From: Verrucomicrobiota bacterium
Lineage (GTDB): Bacteria; Verrucomicrobiota; Verrucomicrobiia; Limisphaerales; PALSA-1396
Length of the DNA stretch: 64,000 bases
Assembly (NCBI GenBank): GCA_016200005.1
Contig: JACQFP010000084.1
Coordinates: 1 to 64,000, forward strand
Direction of reading: 5' to 3'
A program made the translations under genes and the position numbers. Below the pieces are notes generated by a model. That model was not told the origin of the DNA. It was given only the letters and a program-made list of their open reading frames with translations, and did not search any database. Shown here piece after piece: positions 1 to 64,000 of this stretch (within the stretch, counting starts at the first letter, position 1; every line of letters starts with the position of its first letter).

Positions 1-534
1 CTCCCCGTTTGAGTAGAGCACAAGAATGTCGTGATTATTTGGCAGGCTGCGAAAAGCAAGGCTCTTTGCAGTTGTCCGCTTCCAAATGATTTCGTTGCGG
101 AAATTTTCTTTTCCTAAAATCGCATCGCACAGCAGCTTGAGATAATGCGACGCCGTCGGATCGCAGTGCAGGTAAAGCGAGCCGGTGGGTTTGAGCACGC
201 GGCGCAGTTCCACCAGTCGCGGCGCCATCATCGCGAGGTAGGCCATCATGTCGTTCGTGCCGAGAAAGGTTTTGAACGCCTGCATGACCTCGCTGACTTT
301 GCCGGGCTGAAGAATCAGTTCTTCATAAACGCGCTGGCTTTCCTGGTTCCAAGTCCACGTGTCCTCGAAGGCGCGAATCTGGCTGGCGGCGGCGCTGCCG
401 TCCTTTTCCTGAAAGAAGGCGTTGTAGTTCTGCGCGGAGTTAAAGGGCGGATCGAGATAAACGAGGTCCACCGTCTCGTCCTTGAGATAGCGGCGCATGA
501 TGTCGAGGTTGTCGCCGTAATAAAGCGTGCCCAT
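1..534 (-). CDS. Site-specific DNA methyltransferase (adenine/cytosine-N), 5' part, cut by window edge
   Basis: Read on the minus strand from the ATG at 534, 178 codons stay open to the left edge. The protein begins MGTLYYGDNLDIM and has DPPFNSAQNY at residues 28-37. DPPF is catalytic motif IV of the N6-adenine/N4-cytosine amino-methyltransferases, and its early position fits the beta-type order, with the SAM-binding motif expected later and outside the window. The stretch GSLYLHCDPTASHYLK further on is usual in type III-like and orphan methylases of this group. It would methylate DNA, either as the modification half of a restriction system or alone; no restriction gene is visible. The family call is firm, the target is unknown. 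Confidence 0.85.
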   Translation of the reverse strand, partial: MGTLYYGDNLDIMRRYLKDETVDLVYLDPPFNSAQNYNAFFQEKDGSAAASQIRAFEDTWTWNQESQRVYEELILQPGKVSEVMQAFKTFLGTNDMMAYLAMMAPRLVELRRVLKPTGSLYLHCDPTASHYLKLLCDAILGKENFRNEIIWKRTTAKSLAFRSLPNNHDILVLYSNGE

Positions 535-825
535 GCGCGCAGGCTAACCACTGCCCATGAAAGAATCAACGGAGAAGGAATCGCAGCAGGTGAATCCATT
601 TGCCGAAGCGCAACGCGTAGCCAAGCCGGAGAAGCAGACGGAGTTGATTTGGGTTTTGCTCCGCCGCAATCCTGCGTTCAAATGGTCACGCCGTAACGCA
701 GCGATTCGGATGGATTGGGGAGCGCTCGCGTCTTGTGGGCTGTCGTTGCTGTCCCGGCGACGACTTTCACAGTCAAACTTCTTCCGCGATAAATAGTGCC
801 GGAGAGTTGGAGTAACGGGAGTGCC

Positions 826-1806
826 TCAAGGTCTGAATTTCAGCGAATTCAACGCCGTTTGTTGCGCCAATTTTGGGTCGAAATCCGTTGAATCCTGGTA
901 GAAATACGAAATGCGACCGTCGGTCCACAGGGGACCCCAACTGTGCAAGAAGAACATCTCTTGTATCTTGATCCAGCGTGCGGAGCCGTCCATGAAGAGC
1001 TGGTTGCCGCCCACCGGTATCTTGGAGCTTGGGCCGTGATGTGGCGGCATGTCCTTAAAGGCGGTGTCGCGTCCGCCACCCCATTGATTATCCACCTTTA
1101 AGATGGCGTCCGCGGCGAGCACCCAGTGAGCGCGAGCTTGCGAGGCTTTGACGGGACTGCGAGAAGGGATCCCGCCCGGGAACGCCGGATTGCCCCAGGT
1201 CTGAATCCCTCCGAAATATTGAAAGCCGATCAGCCACTGATCATAAACAGCTTCATACTGAGGGAAGGTGGGGCGGTTGGGACAAGTCCAAATCTGGCCG
1301 ACGGTGGAATTGGAGTAGATGATCAAGGCGACCGACTGGGCGGCCTTGCGTTCGGGCGGGTTCAGAGCGATCTGGACCACGGCGCCTCGGGCCTCCAGGA
1401 CCTTGTCCTCATTGTCGTGCGCGTAGATGGTGACCCCAAGGCCGATTTGCCTGAGATTGTTGAGGCAGCCAGTTCGCTTGGCGCTTTCCTTGGCACGCCC
1501 CAAGGCTGGGAGCAGCAAGGCGGCCAGGATTGCGATGATCGCGATGACGACGAGCAATTCAATTAGAGTGAAAGCGAACCCGGCGTTTCTTCCCCCGATT
1601 GTAAAGTTGAATGGGCGCTCAACCGCGGGTGTACCCAACACGTCGTCTGCTGGAAGTTGAAAGATGATGGATGGATAGGAAGTCGGTTTTGATGCCGCGT
1701 GGTTCCGTGAGCATTGCTTCCCGCCGGTGGTCATACGCTGAAACTGCGCCTGGCTGTTTTCAGCGTCAAGTGTCCGTTTCTGCTGTTCGGATTCTGCTCT
1801 TTTCAC
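826..1806 (-). CDS. Prepilin-type N-terminal cleavage/methylation domain protein (DUF1559-like)
   Basis: The reading frame holds 326 codons. The recognisable part starts near residue 77 with [20 protein letters not shown], the hydrophobic helix of type IV pilin/pseudopilin-like proteins with Glu at +5; the residue before the Phe is Ala rather than the usual Gly. Then follow [21 protein letters not shown] and a C-terminal part with HHGPSSK and [10 protein letters not shown], matching the DxxVH/FxDGHA-type end of the large PVC family of secreted pseudopilin-like proteins. Function is unknown. The first ~75 residues are not family-like, so the true start may lie further in, for example at the Met codon near 1734. 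Confidence 0.8.
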
Positions 1807-1816
1807 CGCGCTTTAG

Positions 1817-1882
1817 TAAGGAGGCGCACAGCGGCCCGTATGGCGGGGCTGGCGAGCGGGCTAGAGGCGGTTGCGCTCCTTA
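1817..1882. repeat. Imperfect inverted repeat, REP-like
   Basis: The arms read TAAGGAGGCGCA (1817-1828) and TGCGCTCCTTA (1872-1882), complementary apart from one extra G, around a GC-rich centre. It lies in the spacer between the divergent genes at 1806 and 2044. A related GGAG-TGCG-CTCC hairpin follows the palindrome inside aroA, so this may be one of a family of dispersed palindromes. No coding potential is convincing here. Confidence 0.4.
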
Positions 1883-2043
1883 TTTCGCCTGTGTCGTTCC
1901 GGCAACGTCTCGCGGTTGCAGACAAAGCACCAGGAGGGCATGAACGTCGTCGGTTTGCGGAATCAGTTTTGGTTTGTTTTCAACACCGATCATTTTGCTT
2001 TCCAACCGATGCACGGGAATATATCAACCCTCCAACCCAAAAC

Positions 2044-3234
2044 ATGAGCGAGCCTGCGACCAAAGAATTACCACCACGTCTGACTTCCCTCGATGCGTAT
2101 CGCGGGCTGGTCATGTTCCTCATGATGGGCGAGGTGTTCCGCTTTTGTCGCGTGTCCGCCGCGCTGCCGGACAACGGTTTTTGGAAATTCCTTTGCCACC
2201 ACCAATCGCACGTCGCGTGGATCGGCTGTTCGCTGCACGACCTGATTCAGCCGTCGTTCTCATTCATGGTCGGCGTGGCGCTGCCCTTCTCCATCGCCAG
2301 CCGTTTCGCGCGGGGGCAGACGCGGACGCTGATGAGCCTGCACGCATTCTGGCGCGCGCTCGTGTTGATTCTGCTCGGCGTTTTCCTTCGGTCCACCAGC
2401 TCCCAACAAACCAACTGGACCTTTGATGACACGCTCACTCAAATCGGACTGGGTTATGGCTTCCTGTTTCTGCTTGGCTTTCGACCGGTGCGCGATCAAT
2501 GGATTGCGCTAGCGCTGGTGCTGGTCGGTTACTGGGCCGCGTTCGCGTTGTACTCGGTGACGCCGGACTTCGATTACGAAAAAGTCGGTGTGTCCAAGGA
2601 TTGGCCGCATTTGATGACGGGTTTTGCCGCGCATTGGAACAAGAACAGCAATCTCGCGTGGGCCTTCGACACGTGGTGGATGAATCTCTTTCCGCGTAAA
2701 AACCCGTTTCTCTACAGCGGCGGGGGCTATGCGACGCTGAGCTTCATCCCGACGCTCGGCACAATGATTCTCGGCCTCATCGCCGGCGGCATGTTGCGCA
2801 GCGAACGGGCGCCGTGGGCCAAGGTGAAATGGCTGGCCATCGCGGGCGTCATTTGTCTGGCGGCCGGCTGGCTGTGCGGCGCGCTCGGCATCTGCCCTGT
2901 GGTCAAGCGTATCTGGACACCGAGTTGGACATTGTTCAGCGGCGGTTGGTGCTTTTTGCTGCTGGCGGGCTTCTACGTGGTCGTGGACATCATTGGCCTG
3001 CGGCGACTGGCGTTTCCGCTGACCGTCATCGGTATGAACTCGATCGGCGCGTATTGCATGGCTCACTTGTTTGAAGGCTTCATCATGAAAAATCTGAAGA
3101 TCAATCTTGGCAAGGACGCCTTCGGATTTTTGGGCGACGCCTACGAACCGCTTCTCCACGGCACAGCCACGATGCTGGTCTTCTGGCTGATTCTTTACTG
3201 GATGTATCGGCGAAAAATATTTTTACGGATTTAG
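2044..3234 (+). CDS. Heparan-alpha-glucosaminide N-acetyltransferase-like membrane protein (DUF5009/COG4299)
   Basis: A protein of 396 residues starting [21 protein letters not shown]. The segment [14 protein letters not shown] opens the first membrane helix and is the typical start of the YeiB/HGSNAT acyltransferase group. About ten hydrophobic segments follow and the end is [16 protein letters not shown]-type proteins move acetyl groups across a membrane onto amino sugars; the bacterial substrates are mostly unknown. The frame is open upstream to 1714, but that extension is not family-like, so the ATG at 2044 is preferred. It stands alone between a minus-strand prepilin-like gene and a minus-strand cytochrome gene. 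Confidence 0.85.
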
Positions 3235-3245
3235 CGCCGCACAAT

Positions 3246-6200
3246 CTATCGAACGCCCGCTGCGGCTTGGGAAGCCAGTTTCCGGACGTGCAGCAACACG
3301 GGAAGCGACGTTTGTTTGCCGACTTGATTCTCGACGGCGAAACACAGGCGGTCGGTTTCGGGCACCCATTTGGCGGCGGTCAGAAAAATCTCCCGGTCGT
3401 TCTGGTCCTTGGGAATCAATACGCCGTTGAGACCGATGTTATCGACGATCACGCCATGCGGCAGGTTATCGACAGTGAAAGTGATCAGGTCGTCGTGACC
3501 GTTACGCCGGACTTTGAGCCAGCCGGGAACGGTTTGGCCGGGCGCAATCGTGATTTCCAGTGGTTTGGTTGCATTGGTCGTCGCCGTGGAAACCGGCGTG
3601 GTTGAAGCATCGGGTTCGAGCGCGACGAACAACTTCGGCTTCTCGCCCAGTTTGATTTTGCCGAGGTTATTCACTTCCTTTGTGACAGGCTTGCCGTCAA
3701 TCGTCGCGGTCGCCGTCACCATTGTCATTTCGGCGTTGGTTTCGTAGGGTTGCGGCGCGTCGGGTACGGCGTTGATCGTGCCCTTGGCTTCAGCATGGCC
3801 GGCTTGAATAACCAGCGGCGTCGAGACGCTGAAACCCGGCGGCAGACCGCTGATGTCCACTTTGATTTCGCCGTCAAATCCATCTGCTCGATCCGCACTC
3901 ACAGAAAACTCCTGACCGCTGCCGGCGCTGACAGTCGGATTCGCGCCGTTGAGGGTCACGGCAAAATCGGGTTTGGCGTCGCGAACCGTCAGCCGATACG
4001 CGAACCGTTCACCGCCGTATCCCCTCGTGTCAGTGACGCGGACGAGATACGAACCATCCGCCGGCGCGGTGAAAAGAAGTTTCGAATCCGAACCGAGCTT
4101 GCGGTCGGCATCATCGTCATTGGCGTAGTAGAGCGTGAAGACCGGCAGGCCGTTGGCGACGAGTTTCGCGCCGGGCGGATGGGGCTCGACGATGTAGCAC
4201 GGTTCGTCATTCGCGTGGGCCGTCGCGCTGGTGTCAAAATAATCGCGGCGCTTGCCATTGGAGGTGTAGAATTGAAAGCCGGAGTCCGGTCCTTGCGGCA
4301 TGCGAAAGATTTTGCAGACTTCGCCCTGGAGATACATCAACTGATTCAACTCCATTTCCCGCCAGTTCTCGACACGGCAGTCGGTCGTATTTGAATCAAT
4401 AGGTCGGAAGGTGACTTGCGAATCGCGGACTGCCTGAAGCAACAGCCGCTCCACGGGTTTTCCGTCGGCGTGCAGGACTTCGATCTTCGTGTCGATGGGT
4501 GACCCGCGTCGCGCGGCGGCGGTCTCGATGCTCCAGGTTTTTCCCGCCTTGGAATCAAACTGGAACAGATCGACGTCAGTCGATTGTCCCTTCGCGATCG
4601 CCCAGATTCGGCCGTTGACCGAGCAAGGAGCGAGAATTTTCATCGCCTGGCCGGGCGCATCATTCGGTTCAGCCTCGATCAACTCCGGGCCATCGCCCAC
4701 CAACACTTTGAATGTACCCCGGCTGCGGAATATCTCCGGATCAATCGGAACGCCAACACCGCCTTGCACGACTGGCATCGCGTTCAGCTTCACGGTCTTT
4801 GCATTGCGCGCGGCACGCGGCTTGGTAGGAACCATATTTGATGTCGTTTCGTTCGCGCTGCCGGCGTTAACGCGAACTTTCGGTTGGGGCGGAAGATTGT
4901 AACCAATCAACTTCACTTCACTTTCGACGTTTGCCGGTACACTCAACGGAAAACAGCCAACGACCATTGGGAACGCACCCATCGATAGCCGGTAAAAATT
5001 CTCTTTTCCGCCGGCGGCCATTTCGTCGCCGATGCGCACGCGGTAGCGGCCGGTGGTCGGAATCTTGAACGCGAGCAACGGATCACCGCCGTCGAAACCG
5101 TTGTTGTGGTCCAGCACCGCGCCTTTGGCATTGAGCAACGTCAGCGCGGCATTGGCTTTCGAGCCAATACTCTTTGCGTTAAGATCGAAGACTACCGTCT
5201 GCCCGCCCTTGGTTTCGAAATCGATTTCGTCGGTGTCGCCCATCGGGTCGAGCGTTCCCCAGAAGGTCACGGGCAATTTCAAAACGCTTTGATTGGTCTT
5301 GCTGGCAGCGCTTTCGTAGGCCTGTGGCAGATCATCGACATATAATTTGAGCTTGCCGCTTTCACCGGCAGCGTTGGCGACGGAGAATTCGTAGCCGCCA
5401 CGCGTTAGATTGGTCTTGGCGGTGACTTGCATCCAGGCTTCGTTCTCAGTTGCCGGACTGTCACTCAAAATCACCGCCGTCAATTTCGAGTTTTGAAATT
5501 TCACCTCAGTCAACCCGGCGAGGTTCGCGCCGATCAATTTGATCTTGGCGTTGACTCCGCGCTGAATGCCGCGCGGTTCAGCTTGCTTGAGTTCCGGCTT
5601 GGGCGGCGGCATCGCCTTCCCGGTTGCAGCGTCATAAAACCCCAACGAACCGTCGAGCCGGCCGGCGATGATCATTTTTTTGTCGGCGGCGAAAGCCAGC
5701 GCAGGCGACCAGTCGGGTTGTTTCTCCAGCACCAGTTGTTCTTTGATCTCAGCACCGTCCCACAATTTGATCGTGCGATCCTCGGCGCTTGACAGCAGCG
5801 TCTTGCCGTCGGGCGAAAAGATGAGATTCAAGATGGCGCCTTCGTGCGCGAACTTGGAATCGAGGATCGGGTTGGTGGTTTCCGCTGCTGTCTCGGTGAT
5901 TTGCCAGATGCGGATGCGACTATCGACACCACCTGCGATGAGCCGTTTGCCGTCCGGACTGAAGGCGACGGCGTAAAGTTCCTTGAGCGATTGTGAAAGC
6001 GTGTCGCGGCGTTCGCCGGTGGCCACGTCCCACAGTTTCACGGTGCGGTCGGCACTGGCGCTGGCGAGAATCTTGCCATCCGGCCGGAACGCCAGATCAA
6101 ACACGCAGCCATTGTGGCCAGAAAGGGTTTTGATTTCCTCGCCAGTTTCAACTTTCCACAGTTTGATCTTTTGATCGTAACTGCCGGTCGCGAGAATTTT

Positions 6201-6941
6201 TCCATCAGGAGACAACGCGATGGAGTAGAGGGCGTCTTTGTGGCCTTCCAACGTGCGAACCAACGTGCCATCGGACACCTTCCACTGGCGCACCTCCCCG
6301 AACAATCCCGGCTCTCCGGCCGCGGCAAACAATTGAGCGCCGTCGGCAGAAAACACGACGGCGTTCACGTTGCCACGATGTCCAGTGAGTGTCCGGACCA
6401 CGTTTTGGTTGTCTGCGGAACGCAACTCGACTTCGCCGTAGCGCGCCACAGCAATGAGTTTCGGCTCGGGCGCGTAGGCGAGGGCGTTGATCGACATGCG
6501 CGGTTTCACTTTTGGAGTGATCTTCGGCACCACCAGTTGTCGCGCGATGGCTTTGCCTTCGGGCGGGGCGTGGGCGCCGGCGTCGATCCAAGCTTTGATC
6601 GCAGCGATTTCATCCGGTTCGAGTTTTTTGCGTTTACCGGGCGGCATGATTTTCTTTTTCCCTTCGCGCTCGACCTTGCCTTCGATCATTTTCACCAGGA
6701 GACTCTCGGCGCTTTTGCCCGGCACGATTACGGCGCCGGTTTCGCCCCCTCTTGTCAGCGTTTCAAAACTTTCAAGCACCAGCTTTGCTTCCGGGTCCTG
6801 CGCCGCGTGGCAATCGAGGCAATGTTTGAAGAAAATCGCGTCCACAGCAGCGTAGTCGTTGGCTGGCTTTGCGTCGGCGCCGCGCGCGTTGAGGGAAACC
6901 AACGCGCCGACAAGTATCGCAATGAAGAATTGCACGAACAT
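3246..6941 (-). CDS. Secreted PVC-type c-type cytochrome fused to WD40 repeats
   Basis: The protein has about 1231 residues. The signal peptide MFVQFFIAILVGALVSL is followed by a cytochrome segment with HCLDCH (Cys 40 and 43), VIVPGKSAESLL and KAWIDAGAH, the plan of the planctomycete-type PSC1 cytochrome domain. Residues ~150-480 contain about seven WD40 units (for example SPDGKILATGSYDQKIKLW), and the C-terminal half has beta-rich pre-peptidase-like modules. Such proteins are thought to be periplasmic electron-transfer or scaffold proteins linked to polysaccharide breakdown; no partner is adjacent. The frame is open to 6980, but the Met at 6941 gives a clean signal peptide. Confidence 0.85.
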   Translation of the reverse strand: MFVQFFIAILVGALVSLNARGADAKPANDYAAVDAIFFKHCLDCHAAQDPEAKLVLESFETLTRGGETGAVIVPGKSAESLLVKMIEGKVEREGKKKIMPPGKRKKLEPDEIAAIKAWIDAGAHAPPEGKAIARQLVVPKITPKVKPRMSINALAYAPEPKLIAVARYGEVELRSADNQNVVRTLTGHRGNVNAVVFSADGAQLFAAAGEPGLFGEVRQWKVSDGTLVRTLEGHKDALYSIALSPDGKILATGSYDQKIKLWKVETGEEIKTLSGHNGCVFDLAFRPDGKILASASADRTVKLWDVATGERRDTLSQSLKELYAVAFSPDGKRLIAGGVDSRIRIWQITETAAETTNPILDSKFAHEGAILNLIFSPDGKTLLSSAEDRTIKLWDGAEIKEQLVLEKQPDWSPALAFAADKKMIIAGRLDGSLGFYDAATGKAMPPPKPELKQAEPRGIQRGVNAKIKLIGANLAGLTEVKFQNSKLTAVILSDSPATENEAWMQVTAKTNLTRGGYEFSVANAAGESGKLKLYVDDLPQAYESAASKTNQSVLKLPVTFWGTLDPMGDTDEIDFETKGGQTVVFDLNAKSIGSKANAALTLLNAKGAVLDHNNGFDGGDPLLAFKIPTTGRYRVRIGDEMAAGGKENFYRLSMGAFPMVVGCFPLSVPANVESEVKLIGYNLPPQPKVRVNAGSANETTSNMVPTKPRAARNAKTVKLNAMPVVQGGVGVPIDPEIFRSRGTFKVLVGDGPELIEAEPNDAPGQAMKILAPCSVNGRIWAIAKGQSTDVDLFQFDSKAGKTWSIETAAARRGSPIDTKIEVLHADGKPVERLLLQAVRDSQVTFRPIDSNTTDCRVENWREMELNQLMYLQGEVCKIFRMPQGPDSGFQFYTSNGKRRDYFDTSATAHANDEPCYIVEPHPPGAKLVANGLPVFTLYYANDDDADRKLGSDSKLLFTAPADGSYLVRVTDTRGYGGERFAYRLTVRDAKPDFAVTLNGANPTVSAGSGQEFSVSADRADGFDGEIKVDISGLPPGFSVSTPLVIQAGHAEAKGTINAVPDAPQPYETNAEMTMVTATATIDGKPVTKEVNNLGKIKLGEKPKLFVALEPDASTTPVSTATTNATKPLEITIAPGQTVPGWLKVRRNGHDDLITFTVDNLPHGVIVDNIGLNGVLIPKDQNDREIFLTAAKWVPETDRLCFAVENQVGKQTSLPVLLHVRKLASQAAAGVR

Positions 6942-7029
6942 GATTGGGTGCTTACTTAGCACAAAGCCGAAACCCAACAAAGACCAAAAAGTTCCCCACC
7001 TGCGATTGAACTTCTGTTAACATGTGCGC

Positions 7030-8007
7030 ATGGCGCGGCAGTTCACCATTGGCATTGTGAGCGATATTCATTACGCCGGCGCGGCGGAGAAAGCGCGCGG
7101 CAACGATTTCGAGTTCCTTGGTGTCACCAACCCTTTGCAGCGATTGGTAGCCCGCGCCTATCGCCACTTCATCTGGTTGCGCTATCCGATGGGTCACAAT
7201 CATCTGCTGGACGAGTTCCTGAAACGGATGGATTCACCCGATTACGTCATTGCCAATGGCGATTACTCATGCAACTCCGCGTTTGTGGGCGTGAGCGATG
7301 ACGCCGCCTGCCTGAGCGCGCGGGAATGCCTGGAAAAACTACGCAACAAATTCGGCGAGAACTTTCAGGCGAGCTTCGGCGACCACGAACTCGGCAAACT
7401 GAGTTTCATGGGCGGACAGGGTGGGATGCGACTGGCGAGCTGGCATCGGGCGCAAAAGGAGTTGGGGCTGCAACCGTTTTGGCGAGTCGAACTCGGCAAT
7501 TACGTTTTGATGGGCGTGGCGTCGTCGCTCGTGGCGCTGCCCGTTTATGAACCGGACACGCTGGCGATGGAACTGGCCGAGTGGAAGGAACTGCGCGCGC
7601 AGCACCTGGAGGAAATTCGTCGTGCCTTTGCCCATCTGAAACCCGATCAACGCGTGTTGCTGTTCTGTCACGACCCGACCGCACTTCCGTTTCTTTGGCA
7701 GGACGAAAGTGTGCGCAGCAAACTTCCGCAAGTCGAACAAACAATCATCGGCCACCTGCACACGAATCTGATTTTCTGGAAGAGCCGGTTGCTGGCCGGG
7801 ATGCCGATGATTCCATTCCTCGGCCACACGACGAGACGGCTGACCGCGGCGTTGCACGAAGCACGCCACTGGCGACCATTCAACGTGCGACTCTGTCCCT
7901 CGCTGGCGGGAATTGAACTCCTGAAGGACGGCGGCTATTACACCGCCGGACTGGATGCCGACGCGCAACAGCCGGCGCGCTTTCATTTTCATCGTCTTGC
8001 GCGTTAA
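7030..8007 (+). CDS. Calcineurin-like metallophosphoesterase
   Basis: A 325-residue protein starting MARQFTIGIVSDIHY. It carries the full metallophosphatase set in order: SDIHY (metal ligands Asp and His), NGDYSCN (in place of GDxxD), FGDHE (for GNHD/E), LLFCHDP and IGHLHTN (for GHTH). A dinuclear metal site hydrolysing phosphoesters is therefore expected. The conserved Asp in NGDY and the His residues are present. The substrate cannot be read from sequence; the size and cytosolic look fit the UDP-diacylglucosamine/nucleotide phosphatase range, but that is only a guess. A GTG at 7024 is a possible alternative start. It is divergent from the cytochrome gene. Confidence 0.85.
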   Translation: MARQFTIGIVSDIHYAGAAEKARGNDFEFLGVTNPLQRLVARAYRHFIWLRYPMGHNHLLDEFLKRMDSPDYVIANGDYSCNSAFVGVSDDAACLSARECLEKLRNKFGENFQASFGDHELGKLSFMGGQGGMRLASWHRAQKELGLQPFWRVELGNYVLMGVASSLVALPVYEPDTLAMELAEWKELRAQHLEEIRRAFAHLKPDQRVLLFCHDPTALPFLWQDESVRSKLPQVEQTIIGHLHTNLIFWKSRLLAGMPMIPFLGHTTRRLTAALHEARHWRPFNVRLCPSLAGIELLKDGGYYTAGLDADAQQPARFHFHRLAR

Positions 8008-8075
8008 AGAGCACCAAGGCAAATTTGCAACCACACCGCCGATCCGTTCGGGCAAACCCTTTCCTCAAGAGCAGG

Positions 8076-10256
8076 TTATCCGCCGAGCAGCAACGACGGT
8101 TTGACTTTATCATCGCCGAGGCCAAATCGCGGAAAGGCTTTGAGCGAGAAGGTCAGGGCGACGGTGAAATCGTCCGGGCCGGTGCGGCTGTTCCGGAGGC
8201 GAAAAGTCAGGGCCGCCGTCCAACTGCGCAGGTCGCGGTAGAGCGTGTACATCTGTTCCTCCATGACGCCGTCGCGTAATTCGTAATAGTGTGTCATGCG
8301 CGCGCCCCAGTTTTCGTTCATGCGATAGTAAAGGCTGCTAGTGAGGAGACTGTTGCCGAAACCGAGTTCAGGGCCGTCCCGCAGATAGCGATGACCGACG
8401 GTCCAGCTCCAGACGTTGTTGGGTTGCAGGGTGAGCGTATGGTCGGCGATCCGCAACACTTCGCGGCTGATGTCATAGCGGGTCTGCGAATTGAACGTGA
8501 TCCAGGAACGCGGTTTTAGATCGAGGTCGGAATAAGCATCCGCAAAGGTGCCCTGGCCGGCGCGCGGATTCAGCCGCCAGTCGGTATAGACGGCCCAGTT
8601 GACGAGGTTGTCGATTCCCTCGGCGCGTTTCGTTTGCAGTTTATTTCGCAGACCGAAGCGCAAGACGTTCTGGCTGTCGATGGAATCAATCGCGTTGTAG
8701 TCCGGGAATTCTATCGGCAAGAGGCGAAGGCTGGGCGATTCGTAATCGAACTGCGGCAGTTCCAGCGGACGGCGGTTGGGTGCTGGAACATAGACGTAGT
8801 TCACAGACGGCTCGATGATGTGGCGCAGGCCGTCGGCATCCCAGAATTTGCTGCGCACGCCGCGCCAGAGTCGCGAGGCCTTGAAGGAAACTTCCGCGCC
8901 GGTGTTGAAGACGCCGCGATATTCTTCCTTGGTGACGCCGCCGGTGTCATCTGCCTCGCCGTAGTAAGTGAACCGTCCGCCGACGCGCGGCGTGAAGTTC
9001 AGCCAGCTAAAAAAAGTGTAGGGCAGGAGGATTTGGTGGAACGAGTCGGCGCGCGCCGCGGCAAAATCCGCCATGAGGATGTTGGTGTCGGCAAACTTAC
9101 GGCGGAAGTAACCGACCGAACTCTCGCTCTCGTAGTAAAAAGGCGATTCACCAAGTTGCTGGCGAAAGGCGGTGAGTTTCACATCGGGGAGGCGTTCGAC
9201 GGTTTCCTGGAAATCATTGAGGCGCGGTTGAGCCAGGACGTTCAGGCTGAAGTTGGGCCAGAGCTGATTGACTTCCACAAACGTCTTGGGCTGGACGTTG
9301 AGCCGGTAGTCGCTTTCAAAGAAATCCCGATCGACCCGTTCATCGCTCTGATAGTTGACAACGGCTTTGACGGTCAAGTTGGTGCGCAGAGTTGTTTGGT
9401 AGGAAAAAGCCGCACGCTGGCGGTCTTTATCGATGGGCAGACCGGCGGAATCAAGACCGGGCTGCCTGTCGTGGGTGTAATAATACTTGGCGGTGCCATC
9501 GCCGAAGGCTCCCAGGTGGAAATTGACATCCGGTCCATAACCAAAGCCGCGTTGCTGGCGGTAGTCCGCGTGCAGTTCGCCATCAAGTTGGTCGTTCAGA
9601 AACCAAGTGTACGTGCCCAGCACGAATGGTCCGAAGCGGCTGCGGTAGCCGGGCGTGATAAGGAACTGGTTGGCTTTGCGTCCCAACGGGCGTTTGTAGT
9701 ACGGAAAATAAAAGACCGGCACGTTCCCAACGTAAAGAAAGGCATGGTGCGCCTCAAAGTATTTGCCGGGGACAATTTTTATTTTTTTGGCGTGGATGCT
9801 TTGGGCCGGTTGGGCGATGTCATCCGTCGTGATGAAGGCGTCCGTGGCGGTGTAGGTCTGATTGGTTTGATTTCCTTCAAGACGTTCGCCCGCGGCAAAG
9901 AGCGGCGCCCGACCGGTGCGGAATGCTTCCGCTGACATATCGCGGGTCTTGAAGTTGTAGTGAATATTGTCACCGACCCAGGTTTGATCGTCGCGCTGGA
10001 TGCGGACGTGGCCCTCGGCGAAGACTTCGGTCGTCTCCTGATTCAAAGTGGCTTTGTCGGCGGTGAGGACTGCGTTGTCATATTTTAAAACAACGTCCGG
10101 GCCGGCGGTGACCAGGCCGGTCTTCAGATCGATACTGGACTCGAACTGAGGATTCAAGGATTCGACCTCCAACGCCGGTTCTTCTGGGGACTGTTGCGCG
10201 ACAGCAATCGTCATCGATACGAAGGGCAGAACAAGAATCGCGCGCAAATTTCTCAT
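8076..10256 (-). CDS. lptD: LPS-assembly outer-membrane protein LptD/OstA-like
   Basis: A protein of about 726 residues with signal peptide MRNLRAILVLPFVSMTIAVA. Residues ~45-190 form an LptA/OstA-like beta-jellyroll (DLKTGLVTAGPDVVLKYDNA, EVFAEGHVRIQ), followed by VPVFYFPYYKRPLG, typical of the entry to the LptD barrel, and then many amphipathic strands ending in FSLKAFPRFGLG. LptD forms the outer-membrane pore that inserts lipopolysaccharide, which indicates an LPS-bearing or at least diderm envelope. The frame extends to 10436, but the Met at 10256 starts the signal peptide. It is divergent from a small plus-strand gene candidate. Confidence 0.88.
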   Translation of the reverse strand: MRNLRAILVLPFVSMTIAVAQQSPEEPALEVESLNPQFESSIDLKTGLVTAGPDVVLKYDNAVLTADKATLNQETTEVFAEGHVRIQRDDQTWVGDNIHYNFKTRDMSAEAFRTGRAPLFAAGERLEGNQTNQTYTATDAFITTDDIAQPAQSIHAKKIKIVPGKYFEAHHAFLYVGNVPVFYFPYYKRPLGRKANQFLITPGYRSRFGPFVLGTYTWFLNDQLDGELHADYRQQRGFGYGPDVNFHLGAFGDGTAKYYYTHDRQPGLDSAGLPIDKDRQRAAFSYQTTLRTNLTVKAVVNYQSDERVDRDFFESDYRLNVQPKTFVEVNQLWPNFSLNVLAQPRLNDFQETVERLPDVKLTAFRQQLGESPFYYESESSVGYFRRKFADTNILMADFAAARADSFHQILLPYTFFSWLNFTPRVGGRFTYYGEADDTGGVTKEEYRGVFNTGAEVSFKASRLWRGVRSKFWDADGLRHIIEPSVNYVYVPAPNRRPLELPQFDYESPSLRLLPIEFPDYNAIDSIDSQNVLRFGLRNKLQTKRAEGIDNLVNWAVYTDWRLNPRAGQGTFADAYSDLDLKPRSWITFNSQTRYDISREVLRIADHTLTLQPNNVWSWTVGHRYLRDGPELGFGNSLLTSSLYYRMNENWGARMTHYYELRDGVMEEQMYTLYRDLRSWTAALTFRLRNSRTGPDDFTVALTFSLKAFPRFGLGDDKVKPSLLLGG

Positions 10257-10420
10257 CAGGTGGGCAGAGCTAAACAGAGGGCGTTCGAGCTGCCAAGTGG
10301 GATTTGCTTTGATATGGGGTTGAGTTCGGTTCGAGTCAGCACCGGCTTGAGTTGTCGGAAGCCTCAACTTTCTCCAGCGGAATTCGCCCTTGGCATACGA
10401 ACCGCTTGTCTTGGTTCGTG

Positions 10421-10651
10421 ATGAAGAATATGGCAACTAAAGTACAACTGATGAAGATTTTGAAAGAAACGTGTCCCTTGCCGCGCGACTCAGTCCGCCG
10501 CGCCCCGGCCACCGCGGCGGCGCTCTACATGTTGCAGTTGCGTTCCCATGTCCTCGAGACCACTTCACCCAAATTCAGATTGACTGTCTCCGTCGAGCCG
10601 GCCAACGGCACGGAATTCCATCCGCAGCCCGTGAAGATCATCCATCGCTGA
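10421..10651 (+). CDS. Small hypothetical protein
   Basis: A 76-residue frame starting MKNMATKVQLMKILKETC and ending KIIHR. It is basic, has no membrane segment and resembles no family I recognise. There is no strong ribosome-binding site before the ATG. It lies between lptD (divergent) and the DUF4230 gene, and could be real or accidental. Confidence 0.35.
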   Translation: MKNMATKVQLMKILKETCPLPRDSVRRAPATAAALYMLQLRSHVLETTSPKFRLTVSVEPANGTEFHPQPVKIIHR

Positions 10652-10734
10652 AAGCCTTGGTTGATGAATCAGAGTTGTGTCTTCTCCGCCCGCCTTTCAC
10701 TTCGCGAGCAAACTGACGACTTTTAAGGCCGCGC

Positions 10735-10752
10735 GTGACTGAAATGAGTCAC
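10735..10752. repeat. Perfect 6-bp hairpin GTGACT-N6-AGTCAC
   Basis: The stem GTGACT/AGTCAC encloses GAAATG in the spacer between the small open frame ending at 10651 and the DUF4230 gene ending at 10805. No T-run follows on either strand, so it is not a typical terminator. The word CTGAAATGAGTCA also occurs in the centre of the aroA palindrome. Confidence 0.3.
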
Positions 10753-10804
10753 CCACTGGCCAGAATCGAGTCACTGCCTTGTCCCAATCGGACCGAGGTC
10801 AGAA

Positions 10805-11401
10805 TCACGGAGAACGGAATTCCACCGTGTAGCCCAGTTGTTTGAACAGATTCTTCAGCTGCGCCTGCGCCCGTTCATCCGCGTCCTTCAAAATACCTCC
10901 GCTACGCGCGGCGCGGCGGATGTCATCCACGGCATTCTGGCGGGCGGTTTGTTCCAGGTCTTTGTCGAAACTCCGCAAGAACCCGGTCGTGCGTTCGACA
11001 ATCTTGGTTTGTTTGTCATCCAGATAGACGTCAGTGATTTGCGACGGCGGAAGCGTGAGGACGACTTTCTTCTCCATCACTTGCAAGTCGGCGGGCTTGA
11101 GCTCGCTCAAATCCACGCCGGCCTTGACGATGCCATGCGCCACCAAGAGAACCCGGCTTTCACCCGCGAACGCCTGACCCAGCAGATTTTTGGGCGGGTC
11201 CTCCAGCACGACGATTTTTTCCATGACATACTTGACGGTGACCAGTTGTGAAAGCGTCTGCACCTGCTTGAGCAGAGTGGCCGTGTTGTAAACTTTGGGA
11301 GCCGAACCAAATCCGGCCAGGCGCGGCAAGACACTTGCCAGCCAGAGACCAAAAATGATCGCCACGAGAATTGCGGCGATGACCAGCAGCCTTTTGAACA
11401 T
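10805..11401 (-). CDS. DUF4230 family membrane-anchored protein
   Basis: The product has 198 residues beginning MFKRLLVIAAILVAIIFGLW, a single N-terminal membrane helix. It is followed by a soluble domain with LSQLVTVKYVMEKIVV, LLVAHGIVKAGVDLSEL and VVLTLPPSQITDVYLDD, which is the DUF4230 pattern. The family has no known biochemical role. The domain faces the periplasm if the helix is a normal anchor. The Met at 11401 is preferred over an upstream in-frame start because it places the helix at the N-terminus. It is divergent from hemB across a short spacer of repeated words. Confidence 0.8.
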   Translation of the reverse strand: MFKRLLVIAAILVAIIFGLWLASVLPRLAGFGSAPKVYNTATLLKQVQTLSQLVTVKYVMEKIVVLEDPPKNLLGQAFAGESRVLLVAHGIVKAGVDLSELKPADLQVMEKKVVLTLPPSQITDVYLDDKQTKIVERTTGFLRSFDKDLEQTARQNAVDDIRRAARSGGILKDADERAQAQLKNLFKQLGYTVEFRSP

Positions 11402-11486
11402 GAATCGACTGTAACTTTTTCCGCGCGCTTGCAAAGTCCGAAAACTTTGAACTTTGAACTTAGAACTTTGAACTTAGAATGTCGCC

Positions 11487-12494
11487 ATGAACTTGCATGC
11501 TGTGGGACAATTCCCCGCCTACCGTCCGCGGCGGCTGCGTCAATCGCCCGTCCTGCGCCGGCTCGTGAGCGAGACGCAATTGAGCGTCGCGCAACTGGTG
11601 TTGCCGATGTTCGTCCGCAGCGGACGCAAAGTGCGCCGCCCCGTCGCCGCAATGCCCGGCGTGTTTCAACTGTCACCTGATGAATTGGTGCGCGAGGCGA
11701 CGCGGGCGCAGGAGATGGGCGTGCCGGCGGTCTTGTTGTTCGGCATTCCGGACCGCAAGGACGCCAAAGCTTCGGGTGCCTATGCGGCGAATGGCATCGT
11801 GCAACAAGCCGTGCGTCGTTTGAAACATGAGCTGCCGGACCTGCTCGTCATTACTGATGTCTGCCTCTGTGAGTACATGGAGCACGGGCATTGCGGCATC
11901 GTTCAGCGCGACAAAACTGGCGGGCGGATTCTGAACGATCCCTCGCTGAAGCTGCTCGCCCGCGCGGCGTTGAGCCACGCGGAAGCCGGCGCGGACATGG
12001 TGGCGCCGAGCGACATGATGGATGGCCGGGTGCGCGTCATCCGGGAACAACTGGACAAAACCGGTTTTCCCGAAACTCCCATCATGTCCTATGCGGCCAA
12101 GTTTGCGTCCGCTTTTTACGGACCGTTTCGCGAAGCGGCAGAGTCGGCGCCGAAATTTGGTGACCGACGCAGTTATCAGATGGACCCGGCCAACGCCGCG
12201 GAGGCGCTGCGCGAGGTTGCGTTGGACATTCAGGAAGGGGCGGACATCGTCATGGTCAAACCCGCGCTCGCGTACCTGGATATATTGCACCGTGTGAAAG
12301 CAGAATTTGGCTATCCCACGGCAGCGTATGCGGTGAGCGGTGAATATTCGATGATTAAAGCGGCGGCGTCCAAAGGCTGGATTGATGAGCGAACGGTCAC
12401 TCTGGAAAGTCTGCTGGCCATGCGCCGTGCGGGTGCGGACATTTTGATCACCTACGCCGCTTTAGATGTTGCCCGTTGGCTCAAGGAAAAATAA
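11487..12494 (+). CDS. hemB: Delta-aminolevulinic acid dehydratase (porphobilinogen synthase)
   Basis: The 335-residue enzyme condenses two 5-aminolevulinates to porphobilinogen in heme and tetrapyrrole synthesis. Both active-site lysine regions are present: YAAKFASAFYGPFREA near residue 195 and MVKPALAYLDIL near residue 255 (Schiff-base lysine). The segment TDVCLCEYMEHGHCG near residue 120 has the three-cysteine zinc site of the zinc-dependent class. Length is normal for the family. It follows a spacer of repeated TTTGAACTT words and is monocistronic by its flanks. Tetrapyrrole supply fits the many c-type cytochromes in the window. Confidence 0.96.
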   Translation: MNLHAVGQFPAYRPRRLRQSPVLRRLVSETQLSVAQLVLPMFVRSGRKVRRPVAAMPGVFQLSPDELVREATRAQEMGVPAVLLFGIPDRKDAKASGAYAANGIVQQAVRRLKHELPDLLVITDVCLCEYMEHGHCGIVQRDKTGGRILNDPSLKLLARAALSHAEAGADMVAPSDMMDGRVRVIREQLDKTGFPETPIMSYAAKFASAFYGPFREAAESAPKFGDRRSYQMDPANAAEALREVALDIQEGADIVMVKPALAYLDILHRVKAEFGYPTAAYAVSGEYSMIKAAASKGWIDERTVTLESLLAMRRAGADILITYAALDVARWLKEK

Positions 12495-12532
12495 ACGGCG
12501 GCGTGAAACCAGCCGGCGAATAATGCGCCAGT

Positions 12533-13045
12533 TTATTTGGCCTGCTGCAGAGCGATGAAGAGCAGGACCGCAATGATCACCGCGACAATAATTCCGAAAA
12601 CAATGAAGTACTTGTTGGCTTTGTCGGTCTTCTTTGAAAAGGCCTTGCTAGTCGTATCGAAGCCGCTGGTGCGCGGACCTTGCTCCAGGTCGTTGAGCTT
12701 TACCCCTTGCGGAATCACCATGGTTTGATCGACCGTTTTTTTGGCAGTCGAGCCCGGTGTGTCGGATTCCAAGCGCACCTCAATCTGGCCGAGCCGGAGG
12801 ATCTGGCCCGGCTTCAGCACTCCTTCGGTGATCTTCTGGCCGTTGATGAAAGTCCCGTTCGTGGAGCCGAGATCTTTGACGACCACTTCATTGCCGCGCA
12901 ACAACACTTCACAATGATGGCTGGAAATGGAGGGTTCGGTGATGGGAAACGTGTTGTCATCCACCCGGCCGATGGTGGTTTTATCCACCTTCAGCTCGTA
13001 CGAACGTCCCGCAAATCCTTCACTGAGCACGACGAGTTTGGCCAT
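12533..13045 (-). CDS. FHA-domain protein with C-terminal membrane anchor
   Basis: A 170-residue protein. Residues ~22-75 form a forkhead-associated domain with IGRVDDN, SISSHHCEV and DLGSTNGTFING, the phosphothreonine-binding loops. A single hydrophobic helix (YFIVFGIIVAVIIAVLLFI) lies at the C-terminus. It should bind phosphothreonine proteins at the inner membrane. A Ser/Thr kinase gene lies at 19030 and could be a partner, though it is not adjacent. It is convergent with hemB and codirectional with carA upstream. Confidence 0.9.
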   Translation of the reverse strand: MAKLVVLSEGFAGRSYELKVDKTTIGRVDDNTFPITEPSISSHHCEVLLRGNEVVVKDLGSTNGTFINGQKITEGVLKPGQILRLGQIEVRLESDTPGSTAKKTVDQTMVIPQGVKLNDLEQGPRTSGFDTTSKAFSKKTDKANKYFIVFGIIVAVIIAVLLFIALQQAK

Positions 13046-13126
13046 AGATTGGTTACGTGCGGACGATTATCGCCACAGACGGATTCAAGTCAAACGGATT
13101 TCTGAAAAGTTGTGGGACTGTCCGGC

Positions 13127-14284
13127 TCAACTTTTTTCAATCAACGCGCGAAATTCAGCGAACAACGGCGTCGAATCATGCGGCCCCGGTGAAGCCTCCG
13201 GGTGATATTGCACGCAAAAAACCGGTTTCGTTTTGTGCCGCATCCCTTCCACGGTCTGGTCGTTCAGGTTGATGCGGTTCACAACGACATCTGACGGCAA
13301 CGACGAAGCCTCCACGGCAAACCCGTGATTTTGCGAGGTGATTTCCACTTTGCCGGTTTCCAGATCTTTCACCGGCTGGTTGCCGCCGCGATGGCCGAAC
13401 TTGAGTTTGAAGGTTTTACCACCCAAGGCCTGACCGAGAATCTGGTGACCCAGACAAATGCCAAAGATCGGAATCCCGCTCTTGACCAGATCGCTGGTGG
13501 CTTGTACGGCGTAACCGAGCGCCGCCGGATCGCCTGGCCCGTTCGAGAGAAAAATTCCCGCCGGCTTGAAATTCAGCGCCGCAGCGGCGGGTGTGGTGGC
13601 AGGAACAACCTGGACTTTGAAGCCGTGTTGGCGCAACCGGCGCAGAATGTTGTACTTCATGCCGAAATCGTAAGCCACAATCGGGATGTCTGCCGGCGGC
13701 AGCGGATCGCGCACGGTGCGGGCGTCGGCTGTCACGTTTCCGTGAACGAGATTGAAACTGGCGCTCTGTTCATCTTTCTCGTCCCACAAGAACGGTTTGG
13801 AATGCGTGACGTCCTTCACGTAGTCCACGCCCACCAATCCTGGCCAGCTCTTTGCCCGCGACAAAGCCTGGGCGTCAGACATTTCCTCGGTCGAAATGAA
13901 ACCGTTCAATGCTCCGCGCACCCGGAGTTTTTTGGTGAGCGCGCGGGTGTCGATTCCTTGAATTCCCGGAATCTCGTTTTGTTCCAGGTAGTCGCCCAAC
14001 GTGGCATCTGCGCGCCAGTTGCTCATCACGGGCGAGAGTTCGCGAATGACAAATCCCGCCACGTGCGGCCGCCACGATTCCACATCCTGCTGGTTGACGC
14101 CATAATTCCCGATGAGCGGATAGGTCATCGTTACAATTTGGCCTTTGTAAGATGGGTCGGTCAGAATCTCCTGATAGCCGGTCATGGAAGTGTTGAAACA
14201 AACCTCGCCGCAGGTCGAAGCGCGCGCGCCAAAACCTGCTCCGTGAAACACCGTGCCGTCTTCCAACGCCAGAATTGCTTTCAT
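13127..14284 (-). CDS. carA: Carbamoyl-phosphate synthase small (glutaminase) subunit
   Basis: A 385-residue protein. The N-terminal CPSase domain begins [20 protein letters not shown]. The C-terminal class I glutamine amidotransferase has [19 protein letters not shown] with the nucleophilic Cys, and [13 protein letters not shown] with the catalytic His and Glu. It supplies ammonia to the large subunit for pyrimidine and arginine synthesis. The large subunit is not in the window. It lies near pyrC, which acts two steps later in the pyrimidine route, with the thioredoxin genes between. Confidence 0.96.
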
Positions 14285-14354
14285 GTCATCAACGACAAAC
14301 TGCGGCGTGATGCTAAAGTGGAAGCGACTGCGGTCAAGTTTTAACCATGAAAAA

Positions 14355-14376
14355 GCGCGGCTGGATTCAGCCGCGC
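14355..14376 (-). terminator. Rho-independent terminator of the pyrC-thioredoxin transcript
   Basis: Stem GCGCGGCTG/CAGCCGCGC with a 4-nt loop. Read on the minus strand it is followed by a run of T, just after the thioredoxin stop at 14404. This suits an intrinsic terminator for the minus-strand operon. Confidence 0.75.
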
Positions 14377-14403
14377 GATTCTCAACCCGGAAAAATCGGA
14401 TGA

Positions 14404-14850
14404 TTACTTTTTCTTCAACTTTTCCAATTTCAGGACGTAATCTTTTGCGGCCGTCCCGCCGTAACCCGTTTCCTTGCTCAACGTGTTCCCGTCAGCGTCC
14501 AGCACGATGATGGTGGGATAACCTTCGATGGCGTACTTCTCCGACAATGCCTGGTTGGCCTTTTTCAACGCGGCGCTTTGCGGTTTGCTCCGCGGAAAAT
14601 CCACTTCGACCAACACCAGGTTTGCCTTGGCAAATTGGATGAACTCCGGCGACGAAAGCACATTTTTGTGCAACGCCTTGCACGGCGGACACCAATCCGA
14701 GCCGGTAAAATCCATCAGCACCAGTTTCTTTTCAGCCTTGGCTTTGGCTTGCGCCTTGGGGAGATCGGTCAACCACTCGCCTTCGGCGGCGATTGCAAGT
14801 GGCAAGGTCGCCCAACATAGAAGCGAGCAAATCGTGATCAGTTTTTTCAT
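14404..14850 (-). CDS. Secreted thioredoxin-family protein (CPPC)
   Basis: A 148-residue protein with signal peptide [21 protein letters not shown] and a thioredoxin fold containing [14 protein letters not shown], then [13 protein letters not shown] (cis-proline region). The CPPC site and short form resemble periplasmic thiol-disulfide proteins related to DUF255/thioredoxin_7. It is the second of two adjacent paralogues, 17 bases after its twin, and ends just before a strong terminator, so pyrC and both thioredoxin genes may be one transcript. The natural partner is unknown; cytochrome c maturation is a reasonable guess. Confidence 0.88.
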
Positions 14851-14867
14851 AATTGTGTTCCGTTTGG

Positions 14868-15314
14868 TTATGACTGTTTCTTTTTGAACCCCTCCAGCTT
14901 GGCAATAAAAGCCTTGGGGCCGCCTTCCGAGTAGCCGACCTGCTTGCCGATCTGGTTACCGGCGCTGTTTAAGACCACAAAGGTTGGAAAACCATCGACT
15001 TTGTATTTTACTTGGAGCGCTTTGTTGGCTCTCTTCAACTGGGCGGGTTGTTGCTTCTTTCGGGGAAAGTCCAGTTCTACCAACACCAGATTCTTGGCGG
15101 CGTATTCGGCAAACTCCGGCGTCGCTAATACTTCCTTGTTGAATTTGATGCACCAGCCGCACCAGTCCGACCCGGTGAAATCCATCAGCACCAGCTTGTT
15201 TTCCGCCTTGGCTTTGGCTTGCGCTTGGGGAAGGTCGGTCAACCACTCGGCTTCCGCAGCGAAAGATTGCAGAGCGGCCCACGCCGTAAGCAAACAGATG
15301 ACAATCGTTTTCAT
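14868..15314 (-). CDS. Secreted thioredoxin-family protein (CGWC)
   Basis: This 148-residue paralogue of the next gene downstream has signal peptide MKTIVICLLTAWAALQSFAA and [14 protein letters not shown] as the redox site. The frames around the site and the pre-protein ([20 protein letters not shown]) are nearly the same in both copies, which shows a recent tandem duplication with a changed CxxC pair (CGWC against CPPC). The different central dipeptides predict different redox potentials. Confidence 0.88.
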   Translation of the reverse strand: MKTIVICLLTAWAALQSFAAEAEWLTDLPQAQAKAKAENKLVLMDFTGSDWCGWCIKFNKEVLATPEFAEYAAKNLVLVELDFPRKKQQPAQLKRANKALQVKYKVDGFPTFVVLNSAGNQIGKQVGYSEGGPKAFIAKLEGFKKKQS

Positions 15315-15349
15315 AACACTTCAAAAATGCGTTCAGTCAATATCAGCAG

Positions 15350-16747
15350 TTAGACTCCCGCCGGCTCGTTTTGTTCATGCCAGACCATTTCTCCACTGAC
15401 AATGGTCGCAACGGCTTTCCCTTTCAACGGCCAGCCGTGGAACGGATTGTTGCGTGATTTGCTGGCGGTGGACCCGGCTTCAAAAATCCAGTCCGCCTCA
15501 GGATCAAAGATCGTCACATCCGCATCGGCACCCACGGTCAACGTGCCTTTCCGCAGGCGCAGCAATCTGGCCGGCGCGACGGTGAATTTGGCGATCACAT
15601 CGCTGAGACCCAGCAACTTCGTGTGATAAAGCTGCATCAGGGAGAGCGGCAGTTCCGTTTCCAAACCCGTGATGCCGAACGGAGCATAGTCGAACTCCAC
15701 TTCCTTTTCGTAATCGCAATGCGGAGCGTGATCGCTGCAAAGGATCTCAATCGTGCCATCGGCCAGACCTTCGAGAATCCCCTCGCGGTCGCGCGCCGAC
15801 CGCAACGGCGGGTTCATTTTGAAATTTGTGTCGTAAGCGGGCCACGAAGGAAGGTTGAGAGTTGAAAGCTGAGAGTTGAGAGTTGTGGACAATCGCCTCC
15901 CGTCGCTTTCCCAGAATTTTTCGCTGCCAGCTATCGCCACATCGGTCAGCGTGAAGTGATGGGGGCAGGCTTCACCGGAAATCGGCACCCCGCGCTTCTT
16001 GGCCTCACGCAGCAACCGCACGCTGCCCGCCGCGCTGAGATGCTGGCAATGGACGTGCGCGCCGGTCAATTCCGCCAACAGAATATTTCGCGCCACGATC
16101 ATCTCCTCGCCCGCGGCCGGCCAGCCACGCAAGCCGAGCGCCGTGCTCCAGTAGCCTTCGTGCATCACGCCGTCGGTCACTAGCGAATAATCCTGGCAAT
16201 GATCCATGACCGGCAGGTCGAACATTTTGGCGTATTCGAGCGCGCGCCTCATCAAATCGTTGTTCTGCACACAGTGCCCGTCATCCGTGATCGCCACCAC
16301 CCCGGCGTTTTTCAATGAGCCAATCGGCGACAGTTCCTCCCCGGCGATGTTTTTGGTGATCGCACCCGTCACAAAGACATTCACGACACCTTCACGTTGG
16401 GATTTTTCGTGAATGAGCGCGACGGTGCCGGAGTTGTCGATCGGCGGCGAGGTGTTTGGCATGCAGACGATGGACGTGAATCCGCCGCGCGCCGCTGCCG
16501 CGGTGCCCGTGGCGATGGTTTCCTTGGCCGACTGTCCCGGTTCGCGCAGGTGAACATGCAGATCAATCAACCCCGGACAAACCACGAGTCCCTGGACGTC
16601 TCTCCTTTCGATGTTGGCCGGCGCTTTCTTTCCCGCCTCCGTGCCGACGGCCGCGATCTTTCCCTCCAATATCAGCACGTCCGCCACGGCATCAAAACGA
16701 TTGGCCGGATCGATGACGCGTCCGCCGGTGAGCAGCAAGGAATTCAT
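15350..16747 (-). CDS. pyrC: Dihydroorotase, with a small low-complexity insertion
   Basis: The 465-residue enzyme closes carbamoyl-aspartate to dihydroorotate in pyrimidine synthesis. It has the metal ligands DLHVHLREPG (residues ~58-67), MDHCQDYSL, HCQHLSAAGSV and the catalytic CSDHAPHCDYEKE, as in class I dihydroorotases/allantoinases. Between EKFWESDGRR and SWPAYDTNF sits LSTTLNSQLSTLNLP, made by a spacer-type run of GAGAGTTGA words on the plus strand (about 15851-15890); relatives are expected to lack it. The Met at 16747 is chosen because the upstream extension is unrelated. Divergent from tRNA-Gly. Confidence 0.94.
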   Translation of the reverse strand: MNSLLLTGGRVIDPANRFDAVADVLILEGKIAAVGTEAGKKAPANIERRDVQGLVVCPGLIDLHVHLREPGQSAKETIATGTAAAARGGFTSIVCMPNTSPPIDNSGTVALIHEKSQREGVVNVFVTGAITKNIAGEELSPIGSLKNAGVVAITDDGHCVQNNDLMRRALEYAKMFDLPVMDHCQDYSLVTDGVMHEGYWSTALGLRGWPAAGEEMIVARNILLAELTGAHVHCQHLSAAGSVRLLREAKKRGVPISGEACPHHFTLTDVAIAGSEKFWESDGRRLSTTLNSQLSTLNLPSWPAYDTNFKMNPPLRSARDREGILEGLADGTIEILCSDHAPHCDYEKEVEFDYAPFGITGLETELPLSLMQLYHTKLLGLSDVIAKFTVAPARLLRLRKGTLTVGADADVTIFDPEADWIFEAGSTASKSRNNPFHGWPLKGKAVATIVSGEMVWHEQNEPAGV

Positions 16748-16811
16748 GCGGCGGGAAACATAACGGACGCGAATTGACAAGGCAAGCGCGGGCGTTAGTA
16801 TCCGGAGCATT

Positions 16812-16885
16812 GCGGGCGTAGTTCAATGGTAGAACGGAAGCCTTCCAAGCTTCACACGAGGGTTCGATTCCCTTCGCCCGCTCCA
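16812..16885 (+). tRNA. tRNA-Gly(UCC), ordinary
   Basis: Acceptor stem GCGGGCG/CGCCCGC, discriminator T73 and encoded CCA. The anticodon loop is CTTCCAA (anticodon TCC), and the T-loop is the normal TTCGATT on a GAGGG/CCCTT stem. The D-arm AGTTCAATGGTAGAAC has the usual GG. It is a useful in-window contrast to the altered tRNAs at 61.5-63.6 kb. Confidence 0.97.
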
Positions 16886-16944
16886 GTCCCGCACTTCCAT
16901 TGAACCCCACCGCGCAATGGTACGAAACATGGCACAAAACAGGA

Positions 16945-18207
16945 TTAATCGCGGAAAAAAAGCCACCAAACGATCAGCAACATCGGCAGCATGTAAGGCA
17001 AGGTGTATTTGAAAATGAAACCGAGGAAGGTGGGCGTGTGGATTTTGTTGTGGTCGGCGATGGCTTTGACCATGAAGTTCGGGCCATTGCCGATGTAGGT
17101 GTTTGCGCCAAAAAACACCGCCGCGACGCTCACCGCCACAACGTCGATTGTCTGTGTCGCCAATAGATGAGGCACATCGGCGTCATTAACCGCACCCATC
17201 AGCGCACTGAAGAAACTCAGATACGTGGGTGCGTTGTCCAGCACGCTGGAAAGTGAACCACAACTCCAATAGAAGAACGCAGGTGACGGGTCGGCCAGCA
17301 GGCTCGCGTTGGCTTCCAACCAGTCCAGTGCCGGCATCATCGTCGCAAAAATTCCCACAAAGAGGATGGCTACTTCCTGAATGGGATGAAAATTGAAATC
17401 GTTGGCTTCATGCACCGACTTGCGCGTCGTAAAGTATGACCCGAGCGAGGCAGCGACCATCAGGAGTTCGCGCAGAAAGGGAGGCTGATTGATGAAGACC
17501 GCGAGAAGAATGACCGCCAGAAAAAACAGATTCGGCATGCCTTCGAACTTCCAGGTTTCATGGGCAGTTTCACGTTCGCGAACCGGCTTGGGCGCGCGGA
17601 GATAATTCACATGGTCCACGGCGAAAAACATCAGCAATAAAATGGCGACGCCCACCGCCCACATCGGCCAGCAGTGTTCCGCCACCCACCAGAACGGGAT
17701 TCCTTTCAAATAGCCGAGAAACAATGGCGGATCACCGATGGGCGTGAGACAGCCGCCGACGTTTGAGACGATGAAAATGAAAAAGACGACGTGATGCGCG
17801 GTGACGCGGTATTTGTTCATGCGCAGCCAGGGACGGATCAGCAGCATCGAGGCGCCTGTGGTACCGAGGAGATTGGCGATGACTGCGCCGACGAAGAGAA
17901 ACACGACGTTGACGAACGGCGTGGCCTCACCCTTGACGGTGATGTGAATGCCGCCGGAGACGACGTAGAGCGAACCGATCAACGCAATGAAGCTGACGTA
18001 TTCGTGCGCGGTGTGTAGCACGCGTTGATGGGCGTGCAACCCGAAGAGGTAATAGCAAAGCGTGATCGCGCCCAACGCATAGGCGACTTTGGGAAAATGT
18101 TTGTGCCACCATTTTGGAATTGCCACCGGCGCGACTGCAATCGTGGCCAGCAACAGGCCGAACGGCAAAATCATCCAGGGGTTGGGCGTCGCGGCTGCCG
18201 ATTCCAT
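16945..18207 (-). CDS. Sodium:proton antiporter (NhaD/ArsB-like ion transporter)
   Basis: A 420-residue membrane protein with about 11-12 hydrophobic segments. Diagnostic stretches are ANLLGTTGASMLLIRPWLRMN, FIVSNVGGCLTPIGDPPLFLGYLKG and VLDNAPTYLSFF, which match the two re-entrant ion-binding parts of the NhaD/ion transporter superfamily (TPIGDPP and DNAPT). It probably exchanges sodium for protons across the inner membrane. The start MESAAATPN is plausible with no better choice. It is convergent with the tRNA-Gly gene. Confidence 0.9.
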   Translation of the reverse strand: MESAAATPNPWMILPFGLLLATIAVAPVAIPKWWHKHFPKVAYALGAITLCYYLFGLHAHQRVLHTAHEYVSFIALIGSLYVVSGGIHITVKGEATPFVNVVFLFVGAVIANLLGTTGASMLLIRPWLRMNKYRVTAHHVVFFIFIVSNVGGCLTPIGDPPLFLGYLKGIPFWWVAEHCWPMWAVGVAILLLMFFAVDHVNYLRAPKPVRERETAHETWKFEGMPNLFFLAVILLAVFINQPPFLRELLMVAASLGSYFTTRKSVHEANDFNFHPIQEVAILFVGIFATMMPALDWLEANASLLADPSPAFFYWSCGSLSSVLDNAPTYLSFFSALMGAVNDADVPHLLATQTIDVVAVSVAAVFFGANTYIGNGPNFMVKAIADHNKIHTPTFLGFIFKYTLPYMLPMLLIVWWLFFRD

Positions 18208-18325
18208 GCGGCGAAGCTACGTTGCCGCTTAAAATGCGGTCAAACAGAATCGGCCAGCCCGGGGTCCGAATCGGGTGCGGTGGGCGAGCAAGGCGCTTCA
18301 TCGCTGCAATTCAGTTGCGCGTCCA

Positions 18326-18670
18326 TCAGGCTGCCTCGGCCAGCAAGACCCGGCTGCGTTGCCGCACCCGGACTTGTTTGGCCGCCTGCTGCCGTGCAGT
18401 CCCGGCTTTTTCCTCGAACAGCTCGGGGAACAACAGCAGCGGGAAGGGAGTCAACCACGCCAGCGCCGCGGCCTCGTTGGCCGCGCGGCGCAACAGCGCG
18501 TTGAGTTCCGGTTCCGGCGTCTCGTTCAAGAGCCGCAGGAGCAGCGTGTCCTTGAGCCGGTCGAGCGCGGTTTCCACCGTGCCGCGGAACGGCGCCGCCG
18601 GCACCGGTATCACCTCAAACCGGGTCTCCGGCGCAAACTGCGCCGTCACCTTTCGATACTTTGCATTCAT
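18326..18670 (-). CDS. Hypothetical protein, 114 residues
   Basis: An uninterrupted frame starting MNAKYRKVTAQFAPETRFEV, amphipathic and helical, with a hydrophobic patch LAWLTPFPLLLFPELF near residue 75 and a basic tail KQVRVRQRSRVLL. I do not recognise a family. The mixed charge and regular codon use look more like a real protein than the overlapping frames. It lies just after the small gene candidate at 18777 and its terminator. Confidence 0.55.
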   Translation of the reverse strand: MNAKYRKVTAQFAPETRFEVIPVPAAPFRGTVETALDRLKDTLLLRLLNETPEPELNALLRRAANEAAALAWLTPFPLLLFPELFEEKAGTARQQAAKQVRVRQRSRVLLAEAA

Positions 18671-18722
18671 TTTGCCTTTCTATTGGGGCCGCCAACGGAG
18701 GCGGCCGGGGGTTAAACAAAAA

Positions 18723-18749
18723 ACCCGCGATTGACTGGCAATCGCGGGT
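18723..18749 (-). terminator. Intrinsic terminator (minus strand)
   Basis: Perfect 11-bp stem ACCCGCGATTG/CAATCGCGGGT with a 5-nt loop. Read on the minus strand it is followed by TTTTTTG. It lies 28 bases after the stop of the 37-residue frame at 18777, so some minus-strand transcript ends here. Confidence 0.75.
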
Positions 18750-18776
18750 CTCTTGAAATTCTATTTGCGTTATCGG

Positions 18777-18890
18777 TTAGAACTTTCCTCCCACGTTGCC
18801 AATGGACCGGGTGAAGCGGTGACAGATGGACATCCATCCATCGACGCGCCGGGCGCACAGGCTGTTCTTAACATTTAACGTGGTTTTCAT
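18777..18890 (-). CDS. Very small hypothetical protein (37 residues)
   Basis: MKTTLNVKNSLCARRVDG is followed by 19 residues ending NVGGKF. The peptide is basic, has two cysteines and no family likeness. The reason to keep it is the strong minus-strand terminator immediately downstream and the lack of any other minus-strand gene that could use it. Confidence 0.35.
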   Translation of the reverse strand: MKTTLNVKNSLCARRVDGWMSICHRFTRSIGNVGGKF

Positions 18891-19029
18891 TCCAACGGCG
18901 CATAGCAGACACCATTGCTGGACAGTTGTCAAAAAGATTTCGCCGGCACATATATGCTTCGGGGAGGGGCGGCCGGAACTCCATATCTGAACTTGTCGCC
19001 GAAATAGCAAGTGCTAGAATGAAACAGCA

Positions 19030-20055
19030 ATGTCGAACGAAGGACCAAAACCCGAAGCGCAGAAGCCGCTCCGCATGGTGACTTGCGGTAGTTGCGGGGC
19101 CAAAGTCTTTATTCCGGGCGACCTGGCGCCGCTGGCCACCGCGCCGTGCCCCAAATGCAAGCATCCGGTCATGATGCCGATGATGCTCCGGCAATTTGAA
19201 CTGCGCGCTTTCATTGCTTCCGGCGGAATGGCCACCGTCTATCGGGCGTTTGACACCACCTTGGAGCGGGAGGTGGCGGTCAAGCTGATGAAGCATGAGT
19301 TGCTCAACGATACGAAGGCCTTGGAGAGTTTTTACCGGGAAGCGCGGGCGTGTGCCTCGCTGAATCACACGAACATCATCCACATCTACACCTTTAACGA
19401 ATTGGACGGGCTGCGGTATCTGGTGATGGAACTGGCCGACCGGGGCAGTCTCGACAGCCGCATTACCCGGCAGCAGCGATTACCGGAACTGGACGTTTTG
19501 GACATTGGAATCAAAGTGGCGTCGGCCCTCGACACAGCGCTCAAACACAACCTGCTGCATCTAGACATCAAGCCGGGCAACATTTTGTTTGATGCGGCTG
19601 GCGAACCCAAGTTGATCGATTTCGGTCTGGCCCGCAAGGTGGAGGCGGATGTCACTCAAGAACAAGCCGCTTGGGGAACGCCGTATTACGTGGCACCGGA
19701 AAAAATCAAGCGCGAGCCGGAAACTTTTTTGTCGGACATGTACAGCCTGGGCGGGACGCTTTACCATGCGCTGACGGGCCATGTGCCATTTGAAGCTCCG
19801 ACGGTGGATGAAGTCGTCGCCGCGCACGTTCACACACCCCTGACCCCGCCGAACCACGTCGTCCCGGAAATTACCAGACCAACAAGTGATGCGTTGCAGC
19901 GTGCGCTGGCCAAGAATCCAGCGGATCGATTCCCTAGCTATTTTGAATTTCGATTGGCGCTGGAAGACGCTCGCGGCAACTTGCTGAGGCAACACTATAA
20001 TCAGCCCCCGCCACCACCCAGCGGCAGCAGCGGCAAGAGTTGGTGGCGGCGTTGA
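19030..20055 (+). CDS. Serine/threonine protein kinase with N-terminal zinc ribbon
   Basis: A 341-residue protein. Residues 15-45 hold a zinc ribbon (TCGSCGAKVFIPGD and PCPKCKHP). The kinase core follows: ASGGMATVYRAFD (P-loop), VAVKLM (ATP-binding Lys), HLDIKPGNIL (catalytic loop, with Leu for the usual Arg of HRD but the Asp, Lys and Asn kept), DFGLA, and WGTPYYVAPE. It lacks a membrane helix and any long sensory tail, ending in a proline stretch. It is likely an active cytosolic Hanks-type kinase. The lost HRD arginine suggests it does not need activation-loop phosphorylation. Confidence 0.93.
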   Translation: MSNEGPKPEAQKPLRMVTCGSCGAKVFIPGDLAPLATAPCPKCKHPVMMPMMLRQFELRAFIASGGMATVYRAFDTTLEREVAVKLMKHELLNDTKALESFYREARACASLNHTNIIHIYTFNELDGLRYLVMELADRGSLDSRITRQQRLPELDVLDIGIKVASALDTALKHNLLHLDIKPGNILFDAAGEPKLIDFGLARKVEADVTQEQAAWGTPYYVAPEKIKREPETFLSDMYSLGGTLYHALTGHVPFEAPTVDEVVAAHVHTPLTPPNHVVPEITRPTSDALQRALAKNPADRFPSYFEFRLALEDARGNLLRQHYNQPPPPPSGSSGKSWWRR

Positions 20056-20071
20056 TGCCCGGCAGGAAAAA

Positions 20072-20092
20072 GGCAGGCCGCGTTGGCCTGCC
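20072..20092 (-). terminator. Intrinsic terminator (minus strand)
   Basis: Stem GGCAGGCC/GGCCTGCC with a 5-nt loop, followed on the minus strand by TTTTT. It lies 29 bases after the stop of the 135-residue gene at 20121 and suits its transcript; the plus-strand kinase gene ends close by. Confidence 0.75.
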
Positions 20093-20120
20093 TGAATTGA
20101 TCAGTCAAAAAGAGATTCAG

Positions 20121-20528
20121 TTATTTTGAGGGCGCTTCCTTCTTCTTTCTGGGACCGGCTTCTCCTTCGGGTTTGGCTCCGAGACGCACAGAGATGGCGG
20201 CCATTTTTCCGTCATCCGTCTTGCGAAACGCGCCGCCCACGGCGTCGCCCACCACGGCATCCTCCAACGTGGCCGGCTTGCCGGCTTTGATGATCTTGGT
20301 TTCCGAAGTGATCTGGAAAGTGCGCTCGCCCACCTTGATCGTCTTGGCCGTTTTATCGACCGCCGTCAGTTTGCCGGTGAATGGGATGACGCCTTGCCGC
20401 TTCTCACTTTTCGACGGTTCTTTCTTTTCGCCCGCGGGTTTGTTTTGCGCCTGGACGGATGCTGGTGCGCCCGCGATCACGCCAGCCAGCCAGCCGACAA
20501 GTGCTAATTTTGCAATGGTTTTGATCAT
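20121..20528 (-). CDS. Secreted hypothetical protein with a small beta domain
   Basis: A 135-residue protein with signal peptide MIKTIAKLALVGWLAGVIAGAPASVQA, a lysine- and glutamate-rich linker and a short beta domain with FTGKLTAVDKTAKTIKVGER and FQITSETKIIKAGKPATLED. The repeat of strand-turn-strand units is like DUF5666-type OB folds. The tail is basic and lysine-rich. Function is unknown. It is followed by its own terminator and preceded by a divergent RlmI-like gene. Confidence 0.8.
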   Translation of the reverse strand: MIKTIAKLALVGWLAGVIAGAPASVQAQNKPAGEKKEPSKSEKRQGVIPFTGKLTAVDKTAKTIKVGERTFQITSETKIIKAGKPATLEDAVVGDAVGGAFRKTDDGKMAAISVRLGAKPEGEAGPRKKKEAPSK

Positions 20529-20707
20529 AACAAGTTTTTGGTTTTATGGTTTAACGAAACAATTCATTGCTACCAGATCAGCGTCGTTGAGCAAGTTCTA
20601 TTTGGCGTCGCGCCTGGCCGCCAGAATGCAGTTCGGCTTGGCAAAAGTGGCGCATTGCTGGAGACTCGCCCGCGGCGACGCCGGAAAAACACCTTTCGAC
20701 TCGGACC

Positions 20708-22027
20708 GTGGCTACGCTTTTGAAAACTCCAACTGATGCAAACTGCTTGAGGCCAACTTCCCACCCGGCGCGAACCACGTTGTCGCGGTTGCGATTGCGC
20801 ATCACCTCGACGGCGGAATCGATCGTCCGCTCCGGCCACCCTTGGCTGTTTGCCGACAGCATTCGAGAACAGACCCGCACCGGGTCGCCCGGCGAACTCG
20901 CGGTGATCTATGATCGGCAAGATCGTTTCCTGGCGGTGGGACTTTTCGATCCCGAGTCGCCGATTCGCGTTCGGATTTTGCACACGGGCAAACCAGTGAC
21001 GATTGACGACGACTGGTGGACGGCCCGGCTGGACGATGCGATCAAGCGCCGATGCGGTTTGTTTGATGAGCGCACCACCGGCCATCGCTGGATCAACGGC
21101 GAGAGCGATGGCTGGCCGGGTTTGGTGCTGGACCGCTACGACACCACCCTCGTTTTGAAACTTTATACCGCCGCCTGGCTGCCGCGGCTGGAAGAGGTCG
21201 TCGGCTTGATCAACCAACGGCTGCCCAATGAACGAAGCGTGCTTCGGCTGAGTCGTAACGTTTCGGTGACCGCAGTAAATCAATTCAAGCTATCCGACGG
21301 TCAAATCCTTTCTGGCTCTCCACTGATGACACCAGTTTGTTTCCTCGAAAACGGTTTGCGTTTTGAAGCCGATGTTTTGCGCGGGCAAAAGACCGGCTTC
21401 TTTCTCGATCAACGGGAGAACCGCCGACAAATTGAGGCGCTGGCAAGTGGCCGTCGAGTGTTAAACGCCTTCAGTTTCTCCGGCGGTTTCTCTCTCTACG
21501 CCGCCCGCGGCGGAGCACGCTCCGTGATAGACCTCGACATCAGCCCCCACGCTTTGGCCAGTGCCAAACGCAATTTTCGTTTGAACCTGACGGATCAGGT
21601 CGTGGCCGCGTGTCGTCACGAAACTGTGCAGGCGGACGCGTTTGAATGGTTGCAGGTTAGCCGCGCACAATTTGATCTGGTAGTTCTGGATCCGCCGTCA
21701 TTTGCCAAGAGCGAATCGGAACGGACGGCCGCGCTCAACGCGTATCGCAGGCTGACGAAGCTCGGCATCGAACATTTGACCGACAAGGGCATCCTGTTGG
21801 CCGCCTCCTGTTCCGCCCACGTGACGGCGGAGGAGTTTTTTGAAGTCGTGCGAGAATCGGCAGCGAAGTCGGGACGCAAGTTTGTTGAATTGCAAACGAT
21901 GGGTCACCCGCCGGACCATCCTGCCACCTTCAAAGAGGCCGAGTATCTGAAAGCGATTTATCTGAAATTCGAAAACCTGCGTCGATCACCATCGCCCGCT
22001 AGAAGAGCTGGTTTGCAAAAATGCTGA
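20708..22027 (+). CDS. rlmI: Class I SAM-dependent 23S rRNA (cytosine-C5) methyltransferase, RlmI-like
   Basis: A 439-residue protein. Residues ~35-115 form a PUA-like RNA-binding domain ([14 protein letters not shown]), followed by an EEHEE-like region. The Rossmann methyltransferase part has [18 protein letters not shown] (SAM motif I), [11 protein letters not shown] and [15 protein letters not shown] (motif IV), then [14 protein letters not shown] with the catalytic Cys region. It should make m5C in 23S rRNA. The first ~25 residues look non-conserved, so a later start is possible. Its end overlaps the end of the mlaD gene by 29 bases, tail to tail. Confidence 0.87.
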
Positions 22028-22970
22028 TGACGCTCAATGGGCCTTGATCTTCCAGACCTTCGGTAGCCTTGTCGATTTTCTGCAACGACATCTTGGCGTT
22101 CTTGTAGAAGCTGGGGTCGTTGACGAGCGGTCCGATGGAACCCTCGCCGCGATTGATCTTCTGCAGGATTTCTTTCAAGTTGGTCATGGTTTCGGTGGTC
22201 TCGTTGTAAAGTTTTTCGTCCTTGACGAGTTTGCCGATGGTTCCCTGGCCGGCATTGACATCGTCCACGACTTTGCGCGCCTCGGCAATCGTGGTTTTCA
22301 ATTCGGCGGCGGTATCCTGCAGATTGGTGACAGTGGCGAGGGCGTTGGTGTAAAGCGCATCTTCAAAAATAAGTTTGCCCACCGTGCCTTCGCCTTTGGC
22401 GATCTGGCTGGAAACCGCCTGTATGTTGCTGATTGTGGTAGTGAGGTTGGGGCCGTTTTGCTTGAGGAAATCAGTGAAGGGGCCAAGCAGGTTGTCAATC
22501 TTGTCGCCGGTGAAACTCTTGGTGAGGTTTTCCACGCCGACGGCCACGTTATCCAGCTTGGTCATCAACGAACTGAGGTCGGGCTGTTCGGTGGTGTTGA
22601 TCGGATTATCGGGCAGCATCCGGGGAGAATCGGGTTTGCCAAAGTCGATGGCGACGTAGTTTTGTCCCAGCAGCCCGGTGAATTTGATGGTCGCCACGCT
22701 GTCGGTCTTGACCTCGGCCGTGCGGTCCAGTTTCACCGTGACTTTGACCTTGCCCTGCACCAGTTCGATCCGATCGACCTGGCCGACCTGCACGCCAGCC
22801 ATCTTGACCGGATCACCGACTTTGAGTTCCTGCACGTTGTTGAAAAGCGCATACAGCCGATAGCCGGGTTTTAGGAAATGGGCGCCACCGAGGACTTCCA
22901 GAATGACGACCGCGGCAATGACGGCCAAGGCAATAAATATTCCCAGACGGGTTTCCAAGGTATTTTTCAT
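21999..22970 (-). CDS. mlaD: MCE-domain lipid-transport protein, MlaD-like
   Basis: A 323-residue protein with an N-terminal membrane anchor ([20 protein letters not shown]) and an MCE domain at residues ~35-115 ([45 protein letters not shown]). A long helical C-terminal part has two GxGTxGKL-type repeats ([35 protein letters not shown]). It is the periplasmic substrate-binding part of a phospholipid transporter. The order mlaE-mlaF-mlaD, each on the minus strand with short gaps, makes one operon. Confidence 0.9.
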
Positions 22971-22975
22971 AGGTT

Positions 22976-23737
22976 TCAGGTTGATTTATTGGACTTAAAG
23001 TCGGCGTTCAAAAATCTCTGGATTAGTGGGTTTGGATGACGGCGCACTTCTTCCGGCTTGCCGATGGTCAGGATCTGGCCTTCGTTGATGACCGCGACGC
23101 GGTCCGCCACACCGAACGCCAGATCGCGATCATGCGTGACCACCAGAGAAGTGACGTGAATGCGCTCTTTCAGGTTCAAAATTTCCTCGGCGATGGTCAC
23201 CGCGGTCAACGGGTCCAATTCACTGGTTGGCTCATCGTATAAAATCAATTGCGGCTCGATCACCAGCGCGCGGGCGATGGCGACCCGCTTCTTCATCCCA
23301 CCGGAAAGGTCGCTGACCGAGCGTTCTTCCAAACCTTTGAGCCCGACCAGTTCCAGTTTATCCGCCACGATGCGGGCGATTTCCTGCGGCGGCTTCAGGC
23401 GGTGCTCGGCGAGATAAAGACCGACGTTTTCACCCACGTTCAGGGAATTCAGCAATGCGCCGGATTGAAACACCATCGCCAGGCGATAGCGCTCCATGAC
23501 TTCCGGCGATTGGATGGATTGGCCTTCGATAAGAATCTCGCCTTCATCGGGAGCTTCCAGGCCGATGATGTGTTTGAGCAGCACGCTTTTCCCGCTGCCG
23601 CTGGGGCCCATGATGACGAAAATTTCACCGCGGGCGACCTCAAAGTCCAAGCCCTTGAGCACCGGTTCGCCGCCAAAGCTTTTGCGGAGACTGCGCACCT
23701 GGACGCTGACACCATTTTGAGCGGGTAAAGAATTCAT
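22976..23737 (-). CDS. mlaF: ABC transporter ATP-binding protein, MlaF-like
   Basis: A 253-residue ATPase with Walker A GPSGSGKSVLLKHI, signature LSGGMKKRVAIARAL and Walker B LILYDEPTSELDP. The LSGGMKKR variant is characteristic of the Mla/Mkl branch. It powers lipid movement between inner and outer membranes with the MlaE permease upstream and the MlaD protein downstream, five bases away. Confidence 0.94.
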   Translation of the reverse strand: MNSLPAQNGVSVQVRSLRKSFGGEPVLKGLDFEVARGEIFVIMGPSGSGKSVLLKHIIGLEAPDEGEILIEGQSIQSPEVMERYRLAMVFQSGALLNSLNVGENVGLYLAEHRLKPPQEIARIVADKLELVGLKGLEERSVSDLSGGMKKRVAIARALVIEPQLILYDEPTSELDPLTAVTIAEEILNLKERIHVTSLVVTHDRDLAFGVADRVAVINEGQILTIGKPEEVRRHPNPLIQRFLNADFKSNKST

Positions 23738-23749
23738 CGGGCAAATCCA

Positions 23750-24484
23750 TCAAAGCATCAAACGGGTCAGGAAATAATCCAGGATCAGAATCAACACGAT
23801 GGCATTGACCACCGCCTTGGTAACGGAACGGCCGATGCCGCGCGGCCCGCCGATGGTTTGCAGCCCTTGGTGGCATGAGACCGTCCCGATCACCAGCGCA
23901 AACACAAAACTCTTGAACAAGCCATTCAGCACATCGCTCACCTCAACGATCTCCCGCAGATTGGAAAAGAACGCCTTGAACGTGATCCCGATTTGAACAT
24001 TGCCCACCGAGACCAATGCGCCGCCCAACCAGCCCACGAGAATCGAAAAGATGACCAACAACGGCAGGGCGCAGGCGATGGCCACAATGCGAGGCAACAC
24101 CAGATAATGAACCGGGTTGATGTTCATGGTGCGGAGGGCATCGATTTCCTGATAGACCCGCATCGAACCGATTTCCGCTGCCATCGCTGAGCCGATCCGC
24201 CCCGCAATCAGCACCGACATCATCACCGGCGCCAGTTCCTTGCACATGGACATGCCCACCAATCCGCCCACGGCACTGGCCAATCCGCGTTCGACCAGCA
24301 CCGGCCCGGTTTGCAGCGCAATCACGCCGCCGATGAACAGCGACAGGATGCAGGCCATGAGCAGACTCGCATTGCCGATCTCAAAGAACTGGTCGAAGAC
24401 TTTTTGTCGCTGTCGCCAGGTAAGTGGCAGCGCCTGGACGGTGCGCCAGAACAGAATGACAAGTTCACCAATATTTTGAAACAT
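23750..24484 (-). CDS. mlaE: ABC transporter permease, MlaE-like
   Basis: A 244-residue membrane protein with five or six hydrophobic segments and the permease signature ELAPVMMSVLIAGRIGSAMAAEIGSM followed by MRVYQEIDALRTMNINPVHY, as in MlaE/YrbE. It is the first gene of the mlaEFD set, twelve bases before mlaF. A gene for a secreted repeat protein lies upstream on the same strand. Confidence 0.94.
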   Translation of the reverse strand: MFQNIGELVILFWRTVQALPLTWRQRQKVFDQFFEIGNASLLMACILSLFIGGVIALQTGPVLVERGLASAVGGLVGMSMCKELAPVMMSVLIAGRIGSAMAAEIGSMRVYQEIDALRTMNINPVHYLVLPRIVAIACALPLLVIFSILVGWLGGALVSVGNVQIGITFKAFFSNLREIVEVSDVLNGLFKSFVFALVIGTVSCHQGLQTIGGPRGIGRSVTKAVVNAIVLILILDYFLTRLML

Positions 24485-24634
24485 ACGCTGCTTCGTTTAG
24501 GCCCGGATTTGAAATTCAGTTTTCCGCCGGGCCAGCCCTCTGCCGTAAACCATCGCTCTTCTCCATGTCTGTGCCTGTGCTCCTCATGGTTGCGATGGGG
24601 CGTTGGGCGGATTTTTCTTATTCCCCACTGAAAT

Positions 24635-26041
24635 TTAAAAGAGCCGCCAACGTTTGCCAGCCGTGTCGGATTGATACTGGAAAAGTCCGAACAGGAGCGA
24701 GCACTTTTTTGTCTCCGGCGTGGTCTCGCGCCGATAAAGATTCCACAACAGCGACTGGCTGGACGCGCCGGTCTGGGCGTTTTTTTCATGACGCCACACC
24801 GACCAGAGTGGTGAGTAATTGCGCTCGATGCTCTTGTTATTGGGCAGGATTGGTTCCAGCAGCGAAAGGATTTGGAGGCGCTGGTTGCCGTTAAAATCCC
24901 GGCGGGCGGTGAACAGCGGCCAGAAATCGGTGCGACGCGAGGCGTCCCCGGTTTCCTCGTTTTTCTCGCTGATGTGCGAGAAGAGGAAGAACAGAAGGCG
25001 CGTGCGCTCGCGATCGCTCGGCGCGCTGTGCTGGCGATTGTACTTATAAAGCGGCCAGAGCCAGAAATCGCTTTCCAAGGTCTCGCTGTGCGCGTGGCTG
25101 AACAACGGCCAAAACCGGGTGGTCGTCTTGCCTTCACCCCGCGCAACGACAATGAACGGCCAGGGCGCTTCCCATTCCCGATACTTTTTTTCGCGTTCAT
25201 CGATGTAACTGAAAAACGGCCAGAGCAGCGTCGTGGAATCGCGCGGCGGGGAACGAACCACGCTGTAAAGCGGGAGCAATGCCTGTTGCTTTTGCGGCAG
25301 CTCGGTGCCGATGCCGCTCTTTTGGTTGGAGAAAATCGGCCAGAGCGCAAAGAACTTTTCATGCCCGCCAATGGTCTCAACATCGCCAAAGCCATTGGTC
25401 TTGGTCGTCACGCCCTTGTGTTCGTTTCCCACCAACGGCCAGAACTGCCATCCATGCAAAGCATCGCCGTGACGAACATGAAAGAAAGGGTAGAGAAAGT
25501 TGTCCGTCACCACATCCCTTTTCCGGCTCTGGATGTACCCGGGCATGAGAATGAAATAAATTTCGTCGCGGAAAAAACGGTTCTTGATCCGCCCATACAG
25601 CGGCAGCAACGCCGTGTAATTGTAGCTGGGATCAGCCGACCGTTGCTGAAAATAAATCGGGAACAATGTGAAGCGATGCCGGGAGACTTCCTGGACATTC
25701 TGGCCGCCGGCAAAGCTGAACAGTTGAAAGATCTGAAAACGGTATTCTTCTCCGAACCGATCGTAAGTCAGCAACGGGTAAAGCAGATCGAACTCTTCAT
25801 AGTCAACGTCCTCGTCCAGCGTGTAAGAAAAGAGTGGCGGGGCCGCCCATTGGCGTTGCGATTCTTGCCGTTCAAAATTGAAAAGCGGCCCCATGACTTC
25901 GGTGCGGTGGCCGGGGGAAAGCGTCAACGCGAAATCATCAAAAAGGCATCCGGCATGAAGCGAGTCCGCCGCCTGGCCCTTCAGCGGCAAACCGGCACCC
26001 ATGCCCAACCAGAAAATGATTAAATATCGGGTGAAATGCAT
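24635..26041 (-). CDS. Secreted/outer-membrane repeat protein of unknown function
   Basis: About 468 residues with signal peptide MHFTRYLIIFWLGMGAGLPL. The body is built from loosely repeated units with the core WPLF (for example LLYPLLTYDRFGEEYRFQIF, FWPLVGNEHK, ALWPIFSNQ, LLWPFFSYIDE, RFWPLFSHA, FWLWPLYKYN, DFWPLFTAR), about ten of them. Regular aromatic strands with polar turns suggest a beta-sheet or barrel at the outer membrane. I do not know a named family. It sits immediately upstream of mlaE on the same strand, so a role in envelope lipid handling is possible. Confidence 0.75.
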   Translation of the reverse strand: MHFTRYLIIFWLGMGAGLPLKGQAADSLHAGCLFDDFALTLSPGHRTEVMGPLFNFERQESQRQWAAPPLFSYTLDEDVDYEEFDLLYPLLTYDRFGEEYRFQIFQLFSFAGGQNVQEVSRHRFTLFPIYFQQRSADPSYNYTALLPLYGRIKNRFFRDEIYFILMPGYIQSRKRDVVTDNFLYPFFHVRHGDALHGWQFWPLVGNEHKGVTTKTNGFGDVETIGGHEKFFALWPIFSNQKSGIGTELPQKQQALLPLYSVVRSPPRDSTTLLWPFFSYIDEREKKYREWEAPWPFIVVARGEGKTTTRFWPLFSHAHSETLESDFWLWPLYKYNRQHSAPSDRERTRLLFFLFSHISEKNEETGDASRRTDFWPLFTARRDFNGNQRLQILSLLEPILPNNKSIERNYSPLWSVWRHEKNAQTGASSQSLLWNLYRRETTPETKKCSLLFGLFQYQSDTAGKRWRLF

Positions 26042-26264
26042 GAAGCTGCTCGCTTTAGTTATCGAGTGCGAGTGGTAGTAACGCACCAGCGTGGGTCAAG
26101 CGTCGGCGAGGCGTAAACGCAACCCGCTGGCAAACCGGGGCGGAAAACCAAGGCATGTCGATAACGATATCGGCACACCCGTTAATCCGCGGTGATTGGC
26201 GTTTTAACATAGATATTGACATTAATTTGAATTGTTTTAGTTTGGCTTGACTAATTGAGGTTTT

Positions 26265-29024
26265 TTACCTCGGTTCCTCCTGACCCAGTGTCGATCGTGC
26301 ATTGTCGCCACTGGGTTTTTTTGTTGGCGACTCGCCGACCACAAACAACTTCAAGACCGCCGGCAGAAACGTCAGCCCCGCAATCATACAGGTCGCCACG
26401 CCGGTTGACATGACGTAACCGAGGCTTTGGATGCCTTGATGTTTCGCCAGAATCAAACTGCCAAAGCCCGCAATGGTCGTGAGGCCGGAAACCAGAACCG
26501 CTTTGCCGGTACTCTTGGCCAGGATGCCAGGATGTCGTTCTTCGGCAAAACGATTCAGAATATGAATGCCGTTGGTGACCCCAATGCCGATGACCAGTGG
26601 CAGCGTCATGATGTTGGCGGGATTAAACGGCACCTTGCACAGAACCATCAACCCAAGCATCCAGATGGAGCCGACCGCCACCGGCAACAACGCCAACACC
26701 ACGCACGCCAGGCTGCGAAAATGAATGAAGACCAGGATGGCGATGGCCGCCAACGCATACCAGGCGGCAGTTTCATAGCTCTGTTTCAGCAGCGTCGTGT
26801 ATTCATAAAGCTGCACCGGCGTGCCTGTGATGATCGGCTTGTTCGTTTTATTGGGGTCAAGCGCCTGCCGCAATTCGCGGATGAACTCCTTCTGATTGTC
26901 CCGCTGCCACACGTCGTGCTTGGGATAAACTTGCAGCAGATATTTGCCCGTGATGCCGACGAAGCGATTACGAAGCGGGGATGGCAAATCCTCCGGCCGC
27001 ATCCGCTCGCGGTCATCTTGATTATGGATGGTCGCGAAAGTTTCTTTTACATCTTTGAACAAGGCCTGTTGAACCGCCGCAAGTTTGGCGGCCGCCGCGT
27101 CAGGATCGCCAGCCAACATTTCCTTCCGCCAATGGCCGAGCGCTTCCCGTAACCTGACGAGTTGCTGGTACAAGGCCGCGTCTTCCTGCTTCACCTCCTC
27201 GGACGCCAGCCCAAGATACCCTTGCAACGACCACAACGTCCGGCTCAACTCCTCAATCCGCACCGGCGCAAGGTCCGCCTCCGCAAAATGAATGTTTTCA
27301 ATCTCCCGCTTGATTTCGCCGATGACCAACAACTTCCGCGTCTGGTCCTCGGTGAAATACTGACTCATCGACTCGACCCCGGCAACTGCAGGCAACTTTT
27401 TGATCTGCTCCTCCAGTGCCTGCGCTTGGGCCGGCGTATCCGCGATCACCGCACCGAACAGGACTGATTTTTTCGTTGAAGAAATCAGCTTTTTCTCGAA
27501 CACCACCGCCGGCAGTCCCGCCGATTGCATGTTCAGCAGATCGTAATCAAAATACACTTTGCGAAATTGAAACAACGCCAGCCCGCACAGACCCAGCGTA
27601 ATTGCCAACACCAGCGCGGGCCGGCGCAGCCACAATTGTTCGATCCGGGCGCGTCGGTCCATCTCGTCCGGCGGTTTGTGATCAATGACGTTTTGGCGCC
27701 CGCGCAGCAACAAGACCGGCAGCATCGTCATCATCGGCACCAGACAAATCAGCAACCCGCCACCACAGATGATCCCCATTTCCTGAATGCCCCTGAAGTT
27801 CGTCAGCGCCATGGCCCCGAACGCTCCGGCCGTGGTGAACGCGCCGGTGAAAATCCCCTGCCCGGTAAACACAATCGCCTTTCCCAATGCCGCCTCCTCG
27901 CTTCGGCCATGCCGCAATTCCTCTTCGTACCGTGTGATCAAGTGAACGCCGTAATCAATCGCCAGGCCGATCAGAATGGGCACGAACGTGATCGTCAAAA
28001 TATTCAGATGGCCCACCACCAACGTCGTATAAGCCAGGGTGTAGGCCAGCCCCACGATCAAACAAATCGTGGCTTTGATCGGCCGCCCGGTTTCCTGATA
28101 ACCGTAAATAAAAATGAGCGAACAGACAATCAGTGACACGATGCTGGCCACCGTGGTGTCCGTTTGCGATTGCAGCATCTCCGCGTGTTCCAAGACCGGC
28201 TCGCCGGTGATGCCGACATTGAGACCCGGCACCTCCAGCTTGGTTTCTTCCACCAACCGACCCAGCCGCTCCACCGCGTCGGCATTCAAGTCCTCGCGCT
28301 TCGCCCGTGCCGTGCACAGATAAATGCTGCCGTTGCCAAACGTGATATACAATTGTTGCTCGGCCTCCTCCCCGGCGTTGAACAAGGCGTAAATTCCCGG
28401 CGACGGCGGCATCCCCGACCGGCGCAAGCTGCTCGTGGCCTGAGTAACGATCCGCTCCAAGACTGGCAGCGCCTTGAGCATCGCATCGGTTTCCGCACTC
28501 TTCTCGCGCTTGGCCGTGCGGAATTGAGTGTTGATCAGGTCGAACAACGTTATGAAATTCGTCGCCTTGGTGAATTGCTCAACGAATGGATGATAGTCGA
28601 GCAAGGTCTGCTTCAACTCCATCAGATCCTTTTCCGGCACAAACAACAGCGCCTTGCGACCCAACATCTTCAGGTCCCCCTTGAAAAACACATCCGTGAA
28701 CAGGTTGGTCTCCACTTCGAGTTTGGCCCCCAGCCGCTCCACGAACTGGCGGTTCTTCTCCATGTCGTCGCTTTCCACCACCACCACCAGATCATCCTGC
28801 GCGGGAAATTCCTTTTTGAAGGCGAGAAAGTTTTGGTGATATTTTTTCCCGGTGCCGACCAGATTGTTCCGGCTCGGATCAAACTCCAGCTTGTCCACCG
28901 TGTAAAACACGCAAACGATGAACAACAGCACCTGCGGATAAAAAAACACCCGGGGATAATGATACACCGCGTGAGCCAGCCAACCCAACGGGTGCGCTAA
29001 TAAAGAATCCGTCAGCGATTTCAT
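26265..29024 (-). CDS. RND-superfamily (MMPL/HpnN-like) lipid transporter
   Basis: A 919-residue protein with two repeats of one helix, a large extracytoplasmic loop, and five helices. Diagnostic stretches are ITFVPILIGLAIDYGVHLITRYEEE and MTLPLVIGIGVTNGIHILNRFAEE, the fourth-helix GxxxDY/N regions of the MMPL and HpnN groups. The second repeat has Thr-Asn where the first has Asp-Tyr, so only one proton-relay Asp is present in this pair. HpnN moves hopanoids to the outer membrane; here the substrate is unknown. It is on the same strand as the mla genes and the WPLF repeat protein. Confidence 0.88.
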   Translation of the reverse strand: MKSLTDSLLAHPLGWLAHAVYHYPRVFFYPQVLLFIVCVFYTVDKLEFDPSRNNLVGTGKKYHQNFLAFKKEFPAQDDLVVVVESDDMEKNRQFVERLGAKLEVETNLFTDVFFKGDLKMLGRKALLFVPEKDLMELKQTLLDYHPFVEQFTKATNFITLFDLINTQFRTAKREKSAETDAMLKALPVLERIVTQATSSLRRSGMPPSPGIYALFNAGEEAEQQLYITFGNGSIYLCTARAKREDLNADAVERLGRLVEETKLEVPGLNVGITGEPVLEHAEMLQSQTDTTVASIVSLIVCSLIFIYGYQETGRPIKATICLIVGLAYTLAYTTLVVGHLNILTITFVPILIGLAIDYGVHLITRYEEELRHGRSEEAALGKAIVFTGQGIFTGAFTTAGAFGAMALTNFRGIQEMGIICGGGLLICLVPMMTMLPVLLLRGRQNVIDHKPPDEMDRRARIEQLWLRRPALVLAITLGLCGLALFQFRKVYFDYDLLNMQSAGLPAVVFEKKLISSTKKSVLFGAVIADTPAQAQALEEQIKKLPAVAGVESMSQYFTEDQTRKLLVIGEIKREIENIHFAEADLAPVRIEELSRTLWSLQGYLGLASEEVKQEDAALYQQLVRLREALGHWRKEMLAGDPDAAAAKLAAVQQALFKDVKETFATIHNQDDRERMRPEDLPSPLRNRFVGITGKYLLQVYPKHDVWQRDNQKEFIRELRQALDPNKTNKPIITGTPVQLYEYTTLLKQSYETAAWYALAAIAILVFIHFRSLACVVLALLPVAVGSIWMLGLMVLCKVPFNPANIMTLPLVIGIGVTNGIHILNRFAEERHPGILAKSTGKAVLVSGLTTIAGFGSLILAKHQGIQSLGYVMSTGVATCMIAGLTFLPAVLKLFVVGESPTKKPSGDNARSTLGQEEPR

Positions 29025-29080
29025 TTCGTAATCAACGGCTCACTCGATTTTATCAGACCGGTGTGAGACCTGGACCAGGC

Positions 29081-29818
29081 TCATCCCGGTTCATTCGGAA
29101 ACTCCGCATTGGAATAGACTTCCTTCACATCGTCATGTTCTTCCAACGCGTCAATCAATCTATTTACCGCCGCGACGGCAGCGGCATCCCTCAACGGCAC
29201 CGTGAGCGCGGGCAGCGACGTCACTTCCGCCGCGGCGCATTTGACACCGTTTGCTTCGAGTTGTTTGTGCACCGTCTCGAAATGCGCCGGGTCGGTTAAA
29301 ATCTCGTAGCCTTCCGGCTCGGTTTTGAAATCCTCTGCGCCGGCTTCCAGCGCCAGTTCCATCAACTGATCCTCGTTCGCGCTGTCGCGCGGGATGACCA
29401 TCTGGCCTTTGCGTTGAAACAGGCGGCTGACCGAACCCGCCGTGGCGATTGTCCCGCCGTTTTTCGCCAGCAGGCTGCGAATTTCCGCCGCCGTGCGATT
29501 TCGATTGTCCGTGCTCAACTCCACCAGCAACGCCACGCCGTGCGGGCCATACACCTCGTAAGTCAGGTCCTCGTAATTGGCCGATTCCCCGCCGCCCGTT
29601 CCCCGCTTGATGGCGCGCTCGATGTTATCCATCGGCATGTTCGCGCTGCGGCACTTGAGCAAAGCCATCCGCAACCGCGGATTCATGGCCGGATCACCGC
29701 CGCCCAGCCTGGCCGCAATCGTGATTTCCTTGCTCAACTTCGCAAAGATTTTCGAGCGCTTGGCGTCAATGGCACCCTTGAAGTGCTTTACCTTTGCCCA
29801 TTTACTGTGACCAGCCAT
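29081..29818 (-). CDS. yebC: YebC/PmpR-family protein
   Basis: A 245-residue protein starting MAGHSKWAKVKHFKGAIDAK, the family hallmark, with NIERAIKRGTGG and PHGVALLVELSTDNRNRTAAEIR. Members act as DNA-binding regulators and some as translation factors that relieve stalling at proline runs. Length is normal. The neighbours are the HpnN-like gene downstream and ybjQ upstream, with no clear operon logic. Confidence 0.95.
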   Translation of the reverse strand: MAGHSKWAKVKHFKGAIDAKRSKIFAKLSKEITIAARLGGGDPAMNPRLRMALLKCRSANMPMDNIERAIKRGTGGGESANYEDLTYEVYGPHGVALLVELSTDNRNRTAAEIRSLLAKNGGTIATAGSVSRLFQRKGQMVIPRDSANEDQLMELALEAGAEDFKTEPEGYEILTDPAHFETVHKQLEANGVKCAAAEVTSLPALTVPLRDAAAVAAVNRLIDALEEHDDVKEVYSNAEFPNEPG

Positions 29819-29857
29819 GACTTAGAATCTTGATCTCAATCTTGAACTTGCTCTTAT

Positions 29858-30196
29858 TCAACTTCCCGCCTCCACAAACACCGCCGTGCCATAACACAAA
29901 ACCTCGGTGATGCCGGCGGAGATTTCCGTCGCGTCGTAACGGACGCCCACCACCGCGTTCGCGCCCAGTTCGCCCGCGTGCGCCAGCATCTGCCGAAACG
30001 CATCGTCCCGCGCCCGTTCACAAAGCGAAGTGTAGAGCGAGATGTTGCCGCCAAACAAACTCTGGATGCTCGCGCCAATGTTGCCAACAATCGAACGCGA
30101 GCGGACGATAATGCCCCGGACGACGCCGAACGATTTGACCACGCGATAGCCCGGCAGATCAAACGTCGTCGTCGTCAAAGGATGTGTTTGACTCAT
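29858..30196 (-). CDS. YbjQ/UPF0145 (DUF74) family protein
   Basis: A 112-residue protein with [47 protein letters not shown] and CYGTAVFVE, the standard pattern of the YbjQ heavy-metal-binding-like fold that forms pentamers. Its biological role is not settled. It lies between yebC and the divergent nfeD-floA pair. Confidence 0.92.
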
Positions 30197-30389
30197 AAGT
30201 GAGCGGCATTAAACACGAGTCGCAACCGCGGAAGAAGTCTAATTTTTTTTGAAACAGAATTGTCCGCGCGGGGCGCGTGTGCCCTTGCAATCCAGCCGCG
30301 ATGTTCGGTGGTTCGTTGAACAGTAACAATTCAGGTTCAACCGAAGACCTTCCGCAATTGCACTTGCGGCCCGCTTCGCGCCGGGTATC

Positions 30390-30854
30390 ATGGGCTTCAT
30401 GGAACTCGTCATCATGCTGTTGGTGGCTGGCGCGTTGCTGTTGCTGCTGGAAACAGTGCTGCCGGGTATGATTGCGGGCATCGTCGGCATGTTGTGCCTG
30501 ATCGCCGCCATCTTCGTGGGTTACGACCGATTGGGCGTGCCGGCGGGCCACTGGGTCTTGCTGGGCGTTCTGTTTGGACTCATCATGGGCACGATTGTCT
30601 GGCTGAAATATTTTCCCACGAGTCGGCTGGCCCGGCCTTTTGTGTCGAAAAGCGCGGTGGGCGACATCGGCACGGACAGGCCGGAGTTGCTGGATCAAAC
30701 CGGCACCGCTTTCACTCATTTGCGCCCGTCCGGCACGGCGCTCATCAATGGCAAACGGGTGGACGTGGTGACGGAAGGAGCGATGATCGAGCGCGGCAAG
30801 CCGATCAAAGTGGTGGCCATCGAGGGACTGCGGGTCATCGTGCGCGAAATTTAA
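30390..30854 (+). CDS. NfeD-family membrane protein
   Basis: A 154-residue protein with three N-terminal membrane segments (MELVIMLLVAGALLLLLETV, MIAGIVGMLCLIAAIFVGY, HWVLLGVLFGLIMGTIVW) and a C-terminal OB-like NfeD domain (GTALINGKRVDVVTEGAMIERG, IKVVAIEGLRVIVREI). NfeD proteins are partners of flotillin-like scaffolds, and the next gene, 26 bases on, is floA. The Met at 30399 is an alternative start. Confidence 0.92.
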   Translation: MGFMELVIMLLVAGALLLLLETVLPGMIAGIVGMLCLIAAIFVGYDRLGVPAGHWVLLGVLFGLIMGTIVWLKYFPTSRLARPFVSKSAVGDIGTDRPELLDQTGTAFTHLRPSGTALINGKRVDVVTEGAMIERGKPIKVVAIEGLRVIVREI

Positions 30855-30880
30855 CCAACAACAAACTCAACAACTAATAT

Positions 30881-31918
30881 ATGAACACATATCCAATTCT
30901 TGTCGGCGCGATTCCAGGGCAACTGATTGTTTGGGGTATCGTCCTGGTCATCGGACTGGGGATCCTCATTTGGGCCTTCAACTTTTTGAGCATCTTCATC
31001 CGCGCGGCGGTTTCCGGGGCGCCCGTGGGGTTCTTCGAATTGATCGCGCTCAGTTTGCGCAAAGTCCCCGTCGGCATGGTCGTGGACAGCCGCATCACGG
31101 CGGTGAAGTCGGGTCTGGACGTCAGCATCGACGATCTTTCCACACACTATCTTGCCGGCGGCAATGTGGAAATGGTGGTGCTCGCACTCATCGCGGCCAA
31201 GAAAGCCAGCATTCATCTCGTGTTCGACCGCGCATGCGCGATTGACCTCGCGACGAAGGGCACGGGCAAGACCGTTCTGGAAGCGGTGAAAACCTCCGTG
31301 AACCCCAAGGTCATCGATTGCCCGAATCCCGCCTCTGGCCGCGGCACGATTGACGGCGTCGCCAAGGACGGCATCGTCGTGAAGGCCAAGGCGCGCGTGA
31401 CGGTACGCACGAACCTCGACCGCTTCGTAGGCGGCGCGACGGAGGAGACGATCATCGCCCGTGTCGGGGAAGGCATCGTCACCACCATCGGCTCGTCGGA
31501 CAGTTACAAGGTTGTGCTCGAAAACCCGGACCGCATTTCCAAGACCGTGCTCGACAAGGCGCTCGATTCAAACACCGCCTTTGAAATTCTTTCCATCGAC
31601 ATCGCCGACGTGGACGTGGGTGAAAACATCGGCGCCAAACTGCAAGCCGAACAGGCCGAAGCCAACAAACTTATCGCCCAAGCGCAAGCTGAAGTGCGCC
31701 GTGCTGCGGCTGTGGCAACAGAACAGGAAATGATCGCCCGCGTTGCGGAAATGCGCTCGCGCGTCGTGGAGGCGGAGGCGCAAGTGCCGCTGGCCATGGC
31801 CGAAGCGTTCCGCCAAGGCAATCTCGGAGTCATGGATTACTATCGGATGAAAAACATTCAGGCGGACACGGGCATGCGCGAAGGCATCGCCGGCACCGGC
31901 AGTCAGGAAAAGAAATAA
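30881..31918 (+). CDS. floA: Flotillin-like protein FloA
   Basis: A 345-residue protein: two N-terminal hydrophobic hairpin segments ([20 protein letters not shown]), an SPFH domain with [21 protein letters not shown] and [23 protein letters not shown], and an Ala/Glu-rich coiled coil ([19 protein letters not shown]). It matches the UPF0365/FloA family in plan and length. It scaffolds membrane microdomains with NfeD, encoded just upstream. Confidence 0.95.
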
Positions 31919-31923
31919 TTGGA

Positions 31924-32631
31924 ATGTTGCCCTACATGATGCCGATGAATCCAATCGTTGGAACCATGTTCGCTGCGTTTGATTCTTTTTGGGTGATTAT
32001 AGCCATCGGCATCGGCTCGGCGATTTACAATTGGTTGCAGAAACGAAACGCGGCCGCCAATGATCAAGAGGCGCAACCACCTTCCGAGCCTCCACAACGC
32101 GGACAGGCGCCGACCCGGACGCAGCCGGCCGCTCCTCGCCAAACGAAGTCTGTGAGTTGGGAAGAGGAACTGCGCCGTTTGCTGGAAGGCGATGCACCAG
32201 CCGCGCCGCCACCTCCGCCGGTGTTCGTTTTTGAAAAAAAGCCGGCTCCTGCTCCGCCGCCAAGAGTGAGGCCCGTTGTCGAACACCCATCGTCCGCGCC
32301 AGCCCGTCCGTTGGTAACGCTCACGGAATCTTCCTCCGCTTCCCAACGGGTCGAGCAACTCAACAAGAAAGTTGAAACTCATCTCGGCCACGTCGGTTCA
32401 ATGGCCGAAGCGACTTTCGCCTTCCAAAAGGCAAGCGGACTCGATGTGGCGGTGGCGGACCGTATGAGCAAAGTCACCGGGCAGCACGTCGCGCAGGCCG
32501 CGGTGGTCAAGCACAAGACCGACTCGCCGGAAGTCGCGCAGGTTGTTTCACTGTTTCGCAACCCGCGCACGGCGCGCCAAGCGATGCTCGCTTCGTTCAT
32601 CCTCGGCCCGCCCAAGGCGTTGGAGAATTGA
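31924..32631 (+). CDS. Membrane-anchored proline-rich hypothetical protein
   Basis: A 235-residue protein starting five bases after floA stops. It has one N-terminal hydrophobic helix ([20 protein letters not shown]), a long proline-rich middle (~residues 45-140), and a C-terminal helical part ending [19 protein letters not shown], which is a typical tail of small Verrucomicrobia proteins found behind floA-like genes. The tight spacing suggests translation coupling with nfeD-floA. Function is unknown. Confidence 0.75.
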
Positions 32632-32650
32632 AACTGACTCCAAAAAGATC

Positions 32651-33424
32651 ATGAAGCCAACGGCAGGTCGAGGTGAAGCCCGGCAGTTTCATTTTCGTCG
32701 TTCCGGCCCTGTTGCCTTCACTCTCATAGAACTGCTGGTGGTCATCGCCATCATTGCGATTCTGGCAGGGTTGTTGTTACCGGCGTTGAGTCGGGCGAAG
32801 GAGAAAGCCCATCGCGCCGCGTGTTTCAACAATTTGCGGCAGATCATGATCGGCTGCCATCTGTACTCCGACGAGTGGCCGGATTATTTTTATTACACCG
32901 CAAGCATCGGCGATGATGCCGCTCCACAGTCACTCTACCCGAGCTTTGTTTCCAATTATAAAACGTTTCTCTGTCCGAGTACACGCAATCAAATCAGGAC
33001 CGACGTCTTCGAAGATCCGGCAACCAAAAAGAAATTGCTCGACTTGAACAACACCTGTCATGGCGATCGTCTTTCGAAAGTTTACAAGTACGGCCACAGC
33101 TACGAGTTCTTCGGTATTTTCCAAATCGATCCTGACACTGGGCGGCGATTGCCGAATGCGACCTACCCGATCGGATTGCGGAAGTCACCCAAGACCGTCC
33201 TGAAAGGGCCGACGCGCGTCGTGATTGTGCTGGATGCCGATGATCCATTTTTGCCCGGCAACCCTGATAATAATTGTCCTGATCCCGCCAACAATCATGG
33301 CGCGAAGGGATGGAACTGGGGTTTCGCCGACGGCCATGCCGAATGGGTGCCTTGCGTCCGCACGGCCTACATGATCACCAATGGCTGGATGACCAGCGGC
33401 GAAAACTGCAAGTGCACCGATTGA
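32651..33424 (+). CDS. Prepilin-type N-terminal domain protein (DUF1559-like)
   Basis: A 257-residue protein. [20 protein letters not shown] near residue 22 is the pseudopilin helix, followed by [20 protein letters not shown] and a secreted domain with CPSTRNQIR and, near the end, [13 protein letters not shown], the family's characteristic FADGH motif. Like the 826-1806 protein, the residue before the Phe is Ala. The Met at 32651 is chosen over an upstream overlap with the previous gene. Likely exported; role unknown. Confidence 0.88.
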
Positions 33425-33452
33425 AAAGCGGACGCGCTTCTCAGATTCGAAA

Positions 33453-33881
33453 TCACTTCGCACCTTGATCAATCCAGGCGCGGATCAACCCAATCTGCTC
33501 CTTGGTCAGTGGCGGAATCTTGTCCTTGTTGTCAGGCGGCGGCATGTAATCGTCCTCATCGCCAATATGGGCGACGTTGTGGACGAGCGTGCTCCCGGCG
33601 CTTTTCCCGGGAATGACATCCGGCCCATTCTCACCGCCCTTCAACGCCGCTTCCAGACTGTCGAGGCGAAGTTTGCTTTTCTGTTTGTCCGGCCCGTGAC
33701 ATTTGAAACAGGACTTTTCTAAGATGGGTTTGATGTCCTTGGCGTAGGTGACACCCTTTTTGTCGGAAGCGGGCGGCAGTTTGCTGACATCGACTTTTTT
33801 TTCAGCGGCAGCCACCGTGAAGACGGAGATCGCCAGCACGGAGACAATAGTGAGCGACAAGGTTAATTTGTGGTTCAACAT
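33453..33881 (-). CDS. Secreted PVC-type c-type cytochrome
   Basis: A 142-residue protein with signal peptide MLNHKLTLSLTIVSVLAISVFTVAAA and a single haem site KSCFKCHGP. Then come SKLRLDSLEAALKGGENGPDVIPGK, DEDDYMPPPDN and IRAWIDQGAK, the PSC1-type cytochrome domain also seen in the 3246 gene. It should carry electrons in the periplasm. It is on the same strand as, and just downstream of, the Gfo/Idh/MocA gene, which is a common pairing with sugar oxidoreductases in PVC bacteria. Confidence 0.92.
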   Translation of the reverse strand: MLNHKLTLSLTIVSVLAISVFTVAAAEKKVDVSKLPPASDKKGVTYAKDIKPILEKSCFKCHGPDKQKSKLRLDSLEAALKGGENGPDVIPGKSAGSTLVHNVAHIGDEDDYMPPPDNKDKIPPLTKEQIGLIRAWIDQGAK

Positions 33882-33939
33882 AAATGTGGTTTCAGTTTTC
33901 GAACATCATTTCCAAAGACGGCATGAACGTCAAAAAGAT

Positions 33940-35082
33940 TCATTTAAGTTTCGACACTTTTTCCCACTTGTTGGTCCTGGCCGATTTCAAGACGGCATCG
34001 CAGACGTATTGTGTTTCCAATGCGTCGCGGAAAGTCGGGCTGGCCGGCTTCCGGTTGCCGAGGCCGGTGAGAAAATCGGCCACTTGATGAACGAATGTGT
34101 GTTCGTAGCCGATTTGCAGACCCGGCACCCACCAGTTACCCATGTAAGGATGATCGCTGTCGGTGACGTGGATCGAGCGCCAGCCGCGCACGCGCCCCTC
34201 GTCGCGGTGCTCGAAATATTGCAGCCGATGCAAATCATGCAGGTCCCAGAAAATCGAAGCGTGTTCACCATTGATCTCGAAAGTGTAAAGCGCCTTGTGT
34301 CCGCGGGCATAGCGTGTGGATTCAAACGTGGCGAGCGAACCGTTGCTGAACCGGGCAAGGAAGGCGCAAGCGTCGTCAATGCCGACTTTTTCCACTTTGC
34401 CGGTCAACGTGTGTTGGCGTTCTTTGATGAACGTTTCGGTCATGGCGTTCACGTTGTCGATACTGCCATTCAACCAGACGGCGGTGTCGATGCAGTGCGC
34501 GAGCAGGTCGCCCGTGACGCCGCTGCCGGCGACCTTCACGTCGAGTCGCCAAAGGCCGGCACCGCCTTGCGGCAGGTCTTTCGAAATCGTCCAGTCCTGA
34601 AGAAATTTGGCGCGGTAATGGAAAATGCGACCGAGCTTGCCCTCGTCAATGAGTTGTTTGGCCAGGGTGACAGCGGGAACACGGCGGTAGTTATACCAAA
34701 CCATATTCGGCACACCGGCCTTCTCGATGGCTTTCACCATCGTTGCGCCTTCTTTGCCGTCCATCGAGAGCGGCTTTTCACATAGAATCATTTTGCCGGC
34801 CTTGGCGGCAGCGATGGCGATCTCAGCGTGGACGTTGTTCGGCGCGGCGATATCGACGAGGTCGATGTCGTCGCGCGCGATGAGTTTGCGCCAGTCCGTT
34901 TCGACGGATTCATAGCCCCACTTGCTGGCGAAGGCTTTGGCTTTCCCGGCGTCGCGCCCACAGACGGCCTTGAGGACGGGTTGATAGGGGAGGTCAAAGA
35001 AGTTGTTGACCTTGCGAAACGCGTTTGAGTGTGTCCGGCCCATGAAGCCGTAACCGATGAGTCCAAGGTTTAATTTTTTCAT
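33940..35082 (-). CDS. Gfo/Idh/MocA-family oxidoreductase
   Basis: A 380-residue protein with N-terminal Rossmann fold ([18 protein letters not shown]) and the family stretches [35 protein letters not shown] (Glu-Lys-Pro motif) and [19 protein letters not shown]. It probably reduces or oxidises a sugar or inositol derivative with NAD(P). A cytosolic form, without the twin-arginine signal many PVC members have. A truncated relative of its N-terminal part survives in the remnant at 37863-38068. Confidence 0.94.
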
Positions 35083-35137
35083 AGTATTGTTTGTCTGTCA
35101 GGTTGAAAAGAAACGCACCTTAAACGCAAGCTCGAAA

Positions 35138-35168
35138 AGGCTGATGAACAAAGGCTGATGAACAAGTT
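35138..35168. repeat. Two tandem copies of a 15-bp word
   Basis: The word AAGGCTGATGAACAA occurs twice in a row in the spacer between the Gfo/Idh/MocA gene and the 874-residue gene. It looks like one of the local word repeats common in this window's spacers. Confidence 0.5.
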
Positions 35169-35201
35169 GACTTTCGGGAATGAATCCTCTTAACTCCCGC
35201 T

Positions 35202-37826
35202 GTGAAAGCCTCCAACAATTTGTGTGGCGCTGCAGTGGCGCTATGGCTTGTCTTCCCCATCAAGGTTTCCGCTCAATTCTACGCGCCCGACACGGAGTAC
35301 CATGATCCGGTGCAGCGAGTGTTTGTGGTTGAAGCGGCGCGCGTATTGGCGTGGCTGGCTGGCCTTCATGGTACCAATTTGACTGAAGTTACTTATCAAT
35401 TAACGACGAAGCCAAGCCAAACCGTTTGGGAGATTCATTGGCTCGACGCTTCTCGGAAACCCGCGAAGTCGGCAGTTGTTTCATATCCGGCGGAGCGTTT
35501 AAAGGCTGGGCCTGAATTTTACCGCGCGGTTTTCAAACAATTATGGATGGCGGGTTGGAGTGGGTTATCACCGATGACTCCAAAGGAAACTCGTGAATTA
35601 TTTTGGCGGGGAGCAGAGGGGATGGGGAGCTCGCGTGAAGAAGGTCTAATGGCAGCACTGCACTTGCTCCCGAAAAGCAGAACTTCGGATTGGAATTGGC
35701 TGCCGCAACTAGCTGGCCTTTTGACCCATGCGAGTTTGCCAACCACGGCGGATCGCTTGACTCTCGACCCTGTGATTCTGGCGCGGGGGGCGACCTGGCT
35801 CGCCATCGCGGAACAAGCCGGCGCGACGTCGATGGATGACCTATGGACGCCGGTTTTGTTTCAAGCCGGTCGTGAGCGAATGGCCACCGAAATTTGGGGC
35901 AAGGCTCATCCGGTCAAATTGGAAAAGACCACAGCGCAACAGGCTGGCTGGAACATCTGGTTGCGCAAACCGACTTCCAAAGAGGTGTTTTTGTTTGCGA
36001 CCGAATCCACGAATTTTTCCATGGCGATGCCGATGCTCGCTTACGATGTTTTGGTAAACGGAACTGGACAACAGCTTGGGGACTTGATCACAGACCTGGC
36101 CGGTTCGCGGAAACAATTGTCTGCGCTGCACAATTACGCGCCACTCTTTGCAACGCGAACGAGTATTTCCGGCGGACACATTCTTAATGGAGGATGGGCC
36201 GTTTTTTCGCGGCTTGAGTGGTTGAAACTGATTTCTGCCTATGAACCAACAGTCACGGACTATCGCGATTACGCCAGCGCGCTTCAAACTGCGACCAACA
36301 CACTTTCAAAAAAACCGGCAATAAAATCGGACCGCGATGCCAGCTTGATCGGGTTTATGGAGATGGCTGCGTTACTTCGTCTGGCACACAAAGAAGGCTT
36401 AGGCATGCTCACCCCAACCGCAGTAGTCACCGCGAGGGACATTTTAAATTACGGCTGGGAAATGACCGGCCTGCAGATGGGCAGTCGCTATAGCTTTGTT
36501 GCCCATCGATGGGGTATCCCCGAACAAGGAGAAACCATTTTCAAAATCACCACCGGTGAACTGGATGGCCTTATGCCGTTCTTCAAATCGTCCAAAAACG
36601 CCAAACTTTATAATTATGCTGAATCTCTTCTGCGACTCCAAATGGTGGACGGGTTCTTTCGTCGAGTCGGATACAATGACTCGCCATTCGGTTCCAATCT
36701 TTCGCAACAGGAGCGCGCGCGATTGCTTGTCAAACGCTGTTGGCTTCGACCTCGCGACTTTGAATGGCAGGCCAGGAACTTGTGGGACGGGGAGGCGATT
36801 GGCGAGATTCCTGACTTGGCGGACGCATTGCATGACCACGGAGGTTCGCTGGCCACGGTCGAAATCTTGAACTATCTCGATTCGCTTAAGAAGGAAGTAT
36901 TACAGAAAATCCCCCGAGGCGCAGAAATGATGAATCTTTTCGCAGAAAGTCTCCCGCAGCCATCGCAGCTTTACGTGCGCTGTGTCTATACACGCAAATT
37001 CCAAGGACTGCATAATTTTGAGCGCGCACAGGAGGTGGAAAAAATTTATTGGCGCAACCCCGACTCAGGATTGGAAGATCGTGTCTTCCGCAATTACGTT
37101 GTGGCGGGTGCCTTCGAGTCTGCGCGACGCTTCTATACTCAGGCACGTAGAAACCTGATTGACCCTGTAAGTTTCTCCAACAACATGGGCAAAACTGCTT
37201 ATGTCACTGGTTATTGCTTGAAGGACCCTGCCATGCGCAAAATGGCGCTCGATGACAGCGCTTCGGGCAGTTTCTCGGACATGACCATGCATGTTTGGGA
37301 CGCCGCGGTACAAGACAATTCCAACGAGTTGGAGCAAGGCGTCCGCGATTTAATCGAGCGCTACGAAAGTAACAAGGGGAGTGACAGTGCAGCGAAACGA
37401 CTGATGAAGTTTCTTCCCCTTTTACCAGCGGTGCGCGACCCGAACAACCGTGCCCATGAAGAGGCCCTTCGGCACTTCGGCAAAGACGACTCTTGGGTTG
37501 TGTTGCGCTGGATTTGGATCGAGAAATTTAAGCTCAAGACAAATGACGCCGTTACTTTCCTTGGCGGTCGGGAAAGCGGATTATTCCAACACGTTCTGAT
37601 TTGCTACCTTGATCAAAACAAACCCGCCATGCTCGATGCTTTGAACCAATTTTTTGCCTCGCGTACCTACATCGATGAGAAAAGCGCCCTCGGCAATTTC
37701 CTCTACTACAAACTGCTGAATGAAACATCATCCCACAAAGATATTGATCTTAAACCAGCAAACAGTCTTTCGCTCCGTGAAGCGGTGTTGTCGAAACTGA
37801 AATCTACTCGTCAAGGAAAGTTCTGA
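35202..37826 (+). CDS. Large secreted hypothetical protein (874 residues)
   Basis: It starts MKASNNLCGAAVALWLVFPIKVSA, a signal peptide, and continues without membrane segments. The sequence is mostly alpha-helical with repeated aromatic helices (for example LRLQMVDGFFRRVGYNDSPFG, HVLICYLDQNKPAMLDALNQFF), suggesting a helical-repeat solenoid. I recognise no family. Codon choice here is less GC-biased than in its neighbours, which may mean an acquired gene. It is followed directly by a decayed gene remnant. Confidence 0.75.
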   Translation: MKASNNLCGAAVALWLVFPIKVSAQFYAPDTEYHDPVQRVFVVEAARVLAWLAGLHGTNLTEVTYQLTTKPSQTVWEIHWLDASRKPAKSAVVSYPAERLKAGPEFYRAVFKQLWMAGWSGLSPMTPKETRELFWRGAEGMGSSREEGLMAALHLLPKSRTSDWNWLPQLAGLLTHASLPTTADRLTLDPVILARGATWLAIAEQAGATSMDDLWTPVLFQAGRERMATEIWGKAHPVKLEKTTAQQAGWNIWLRKPTSKEVFLFATESTNFSMAMPMLAYDVLVNGTGQQLGDLITDLAGSRKQLSALHNYAPLFATRTSISGGHILNGGWAVFSRLEWLKLISAYEPTVTDYRDYASALQTATNTLSKKPAIKSDRDASLIGFMEMAALLRLAHKEGLGMLTPTAVVTARDILNYGWEMTGLQMGSRYSFVAHRWGIPEQGETIFKITTGELDGLMPFFKSSKNAKLYNYAESLLRLQMVDGFFRRVGYNDSPFGSNLSQQERARLLVKRCWLRPRDFEWQARNLWDGEAIGEIPDLADALHDHGGSLATVEILNYLDSLKKEVLQKIPRGAEMMNLFAESLPQPSQLYVRCVYTRKFQGLHNFERAQEVEKIYWRNPDSGLEDRVFRNYVVAGAFESARRFYTQARRNLIDPVSFSNNMGKTAYVTGYCLKDPAMRKMALDDSASGSFSDMTMHVWDAAVQDNSNELEQGVRDLIERYESNKGSDSAAKRLMKFLPLLPAVRDPNNRAHEEALRHFGKDDSWVVLRWIWIEKFKLKTNDAVTFLGGRESGLFQHVLICYLDQNKPAMLDALNQFFASRTYIDEKSALGNFLYYKLLNETSSHKDIDLKPANSLSLREAVLSKLKSTRQGKF

Positions 37827-37862
37827 ACTGAACCAGCTTGGTAAAAGCAAGAGAGAATTCAG

Positions 37863-38068
37863 TTACTTGGGCCATCCGTGGTTCTCGCGCACTTTAATCA
37901 TCGCGGCGAGGATGTGGTTCCACGTTTCCGGCTTCATCATCACGTCGTTCGGAAACATGCAGCCGTCCCAGCAGATATGTTTGAACCTCTTCGTCGCCTT
38001 GTCGGCGTCGCGTGCGCAGAAGGTTTTCGAGCACGGTTTGATATGAAAGGTCGAAGGAGTTGTTGGCC
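37863..38068 (-). pseudogene. Chimeric remnant: Gfo/Idh/MocA N-terminal piece joined to the C-terminus of a TIM-barrel isomerase
   Basis: Minus-strand translation of the lower part gives [17 protein letters not shown], then [20 protein letters not shown] and a stop. It closely matches the intact isomerase next door ([35 protein letters not shown]). Further upstream, in another frame, [14 protein letters not shown] matches [14 protein letters not shown] of the oxidoreductase at 33940. There is no start and the two parts are out of frame, so it is a deletion scar between paralogues of the two flanking genes. Confidence 0.7.
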
Positions 38069-38076
38069 TAGGGCAA

Positions 38077-39372
38077 TCACTTTTTTTGTTTCTTTGCGGT
38101 TTTCTTTAGGACGCGCTTTGTTGCTTTTCTGACTGTTCTCTTGGCGGAGGCTTTTGCCGGTCGTTTGGTTGGCCTCTTGGCAATCTTTTGCGGTGTCTTT
38201 TTCTTTGCGACCGGTTTGGCTTTGGCTTTGACCCTCTTTTTCATCGGTCGCTTTGCAGCTTTCTTTACTACAATCGGCTGCGGTGTTTTGGCCGGCTTGA
38301 CTTCGGCAGCTTCTTCTCGCCAGCCGTGGGCGTCACGAACCGCGATCATGGTCGCCAGAATGTCGTTCCACGTTTGTTGTTGCATCATGACGGCATTGGG
38401 GAACATGCAACCGTCCCAGCAGATGTGACGAAAATTTTTCGTGAGCTGACCCTCTTCGCCATGCAGCCAATAACCGGCATGGTGGGCGATGGTGAGTTTC
38501 CCGTTGGGATCATTGGGCAGGCAGTGATGGCCCGTTTTGTCGTGTGAGCCGGAGCCTTTGACAGTCGCGTCGTTCTGCGCCACGTGGAAATCAATGGTCC
38601 AGGGACGAAGCGCCTCCGTGAGCGTTTTCAATGCTGCGTCCAGCCGATGCGGATCGGACCAATCCCAGTCCGGCGGGAGAATCGCGTCTTCCGTGGCGTT
38701 GTAGCCAAGGATGTAAAGAAGCGTGTGCGCCATGTCGGCCTGGAAGCCGAGCGTCTTCGGCCGGTTCACTCGCTCAAGCAGGTCCACCATCTTTTTCCAA
38801 CTGTGCATGCCGCCCCAACAAATCTCGCCTTCCGCCGCGAGGCGTTCGCCATAATCTTCGGCCACGTCACACGCTTCATTAAACGTCCCGGCAATTTTCC
38901 TTTGATTCGTTTCAGGGTCCTTGGCCCAATCCGCGACGCCGGCAGCGGAGTCAATGCGCACAACGCCGTAAGGTCGAACGCCAAGATCACGCAGTTTTTT
39001 GGCGATGCGACACGCTTTGCGAACTTGTTCCAGAAACTGCTTGCGTTCTTCGTCGTTGCCCATGGCGGAGCCGCCTCCAGTGGGCGGCCACACTGGCGCG
39101 ACGACCGAGCCGACAACAAATCCTTTTGCGCGAATCTTGTCAGCAAGCTTTTTTAGATCGTCGTCACTGGAATCAATGCTGACGTGGGGATCGAACAGGA
39201 ACAGGTCCACGCCGTCGAACTTGATGCCGTCCACCTCCGCTTTGGCCGTGAGGTCGAGCATCGTGTCGAGGTCGATGCCCGGTTCAGCCCCGGGACTGCC
39301 CTTGCCGACGAGGCCGGGCCACATGGCATTGTGAAGTTTGGGATAATTGCTATGGCTGTGTTGTGCGCTCAT
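38077..39372 (-). CDS. Xylose-isomerase-like TIM-barrel sugar isomerase with histone-like basic tail
   Basis: A 431-residue protein. Residues 1-~345 form an AP-endonuclease-2/xylose-isomerase-type barrel with [38 protein letters not shown] and [19 protein letters not shown], ending at the conserved [12 protein letters not shown]. The last ~75 residues are almost only Lys, Ala, Arg, Pro and Thr, with repeats such as [19 protein letters not shown]. This is an H1-like nucleic-acid-binding tail. The barrel probably isomerises or epimerises a sugar; the tail is unexpected and may have been added by 3' end fusion. The remnant at 37863 ends at HGWPK, without it. Confidence 0.88.
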
Positions 39373-39658
39373 AAAACAGTTTGGTTTGGAAAGTCCGGCG
39401 AAAGGTTAACAAGGAGACTTTTTCAATCAATGCCAAATTGACCAGGCGTGAATTTATTCGCAGCGCGGGGCCGCCATCGGGCTTCATTGATCCAGCCGCC
39501 CCGAGCCGCCACGAAATTTTAATACGCCTTCTGGATCCTTCACAACTGAATCGGTCGGCGTTTTTGTAATGAGAGATTGACAACCCGGCCTCGTAGGGAA
39601 TAGTGAGGAGCCTTCTTGTGTGCAAACCGCACCGGGGAAGCAAAAAACCCATTCGTCG

Positions 39659-42355
39659 ATGGAAAAACGCACAAACTCCGTACCGGGCAATTGTTGGTGC
39701 TCTCGGAACCCAAACGAGAAACCGAAATTCAAGTGCTTAAACTTCACACTTCTGGCCGTTGCCGCAGTCTTGGTGCTGGCCGCTGGCCCGGTTCGCGCCA
39801 GCAATATTCTGGTCAACCCAAGTTTCGAGGCGGATAATGCTAAGGCGCGCATCGTTCCGATTGGCTGGACGTATTTTTCGCCGCCGTCGGCTCCAAATCC
39901 CGGTGATTACTGGATCGAGAACAACGTCCCTGCGCATTCGGGGAGTTTCTTTTGGAAGCAATGGAACGCAGTTTATAACGGCACGAACAATGTGGCGGGC
40001 ATCTACCAGAACTTCAGCAGTGCTCCGGGTTCGACTTATCAAGCCAGCGGATGGTTCTTCACGATAGGAAGCGACGTGTTGGGGCCGGATTGCCTGGTCT
40101 GGATTGAGGTGTCCTTCCTCGGTGCTAGCAGTAATGTTCTCGCCCTGTACAAATCCGATAATTTCGCCGCCAGTGTGGGGACAGACGCTTGGTTCCCATA
40201 TTCGGTAACGAACGTTTGCGATTTGTCTCAGCCGGTTTCTGTTGGTGACCCATATTTCACCACGTACGCGGTGACGGGTACGGTGAGTCAGTTGGTCGCG
40301 CCGCTCGGCACGACAACCGTCCGCTATCGCTATGCTTATCTTGCGGCCGGCAACCGAGCTGGGTCCTGTTATTTCGACGATGCTGTGCTGAACCAAATCG
40401 TTGGCCCAATCCCGCCCGTCATCAGCAATCTCTTCCCGATGAACATGATCTTCGTAAATCCCAGTGACGGCATCACCTTCAACGTCAGTTCGCCGAGCGG
40501 TTTTACCATCAACAGCAACGGCATTCACCTTCTGGTGAACGGAGTCGATGTTTCCGGGAGTCTGGCGATCAGCGGTTCCACTTCGAACAAAAACGTGGCC
40601 TATTACGGACTCCAGTCTAACCTGACCTACACGGCGTCCATCACCGTGACGGACGCCTCTAACTTCACGGCGAACGCGAGCACCTACTTCGAAACCACTT
40701 GGGTCGGAATCGAGCCGGTCGTGTATCTGTGGGAGGCCGAGGACTTCGATTTTAGCAGCGGGATGTACATCAACAATCCCGACCTCTGCAGCACCAATGG
40801 CAATCCCAACTGCTACTTCGGGAAAGTGGGCGTGGAGGGTGTGGACGAGCATAACTTGAATGGCGGCGGCGGTCATCTGTATCGCCCCAGTGACCTGATG
40901 GCCACCGATGTATCGGGAGACTACTCGCGCAAGAACTTTTTTGTTGCGGGCAGGCTCGATTACAGAATTGACCCGTTTAACTTCAGCGAGTGGGTGAACT
41001 ACACTCGCGACTGGCCTAACAGCACCAATTGGGTTATCGCCCGCCTCGCAACCGATGTAGGTCTAACCGGGACGCTAACCTTAAGCAAGGTGAACACCAA
41101 CGACATGACCACCACGGATTTGGGCACCTTCACGATTGCCAACGGCCGCGGCTGGAGCACTTTTGACAACGTTTATCTGAAGGACACCAACGGCTTCCTC
41201 GCAAACGTGATCCTCAACGGCAAAGCGACCTTGCGCGTCACCAGCGGCGGTAACCTCCTGCCGGGCTTCTTCATGCTCGTCGCCGCTCAAATTGATTTGC
41301 CTCAGTTGAGCAACCTTTATCCCAGCGGCACCCATCCGTTCGAGTACACCAACGCGCTCAGTTTCTCAGTTTTTTCGTCGGGCGCCACGTTTCCTGCCGG
41401 GGGCATCAAAGTGAACCTGGACGGGATTGACGTCTCCTCGAACCTGGTTATCACTGGCTCATCCTCCACCAAGAATGTCGTTTATCCGGGACTCCTGCCC
41501 AATGCGATCCACGTGGCAATCGTCACCGTGACCAATTCCCTCAATCACGGCATCAGCTTGACGAATCACTTCGATACCTTCAGCCAGACCAATTACATGG
41601 TTGAGGCGGAGGATTTCGATTATGATGGCGGTCAGTACGTCAGTCCCTGGTTCCCGGAATCGTACACAGGTCTCGGGGCAACAACCAACATTGATTTCCA
41701 ACACAGCCCATTTCTTGATCAGCAGTTCACGTATCGGACCGACGGCATTCCCGAAGACCTCACAAAGGATTACCTAAGGGAAAGATTCATCGACGTGGGC
41801 GCGCGTGATTATGATCTCACTTGGTTTGGGAACGGGGACTGGGCTAACTACACGCGTGTTTATCCGACGGGCAACTTTAATGTTTATGGACGTTTTTCTG
41901 GCCTCGGCAGCTATTCGATCTATCTGGATCAGGTCGTCAGCGGGACAGGTACGACCAATCAGGTGACCAAACGGCTCGGCCACTGGGGTACCGTCGGACG
42001 CGGATATAATATCTATGATTGGGTGCCGTTGACGGATGATGGGCTCGCTGCGCCGGTCGTCGTGAAGCCGAACGGTCTGGGCACGCTGCGCATCACAACG
42101 TCCGGAGACAACAATCCAAATTTCTTCATGCTGGTCCCCACCGTCGGGATCAACGCGTCGGCGGCGAGGTCGGCTGGTAACATTATCATTTCTTTCCCAA
42201 CCCAGGCCGGTGTCGTGTACCGTGTGTTCTATCGGAATGATTTGAACACGGGAAACTGGACCATTCTGACAACCGTGCTCGGTGACGGCACGATTAAATC
42301 CGCGAGCGACCCCTCGACCCCATCCAAACGGTTCTATAAGGTCGTCGCCCCGTAA
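39659..42355 (+). CDS. Secreted carbohydrate-binding-like multidomain protein
   Basis: About 898 residues. A hydrophobic segment (CLNFTLLAVAAVLVLAAGPVRA) near residue 40 is the likely signal peptide, so the true start may be the Met at 39659 or later. A CBM4/9-like beta-sandwich follows (NILVNPSFEADNAKARIVPIGW), then two CBM6-like units, each opening with the EAEDFD word (WEAEDFDFSSGMY and VEAEDFDYDGGQY), separated by Ig-like modules with a repeated LYPSGTHPFEYTN/LFPMNMIFVNPSD pattern. The C-terminal VYRVFYRNDLNTGNWTILTT is a common secreted-protein tail here. It lies 61 bases before a glucanase-like gene and may bind the same glycan. Confidence 0.82.
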   Translation: MEKRTNSVPGNCWCSRNPNEKPKFKCLNFTLLAVAAVLVLAAGPVRASNILVNPSFEADNAKARIVPIGWTYFSPPSAPNPGDYWIENNVPAHSGSFFWKQWNAVYNGTNNVAGIYQNFSSAPGSTYQASGWFFTIGSDVLGPDCLVWIEVSFLGASSNVLALYKSDNFAASVGTDAWFPYSVTNVCDLSQPVSVGDPYFTTYAVTGTVSQLVAPLGTTTVRYRYAYLAAGNRAGSCYFDDAVLNQIVGPIPPVISNLFPMNMIFVNPSDGITFNVSSPSGFTINSNGIHLLVNGVDVSGSLAISGSTSNKNVAYYGLQSNLTYTASITVTDASNFTANASTYFETTWVGIEPVVYLWEAEDFDFSSGMYINNPDLCSTNGNPNCYFGKVGVEGVDEHNLNGGGGHLYRPSDLMATDVSGDYSRKNFFVAGRLDYRIDPFNFSEWVNYTRDWPNSTNWVIARLATDVGLTGTLTLSKVNTNDMTTTDLGTFTIANGRGWSTFDNVYLKDTNGFLANVILNGKATLRVTSGGNLLPGFFMLVAAQIDLPQLSNLYPSGTHPFEYTNALSFSVFSSGATFPAGGIKVNLDGIDVSSNLVITGSSSTKNVVYPGLLPNAIHVAIVTVTNSLNHGISLTNHFDTFSQTNYMVEAEDFDYDGGQYVSPWFPESYTGLGATTNIDFQHSPFLDQQFTYRTDGIPEDLTKDYLRERFIDVGARDYDLTWFGNGDWANYTRVYPTGNFNVYGRFSGLGSYSIYLDQVVSGTGTTNQVTKRLGHWGTVGRGYNIYDWVPLTDDGLAAPVVVKPNGLGTLRITTSGDNNPNFFMLVPTVGINASAARSAGNIIISFPTQAGVVYRVFYRNDLNTGNWTILTTVLGDGTIKSASDPSTPSKRFYKVVAP

Positions 42356-42416
42356 GCTGTCGCCGGCGCCAAATACATGAGTGATGAGTTGAGTTTCAGT
42401 TGAGCGCTGACCCGTT

Positions 42417-44243
42417 ATGAAACGAACTCTCGTTTTCCTGATTCTCTTCCTGGCGATCACTTTTCGAACCGCGGTCGCCATCGAAGCCCCCACCGGATTT
42501 GTGAGCCGGGCGGGAGATCAAAGCATCGTTTTGCATTGGGACAGGAATTCTGAAAGCGACCTGGCGGGTTATCGTGTGTACCGTTCGCTGAGTAACGGAG
42601 GCCCGTTCATCGCGCAGAGTCCGAGCTTGGTGACGTCGCCGGGTTTCTGTGATCTCAGCGTGGGTGTCGTAAATGGGCAAACAAATTTTTACCAGGTCAC
42701 GGCATTGACCACAAGTTCCCAGGAAAGCATCCCTTCTACCACGCTGGCCGCAGTGCCTCGTCCATTTGCGGACGACGATGAATTCCTGGAGTACGTTCAG
42801 CAGACCAGTTTCGATTACTTTTGGTACCTGGCGAATCCGAGCAACGGCTTGGTACCGGATCGGAGCACGACCACTTCCCCATGCAGTATTGCGGCGGTGG
42901 GATTCGGGTTGACCGCTATCGGCATTGGTATTGACCATGGCTGGATCTCACGAAGTCGGGGCGTGGTGCGGGTCCTCACGACCTTGAATACTTTTCTCAA
43001 CGGGCCGCAAGGCAGCAACACCTCCGGCACCATCGGATACAAAGGATGGTTCTACCATTTCCTGGAAATGAACACCGCTCTGCGCTCCCCTTCCTCGGAG
43101 CTGTCTTCCATTGATACGACCTTGTTGCTGGCCGGAATACTCTACTGCAAACAGTATTTCGATGGCACCAACACCGATGAGACCACCATCCGGATGATGG
43201 CGGACGCGATATTTAATTGGGTGGATTGGAATTGGATGGCCCAAGGGACCAACGTTGTTTCCATGGGCTGGTTCCCGCCAGGGAGCTTCATCGCGAACAA
43301 TTGGATTGGGTATAACGAGGGTATGATTGTCTATGCGCTCGGCCTTGGCACTGTGACCAATCCCTTGCCCGCATCCGCCTGGGGCCGATGGACCAGCGGA
43401 TACACTTGGGCGACCAATTATGGTCAGGCCTTCGTGCCGTTTCCGCCGTTGTTTGGGCACCAATACTCCCACTGCTGGATTGATTTCCGGCATGTTGCCG
43501 ACCCTTACATGAACGGCCACGACAGCACCTACTTCGAGAATTCACGGCGTGCGACTCTGGCCCAGCGGGCTTACTGCATTGCCGTTGCCGACCCGTTCAT
43601 CCACGTTGGCTACAGCAGCAACGTTTGGGGACTGACTGCGTGTGACGGGCCTACGGGCTATGCCGCGCGCGGCGCTCCACCGGCCCAAAATGATGATGGC
43701 ACGATTGCTCCGACCGCCGCTGGTGGTTCCATGCCCTTCACTCCTGAATTCTCTTTGCCGACCTTGCGCTATTTTTACAGCCACTTCCGGAGGAACATTT
43801 GGACAGCCTACGGCTTCCGTGACGCGTTTAACCTGGGCGCGCAGTGGTATGGTTCGGACGAGTTGGGAATTGATCAAGGTCCCATCGTCATTATGATCGA
43901 GAACTATCGCAATCAGCGGGTCTGGCGGCTGTTCATGCGGAACGAGGAAATCCAACGTGGTTTGCAACGGGCAGGGTTTGTCTCGTTACCGTTTATGGCG
44001 GCCAGCTTGCAGGCTCTGCCGGACCAAAACGCTTTCAGCCTGACTTGGAACGCCCAAGCCGGCCGTACGTATCAAGTGGAATATTCCCCTGACTTGAGCA
44101 CTTGGTTCGCTTCGCCAACCGGGGAATTGATTGCCGCAGGTTCCACCGCAAGCTGGACCGACAGTGGCCCACCGGCCACTACAGCGATGCCGTTCAGTGT
44201 ACCTCAACGATTCTATCGCGTCTTCCAATTCGGCTCTCCGTAG
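42417..44243 (+). CDS. Secreted glycoamylase-like hydrolase (Pfam Glycoamylase, GH144-like)
   Basis: A 608-residue protein: signal peptide MKRTLVFLILFLAITFRTAVA, a fibronectin type III-like domain (~residues 25-110; VLHWDRNSESDLAGYRVYRS), then an alpha/alpha barrel with DDEFLEYVQQTSFDYFWYLAN, GIGIDHGWISR, WIGYNEGMIVYALGLGT, QYSHCWIDFR and GIDQGPIVIMIENYRN, all diagnostic of the glycoamylase-like family whose members cut beta-1,2-glucans. The C-terminus has the tail VEYSPDLSTWF. It should act outside the cell on a glucan, with the upstream binding protein. Confidence 0.92.
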   Translation: MKRTLVFLILFLAITFRTAVAIEAPTGFVSRAGDQSIVLHWDRNSESDLAGYRVYRSLSNGGPFIAQSPSLVTSPGFCDLSVGVVNGQTNFYQVTALTTSSQESIPSTTLAAVPRPFADDDEFLEYVQQTSFDYFWYLANPSNGLVPDRSTTTSPCSIAAVGFGLTAIGIGIDHGWISRSRGVVRVLTTLNTFLNGPQGSNTSGTIGYKGWFYHFLEMNTALRSPSSELSSIDTTLLLAGILYCKQYFDGTNTDETTIRMMADAIFNWVDWNWMAQGTNVVSMGWFPPGSFIANNWIGYNEGMIVYALGLGTVTNPLPASAWGRWTSGYTWATNYGQAFVPFPPLFGHQYSHCWIDFRHVADPYMNGHDSTYFENSRRATLAQRAYCIAVADPFIHVGYSSNVWGLTACDGPTGYAARGAPPAQNDDGTIAPTAAGGSMPFTPEFSLPTLRYFYSHFRRNIWTAYGFRDAFNLGAQWYGSDELGIDQGPIVIMIENYRNQRVWRLFMRNEEIQRGLQRAGFVSLPFMAASLQALPDQNAFSLTWNAQAGRTYQVEYSPDLSTWFASPTGELIAAGSTASWTDSGPPATTAMPFSVPQRFYRVFQFGSP

Positions 44244-44283
44244 GCACAAATTGTTCGAGATTCGAGCACCGGCAACCGGGTAA

Positions 44284-45762
44284 TTACTGGCTTAACCGGT
44301 AAAACTGTTGTGGGTCGGCGATCGGATTGGTGTAAGGACTTGTCGCGCCCGGAATGTTGGTGAACGTGCCGGTGACGGCCGGCGCGGATTGCAAAATGAA
44401 CCCGGTGTAATCGAACCCGGCAACATTGGTCGGCCAGGTCAAAATAACATTTGTTCCAGAAGGAAAGATTGTCAGGTGCGGCGCGAACGACAAACTGAAT
44501 ACCGTGCCATTGCCCGAACTCCCGCCATACGCCGTCGTCCCATACAAGGTGTCGCCCGATAAAATCAAACCGACAGACGGATTGGCTCCGTCGCTGTTGG
44601 TTTGAGGTTGAGGATAAGGAGGGGTCGCCGTGAAACTATACAAATTCGTGAAACCTGTACCATCGGCGTTGATCGCGAACACCGCGCCATTGCCCGAACT
44701 GCCGCCAAAATACGCCGTCCCATACAGGGTGTTGCCCGATAAAATTAATCCGGCCGACGGATTGGCTCCGTCGCTGTTGGTATAAAAACCTGAAGAATTA
44801 TATGCACCTGCCGCGAAACTATGAAGGTTCGTAAAGTCTGTGCCATCAGTGTTGATTGCGAACACTGTGCCCTTGCCCGAACTGCCGCCATACTCTGCCG
44901 TTCCATACAGTGTGTTGCCCGATAAAATCAATTCAGCATGTGGATTCGCTCCATCGCTGTTGGTGAGGATGCCATTGCCATTCAAGCTACCCGGCGTGAA
45001 TGCGTAATAGTTCGTGAAATCCGTGCCATTGGTGCTGATGGCGAATACAGTGCCTTTGCCCAAATTGCCATAATCCGTCCCATACAAGGTGGTTCCCGAT
45101 AAAATCAAACCGGCCGACGAATAAGCTCCGCCGCTGCCGCTACTGAAACTGTGTAGAGTCGTAAAACCCGAGCCATTGGTGTTGACGGCGAACACCGTGC
45201 CATGACCCGAAGTGCCGCCATCATTCGCCGCCCCATAAAGGGTATTGCCAGACAAAATCAAACCAGCATACGGATAAGCTCCATCGCTGTTCTTGCCGCC
45301 GAGATCAGTCGTCGTGAAACCATACAGAACCGTAAAATCTGTGCCATCGATGTTGACGGCGAAAACCGTGCCAGCGTCCGAACTGCCGCCAGCACTCGCT
45401 GTCCCATAGAGGGTGTTGCCCGATAAAAATAATTCGGCAGACGGACTAGCTCCGTCGCTGCCTCCAGTGAAATTATACGGGGTCGTAAAACCCGAGCCAT
45501 TCGTGTTGACGGCGAACACCGTGCCCCAGCCCGAACTCCCGCCATACTTTGCCGTCCCATATAAGGTGGTTCCCGATACAATCAAACCGGCGGACGGATT
45601 AGCCCCGTCGCTGTTGGTGGCATTGGGACCAGAAGCTGACGTGAAAGTGTGAAGCACGGTGAAGGTCTGCGCTGTCACCCGACCCGCTAGTATCAAGCCG
45701 AGCCCGGCTATCAGAGCGGGCAGGAGGAAGAGCTTGCCTATGGTTATCATCGCCTCCTGCAT
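44284..45762 (-). CDS. GloVer-type tandem-repeat secreted protein
   Basis: A 492-residue protein with a signal peptide (KLFLLPALIAGLGLILAGRVTA) and about ten repeats of ~40-50 residues with the core GANPSAGLILSGNTLYGTAY and GGSSGNGTVFAINTDGTGFT. These match the GloVer-containing tandem repeat proteins of Verrucomicrobia, a beta-propeller-like fold. A C-terminal unit ends GFILQSAPAVTGTFTNIPGA. The near-identity of neighbouring repeats suggests active duplication. It lies between a glucanase gene and a remnant of a glucanase-like tail. Confidence 0.9.
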   Translation of the reverse strand: MQEAMITIGKLFLLPALIAGLGLILAGRVTAQTFTVLHTFTSASGPNATNSDGANPSAGLIVSGTTLYGTAKYGGSSGWGTVFAVNTNGSGFTTPYNFTGGSDGASPSAELFLSGNTLYGTASAGGSSDAGTVFAVNIDGTDFTVLYGFTTTDLGGKNSDGAYPYAGLILSGNTLYGAANDGGTSGHGTVFAVNTNGSGFTTLHSFSSGSGGAYSSAGLILSGTTLYGTDYGNLGKGTVFAISTNGTDFTNYYAFTPGSLNGNGILTNSDGANPHAELILSGNTLYGTAEYGGSSGKGTVFAINTDGTDFTNLHSFAAGAYNSSGFYTNSDGANPSAGLILSGNTLYGTAYFGGSSGNGAVFAINADGTGFTNLYSFTATPPYPQPQTNSDGANPSVGLILSGDTLYGTTAYGGSSGNGTVFSLSFAPHLTIFPSGTNVILTWPTNVAGFDYTGFILQSAPAVTGTFTNIPGATSPYTNPIADPQQFYRLSQ

Positions 45763-45841
45763 TTCAATTGGCTTGCAAAACGCCTGCCGCGTGTCGGGCG
45801 GTGTGAAGGCAAAGCATTTAACAGGACTGCGTGCAGCACTT

Positions 45842-46010
45842 CTGAAGTCGAGTACTCACCCAACCTCTTCACCTGGTTTCGCCTCGGCAAGCGGGAAATA
45901 AATACTCTCCAGTCCCACCGTAATCTGAACGGAGAACGGCATCGCCGGCCACCGGCGATGCCGTTTACGGTAAATCAAAGGTCTTACCGCATCTTTCAAC
46001 TCGGTCCCCT
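45842..46010 (+). pseudogene. Remnant of a glycoamylase-like C-terminal tail
   Basis: Plus-strand translation gives EVEYSPNLFTWF, later AMPFTVNQRSYRIFQLGP, matching the tail of the gene at 42417 (VEYSPDLSTWF, AMPFSVPQRFYRVFQFGSP). The part between is altered and includes a perfect 13-bp inverted repeat around 45936-45964, with no start codon and no catalytic part. It is a decayed copy of a paralogue's 3' end, cut off by the GloVer gene. Confidence 0.65.
45936..45964. repeat. Perfect 13-bp inverted repeat with 3-nt loop
   Basis: Arms ACGGCATCGCCGG and CCGGCGATGCCGT flank CCA inside the glycoamylase tail remnant. The right arm corresponds to sequence kept in the intact gene, so the left arm may be a templated inverted copy. 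No T-run follows, so it is not a terminator. Confidence 0.6.
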
Positions 46011-46021
46011 CGACGAAACAT

Positions 46022-46981
46022 CTACTTCTTGGAGCCACATGGAGATTGAGCCGCTGCTCTCACGATCGCGTCCTTCTCATCTGCGCTAATTAGACCTTGC
46101 GCCAGGAACTGTCCTGCCGCCTGCGCTACTGCGGAAGTGTACTGTCCATGGTTCTTCCAGACGCCGCCGGAAGCTGGACCGCTGCAAGGGGCGAGTTGAT
46201 CAATGCTGCAGCCTTGAGCATCCACGATCGAGCACGGGGGGGTATTCGGACACAGATCAAGTGCGTCTGGAACTCCATCACCGTCCAAATCGGTCGGGCC
46301 GATGTTGATATTTTCGTAAACCGCCGTCCCGGAGTTGCTGGGATTCGAGGAGTCATTGACGATCTGGAAATAGCCCCCGAGCGTGCTGTTGTCGATGATC
46401 CCCTGCTCAAGATTGCTGAACTCCAAAGGCGGGCTTTGCAGGCAATTGGCAGAGTAGATGATCGCGCGCTTGCCATTGCTGTTCAGGAAGTAAGTCATAC
46501 CCAGAGTTATCGTGTCGCCGGAGTTGAAAGTCCTGGGAAAGGCGTAAAAGGGTAACGGCCCACCGAATGCGACGATCTCATGGCCGTCAGTGTTGATAAT
46601 GAACTGGCCCTGACCGCCGATCGTGTCGAGCAGAAAACCGGCTTCCTTGCGCGGGGAAATCGGGCTGCCCGTCAACGTTACGGTCATGGAAACGCTGAAG
46701 AAATCATTATTGTTGAATTGGTAGGCGCTGACGCCCGAGTTGTTCGAGAAGCGCCAGACATGCCGGTTGGCGAACCCAGAAGGTGCGCTGACGTTCTGAT
46801 CATCAAAGGAAATGAGAGCGGGATAATTCTCGACAACCGTGAGCGTCGAGCCGGGGACATCGTTGAACTCTCGCGGATGGTAGTTGGCCGAATTGATGGT
46901 ACTAATCTGAGCAAAGGCTCCATTGGCGGCCACGAGGCCGATTAGTGTCGCATAGTTTCCGCAGCGTTGTAGAAGAGTCAT
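46022..46981 (-). CDS. Secreted hypothetical protein with a thrombospondin-3-like calcium motif
   Basis: A 319-residue protein starting MTLLQRCGNYATLIGLVAANGAFA, a signal peptide. A beta-rich body (DVPGSTLTVVENYPALISFDD, FLLDTIGGQGQFIINTDGHE) is followed by TDLDGDGVPDALDLCPNTPP, an EF-like calcium-binding repeat of thrombospondin type 3. The C-terminus is helical. An AGGAGG ribosome-binding site lies eight bases before this Met, which settles the start against the open frame to 47038. The function is unknown; the calcium repeat suits a surface role. Confidence 0.82.
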   Translation of the reverse strand: MTLLQRCGNYATLIGLVAANGAFAQISTINSANYHPREFNDVPGSTLTVVENYPALISFDDQNVSAPSGFANRHVWRFSNNSGVSAYQFNNNDFFSVSMTVTLTGSPISPRKEAGFLLDTIGGQGQFIINTDGHEIVAFGGPLPFYAFPRTFNSGDTITLGMTYFLNSNGKRAIIYSANCLQSPPLEFSNLEQGIIDNSTLGGYFQIVNDSSNPSNSGTAVYENINIGPTDLDGDGVPDALDLCPNTPPCSIVDAQGCSIDQLAPCSGPASGGVWKNHGQYTSAVAQAAGQFLAQGLISADEKDAIVRAAAQSPCGSKK

Positions 46982-47215
46982 GGGTACCTCCTGTTGATTT
47001 TTGGTTTGTTTTACTTTCTGAAGTATGGCGCGTCCCATGGCAAAGTCAAGCTCTGTCTTTCATTTAATCTTCAAAAGTGAATTTAGGATTGTCCGAAATA
47101 GGTCCGACACAAACCACGTAATTCCGGGCCGAGCGGCAGCTCAACCCCCTGCCTGCGCGCATAAGCGACGCGCTGCCGGGCGTCCCTTCAAGGGCTTTTC
47201 CGCAATGTGAAACCC

Positions 47216-48019
47216 TCAATTCTCCAGCCGACCTGCTGCCCAAAGCAATCCGCGGGAAACCAGGTTGAGGAACGCCGTGTCTCTGAATGTGTCGTCCGAA
47301 TGACCGAAGGTCGTGCCGAAGACGCGCGCCTTGCCATATTGATTGATCCAGGCGACCGGGTAGGTTTTACCATCTTGTTCGCTCACCGAGGTCGCCAATG
47401 CGCGTGCGTTGGGCCAGAGCTTCTCGATGACGTAGAGTTCGTCCTTGGGTGTCACCCAATCGTCCGGCATCCCTTTCAGGATGGGATTCTTCGGCTCGAC
47501 CTTCTTCACGGGGTAAAGCCCTTGGCGATCGTGGCGGCGGCTGGTGACGCCGAGAAACTCCCGCCAGTCGTCGATGTCCGTTGCCCGGTATGTGTGCATG
47601 GCGCAATGGATCACCACCGCTGGCACGCCGATGTAATGCATTGCTGTAATCTTGCGGACGTATTCCGGCGATTTGGTATCGGCGAAACACTCGTTGTGCA
47701 CCACCACATCGTACCCTCTGGCCCAGTTCGGATTATCGTAGAGCGGAATCATCGCTTGAGTGCCGGTGCCGCCCTCGTTGACCACCGTCCATTCCGCCTG
47801 CGCCAGTTTCGCCACCGCGGCCTTGAGCGCCTCAGCTTGGAATGAGTAATTGTGGCAGCACCCGCCGGTGATCAGGAGAATGCGCAAAGGCTTCTTGCTC
47901 GTCGTCTCGGCCGCGGGAGCCGGTTGGAAAACTACCGATACAACCCCGCCGATCAGCAGCAGTGTGGCGAGAAAACGGTGACGAGTCGCTACAATTGAAG
48001 AGCAAATACTTAGGAACAT
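47216..48019 (-). CDS. ThuA-domain protein
   Basis: A 267-residue protein with an N-terminal membrane or signal segment (ATRHRFLATLLLIGGVVSVVF) and a ThuA fold: PLRILLITGGCCHNYSFQAEALK, YDVVVHNECFADTK, AVVIHCAMHTYR and RVFGTTFGHSDDTFRD. The class I amidotransferase-like fold lacks a clear catalytic triad. ThuA was named for trehalose use; PVC genomes carry many secreted forms near cytochromes and Gfo/Idh proteins. The start is uncertain by a few codons. Confidence 0.92.
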   Translation of the reverse strand: MFLSICSSIVATRHRFLATLLLIGGVVSVVFQPAPAAETTSKKPLRILLITGGCCHNYSFQAEALKAAVAKLAQAEWTVVNEGGTGTQAMIPLYDNPNWARGYDVVVHNECFADTKSPEYVRKITAMHYIGVPAVVIHCAMHTYRATDIDDWREFLGVTSRRHDRQGLYPVKKVEPKNPILKGMPDDWVTPKDELYVIEKLWPNARALATSVSEQDGKTYPVAWINQYGKARVFGTTFGHSDDTFRDTAFLNLVSRGLLWAAGRLEN

Positions 48020-48190
48020 GCCGCGACTCTAGCGACAAAAACCAAGTCGGTCAACGCTGCTCCTCTGGAAGTCGTACTTCCGTCGTGATTAGCATGGAAT
48101 AGTCGAAGCCGCGAAATTAACTGTAATACAGAAACATACTACAAGAGGACATTAGAAACCGGTCGATTCTTTTTCTTTGCGAAGACATTA

Positions 48191-49489
48191 TTACCCGGCG
48201 ACAACCACTTCGGCCCGCTCCAGGAGAGGGCATCTGGCATCCAGCTTGCGCGCCTCAAATAAAAACTTTTGCGCTCCTGAAACATTGCCCTGGCGTGCTT
48301 CAGCCATGGCAATCAAGCAGGCATTCTGCGCTTTCGAAGAGGCGCTTGCACCCCTTTGCATCGCGTCGTGGAGGAGCGGCAGGGCTTCGTTGAAACGTCC
48401 AAGTTCCGCCAATACGGCACCCCTTGTGCCTCTAATCGATGGCATTGAACCGAGATTCGCCATCGCTTCCTGTGAAAATCGGTCTGCTTCGTCGAGTAAT
48501 TCCTGTTTGCCGATCAACACATTTGTGTAAGCGATGTTGTTCAAGATCACTGCTCGGAAGGCCGGCTTCTCGGAGTCGGATTTGAGCAATGACGAAAAGC
48601 AGTTGCGCTCTTCTTCGTATTTACTCTGTTGAAGCAAACGAAGACCGCGACCGTTGAGCAGAAGTACATTGTTTGGGTAAAGAGCCAGGCCCCTTTCGAA
48701 CCACAGATTTGCATCTTCAAAGTCACCACGATCGTGACACCGCGCAGCTTCGCCAGCGAACCAAAACGCATGAGCCTCTTCAATTTTGCCGGATTTGAGG
48801 AATGGAATGTTTAAGAGTTGCTTGCCATCCGAAGCAGTGTTGCCTAACAATTTTATGACGCGGGGCCATAGATTAAACACTAGAACCCATACGTTGGCGT
48901 AAAACAGCATCGTGAGAGGAATAGGTCTTTGATCCACTTGATTCCAATTCCACACGCCCTTTCCGGCGAATGCCATCGTCAGTAATGCGATTGCCAAATT
49001 AATCAGCGGACCGGCGACAACAATTAGAAAAAGTTTGCGGCGAAATCTTTTTGTCTCGCGCGGAGCCACAAGAGTGACGCCGCCGACTGGAATCACCTTC
49101 AACTCGACGTCCAAACCAAGGAATTTCCCTTTCCACAACTTCTGGCCGAATCCGATGTTCACCGCGAAGACGCGAAAGCCAACGTAATGTGCTATAAGAG
49201 CATGACTGAGCTCGTGCGGCACTATTGTGAGGATTAGAAAGAACTGAAAGAGAAAGAGGTTAGTCAATAACCATCCTGTTCCGAATTCGGGTGACCACCA
49301 TATCAGAAGCGCACCTATAATTCCAATTCCGAACGTCCACAACAAAGACCACTTGTGCGTGGCGAGTTGTCGCTCTGACCAGCAGGTCGGACAGTAATAC
49401 TTGGTGTGGCGTTGGAATGACTTGCGCTCTTTGACGAAACTCTCCGCGATTTCTGTTTGCACTCCGCAACAATCGCACTTGATGGGCAT
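48191..49489 (-). CDS. M50-type membrane metalloprotease fused to TPR-like repeats
   Basis: A 432-residue protein. The N-terminus has a zinc finger (CDCCGV and YCPTCW, residues 4-36). Membrane segments include LILTIVPHELSHALIAHYVGF, where HELSH is the zinc protease motif, and a later NLWPR and SDGKQLL stand for the NPDG region of site-2 proteases. Residues ~230-420 are tetratricopeptide-like helical pairs (HDRGDFEDANLWFERGLALYPNN). A zinc-finger, M50 protease and TPR chain is unusual. The Met at 49489 is accepted. Proteolysis of a membrane substrate is expected. Confidence 0.88.
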   Translation of the reverse strand: MPIKCDCCGVQTEIAESFVKERKSFQRHTKYYCPTCWSERQLATHKWSLLWTFGIGIIGALLIWWSPEFGTGWLLTNLFLFQFFLILTIVPHELSHALIAHYVGFRVFAVNIGFGQKLWKGKFLGLDVELKVIPVGGVTLVAPRETKRFRRKLFLIVVAGPLINLAIALLTMAFAGKGVWNWNQVDQRPIPLTMLFYANVWVLVFNLWPRVIKLLGNTASDGKQLLNIPFLKSGKIEEAHAFWFAGEAARCHDRGDFEDANLWFERGLALYPNNVLLLNGRGLRLLQQSKYEEERNCFSSLLKSDSEKPAFRAVILNNIAYTNVLIGKQELLDEADRFSQEAMANLGSMPSIRGTRGAVLAELGRFNEALPLLHDAMQRGASASSKAQNACLIAMAEARQGNVSGAQKFLFEARKLDARCPLLERAEVVVAG

Positions 49490-49570
49490 AAGATCCCTAT
49501 AATACCTACGTTGAGCGCGGCCGGGAATTGTTATCGTCGAACGACTGCGTTTTTCGACACAACAGCAAAA

Positions 49571-50836
49571 TCAATAATTGTTCTTCTTGTAAGCTCCCAT
49601 CTCCGGCGCATCCGGATTCACCTCCGGCCCGAAGTAACGTAGCGTCACGAGTGGCTCGGTCTCGCTCGTGTTCTCGAACGTAACACCCGCCTTCGCGCCG
49701 TCTTCCGTGCAGAAGTACTCATCCTCGGTCAGTTCCGTGAAGCGAATGAGCTTCGGACTGTTCAGCGGCTGGCCGTTGATCTTGCCAGTGCCTTGCACGC
49801 AGATGAGGCCGTAAGCGCCCGTGTCCTTGATTTTGCATTTCACGCCGGGATCGACGGTCAGTTCCTTCGCCGTGAAGAGTTGATCGCCCTCAATCTTGCC
49901 ATAAACAATCCACCGGTCCACGTAACCGGCCTTGCGTGTGTCGGCCACGGGCACAGGTTCGAGGTAGTGATTGTCCTTGAAGTTCGGATCCACGTTCGCG
50001 TCCCAATCGAGTTGGTCCAAGATGAAGTCGAGATCGTGGTGTTTGTCCTTGGGCATGTCCTTCACGAGCAATTCCCACGGCACGTAACGGCCCTCGACCA
50101 TGCTTTGATACATGCCGAAAACGTCGCTGCCCCATTGCGGCTCGTAAGTGCAGAGCGAGCCGGGCGCGTGGAGAATACACGGCGGAATCAACCAGCCGGT
50201 GCCGGGCTTCAAACGATACGCCTTGGAAAGATCGAGAATGCCGTTGTCGCCCTTGTTCCAATCCTCAAGGCATTTGCGCACCTGCGCCTTGGTCGTGCCC
50301 GGCTCCAAGCCCATGAACGTGTAGGGAAAATTATTACCGACGTTGTTGTGCTGCGGCGGAAAGTAATAACTCTCCGGTTTGCCTTCCTGTCCGACGAGCT
50401 TCGCCTGTTTCGCGTTCTGATGCATGTGATGCGGAATCGGTCCCATGTTGTCGAAGAATTTGGAATAGACCGGCCACTTGGCATACTTCTTCCAGATCGT
50501 CTTGCCCACGAGCGCTGCACCGCAATCGGCGACTGCCTGCCGCAAGGTGAATCGCTCCTTGCCGACGACGCAATAACTCAGGCCCTCGTCGGACGCGCGA
50601 CCTTCATTGGCGGTTTCAGTCGTGGAGGCAAACCAGCGCTCGTCAATGCCGCCTCGATTTGCGCCGTAGGCGTAGGTGTCGTCGGGGTGGAGCTTGATGC
50701 GCAGACCAGGCTGGAGAAATGAGCGCGGCACCCAGTTGGGGGTGAGCCGCAGCAATCCTCCCGTGCGCGAAAGTTCGCTTTCGACACGTGGTTTGACATT
50801 TTTTGAGACAGTTTTGAGCGCGGTGACTGTGTTCAT
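49571..50836 (-). CDS. Cupin-family protein related to class I mannose-6-phosphate isomerase
   Basis: A 421-residue protein with two cupin halves: NMGPIPHHMHQNAKQAKLVGQEGK (metal-binding HxH), WLIPPCILHAPGSLCTYEPQWGSD, and later TGAYGLICVQGTGKINGQPL. It resembles PVC proteins annotated as cupin or mannose-6-phosphate isomerase-like, though the classical isomerase catalytic arginine is not obvious. It may act on a phosphosugar, matching nearby isomerase and Gfo/Idh genes. It stands alone between the M50 gene and a divergent NlpC-like protein. Confidence 0.82.
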   Translation of the reverse strand: MNTVTALKTVSKNVKPRVESELSRTGGLLRLTPNWVPRSFLQPGLRIKLHPDDTYAYGANRGGIDERWFASTTETANEGRASDEGLSYCVVGKERFTLRQAVADCGAALVGKTIWKKYAKWPVYSKFFDNMGPIPHHMHQNAKQAKLVGQEGKPESYYFPPQHNNVGNNFPYTFMGLEPGTTKAQVRKCLEDWNKGDNGILDLSKAYRLKPGTGWLIPPCILHAPGSLCTYEPQWGSDVFGMYQSMVEGRYVPWELLVKDMPKDKHHDLDFILDQLDWDANVDPNFKDNHYLEPVPVADTRKAGYVDRWIVYGKIEGDQLFTAKELTVDPGVKCKIKDTGAYGLICVQGTGKINGQPLNSPKLIRFTELTEDEYFCTEDGAKAGVTFENTSETEPLVTLRYFGPEVNPDAPEMGAYKKNNY

Positions 50837-50974
50837 AGTGGAATGTTTCTATAGGGTTGTGTCTGCATTTTGAAGTTTTTTTTGGTTTTTAATCAGGATT
50901 CTCAGCGTCGCACAATATCCATGTCGCGGCGTTAAAATTGCTGCCAAGTTTCACCGCAAGTCGCAATTGCCGCC

Positions 50975-52249
50975 ATGCAAAACTCAAATCAAGGTCTGAT
51001 TCGATGTGGACTGTTCTTCTGCCTGGGGATCACGGTAACGCTCGTCGGCATGTCGCTGGCGTTTCGTTCGCAGCTTGCCTCGGAACAGTGGCAGAGTTCG
51101 CCCCGGCGTGGTGGTCAGGTTCGCCGACCCCAGGTCGAAGAGACAGTGCCCCCGTGGGGACACATCGAATTCCTCAAAATCCCACTGATCAACCCGGATG
51201 AATTTTTTCCCGACCGTCCGCTGAGGCTCAAGAAGCCAGAGTGGTTCTTCGAAAACTTTTCTGAAGAGCGACTGCGCGAGTTTCTCCTGGCCTGCGATCT
51301 CTCGGCAGCAGAACAGGCGATCCTGTTGGACCATCGATGGTGGAATGCTGTCTCGAATGGCTGCGTCCTCCTGCCACCCACCGAGGTTCTGTGGTCGCTT
51401 AATGGTCTGGCGCGCCAACAGATTTATTCCACGCTGGGAAAAAGTCCGCGCAATTACCCGCAGACTTACCCATTTCGCTTTCCGCCCGACGGTCTGGAAA
51501 AGCGCTTTAGTGAAAGCAGACTGTCGCGCGCCCGACTCGGGTTGATCCGCAAACTGACATACTCGGACAGTGGGTGCGTTTGTTTTGCTGACCTGCAACT
51601 GCTTTGCGGCGTGTTCGCGCCGCGGGAGTTTGCTCAAGCCGTCGCAGCCCTGTATCAAGTGCCGGCGTATCGCCTGCGACTTCGGATGATGCCGGACTCT
51701 GACGTGGACAGTCTCGTGAAGTATTGGGGCAAGGGCGGGCGTGAGAAAATCATCAAGCCGTTGCTGGATTCTCTCGCCCATGTGCCCGGCGGCGCTTCCA
51801 TAAGTGTTTCGAGCCTGCTGCCTCCTTTTGCGCGGTTGAGGCTTTATACGTTTCCCGATTCATGGGATGATCCCACTACGACGAAGGAAGACTGTCTTTT
51901 CACCGCCCTGAACTTCTTCAATCGAGCGGCCGACACGAACCTGTTCAACCGCGAATACGCCGGTCAGGTCTTTCATTCCGACTATGTTCGCATCAACGAC
52001 GAGCCGACCCTGGGTGATCTCGTCGTCCTCTTTAATCCAGCCGGTGAGGCCATCCATTGCTGCGTTTATATCGCGGCTGATTTTGTATTCACGAAAAACG
52101 GGATAAACAATCTTCAACCCTGGGTTTTGATGCGGATATCCGACATGACGGCCTGTTACCCTGCTGAACAAGAAGCGCACGTCGTGATCCTGCGTCGCAA
52201 GACGGAAATTGAAACAGCCACCATGACTTTGAGTGGAGGGCCGCCTTAA
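50975..52249 (+). CDS. Membrane-anchored protein with possible NlpC/P60-like C-terminal domain
   Basis: A 424-residue protein with one N-terminal hydrophobic helix (GLFFCLGITVTLVGMSLAF), so the bulk is outside the cytoplasm. The middle region is helical and unrecognised. Near residue 305, KEDCLFTALNFFNRA is followed by LGDLVVLFNPAGEAIHCCVYIAADF, which has the spacing of NlpC/P60 cysteine peptidases: a Cys opening a helix, then GDLV and a His on a strand. I infer a papain-like fold, perhaps a wall or peptide hydrolase. This is a motif-level reading, not a family match. Confidence 0.72.
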   Translation: MQNSNQGLIRCGLFFCLGITVTLVGMSLAFRSQLASEQWQSSPRRGGQVRRPQVEETVPPWGHIEFLKIPLINPDEFFPDRPLRLKKPEWFFENFSEERLREFLLACDLSAAEQAILLDHRWWNAVSNGCVLLPPTEVLWSLNGLARQQIYSTLGKSPRNYPQTYPFRFPPDGLEKRFSESRLSRARLGLIRKLTYSDSGCVCFADLQLLCGVFAPREFAQAVAALYQVPAYRLRLRMMPDSDVDSLVKYWGKGGREKIIKPLLDSLAHVPGGASISVSSLLPPFARLRLYTFPDSWDDPTTTKEDCLFTALNFFNRAADTNLFNREYAGQVFHSDYVRINDEPTLGDLVVLFNPAGEAIHCCVYIAADFVFTKNGINNLQPWVLMRISDMTACYPAEQEAHVVILRRKTEIETATMTLSGGPP

Positions 52250-52321
52250 AACTGATCGAGGCCGTGGGCTTTCAAGCAAACCGGCCGGAGAGCAGCAGTT
52301 TCACCCAGCATTGCCGAAACC

Positions 52322-52801
52322 TCACTCCTCACCTTCGTAATAGTCTGCTGCCTTCATCCGGAACGTCGGCGGATCGTCCCAGGAGACGCCCCATTTGTTG
52401 GAGTCGGGATAATGATAAAAGTCCGCGGGCGCATTGTTGGCAATGACGTAATACAGCAAGTCCTCCCTGCCGGTGTTGTTGATCTGATGCGGCTCACCGG
52501 GCGGATTCATGACGCAATCGCCCGGTTTGAGACTGCGCGTCACCTTGCCGGCGCGGACTTTACCCGTGCCGGAAATGATCAGGTAAAACTCCCATTCCGC
52601 GGCGTGACTGTGAAAGGGAAAGTTTTTCGCGCCGGGCGGCATGCGGATCAACTCAACCTCGAACGGCACGCCCGGCGGCAGTTTCGGCCCGGTCTTCGCG
52701 CTGCGAAATGCCAGGGCCACATCGCGACGGAAACGGTGATAATCGCCTTTCGGTGATTTGCGTTCAATCCACGGGATGTCGTTGAGGTTGACCTTTTTCA
52801 T
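52322..52801 (-). CDS. Single-domain cupin protein
   Basis: A 159-residue protein with NFPFHSHAAEWEFYLIISGTGKVR (metal ligands His, His and Glu), then GDCVMNPPGEPHQI (last His). It follows the cupin_2 plan of small metal-binding enzymes or sensors. The gene is eleven bases downstream of the large cytochrome-type gene and probably shares its transcript. Confidence 0.92.
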   Translation of the reverse strand: MKKVNLNDIPWIERKSPKGDYHRFRRDVALAFRSAKTGPKLPPGVPFEVELIRMPPGAKNFPFHSHAAEWEFYLIISGTGKVRAGKVTRSLKPGDCVMNPPGEPHQINNTGREDLLYYVIANNAPADFYHYPDSNKWGVSWDDPPTFRMKAADYYEGEE

Positions 52802-52812
52802 CCGCGACCGCG

Positions 52813-55368
52813 TCAGTTTTTGGCGCTCTTGAACGCTGGCGCGTTTTCTTTTCCACCCGATTCGAGGTAGGCCAGTAAATCCAAAATCTCTTCCTTCGAC
52901 AGACCACTCACCAGCCCGGTGGGCATCGGCGAGAGCTTGGACGCCTGCCGTTTTTGAATGTCCGCCTTTGGGATTTCGGCGCGCTCACCCGTCAACGGAT
53001 TGACGAGCAGCACCACTGCTTTGTCACCTTCTTCCAGAATGCGTCCAGTGACATCCTCGCCGTCCGTCTTAGTGAGCGTCATGTTTTGATACTGTTCTGA
53101 AAGCACTTTGGATGGTTCGATGATCGAATCCAGAATGTCGCGACGAGTGAAGCGGCTGGAAATCGCCGTCAGATCCGGACCAACGGCGCCGCCTTCATTG
53201 CCGAACCGATGGCAGGTGATGCATTGCGCGGCGGCGAAGGCTTCCTTGCCCTTCGCAAACGAACGGCCTTTGCCCACTTGATCCAGTAACGGCAGCAGGT
53301 CATCCATGTTCCATTCCTTGACGAAGGCGCGCGTGGCTGCCGGAGGTTTGACGGCCGTCGATTGAGCGGTGAGGACCGTCGCAAGCCCCGCGCGTTCTTG
53401 ATCAGTCAAATTTTCGACGGCCTGCCGGCGGAAATTCCCGATGAATTTTGGGAAACTGGAGCCGTCGCTGTAATCGCGTCCAGCGTCCTTGAACCATTGT
53501 ACCAATTCCGCCGGATGATTCAACCCGGCGCGGCCCTGGTTATACCAACTGAAACAATGCTTGCGCTGTTCCATTGTCCAGCCGGTCTTGAGAGTCCGCA
53601 GGCTGAATAGGTAATGAATCTGCTCCTCCTGTGTCGGCGCGGCATCGAGCAACGCCAGCGTCTTCGTCACGACATCCGGTGCTTCCAGATAAATCAACAA
53701 CTGTGACAACTCGCGATTGAGCGGCCAGCTTTTCGCCGGATATTGACGGTCGAGCTTTTCGGTCGCCAGCTTGACCAGATCATCGGACGGACGGCCTTGG
53801 CGGGCGAAGCTGACTTCGATCACGCGAAATTTTTCGAGCTTCTGTGCTTCATCGAGCGAATCGAGTGGAAACTTTTTGAGCGCGCCCAGCAATTCTGCCT
53901 GCAACTCCTTTCCGCCATAACGCGCCAGCGCCAGCAGCGCAGTCAGGGCGGCCGTCGGCTTGGTCTCGGTGAGCGCTTTGTCCTTCCACTCGGCAACCGG
54001 CTGTGATTCGACCGCGATGCGCGCGGCGTAACGAATGAAGCGGTCGTCGCTGTTCAAGTGCGGCCAGGCAAACGCGACCGCCTTGGGATTCTGGTGACCG
54101 TGAAAAGCCTCGAGTTGGTGACGCAAAGCGCGCGCGTCGGCCGCGGATTTCTCGGCACGCAATTCCTCCTTCGATTTCTTCGGCTCGTTGACGCTTTGCC
54201 CGACATAGGTCACCCGATAAAGGCCCGACTGGGTTCCGCGTCCGCCGGTCGTGAAATACATCGCGCCGTCCTTGCCAAATTCAAGGTCAGTCACGTTGAG
54301 TGGCTTGCCTTGGACAAACGGTTCGAAAGTTCCGACGTAAGTTGCGCCCTTGGGAGTGAGGTGAACCGCGAAGATGCGTCCATAAGACCAATCCATCATG
54401 AAGAACGCTTTTTGATATTTCTTCGGGAACTTGCTGTTCGTTCCGAACTTCACGCCCGTCGGCGAGCCGATGCCGATATTGACCACGGGCGGCAAGCTGT
54501 CCTCATAATATTCCGGCCACTTGGCTGTGCCCTCGCGGAAACCATTATCGCCGCCGCTCACCAGATGGCACGCGCGGGTTGGTCGATACCACGGCATGCC
54601 CCAGTCCCATTCCATGTCGCTGTCGAACCCGAAGAGTTCACCTTCGGAATTGAATGCGATGTCGTAAGTGTTCCGTTCGCCAGACGCGAAGAGTTCCGCG
54701 TTCTTGCCGTCGAGGTCCATGCGCAAAACGAAACCGCCGGGTGGTTTCTTGCCCGCGCCAAATCCGTTGCCGTCCTCGGCTCGCGGCAGAACGATGTCGT
54801 CGGCGTAGTTTTTGTGCGGCGACGAAGGCAGCAGGTCGGTCGGCACGCCGACGAAGTTACCGCAAACGGTGTAGAGCTTTTTGTCCGGACCCAGCACAAT
54901 GCCATGCGCGCCGTGTTCACCATTGCCGCCCTGCCATTTCCGCAACAACTCCACGCTGTCGAACTGGTCGTCACCATTGGTGTCGCGCAGGCGGTAGAGG
55001 TGGTAGCCTTCATCGCCCTGGCCGTTGACGTACAGACTGTCGTTGGCGTAGAGCAGGCCCATCGCGCCGCGCACAGGCAGATCAATCTTCTCCAGCTTGG
55101 CGACGTGGCCGCTGGCGTCGAGGGTCAGGCGCAGCATTGGTTCTTTATTTTGCGGCGAAATAATCAACCGGCCTTTCGGGTCGATCGTCATGCTGACCCA
55201 CGAGCCTTCGCCGGTCTCGGCTGATTTGAGCAGCTCGACCTTGAAACCGGGCAGCACCGTGAGCGATTCGGCGGGCGTGGCCTCACGCGCGCCAAGCCCG
55301 GAAGTCGAGGTGGCGAAAACGAGGATGCCGAGAAAGGCGTTGAGGAGGAGAATTTTGATATGCTTCAT
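52813..55368 (-). CDS. PVC-type membrane-bound dehydrogenase with C-terminal c-type cytochrome
   Basis: About 851 residues. It has a signal or anchor segment (MKHIKILLLNAFLGILVFA), then a propeller-like sorbosone-dehydrogenase region (LTVLPGFKVELLKSAETGEG, GAHGIVLGPDKKLYTVCGN, WGMPWYRPTRACHLV), a HEAT-like middle part and a C-terminal cytochrome with ITCHRFGNEGGAVGPDLTAIS (CITCH haem site) ending LAYLESGGK. It probably oxidises a sugar in the periplasm and passes electrons to the attached haem. The Met at 55368 begins the signal; the open upstream part to 55494 is not protein-like. Confidence 0.9.
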   Translation of the reverse strand: MKHIKILLLNAFLGILVFATSTSGLGAREATPAESLTVLPGFKVELLKSAETGEGSWVSMTIDPKGRLIISPQNKEPMLRLTLDASGHVAKLEKIDLPVRGAMGLLYANDSLYVNGQGDEGYHLYRLRDTNGDDQFDSVELLRKWQGGNGEHGAHGIVLGPDKKLYTVCGNFVGVPTDLLPSSPHKNYADDIVLPRAEDGNGFGAGKKPPGGFVLRMDLDGKNAELFASGERNTYDIAFNSEGELFGFDSDMEWDWGMPWYRPTRACHLVSGGDNGFREGTAKWPEYYEDSLPPVVNIGIGSPTGVKFGTNSKFPKKYQKAFFMMDWSYGRIFAVHLTPKGATYVGTFEPFVQGKPLNVTDLEFGKDGAMYFTTGGRGTQSGLYRVTYVGQSVNEPKKSKEELRAEKSAADARALRHQLEAFHGHQNPKAVAFAWPHLNSDDRFIRYAARIAVESQPVAEWKDKALTETKPTAALTALLALARYGGKELQAELLGALKKFPLDSLDEAQKLEKFRVIEVSFARQGRPSDDLVKLATEKLDRQYPAKSWPLNRELSQLLIYLEAPDVVTKTLALLDAAPTQEEQIHYLFSLRTLKTGWTMEQRKHCFSWYNQGRAGLNHPAELVQWFKDAGRDYSDGSSFPKFIGNFRRQAVENLTDQERAGLATVLTAQSTAVKPPAATRAFVKEWNMDDLLPLLDQVGKGRSFAKGKEAFAAAQCITCHRFGNEGGAVGPDLTAISSRFTRRDILDSIIEPSKVLSEQYQNMTLTKTDGEDVTGRILEEGDKAVVLLVNPLTGERAEIPKADIQKRQASKLSPMPTGLVSGLSKEEILDLLAYLESGGKENAPAFKSAKN

Positions 55369-55482
55369 AAATTGTCGCAGACGTTTTAGTTCGATCCCAT
55401 TCAGGAGTTGTTCGTTCAAGATATTTATTGGCAGCGGAAAAGCGCAAGGAGTTTCTTGATTGGTGGGTGAGAGTGATGGGCT

Positions 55483-55536
55483 GTTGGAGTTCACGCTTCA
55501 GCGTGTTCCCGGACAAGCTGACGATTGAACTCCAAC
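55483..55536. repeat. Inverted repeat, REP-like
   Basis: Arms GTTGGAGTTCA (55483-55493) and TGAACTCCAAC (55526-55536) are perfectly complementary, with a smaller ACGCT/AGCGT hairpin next to the left arm. It lies in the spacer between the dehydrogenase and the CbiX-like gene. The shape resembles dispersed palindromic elements. The word GTTCACGCTTCAGCGTG may recur elsewhere in the genome. Confidence 0.6.
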
Positions 55537-55576
55537 GTTACTTGCGCACAGCGTCCACTTGCGTTAACGATTTCAT

Positions 55577-56446
55577 GTGGCAACATATGATTTCTCCGAT
55601 GCAGCCCTGGTACTGGTGGGCCACGGCTCAACGTTGAATGCTGAATCTGCCGCGCCGACTTATCAACATGCGGACGAGTTGCGGAGGCGCGGTCTTTTCG
55701 CGCAAGTGGCCGAATCTTTCTGGAAACTGGAACCCTCCATTGTTGGTGTACTGCGTGGCGTCTTTGCGTCGCGGATCTTCGTCGTGCCGCTGTTCATCAG
55801 CGAAGGGTATTTTACGGAAGAGGTCATTCCACGCGAGCTTGGTTTTGCAATTCAAAATTCAAAATGCAAAACTAAAAATTTCCCGCTCGTTCAACAGCGC
55901 GGCAGTCAGACGGTTTACTATTGCGGTCCGGTTGGCACTCACGACAGCATGACCAACGTCATCCTCGCCCGCGCACAGGAGATCGTGGCAAAGTTTCCAT
56001 TTCCGCGCGCGCCGAAACCCGGCGACACGGCGCTGTTCATCGCCGGGCACGGCACCGGCAACAACGAAAACTCCCGCAAAGCCATCGAACGTCAGGTCGA
56101 GATCATCCGTGCGCGGAATATTTACGCGGAAGTGCATCCTGTGTTCATGGAGGAAGAGCCGCGCATCGGAGATTGCTACCGGATGGCGTCGGCAAAGAAT
56201 CTCGTGATGGTGCCGTTTTTCATCAGCGACGGGTTGCATTCATTCGAGGACATTCCGGAAATGCTGGGGGAGCCGGAACAAATCGTGCAGGAGCGGTTGC
56301 AAAGCGGCCAGCCCACCTGGCGCAACCCCACGGAGAAACACGGCAAGCTCGTCTGGTATTCGCCCAGCATCGGCAGCGAGCCGCTGATTGCGGAGGTGAT
56401 TTTGGAGCGCATCCGCGAGTGCGCGAGTATGAAGGCCGGAGGATAG
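55577..56446 (+). CDS. CbiX/sirohydrochlorin chelatase-like protein with a low-complexity insertion
   Basis: A 289-residue protein with two CbiX-type halves: ALVLVGHGSTLNAESAAPTYQ and, near residue 155, ALFIAGHGTGNNENSRKAIERQ, each with the metal-binding His of the GHG motif. IFVVPLFISEGYFTEEVIP and LVMVPFFISDGLHSFEDIP are the matching strands of the two halves. It may insert cobalt or iron into a tetrapyrrole. After ELGFAIQ there is NSKCKTKNFPLVQQ, made by a run of AATTCAAAATTC words, a spacer-type repeat inside the gene. The start is the ATG at 55577. Confidence 0.85.
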   Translation: MATYDFSDAALVLVGHGSTLNAESAAPTYQHADELRRRGLFAQVAESFWKLEPSIVGVLRGVFASRIFVVPLFISEGYFTEEVIPRELGFAIQNSKCKTKNFPLVQQRGSQTVYYCGPVGTHDSMTNVILARAQEIVAKFPFPRAPKPGDTALFIAGHGTGNNENSRKAIERQVEIIRARNIYAEVHPVFMEEEPRIGDCYRMASAKNLVMVPFFISDGLHSFEDIPEMLGEPEQIVQERLQSGQPTWRNPTEKHGKLVWYSPSIGSEPLIAEVILERIRECASMKAGG

Positions 56447-56508
56447 GAGTTGAAAAGGCGGCGTTTTCTATCTTCCATCCTCCATCCTCCACCCTCTATC
56501 TTCTTTCC

Positions 56509-57393
56509 ATGCACTGGCAGAAAATCACTTTGATCGGCGTCGGCTTGCTCGGCGGCTCGTTGGGGCTGGCCATCAAGCAGCGTCGCCTCGCCGGCGCAGT
56601 GCATGGCTTTGTCCGGCGCAGCGCGAGCATTGCCGAATGTGAAGCGCTCAGGGTGGTGGATCACGCCACGCTTGATCTCCCTCGCGCCGTTGAGAATGCC
56701 GATTTGATCATCCTTTGCACGCCGATCGCGCAGATGCGCCCGGTGACGGAACAGATGTTGCCCGTGATCAAACGCGGCGCGATCGTTACTGACGTCGGCA
56801 GCGTGAAGGGGAGCGTGATCCAGGAGTTGGAACCGCTCGTGACAAGTGTGGGCGCGCATTTCATCGGCAGTCATCCGATGGCGGGTGCGGAAAAAATGGG
56901 CGTGAGCGCCGCCCGCGCCGATCTGTTTGAAAAATCCGTTTGCGTGATCACTCCAACGGCGAATTCGGACGACGCAGCCGTCGGCCAGGTCGAAGAGTTT
57001 TGGCGCTCAGTCGGTGCGCGACCGCTTCGACTCACTACCGAGATTCACGACGAACTGGTCAGCCGTTCCAGCCATTTGGCGCACGTCGTGGCAGCGGAAC
57101 TGGCCAATTACGTCCTCAGCCCGGCACACCCCAAAGAACAGGCGATGCTCTGCGCCAACGGATTTCGCGACACCACGCGCATCGCGTCCGGTTCGCCGGA
57201 GATGTGGCGCGATATCGCGCTGGCGAATCGCGAACACCTGGCGCGGGTGCTTGGCGTGTTCATCGAAGATTTGCAGGAGTTCCAAATCGCTTTGAGAGAC
57301 GGCGACCAGAAACTCATCGCGGAATTCTTTGAAAACGCCAAGCAACGCCGCGATCAATGGTGCGGGCAGGCCGCGTCGTCGTCGCCGGAATGA
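56509..57393 (+). CDS. tyrA: Prephenate/arogenate dehydrogenase
   Basis: A 294-residue protein with the Rossmann start MHWQKITLIGVGLLGGSLGLA, LIILCTPIAQMRPV, VTDVGSVKGSV, FIGSHPMAGAEKMG (with the catalytic His) and a C-terminal helical half including SSHLAHVVAAELAN. It makes the tyrosine precursor from prephenate or arogenate. Its stop is 13 bases before aroA, so the two shikimate-pathway genes are probably cotranscribed. It follows a spacer of repeated CCATCCTCC words. Confidence 0.94.
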   Translation: MHWQKITLIGVGLLGGSLGLAIKQRRLAGAVHGFVRRSASIAECEALRVVDHATLDLPRAVENADLIILCTPIAQMRPVTEQMLPVIKRGAIVTDVGSVKGSVIQELEPLVTSVGAHFIGSHPMAGAEKMGVSAARADLFEKSVCVITPTANSDDAAVGQVEEFWRSVGARPLRLTTEIHDELVSRSSHLAHVVAAELANYVLSPAHPKEQAMLCANGFRDTTRIASGSPEMWRDIALANREHLARVLGVFIEDLQEFQIALRDGDQKLIAEFFENAKQRRDQWCGQAASSSPE

Positions 57394-57405
57394 ACACCGC
57401 GCTTC

Positions 57406-58902
57406 ATGCCGCTTCCTGATCTCATCGAAATCGTACCGCTCGACAAGCCGGTGCGCGCAGAAATAACCGTGCCCGGCTCGAAGAGCATTACGAACCGCGC
57501 GCTGATTCTGGCGGCGTTGGCGGAGGGCGAAGTCACTTTGGAGGGCGCGCTGTGGAGCGAAGACACGCAAGTGATGGTCGAGGCGCTTCGGAAACTTGGC
57601 TTTGACGTAAGAGTTGAGGCCGATCCAAACGAGTTCTGCAATCGCACCATTACCGTCACGGGTCTTGGCGGAAAAATTCCGAACGCGGGAACAGCGGAAA
57701 AGCCGTTGGAACTTTTTGTGGGCAACGCGGGAACAGCGGCGCGATTTTTGTCCGCGTTGGTTTGTTTGGGGAACGGGGTTTATCGGCTGCACGGCGTTCC
57801 TCGAATGCATGATCGGCCGCAGGCAGCGTTGTTCAAAGCATTGCGTGAGCTTGGCTATCGGGTGGATTCGCCGAATGACAGACTGCCGGCGATCATTTTC
57901 GGGTGTAGCAGCCGACGTGAGTCGGCTCACTCTTCACAATCTGAAATGAGTCAGAGCCGACTCACGTCGGCTGCTACGAGTGGAGGAGTGCGCTCCTGCA
58001 CCGTGAGCATCGAGGAGAGTTCGCAATTTGCCTCGGCGTTGTTGCTGTGTTCGAGAATCGGCGGCTGGCAGGTCAAGGTCGTTGGTGAGAATGCCGAGGA
58101 ATCGCCTTACGTTGCGATGACTGCGAAACTCATCGATGCTTTACCAAACCGTGGCGGCAAATTTCAAATTGAGCCGGACGCTTCCAGCGGAAGCTATTTT
58201 TTGGCGGCGGGTCATGCTGAACTGATGGAAAAGTCCGAATTCCACTCTGAGGATGGCTTGCGTCATGAGATGAAATTCACCTCACGGTTGACAGTGCAAA
58301 TTGTCAACTGGCCTTTTTCAAGCTGGCAGATGGACGAAAGGTTCCTTGAGCATTTCTCTGAAATGGAGAGCAGAACTCGACATTATGCTGCTACGTTCTT
58401 TGGACTGAGCGATTCTGAGATCGACGAAATCGTGGCCGAATCGCTGGATCGAGATATTAGGCAGGTCATTTCACGCCGCGATGAATTGGGCGATAGCATT
58501 ATGACTGCAATTGCGCTCGCGCCGCTTTTAACCGAACCGATTCGCTTCACTGACTTGGGTCGTCTTCGTGTCCAGGAATGCGAGCGCGTCGCCGCCTTGC
58601 GTACTGAATTAACCAAGTGCGGCGCGAAGGTCGTCGAGGAAGGCGACACGCTGACGGTTTATCCCTCGCAACTCCACGGCGAGGAAATCGAAACCTACAA
58701 CGATCATCGCATGGCGATGTGTTTCGCGATTCTGGGATTGAAAGTGCCGGGGATAAAAATCAAAAATCCCGCGTGCGTGAAGAAAACATTCCCGAACTTT
58801 TTCCAGAAACTCGCCGCGCCGCCGCCGTCCGGCTTGGGCGCGACGATTCTGGACGCGAAGACCGGGCGGAAATTGGCAGTGGATGAATTATTTGCGGAGT
58901 GA
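57406..58902 (+). CDS. aroA: 3-phosphoshikimate 1-carboxyvinyltransferase (EPSP synthase), enlarged
   Basis: A 498-residue protein, longer than the usual ~430. Conserved parts are VPGSKSITNRALILAALAEG, LFVGNAGTAARFLSALV, HDRPQAALFKALRELG, SSQFASALLL, IEPDASSGSYFLA, LGDSIMTAIALAPL, RFTDLGRLRVQECERVAALR and TYNDHRMAMCFAILGL. A perfect inverted repeat (57905-57977) is translated in frame between PAIIFG and SCTVSIEESSQ. A second non-standard stretch lies between SSWQMDERF and DELGDSIM. Catalytic residues remain, so the enzyme is probably active. It follows tyrA closely. Confidence 0.93.
   Translation: MPLPDLIEIVPLDKPVRAEITVPGSKSITNRALILAALAEGEVTLEGALWSEDTQVMVEALRKLGFDVRVEADPNEFCNRTITVTGLGGKIPNAGTAEKPLELFVGNAGTAARFLSALVCLGNGVYRLHGVPRMHDRPQAALFKALRELGYRVDSPNDRLPAIIFGCSSRRESAHSSQSEMSQSRLTSAATSGGVRSCTVSIEESSQFASALLLCSRIGGWQVKVVGENAEESPYVAMTAKLIDALPNRGGKFQIEPDASSGSYFLAAGHAELMEKSEFHSEDGLRHEMKFTSRLTVQIVNWPFSSWQMDERFLEHFSEMESRTRHYAATFFGLSDSEIDEIVAESLDRDIRQVISRRDELGDSIMTAIALAPLLTEPIRFTDLGRLRVQECERVAALRTELTKCGAKVVEEGDTLTVYPSQLHGEEIETYNDHRMAMCFAILGLKVPGIKIKNPACVKKTFPNFFQKLAAPPPSGLGATILDAKTGRKLAVDELFAE
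57905..57977. mobile_element. Perfect 24-bp inverted-repeat element inside aroA
   Basis: Two 24-nt arms at 57905-57928 and 57954-57977 are exact reverse complements around a 25-nt centre. Each arm holds its own smaller GCCGAC/GTCGGC hairpin, so the unit can fold as one long or two short hairpins. A further hairpin (GGAG-TGCG-CTCC) follows directly. It is in frame and adds about 25-30 residues to EPSP synthase. Its shape suits a non-autonomous REP-like or MITE-like palindrome; no target duplication is obvious. Confidence 0.7.
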
Positions 58903-58990
58903 GTCTTAATCTTCATCTTTCTCTTAATCTTAATCCCTTACTCGGACTGGGAAGCTTAAGAGAAAGATTAGGATTAAGATTAAGATTTAC
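58903..58990. repeat. Inverted runs of CTTAATCT-type words
   Basis: Directly after the aroA stop, a plus-strand run of TCTTAATCTT words is followed, across a short unique centre, by its complement as AAGAGAAAGATTAGG and GATTAAGATTAAGA. It can form a long AT-rich hairpin and could end the tyrA-aroA transcript, though no T-run is needed for this guess. Confidence 0.6.
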
Positions 58991-59001
58991 AGAAACAGCG
59001 A

Positions 59002-59652
59002 ATGAAACAACCCGTCGTCATCGCCATTGATGGCACGAGCGCCAGCGGTAAGAGCACCAATGCCAAGCTGGTCGCGAAGGCGCTGGGCTACGTCTATGTC
59101 GATACCGGCGCGATGTATCGCACTCTGGCGTGGTATTGTTTGCAAAAGAAAATTGACGTGCATGACGCCAAGGCCGTCGCCAACGCCTGCCGCCGGTGGA
59201 AGACCTCGCTGGAGTGTGTCGAAAAAAAAGTTCACCTGCTGGTGGACGGCCATTATCCGGCGGAGGAAATACGCAAGGCGGAAACCAGCGCAGCAGTGCC
59301 GCATGTGGCCGCCGTGCCCAAGGTGCGCGAGTGGATGAAGAAAAGACAGCGGGAATGCCTCCAGTTCGGCAACCTGGTGATGGAGGGTCGCGACATTGGT
59401 ACGAATATTTTTCCGGAAACAGATTTCAAATTCTACCTCGATGCCAGTCTGCAGGAACGCACTCAACGTCGCGCCGCTGAGGGCGTCCAGGAAAACCTGG
59501 CGGCGCGCGATCAGCGGGACAGTCAACGCGCGGCCGCGCCGTTGATGATCGCCCTCGGCGCGAAGGTCATCAACAATTCGGGCCTGACGGCGGAACAAAC
59601 CAGCGGGATGATCATCGCCGAAATCAACAAGCGGCTGGCGCAGCGAACATGA
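59002..59652 (+). CDS. cmk: Cytidylate kinase
   Basis: A 216-residue protein beginning MKQPVVIAIDGTSASGKSTNA (P-loop), then YVYVDTGAMYRTLAWYC, LVMEGRDIGTNIFPETDFKFYLDAS and ERTQRRAAEG, all standard Cmk motifs. It phosphorylates CMP and dCMP. The order aroA-cmk-plsC resembles the aroA-cmk (ispH/rpsA) arrangement common in bacteria. Confidence 0.95.
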   Translation: MKQPVVIAIDGTSASGKSTNAKLVAKALGYVYVDTGAMYRTLAWYCLQKKIDVHDAKAVANACRRWKTSLECVEKKVHLLVDGHYPAEEIRKAETSAAVPHVAAVPKVREWMKKRQRECLQFGNLVMEGRDIGTNIFPETDFKFYLDASLQERTQRRAAEGVQENLAARDQRDSQRAAAPLMIALGAKVINNSGLTAEQTSGMIIAEINKRLAQRT

Positions 59653-59770
59653 CTCAGTTCAGAAGTCAGAGGTCAGAGGGCGGAAGTCAGACACGAGACC
59701 GTCGTTTTTCCAATTCCGAGTTCTGGCTTCTGGCTTCAGACCTCCGGCCTCCCGCCTCCGACCGCCGAAT
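59653..59770. repeat. Word-repeat spacer (TCAGAGG and its complement)
   Basis: The spacer between cmk and plsC has repeats of AAGTCAGAGGTCAGAGG, then, after a unique centre, the complementary set GGCTTCTGGCTTCAGACC. It resembles other word-repeat spacers in this window. I see no gene in it. Confidence 0.6.
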
Positions 59771-59773
59771 CAA

Positions 59774-60427
59774 ATGAATCCCAGTTACTTCATCGGCTGG
59801 TGTTTTTTTCGTCTTCTGTTCGCCACTTATTTTCGGTGTCGCTTTTGCAATCCGGAGCGCGTGCCGTTGCAGGGGCCGGTCATTCTGGCGGCCAATCACG
59901 CGAGCTATATCGACCCGCCGCTGATTGGTTCTGGGTTGAAGCGCTCGATCAATTACCTAGCGCGCGAAAATCTTTTCCGCTTTCCGGTGGTTGGCGCCGT
60001 TCTGCGGTCGTGGCAGGTCGTGCCGGTGGATCGGGACGGTGGTGGTGCGAAGGGGTTGAAAGCCATTCTCGATCGGTTGCTGGCGGGGGGCGCCATCATC
60101 GTGTTTCCAGAAGGAACGCGGACGCGCGACGGCCAATTGCAACCTGCGCGTTCGGGCATTGGATTAACGGTGATCAAATCGAGCGCACCGGTCGTGCCGG
60201 TGCGGGTATTCGGAACTTACGAAGCTTTCGGACGACACCTGCATGTTCCACGACCGTATCGAATGACAGTGAAGTACGGCCAACCGATGATGTTTGGAAA
60301 ACTGCGCGCCGAGGCGAAAACCTGTTCCAAAGCGCGCCTTAAAGAGATTTATCAGCAGGTCGCTGATGAGATCATGGCAACCATTGCGAAACTCGAGCCG
60401 CACGCGGACAAGGCGCAATTTCCGTAG
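59774..60427 (+). CDS. plsC: 1-acyl-sn-glycerol-3-phosphate acyltransferase
   Basis: A 217-residue protein with AANHASYIDPPLIG (HxxxxD catalytic motif), SINYLARENLFRFP, and IVFPEGTRTRDGQL (substrate-phosphate motif FPEGTR). It makes phosphatidic acid at the inner membrane. One weak N-terminal hydrophobic stretch (YFIGWCFFRLLFAT) would anchor it. It is the last ordinary gene before the tRNA-array locus. Confidence 0.94.
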   Translation: MNPSYFIGWCFFRLLFATYFRCRFCNPERVPLQGPVILAANHASYIDPPLIGSGLKRSINYLARENLFRFPVVGAVLRSWQVVPVDRDGGGAKGLKAILDRLLAGGAIIVFPEGTRTRDGQLQPARSGIGLTVIKSSAPVVPVRVFGTYEAFGRHLHVPRPYRMTVKYGQPMMFGKLRAEAKTCSKARLKEIYQQVADEIMATIAKLEPHADKAQFP

Positions 60428-60759
60428 GCGCATTCCCAGGAACTTCGGCCGCGTGGCAGCCGCCAAGGTAACGCGGCGGACGCTGCGCGAGGCGACATGG
60501 GTGACCCGCCCCTTTCACCTCGGCGAGACTGTGAAAACCCTTTTCGATCGCGATTCCGCTCGCCATTGTCTCAATCGTATCGTCCCGGGAAGAGCACCCG
60601 TAACGTTGGTCCGTCATGCGCCCGCGCCAACCTTCGTCAGATACACCTTGTTCCCAAGCCCAAGCCGCCATCACCAACAGCCTGCCGATGCGTGCCACTA
60701 ATTGCATCAACCGATGCGGATATGTGAATTCAAGATTCTGTCGCCCCCAAAAGTATAAG
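60428..60759. other. Intergenic stretch, no gene seen
   Basis: No convincing coding frame, tRNA or repeat between plsC and the promoter-like site at 60760. Its six-frame products are arginine-rich or scrambled. Confidence 0.5.
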
Positions 60760-60787
60760 TTGAATGTAACCTTCTCCCGTGTTATAC
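60760..60787 (+). promoter_or_regulatory. Sigma-70-like promoter
   Basis: TTGAAT (60760-60765) and TTATAC (60782-60787) are spaced by 16 bases, close to the consensus. It precedes a structured stretch that ends at a strong terminator, with no open frame between. Confidence 0.5.
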
Positions 60788-60793
60788 GTCTCA

Positions 60794-61030
60794 TCAGTTC
60801 GATGAAAACTTGCTTACACATATCAGCCACGAGTTGGCCGACCATGGCGGTCGCGAAAGCGACACGGCATAGCCGGTATAACCCGGGTTGTGCGTTTAGC
60901 CTGGGACTATCCTCGGCACCAATCGGGCAACGCCCCGAAGGTAATTTGGATAGACTCGGTGTAGGCAGGTTCTGAAGAACGACGAAAGATTTCTCTCACC
61001 CTGCTTACCGCAAAGTAAGCAGGGTTTTTT
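60794..61030 (+). ncRNA. Candidate structured RNA upstream of the tRNA array
   Basis: About 237 nt between a sigma-70-like promoter and an intrinsic terminator. It can fold several hairpins: GTCGC-GAAA-GCGAC (60850-60863), CCCGGG pairing with CCTGGG around 60890-60905, CTATCC (60907) with GGATAG (60948) enclosing TCGGG/CCCGA, and GTTCT/AGAAC near 60970. No reading frame of note fits. I checked by eye for the RNase P, tmRNA, SRP and 6S signatures and did not find them. Its identity is unknown; its place before the tRNA array is suggestive. Confidence 0.45.
60999..61030 (+). terminator. Intrinsic terminator
   Basis: Perfect 10-bp stem CCCTGCTTAC/GTAAGCAGGG with a 6-nt loop, followed by TTTTTT. 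It ends the candidate RNA starting near 60794. Confidence 0.9.
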
Positions 61031-61079
61031 GTTTCCCTGAAACTGACGGTGAATGGCAGCGACCAAAGGTGAACGACTT

Positions 61080-61367
61080 GTGAACGATAACAAAGTGACG
61101 TCTTGATGATGTCTGACAGTGCCAAACGAATTCAGGCGCAGGAATGCCGAGGCGTTCCACCGATGGGCTGTACCCATCGCAAGCGAAGACGCGCGCCGGG
61201 ATCGTTTGAAACACTTTTACAATTCAAGGGCTTCGGAGGAGGTGTGCCCCTAAACACCGAAACAACCGCCGTGAAACCGCGGGCTGGGATCGAATAGATC
61301 GCCAGGAGGTGTTTGTTCTTTGTTGAAATTGCATGGGCCGGGAGCGCGAATGCTCCCGGCCCTTTTT
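61080..61367 (+). ncRNA. Second candidate structured RNA, ending at a terminator
   Basis: Between the first terminator and a second one lie further hairpins: GGAATGCC/GGCGTTCC near 61140, CGATGGG/CCCATCG near 61160-61178, GGTGT/ACACC near 61240, and CTGG-GATC/GATC-CCAG near 61284-61308. The promoter is not clear and the 5' end is a guess. No frame with protein character fits. It could be a small RNA or a leader of the tRNA array. Confidence 0.35.
61335..61367 (+). terminator. Intrinsic terminator
   Basis: Perfect 11-bp stem GGGCCGGGAGC/GCTCCCGGCCC with a 6-nt loop, followed by TTTTT. The tRNA array begins 103 bases further on, so the array needs its own promoter or read-through. Confidence 0.9.
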
Positions 61368-61469
61368 ACTTTCAGTTGAAAGTGAACGTTGAGCGTTGAT
61401 AGGCCGGACAGCACGAAATTGCTTCTGCTGAATCTCTCAACTCTCAACCATTAACTATCAACCAACAAA

Positions 61470-61543
61470 GCGGTTGTGATTTAACAGCAGAATGGCTTCC
61501 CGCCACGGAGCATGTCCGGGTGCAACTCCCGGCAACCGCACCA
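61470..61543 (+). tRNA. tRNA-Gly(GCC)-like, altered elbow
   Basis: Acceptor GCGGTTG/CAACCGC, discriminator A and CCA. D-stem ATT/AAT with loop TAACAGCAG (no GG). Anticodon stem GCTTC/GGAGC, loop CCGCCAC: anticodon GCC, with C at position 33. T-stem CCGGG/CCCGG, loop TGCAACT (G55). Confidence 0.88.
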
Positions 61544-61586
61544 AATCATTTACGATTTCGGATTTGCGATTGACGATTTTCCCCAC

Positions 61587-61660
61587 AGGCCGCGCACCAG
61601 CTTGTGCAGCAGAGTCTCCAAAGCTCAGCCCACTCGGGGCAGCACCGAGGCGGCCTGCCA
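61587..61660 (+). tRNA. tRNA-Trp(CCA)-like, altered elbow
   Basis: Acceptor AGGCCGC/GCGGCCT, discriminator G73 (usual for Trp) and CCA. D-arm GCAC-CAGCTT-GTGC. Anticodon loop CTCCAAA, the standard Trp loop. T-stem CTCGG/CCGAG with loop GGCAGCA, the most divergent T-loop of the set. Confidence 0.86.
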
Positions 61661-61684
61661 AATCGAAAATCTTAAGTTCCCTTG

Positions 61685-61759
61685 GGGGTCGTGGCAGACA
61701 AGCAATGCTCTTGCCCTGCAAGCAAGCTCATGCGGGAGCGTTACCCGCCGACTCCACCA
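61685..61759 (+). tRNA. tRNA-Ala(UGC)-like with G3:U70
   Basis: Acceptor GGGGTCG/CGACTCC has a G3:U70 wobble, the alanyl-tRNA synthetase determinant, with A73 and CCA. D-stem GCA/TGC, loop GACAAGCAA. Anticodon stem CTTGC/GCAAG, loop CCTGCAA (C33). T-stem GCGGG/CCCGC, loop AGCGTTA (A54, G55, T58). Confidence 0.9.
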
Positions 61760-61765
61760 TTTCAC

Positions 61766-61843
61766 CGCCGGAAACTCGACCAATGCACATAGAGAAGCCT
61801 CATAAACTTCTTCAGGTGGGTGTGACTCCCACTCCCGCTACCA
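61766..61843 (+). tRNA. tRNA-Met(CAU)-like, initiator-like first pair
   Basis: Acceptor CGCCGGA/TCCCGCT: the first pair is a C1-T72 mismatch, recalling the C1-A72 mismatch of bacterial initiators; a C-C mismatch lies at pair 4. A73 and CCA. D-stem CTC/GAG with a 14-nt loop. Anticodon loop CTCATAA, stem GAAG/CTTC closed by a C-A mismatch. T-stem GTGGG/CCCAC, loop TGTGACT. The least perfect fold of the set. Confidence 0.75.
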
Positions 61844-61849
61844 ATTCCC

Positions 61850-61937
61850 GGGAAGTGATCCGGCTGCCGGTCTGTAAAACCGGTGTCTTCAAACAAGCTG
61901 GAAGCGACGACTGGAGCGTTACCAGCACTTCCCACCA
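61850..61937 (+). tRNA. tRNA-Tyr(GUA)-like without a D-arm
   Basis: Acceptor GGGAAGT/ACTTCCC, A73, CCA. Only ten bases (GATCCGGCTG) separate the acceptor from the anticodon stem, too few for a D-arm. Anticodon stem CCGGT/ACCGG, loop CTGTAAA. A long variable arm (GTC-TTC pairing GAA-GAC) is present, as in bacterial tRNA-Tyr. T-stem CTGG/CCAG, loop AGCGTTA. Confidence 0.82.
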
Positions 61938-61942
61938 TTTCT

Positions 61943-62018
61943 GGACTCGTAGCTCAACCAGTAGAGCGCCCCGTTGTCTGCGGGAAGGCTGAGGGTGCAA
62001 GTCCCTTCGGGTCCGCCA
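61943..62018 (+). tRNA. tRNA-Asp(GUC)-like, altered elbow
   Basis: Acceptor GGACTCG/CGGGTCC, G73 (usual for Asp), CCA. D-stem GCTC/GAGC, loop AACCAGTA (no GG). Anticodon loop TTGTCTG on CCCG/CGGG. T-stem GAGGG/CCCTT, loop TGCAAGT. Confidence 0.9.
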
Positions 62019-62076
62019 ATTTCAAATCTTACCGCGATGCCAATGATCAGGGTTTGTGGCTTCGCGATCCTCCGCT

Positions 62077-62102
62077 CCGACGACTGCTTCTCAGTTCGTC
62101 GG
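62077..62102 (+). repeat. Hairpin in the Asp-Pro spacer
   Basis: CCGACGACTG pairs with CAG-T-TCGTCGG across a 5-nt loop, just before tRNA-Pro. It may be a processing signal or a decayed tRNA arm; no T-run follows, so it is not a terminator. Confidence 0.6.
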
Positions 62103-62108
62103 GGCAAC

Positions 62109-62183
62109 CAGCGCGTGGTGTAGCAGCAACATGCTCGGCCTGGAACCGAGGGACCGCAGGTGCAAGTCCTGCCGCGCTGACCA
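62109..62183 (+). tRNA. tRNA-Pro(UGG)-like, altered elbow
   Basis: Acceptor CAGCGCG/CGCGCTG with C1:G72, A73 and CCA; C1:G72 with A73 is the prolyl synthetase signature. D-stem GTG/CAT, loop TAGCAGCAA. Anticodon stem CTCGG/CCGAG, loop CCTGGAA (C33). T-stem GCAGG/CCTGC, loop TGCAAGT. Confidence 0.9.
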
Positions 62184-62190
62184 ATTTCAT

Positions 62191-62266
62191 TGCTCAGTGG
62201 GATAACGAGTAGTCCACCTGCCTGTTAAGCAGGATGGTGCTGGTGCGAATCCAGCCTGAGCAGCCA
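62191..62266 (+). tRNA. tRNA-Asn(GUU)-like, altered elbow
   Basis: Acceptor TGCTCAG/CTGAGCA with T1:A72 and G73, as in bacterial tRNA-Asn, plus CCA. D-stem GGA/TCC, loop TAACGAGTAG. Anticodon stem CCTGC/GCAGG, loop CTGTTAA. T-stem GCTGG/CCAGC, loop TGCGAAT. Confidence 0.9.
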
Positions 62267-62275
62267 ATTTCAAAT

Positions 62276-62351
62276 GCTCGCGTAGCTCAATTACCAGAGC
62301 GCGACGCTTCTAACGTCGGAGATGAAGGTGGGAGTCCTTCCGCGAGTGCCA
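62276..62351 (+). tRNA. tRNA-Arg(UCU)-like, altered elbow
   Basis: Acceptor GCTCGCG/CGCGAGT, G73, CCA. D-stem GCTC/GAGC, loop AATTACCA. Anticodon stem CGACG/CGTCG, loop CTTCTAA. T-stem GAAGG/CCTTC, loop TGGGAGT; positions 55-56 are GG and the D-loop offers CC. Confidence 0.9.
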
Positions 62352-62386
62352 ATCGTAAATCGTAAATCTGAAATCGTAAATTCCAT

Positions 62387-62475
62387 GGAAGGCAGGCAGA
62401 TATAAGCTGGCTGCACCTGTCTCGAAAACAGGATCGGCATCCCCGAGGTCGGAGCGTTACCGACGCCTTCCGCCA
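62387..62475 (+). tRNA. tRNA-Ser(CGA)-like, altered elbow
   Basis: Acceptor GGAAGGC/GCCTTCC, G73 (usual for Ser), CCA. D-stem GCAG/CTGC, loop ATATAAGCTGG. Anticodon stem CCTGT/ACAGG, loop CTCGAAA. The long variable arm (TCGG/CCGA) is kept, as expected for Ser. T-stem GTCGG/CCGAC, loop AGCGTTA. Confidence 0.91.
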
Positions 62476-62504
62476 TTTACCAACCCTTAACGAAAGGAAA
62501 TTCC

Positions 62505-62654
62505 ATGAAACCCTTACTCCGTTACCAAAGCCAATTGCTCTTTCGCAAGAGCTACAAACCAAATCGTGTCCTCCGAATCCGCCCGGTGAAATTGAATTTC
62601 GTATTTCGTCCGGTCCGCTTCGGACTGAAACCAAAAATCAAAACTGTCCCGTAG
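62505..62654 (+). CDS. Small very basic peptide frame overlapping tRNA-Ile
   Basis: ATG at 62505 opens 49 codons (MKPLLRYQSQLLFRKSYKPN and onward) with about 15 Lys/Arg and no Asp or Glu. Its stop TAG at 62652-62654 lies inside the tRNA-Ile gene. An AAAGGA site lies 6 bases upstream, in the same context (CGAAAGGA) as the site before the DIP1984-like gene. It could bind RNA, or be an accident of an AT-rich word-repeat spacer. Confidence 0.35.
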   Translation: MKPLLRYQSQLLFRKSYKPNRVLRIRPVKLNFVFRPVRFGLKPKIKTVP

Positions 62655-62718
62655 CTCAAAAGCAGAGCGCTCGCCTGATAAGCGAGCGACCGCGGAGCGT
62701 TACCGCGCGGGACAACCA
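62645..62718 (+). tRNA. tRNA-Ile(GAU)-like, altered elbow
   Basis: Acceptor TGTCCCG/CGGGACA, A73, CCA. D-stem GCTC/GAGC, loop AAAAGCA. Anticodon stem CTCGC/GCGAG, loop CTGATAA. T-stem CGCGG/CCGCG, loop AGCGTTA. Confidence 0.91.
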
Positions 62719-62762
62719 ATTGTAAACCCCAAAACCGAAATCTGAAAACCGAAAGGACTCCC

Positions 62763-63209
62763 ATGAAGATCGCCAAGGCACTCAAGTTGAAGAACCAACT
62801 GGCGGGCGAAGTCGCCCAGTTGAAGGACTTGCTCGCCAAGCAGAACGTCCGCAGCACCAAGCAGAAGTTCGACTACGACAGCCGCGAAGTCCTCGCGCGT
62901 CTGCGCGCCAAACTCGACGAGTTGATCAACGTCAAGGCCGCGATCGCCGCCGCCAACGTGGAAGTCTATCAAAAGATCTTCCGCCTGGCCGAGCTCAAAG
63001 GCGTCGTGACCACGTTGACCAGCCTTGACACCAAGGCCGGCGTGTTCCACGAGGGCGGCCGCTTCGGCGAGCCGGCGTACGAAGTCGAATACGTCGCCCA
63101 GCTTGGCAAGGTGGACGTGGACCAGCATGTCGCGGAGTTGAAGAACGAAATCCAGGCGCTGCAAGACGCGCTGGACGAATTCAACTTCACGCACGCGGTG
63201 AGCGCCTGA
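62763..63209 (+). CDS. DIP1984-like (septicolysin-like) coiled-coil protein
   Basis: A 148-residue protein starting MKIAKALKLKNQLAGEVAQL, all helical, with two coiled-coil arms (residues ~1-75 and ~118-140) and a short central loop (HEGGRFGEPAYEVEYVAQLG). The layout and the end KVDVDQHVAELKNEIQALQ resemble the DIP1984 family, whose role is not established. It has no signal peptide. It sits between tRNA-Ile and tRNA-Phe in the array, before RtcB. An AAAGGA site precedes the ATG by 5 bases. It may be an RNA- or tRNA-binding partner. Confidence 0.75.
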   Translation: MKIAKALKLKNQLAGEVAQLKDLLAKQNVRSTKQKFDYDSREVLARLRAKLDELINVKAAIAAANVEVYQKIFRLAELKGVVTTLTSLDTKAGVFHEGGRFGEPAYEVEYVAQLGKVDVDQHVAELKNEIQALQDALDEFNFTHAVSA

Positions 63210-63512
63210 TTCGCCGTGTCAACGCATCGGACAAGTCTGTGTTGCATATGCAACATAAACTTGTCCCGGCGTGGTTTAGTCATTTTCGTGCGCAGTGGTG
63301 GAGGCGGGACGGAGTGGAAGCTGTTGTCGCACGCCCGCCTGGGCGTGTTCGCTCGCCAAAAGCGAGCAACCCACCGCTAATGGGTCAGGCTGATGCCGAT
63401 GCCGAGCGTCAAACCGCACCGGTCAATCCGCTCAAATCGCACGCTTCAAGCCGGAAGGCGCAAGCCTTTTGACGGCCTCCACAATGTTCTTCCGACGCCG
63501 CTGCGCACATTC
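63210..63512. other. Spacer between the DIP1984-like gene and tRNA-Phe
   Basis: No gene is convincing in these 303 bases. They hold a nested palindrome (63230-63265) and two smaller hairpins, CACGCCC/GGGCGTG near 63320 and CTCGC/GCGAG near 63350. A further decayed tRNA could be hidden but I could not fold one. Confidence 0.5.
63230..63265. repeat. Nested palindrome
   Basis: GACAAGT (63230-63236) and ACTTGTC (63259-63265) enclose the exact 16-bp palindrome TGTTGCATATGCAACA. It could be an operator for a dimeric regulator or an RNA hairpin. It lies 21 bases after the DIP1984-like stop. Confidence 0.6.
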
Positions 63513-63587
63513 CCCCGAGTAGCTGAGGCAGATTAGCGCCTCGCTGAAGCCGAGGAGACGTTGGCGCGATACCAACTTCGGGGGCCA
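63513..63587 (+). tRNA. tRNA-Phe(GAA)-like, altered elbow
   Basis: Acceptor CCCCGAG/TTCGGGG, G73, CCA. D-stem GCTG/TAGC, loop AGGCAGAT. Anticodon stem CCTCG/CGAGG, loop CTGAAGC. T-stem GTTGG/CCAAC, loop CGCGATA (G55). It lies 77 bases before RtcB. Confidence 0.87.
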
Positions 63588-63664
63588 ATTCAGTCGAGGG
63601 TCGCTGGTTGAGAGTTGAGAGACTCGAACCCGGCGCCTCTCGATTTATTTAACCCTCAACACAA

Positions 63665-64000
63665 ATGAACTCTCAACTTCTCTCCGTTCAGGTGCGCCTT
63701 TTCGCCTCGGCCCAAAGCCGGATCGAAGGCGAAGCGGTACGCCAACTCTATGCCACCGCGAAACTCGACGGTGTTCGACTCGCAGTCGGCTTCCCGGATT
63801 TGCACCCTGGCAAAGGCTCACCGGTCGGTGCGGCATTCGTGACCGAAGGTGTGATCTACCCGCACCTTATCGGTGGTGATATCGGTTGCGGCATGGCGTT
63901 GTTCAAAACGGACCTCGTCCGTCGTGACGCCAAGCTCGACCGCTGGGCCAGGCTGGCGTTCAATCTCGAGCACCCGTGGGATGAGTTCATCAGCGATTTC
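63665..64000 (+). CDS. rtcB: RNA ligase RtcB family (RtcB2-like), 5' part, cut by window edge
   Basis: The ATG at 63665 opens 112 codons that reach the right edge without a stop. Residues 44-55 are PDLHPGKGSPVG and residues 70-77 are GGDIGCGM, the RtcB metal-binding motifs (Asp72, Cys75). RtcB joins RNA 2',3'-cyclic phosphate ends to 5'-OH ends with GTP and Mn. The short N-terminus and PDLHPGKG/GDIGCGMALFKTDL wording suggest the RtcB2 branch, often paired with release factor PrfH, which would lie outside the window. The leader MNSQLLSVQ lies in a CTCTCAAC word repeat. Confidence 0.9.
   Translation, partial: MNSQLLSVQVRLFASAQSRIEGEAVRQLYATAKLDGVRLAVGFPDLHPGKGSPVGAAFVTEGVIYPHLIGGDIGCGMALFKTDLVRRDAKLDRWARLAFNLEHPWDEFISDF

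Follow-up and report, generated by a model that had tools for sequence, protein, structure and literature searches.

The distal part of the window, which is the 64,000-nt stretch of DNA analyzed here and to which plain coordinates refer, carries twelve tRNA-like genes between positions 61470 and 63587. All lie on the + strand, differ in identity, encode CCA and have G at T-loop position 55 (G55). They are accompanied by genes for a DIP1984-like protein and an RNA ligase. The host is a soil-type bacterium. Locus labels are used where loci must be told apart: L003 is the locus of the window array, read on past the window, and L004 is a second array in the same genome.

61470..61543, + strand: G55 tRNA-Gly(GCC)
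61587..61660, + strand: G55 tRNA-Trp(CCA)
61685..61759, + strand: G55 tRNA-Ala(TGC), with G3:U70 retained
61767..61842, + strand: Met-like (CAT) tRNA, decayed, with a broken acceptor stem and U56
61850..61937, + strand: G55 tRNA-Tyr(GTA), with a long variable arm and a short D arm
61943..62018, + strand: G55 tRNA-Asp(GTC)
62109..62183, + strand: G55 tRNA-Pro(TGG)
62191..62266, + strand: G55 tRNA-Asn(GTT)
62276..62351, + strand: G55 G56 tRNA-Arg(TCT), with D-loop AC, a C:G swap at 19:56
62387..62475, + strand: G55 tRNA-Ser(CGA), with a long variable arm
62645..62718, + strand: G55 tRNA-Ile(GAT)
62763..63209, + strand: DIP1984-like protein, 148 aa
63513..63587, + strand: G55 tRNA-Phe(GAA)
63665..64000, + strand: RtcB2 RNA ligase, the first part of a gene for 405 aa whose end lies 882 bases past the window

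The first-pass annotation had described twelve G55 tRNA-like genes with differing identities and encoded CCA. That description holds, but the set is larger than twelve: the array continues beyond the window toward the contig end, reaching ~34 tRNAs that cover all 20 amino acids when His is counted. Acceptor, anticodon and T stems, said to be intact throughout, are so in 11 of the 12 genes; the Met-like gene has the T-loop TGTGACT and pairs at best five of seven acceptor positions, against six of seven in its L004 paralogue. L003 and L004 both qualify as large arrays, meaning clusters of ~20 or more tRNA genes with many isotypes. G55 occurs in 32/33 well-scored tRNAs of L003 and 33/33 of L004, against 1/45 ordinary tRNAs elsewhere in the genome, an enrichment greater than chance in both arrays. 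The tRNA-Gly at 16812 has U55 and is normal, as had been noted. ARAGORN calls six of the twelve window tRNAs and Rfam finds five above threshold; many are missed because the elbow is unusual.

The G55 array had been known only from the window locus, and a search of other genomes had been proposed, with recurrence to count in favor of the first-pass reading. Recurrence is seen. Besides the second copy in the host, tandem G55 tRNAs were found in 36 of 196 sampled genomes of the host order, representing 30 of 107 genera, and on phage contigs. Phage L208, identified by terminase, portal, protease and major head protein genes, has an array made up almost entirely of G55 tRNAs, together with RtcB and HNH. 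We rejected G55 as a hallmark of all tRNA arrays, since plasmid and cultured-phage arrays (L212, L214-L217, L219, L220 and L222) have the ordinary U55 elbow, compared with G55 in 65/66 tRNAs of the host arrays. The HNH gene starts at L003:8786 and is complete in L004 and L012, placing it in the array or at its end, as in large tRNA arrays generally. Phage L208, the decayed tRNA-Met and the HNH family, which marks tRNA arrays of plasmids and phages, would all suit a phage-derived remnant that is decaying, or is maintained through a homing HNH endonuclease, and that brings the host no gain. We consider this quite unlikely given the spread of arrays through the order and the conservation of the leader, attenuator and repair genes, whose reading frames are full-length. 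No phage genes were seen in the flanks read of the chromosomal arrays, which also argues against a remnant and led us to reject a resident prophage.

G55 is one half of a covarying pair. The D-loop motif GG is found in 430/443 tRNAs with U55C56 versus 78/546 with G55C56, and 534 of the latter 546 have AG, so that D-loop G18 is replaced by A18. The neighboring 19:56 pair covaries as well: G55G56 tRNAs have AC (8/10), G55A56 tRNAs have AT (11/14) and U55U56 tRNAs have GA (14/16). The change is thus an alternative A18/G55 elbow; the elbow has not been lost, and G55 is not peculiar to the window array. This covariation speaks against the decay into pseudogenes that the first-pass annotation had named as grounds for refutation. 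Textbooks call the G18/U55 pair universal. A18/G55 appears to be an unrecognized natural alternative to it, present here in hundreds of tRNAs that standard finders often miss. A tRNA in which it replaces G18/U55 can receive neither Gm18 nor pseudouridine-55, and the altered elbow may make the array tRNAs insensitive to agents that recognize the ordinary one.

Because aminoacylation signals and covarying folds are kept, we read the array tRNAs as translation-competent. Where stem pairs have changed, a standard pair is retained in 552/623 cases, a figure somewhat biased by the finder itself, which requires mostly paired stems. Discriminator bases are kept in 136/155 tRNAs (shuffled mean 69, shuffled maximum 92), and G3:U70 is kept in 4/4 tRNA-Ala. 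Some array tRNAs may work poorly, since discriminators depart from those of the host in Phe (G versus host A) and in many Gly (A versus host U), C33 occurs in 26/155 tRNAs, and the Leu tRNAs have no long variable arm. A decoy role, in which the array would soak up tRNA-cutting nucleases or sensors without being used in translation, was among the first suggestions for this locus. The linked RtcB2, Ro60 in sister arrays, the unusual elbow and anticodon loops of varied identity would be in keeping with it. It fits poorly, however, because the discriminators and the Ala G3:U70 pair are kept, and a switch responding to tRNA shortage makes little sense for decoys; we regard it as very improbable.

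The neighboring genes argue for another early suggestion, a set of reserve tRNAs linked with RNA repair. The ligase scores above both RtcB2 cut-offs, with 417.9 bits for TIGR03073 (cut-off 271.8) and 478.7 for NF007153 (cut-off 407). The DIP1984-like protein matches NF038048 over its full length at 25.5 bits, short of the curated cut-off of 70, and its gene is also part of a classical rtcR/rtcB/rtcA operon, that of the relative L020. Sister arrays carry Ro60, RlaP and RNA ligase; the Ro60/TROVE gene is absent from the window copy and occurs in L004 and 12 other arrays. A fold search describes the DIP1984-like protein as a helical hairpin protein, with a weak match at rank 18 (E 0.13) to 3kdq from Corynebacterium diphtheriae, which we take to be the probable structure of the DIP1984 family. 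Connexin fold matches were weak and were dismissed as not meaningful; sequence comparison with the PDB gave nothing meaningful, and an IMG/VR search returned no close relatives. The prfH gene, expected directly after rtcB in the first-pass annotation, was not found adjoining it, and tRNAs come next; across the host genome the best PrfH matches fall below cut-off, with no true PrfH among them.

Upstream of the tRNAs lies a leader region that was missing from the first-pass annotation, along with any logic of attenuation or induction.

60760..60788, + strand: candidate promoter read from sequence, with -35 TTGAAT (60760-60765), a 17-nt spacer and -10 TATACG (60783-60788)
60802..60975, + strand: leader peptide ORF of 57 aa, MKTCLHISATSWPTMAVAKATRHSRYNPGCAFSLGLSSAPIGQRPEGNLDRLGVGRF and a stop, in which each of the 20 amino acids occurs and 47 different codons are used
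60961..60969, + strand: competitor (antiterminator) strand GTAGGCAGG, lying in the final codons of the leader ORF, whose pairing partner is the 5' arm of terminator 1
60998..61031, + strand: terminator 1, hairpin ACCCTGCTTAC/GTAAGCAGGGT and a T run, -18.6 kcal/mol, kept in 16 other arrays
61238..61276, + strand: conserved leader RNA core, with ~92% identity over 39 nt to L018, L120 and L207
61335..61369, + strand: terminator-like hairpin 2 and a T run, -27.5 kcal/mol

This architecture is strongly supported. At its end, the ORF overlaps the competitor of an intrinsic terminator, and it is enriched for the amino acids that would be sensed, here all 20, as in leader attenuation. Pairing of the competitor is calculated at -15.5 kcal/mol, versus -18.6 for terminator 1. 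A strong terminator with a competitor upstream is found in 17 array leaders, including sequence variants such as GTAAGCAGG with CCTGCTTAC and, in L017, CGAGCAGG with CCTGCTCG; L249 has the attenuator and lacks an intact leader ORF. Comparable -35 and -10 elements occur at a like distance before the leader ORF in L004, L013, L246, L260 and others.

The leader ORF recurs in sister arrays and phages with a diverged sequence and a retained all-20 composition. Its 47 distinct codons among 57 exceed those of every sampled gene segment. Overall, leader peptides contain all 20 amino acids in 14/18 cases and 19 in the remaining four, although those of L018 and L120 were picked with knowledge of their composition and the counts are not all independent because the peptides fall into few sequence families. 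A blind scan, independent of that pick, searched by layout (a leader ORF ending on the competitor of an intrinsic terminator). Among 21 array loci it returned 14 leaders, 12 with 20 and two with 19 distinct amino acids; in 1.9 Mb of other, control loci it returned three matches, with 13, 14 and 20, the last of these, L143, being itself a G55 tRNA locus of a phage. In the background, ORFs of 41-61 aa have 20 amino acids in 2.2% of cases and 19 or more in 9.2%. The leader of phage L172 fits all 20 within 41 residues. Strong purifying selection on the peptide was not seen: the two host copies differ at 12 nonsynonymous and five synonymous codons. Such poor sequence conservation is expected if composition is what is selected.

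We propose that the locus probably works by transcription attenuation that senses any tRNA loss and in response turns on spare tRNAs together with repair enzymes. By default, polymerase would start just upstream of the leader ORF; a ribosome able to read every codon would reach the stop codon and cover the competitor, so that the terminator hairpin forms and the island stays off. If any tRNA were missing (cleaved, uncharged or depleted), or elongation were blocked generally, the ribosome would stall earlier, since a leader with every amino acid and an unusually high number of different codons would make any tRNA shortage felt. The competitor could then pair with the 5' arm of the terminator, and transcription would go on into the conserved leader RNA, a second all-20 tRNA set, RtcB2 to reseal cut RNA, the DIP1984-like protein and the HNH protein.

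A related explanation is that the leader, like those of the ermC/msr type, responds to antibiotics that block translation and stall ribosomes generally, and not to tRNA loss; the all-20 composition would then serve only to make any slow codon enough. The trn operon of Anabaena is induced by elongation-blocking antibiotics, and TrcR, the repressor of the operon, has rtcB under its control as well (PMC10272220); a single attenuator would moreover answer both antibiotic stalling and tRNA loss. An antibiotic sensor needs no set composition, yet the diverged peptides keep all 20 amino acids, and the output consists of tRNAs and an RNA ligase. We therefore judge antibiotic sensing to be unlikely as the main function.

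Attenuation of the trp and his type likewise has a translated leader peptide that overlaps a terminator and an antiterminator, only one of which can form at a time. Leaders of that type favor one amino acid or a few and regulate biosynthesis, whereas the window leader has all 20 and would control tRNAs and RNA repair. To our knowledge, no described attenuator senses more than a few amino acids. We lean toward a broader reading as well, namely a universal sensor of tRNA sufficiency by which a cell or phage may detect any tRNA loss and answer with a tRNA set of different elbow and with RNA repair. If true, a whole-alphabet leader would be a general RNA-only sensor of translation capacity and a shared counter-weapon against tRNA-cutting defenses and toxins. 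It would also explain the silence of large phage and bacterial tRNA arrays until they are needed, and leader and elbow together would make the purpose of such arrays directly testable.

Parts of this arrangement have precedents. The trn operon of Anabaena PCC 7120, 26 tRNAs on a megaplasmid within the TrcR regulon, is likewise a large array, silent in normal growth and induced by translational stress, with rtcB and HNH in the regulon, but it is controlled by a protein repressor (PMC10272220). Two other cyanobacterial plasmid arrays are nearly all U55 and gave no leader-attenuator match. The RtcB2-PrfH repair pair (PMC9223846) shares the TIGR03073-type RtcB and differs in its prfH. The rsr-yrlBA-rtcBA operon also combines RtcB with Ro60 in a response to damaged tRNA, and differs in having a single tRNA-like Y RNA and control by RtcR (PMC7790460). 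Mycobacterial GOLLD/HNH arrays resemble the present ones in their ~30 tRNAs, HNH, tRNA-Leu with a short variable arm, tRNA-Ile(TAT) and probable phage ancestry, while the parts of that account available to us describe neither RtcB nor an all-20 leader (PMC6582537). Two Mycolicibacterium plasmid arrays differ further in being U55.

The proposed model does not account for the conserved leader core and terminator 2, downstream of the attenuator. An Rfam search of L003:400-1480 found no leader family, T-box or other, at gathering score, and identity of the core with GOLLD, T-box or other known RNAs was rejected for want of a match. GOLLD RNA (RF02032) is absent from L003 and L004 and lies within the sister arrays L017 and L249, a further likeness to the mycobacterial arrays.

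Towards its end the window has 12 tRNA-like genes (61470-63587, + strand throughout), and T-loop position 55 is G in 12/12, as the first-pass annotation had reported. It had also described intact stems in all twelve, which holds for the 11 structurally complete genes but not for one:

~61767-61842, + strand, Met-like tRNA with a broken acceptor stem and U56

The proposed set of twelve is correct inside the window but is part of a longer array. The contig extends 4,959 bases past the window end, where RtcB is complete and the array goes on, and the stretch holding both parts (L003) contains 33 well-scored tRNAs, 32 of them G55, which span all 20 amino acids provided that an ARAGORN-called His gene is counted. 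A second copy with identical gene order (L004, G000:C25) lies on a different contig of the same genome; its tRNAs are G55 in 33/33, its DIP1984-like gene and RtcB are 83% and 80% identical to those of the window copy, and it has an extra Ro60/TROVE gene. The tRNAs elsewhere in the genome form an ordinary set, with U55 in 44/45; the remaining one, an isolated tRNA-Glu(CTC) with D-loop CAG (L069, G000:C3:37171-37272), is the genome's sole G55 tRNA beyond the arrays and possibly an array escapee serving the host. A palindromic repeat of the GTAGCAGCC...GGCTGCTAC type occurs in aroA (window ~57900-57990) and in rtcB (L003:4391-4475), seemingly inserted in frame in each; the second rtcB copy carries another GC-rich palindrome at the identical site.

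In the ordinary tRNA elbow, U55 contacts G18 and C56 contacts G19 (PMC7912444). T-loops and D-loops were compared across host tRNAs, chromosomal arrays and phage arrays. The D-loop has GG in 430/443 U55C56 tRNAs versus 78/546 G55C56 tRNAs, and AG is present in 534/546 of the latter (Fisher p ~4e-176, inflated by related sequences). Position 19 tracks position 56: G55G56 occurs with AC (8/10), G55A56 with AT (11/14), U55U56 with GA (14/16) and U55G56 with GC (5/5). L017, a sister chromosomal array, and L025, a Bacteroidota array, each contain both kinds of elbow, every one with its matching D-loop. The covariation at 18/55 and 19/56 and the matched D-loops within mixed arrays argue that the elbow is kept in altered form; judged from these sequences, G55 is half of a pair, A18/G55, accompanied by a Watson-Crick-like 19:56 pair. 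This change takes away the targets of Gm18 and Psi55 formation, and it may also hide the array tRNAs from nucleases. Suppressor tRNAs with the A18-G55 combination have been described from laboratory selection; our search of open-licence literature yielded no article on a naturally occurring one.

Judged by sequence, the array tRNAs seem fit for use. In a set of 155 from seven loci, the discriminator base is that of the host isoacceptor in 136 (mean 69 and maximum 92 in 10,000 shuffles), and G3:U70 is present in 4/4 tRNA-Ala. Where stem pairs differ between orthologous tRNAs, 552/623 are still standard pairs, 441 via two-sided changes, a figure biased upward since the tRNA finder itself requires pairing. 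Odd features include C33 in 26/155, tRNA-Leu with a short variable arm, G73 in tRNA-Phe, and the following:

L003:7165-7258, L004:14904-14997 and L012:4418-4509, long-variable-arm tRNA with a Ser/Leu-like body and the Ile anticodon UAU

A further array tRNA (L014:7463-7537), apparently derived from tRNA-Gln, has anticodon TTA, which would read the UAA stop; it is either an ochre suppressor of natural origin or an artefact of assembly.

The leader upstream of the first tRNA shares 88% identity between the two copies over 669 nt, and its identity to the leader of L013, a sister array, is 73%. Its elements are, in order:

60760-60788, candidate promoter
60802 (start), leader ORF of 57 codons, its start inferred from conservation in a frame mechanically open further upstream
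60961-60969, competitor strand GTAGGCAGG, within the final codons of the leader ORF
60998-61031, terminator hairpin and T run
61238-61276, strongly conserved RNA core that lies between this terminator and a second one and is common to phage arrays

The terminator's 5' arm is a possible pairing partner of the competitor (-15.5 vs -18.6 kcal/mol for the terminator), so that the two structures are mutually exclusive. This layout recurs in 17 leaders, and competitor and terminator sequences co-vary in L017 and, on visual inspection, in L018 and phage contig L120. An Rfam search with the RNA core returned no family.

The window leader peptide contains all 20 amino acids, and among 18 leader peptides 14 contain all 20 and four contain 19, compared with 2.2% with all 20 among 3,624 background ORFs in a comparable length range. 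So as not to select by eye, a blind scan required a terminator, a competitor matching exactly over 8 nt and an ORF that ends at the competitor. In 21 array loci it gave 14 matches, one per locus (12 with 20 amino acids, two with 19), and, as these loci were found mostly via G55 tRNAs, this establishes the presence of the device in G55 arrays, but not its restriction to them. Of the seven loci missed by the strict scan, most fail through weak pairing or a weak T run, and a G-U pair is present in the window itself; L249 has an interrupted leader ORF. The other loci scanned, 1.9 Mb in total, gave three matches, with 13, 14 and 20 amino acids, the last in L143, a phage contig bearing G55 tRNAs. 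All 20 are reached separately in the L003-like, L017, L244/L251, L248/L254, L250 and L257 families, and in the phage leaders of L172 (only 41 residues) and L194. Different codons number 47/57 in the window leader and 37-45 in other leaders; genes reach ~32 and chance ORFs 33. The peptide sequence drifts, and it is the amino-acid alphabet that persists. Our search of open-licence papers turned up no leader described as using every amino acid, a result that argues only weakly for novelty.

Translation-coupled attenuation would explain all of the leader parts. Full translation of the leader ORF would hide the competitor and lead to termination, while a ribosome stalled at any leader codon would free it and let transcription read through. 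A leader with every amino acid would thus report on every tRNA, and the downstream genes would provide every tRNA and an enzyme resealing cut RNA; in phages, the same device would counter host anticodon nucleases. The window leader would work like trp-type attenuation, and to our knowledge it belongs to no described attenuator family. The large tRNA array of Anabaena is silent until translational stress and co-regulated with rtcB (PMC10272220), and RtcB operons respond to damaged tRNAs (PMC7790460), behavior that fits the proposed switch.

Recurrence, which the first-pass annotation had proposed as a check, was found: the tandem-T-arm pattern of G55 arrays is present in 36/196 genomes sampled from the order Limisphaerales and in 30/107 genera (the reversed pattern matches 2), and G55 arrays also occur in phage contigs. 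The named relatives with arrays are Verrucomicrobia MAGs, one labelled Pedosphaerales, and misassembly is possible at MAG-based loci. In 24 chromosomal array loci, 401/407 tRNAs are G55, an HNH gene stands at the array end in most, and RtcB and Ro60/TROVE genes are found in 16 and 13, respectively. L017 carries RlaP and an RNA ligase, and GOLLD RNA is present in L017 and L249. The DIP1984-like gene is less constant (7/196 genomes); in L020 its neighbors are rtcR on one side and rtcB-rtcA on the other, pointing to an RNA-repair tie independent of the tRNAs. IMG/VR phage contigs also have G55 tRNAs, frequently alongside U55, and L208, a clear phage (terminase, portal, head protease, major head protein), has a nearly pure G55 array with HNH and RtcB. 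In contrast, almost every tRNA is U55 in the fetched arrays of Nostoc, Mycolicibacterium and Acidiphilium plasmids and of huge or cultured phages.

Possible Y RNAs were noted at L004:9700-12270 and L245:10206-10275: GGGCCG...GGTTATC repeats and tRNA-like fragments with T55 upstream of Ro60 and, in two arrays, a match to the Rfam nematode sRNA family RF01656 that barely exceeds the threshold and immediately precedes Ro60. Among phage contigs with G55 tRNAs, RNase P RNA lies near the array in L136 and L091, and tmRNA in L097, L136 and L162. Two cultured phages have related gene sets. Myxococcus phage Mx1 (L223) has a TROVE/Ro60 protein, peptidyl-tRNA hydrolase, tRNAs and HNH in proximity. The jumbo Tunturiibacter phage Tunturi_5 (L214) has ~40 U55 tRNAs, HNH, RtcB and RimK together; in Anabaena, RtcB and RimK are regulated jointly with the trn operon.
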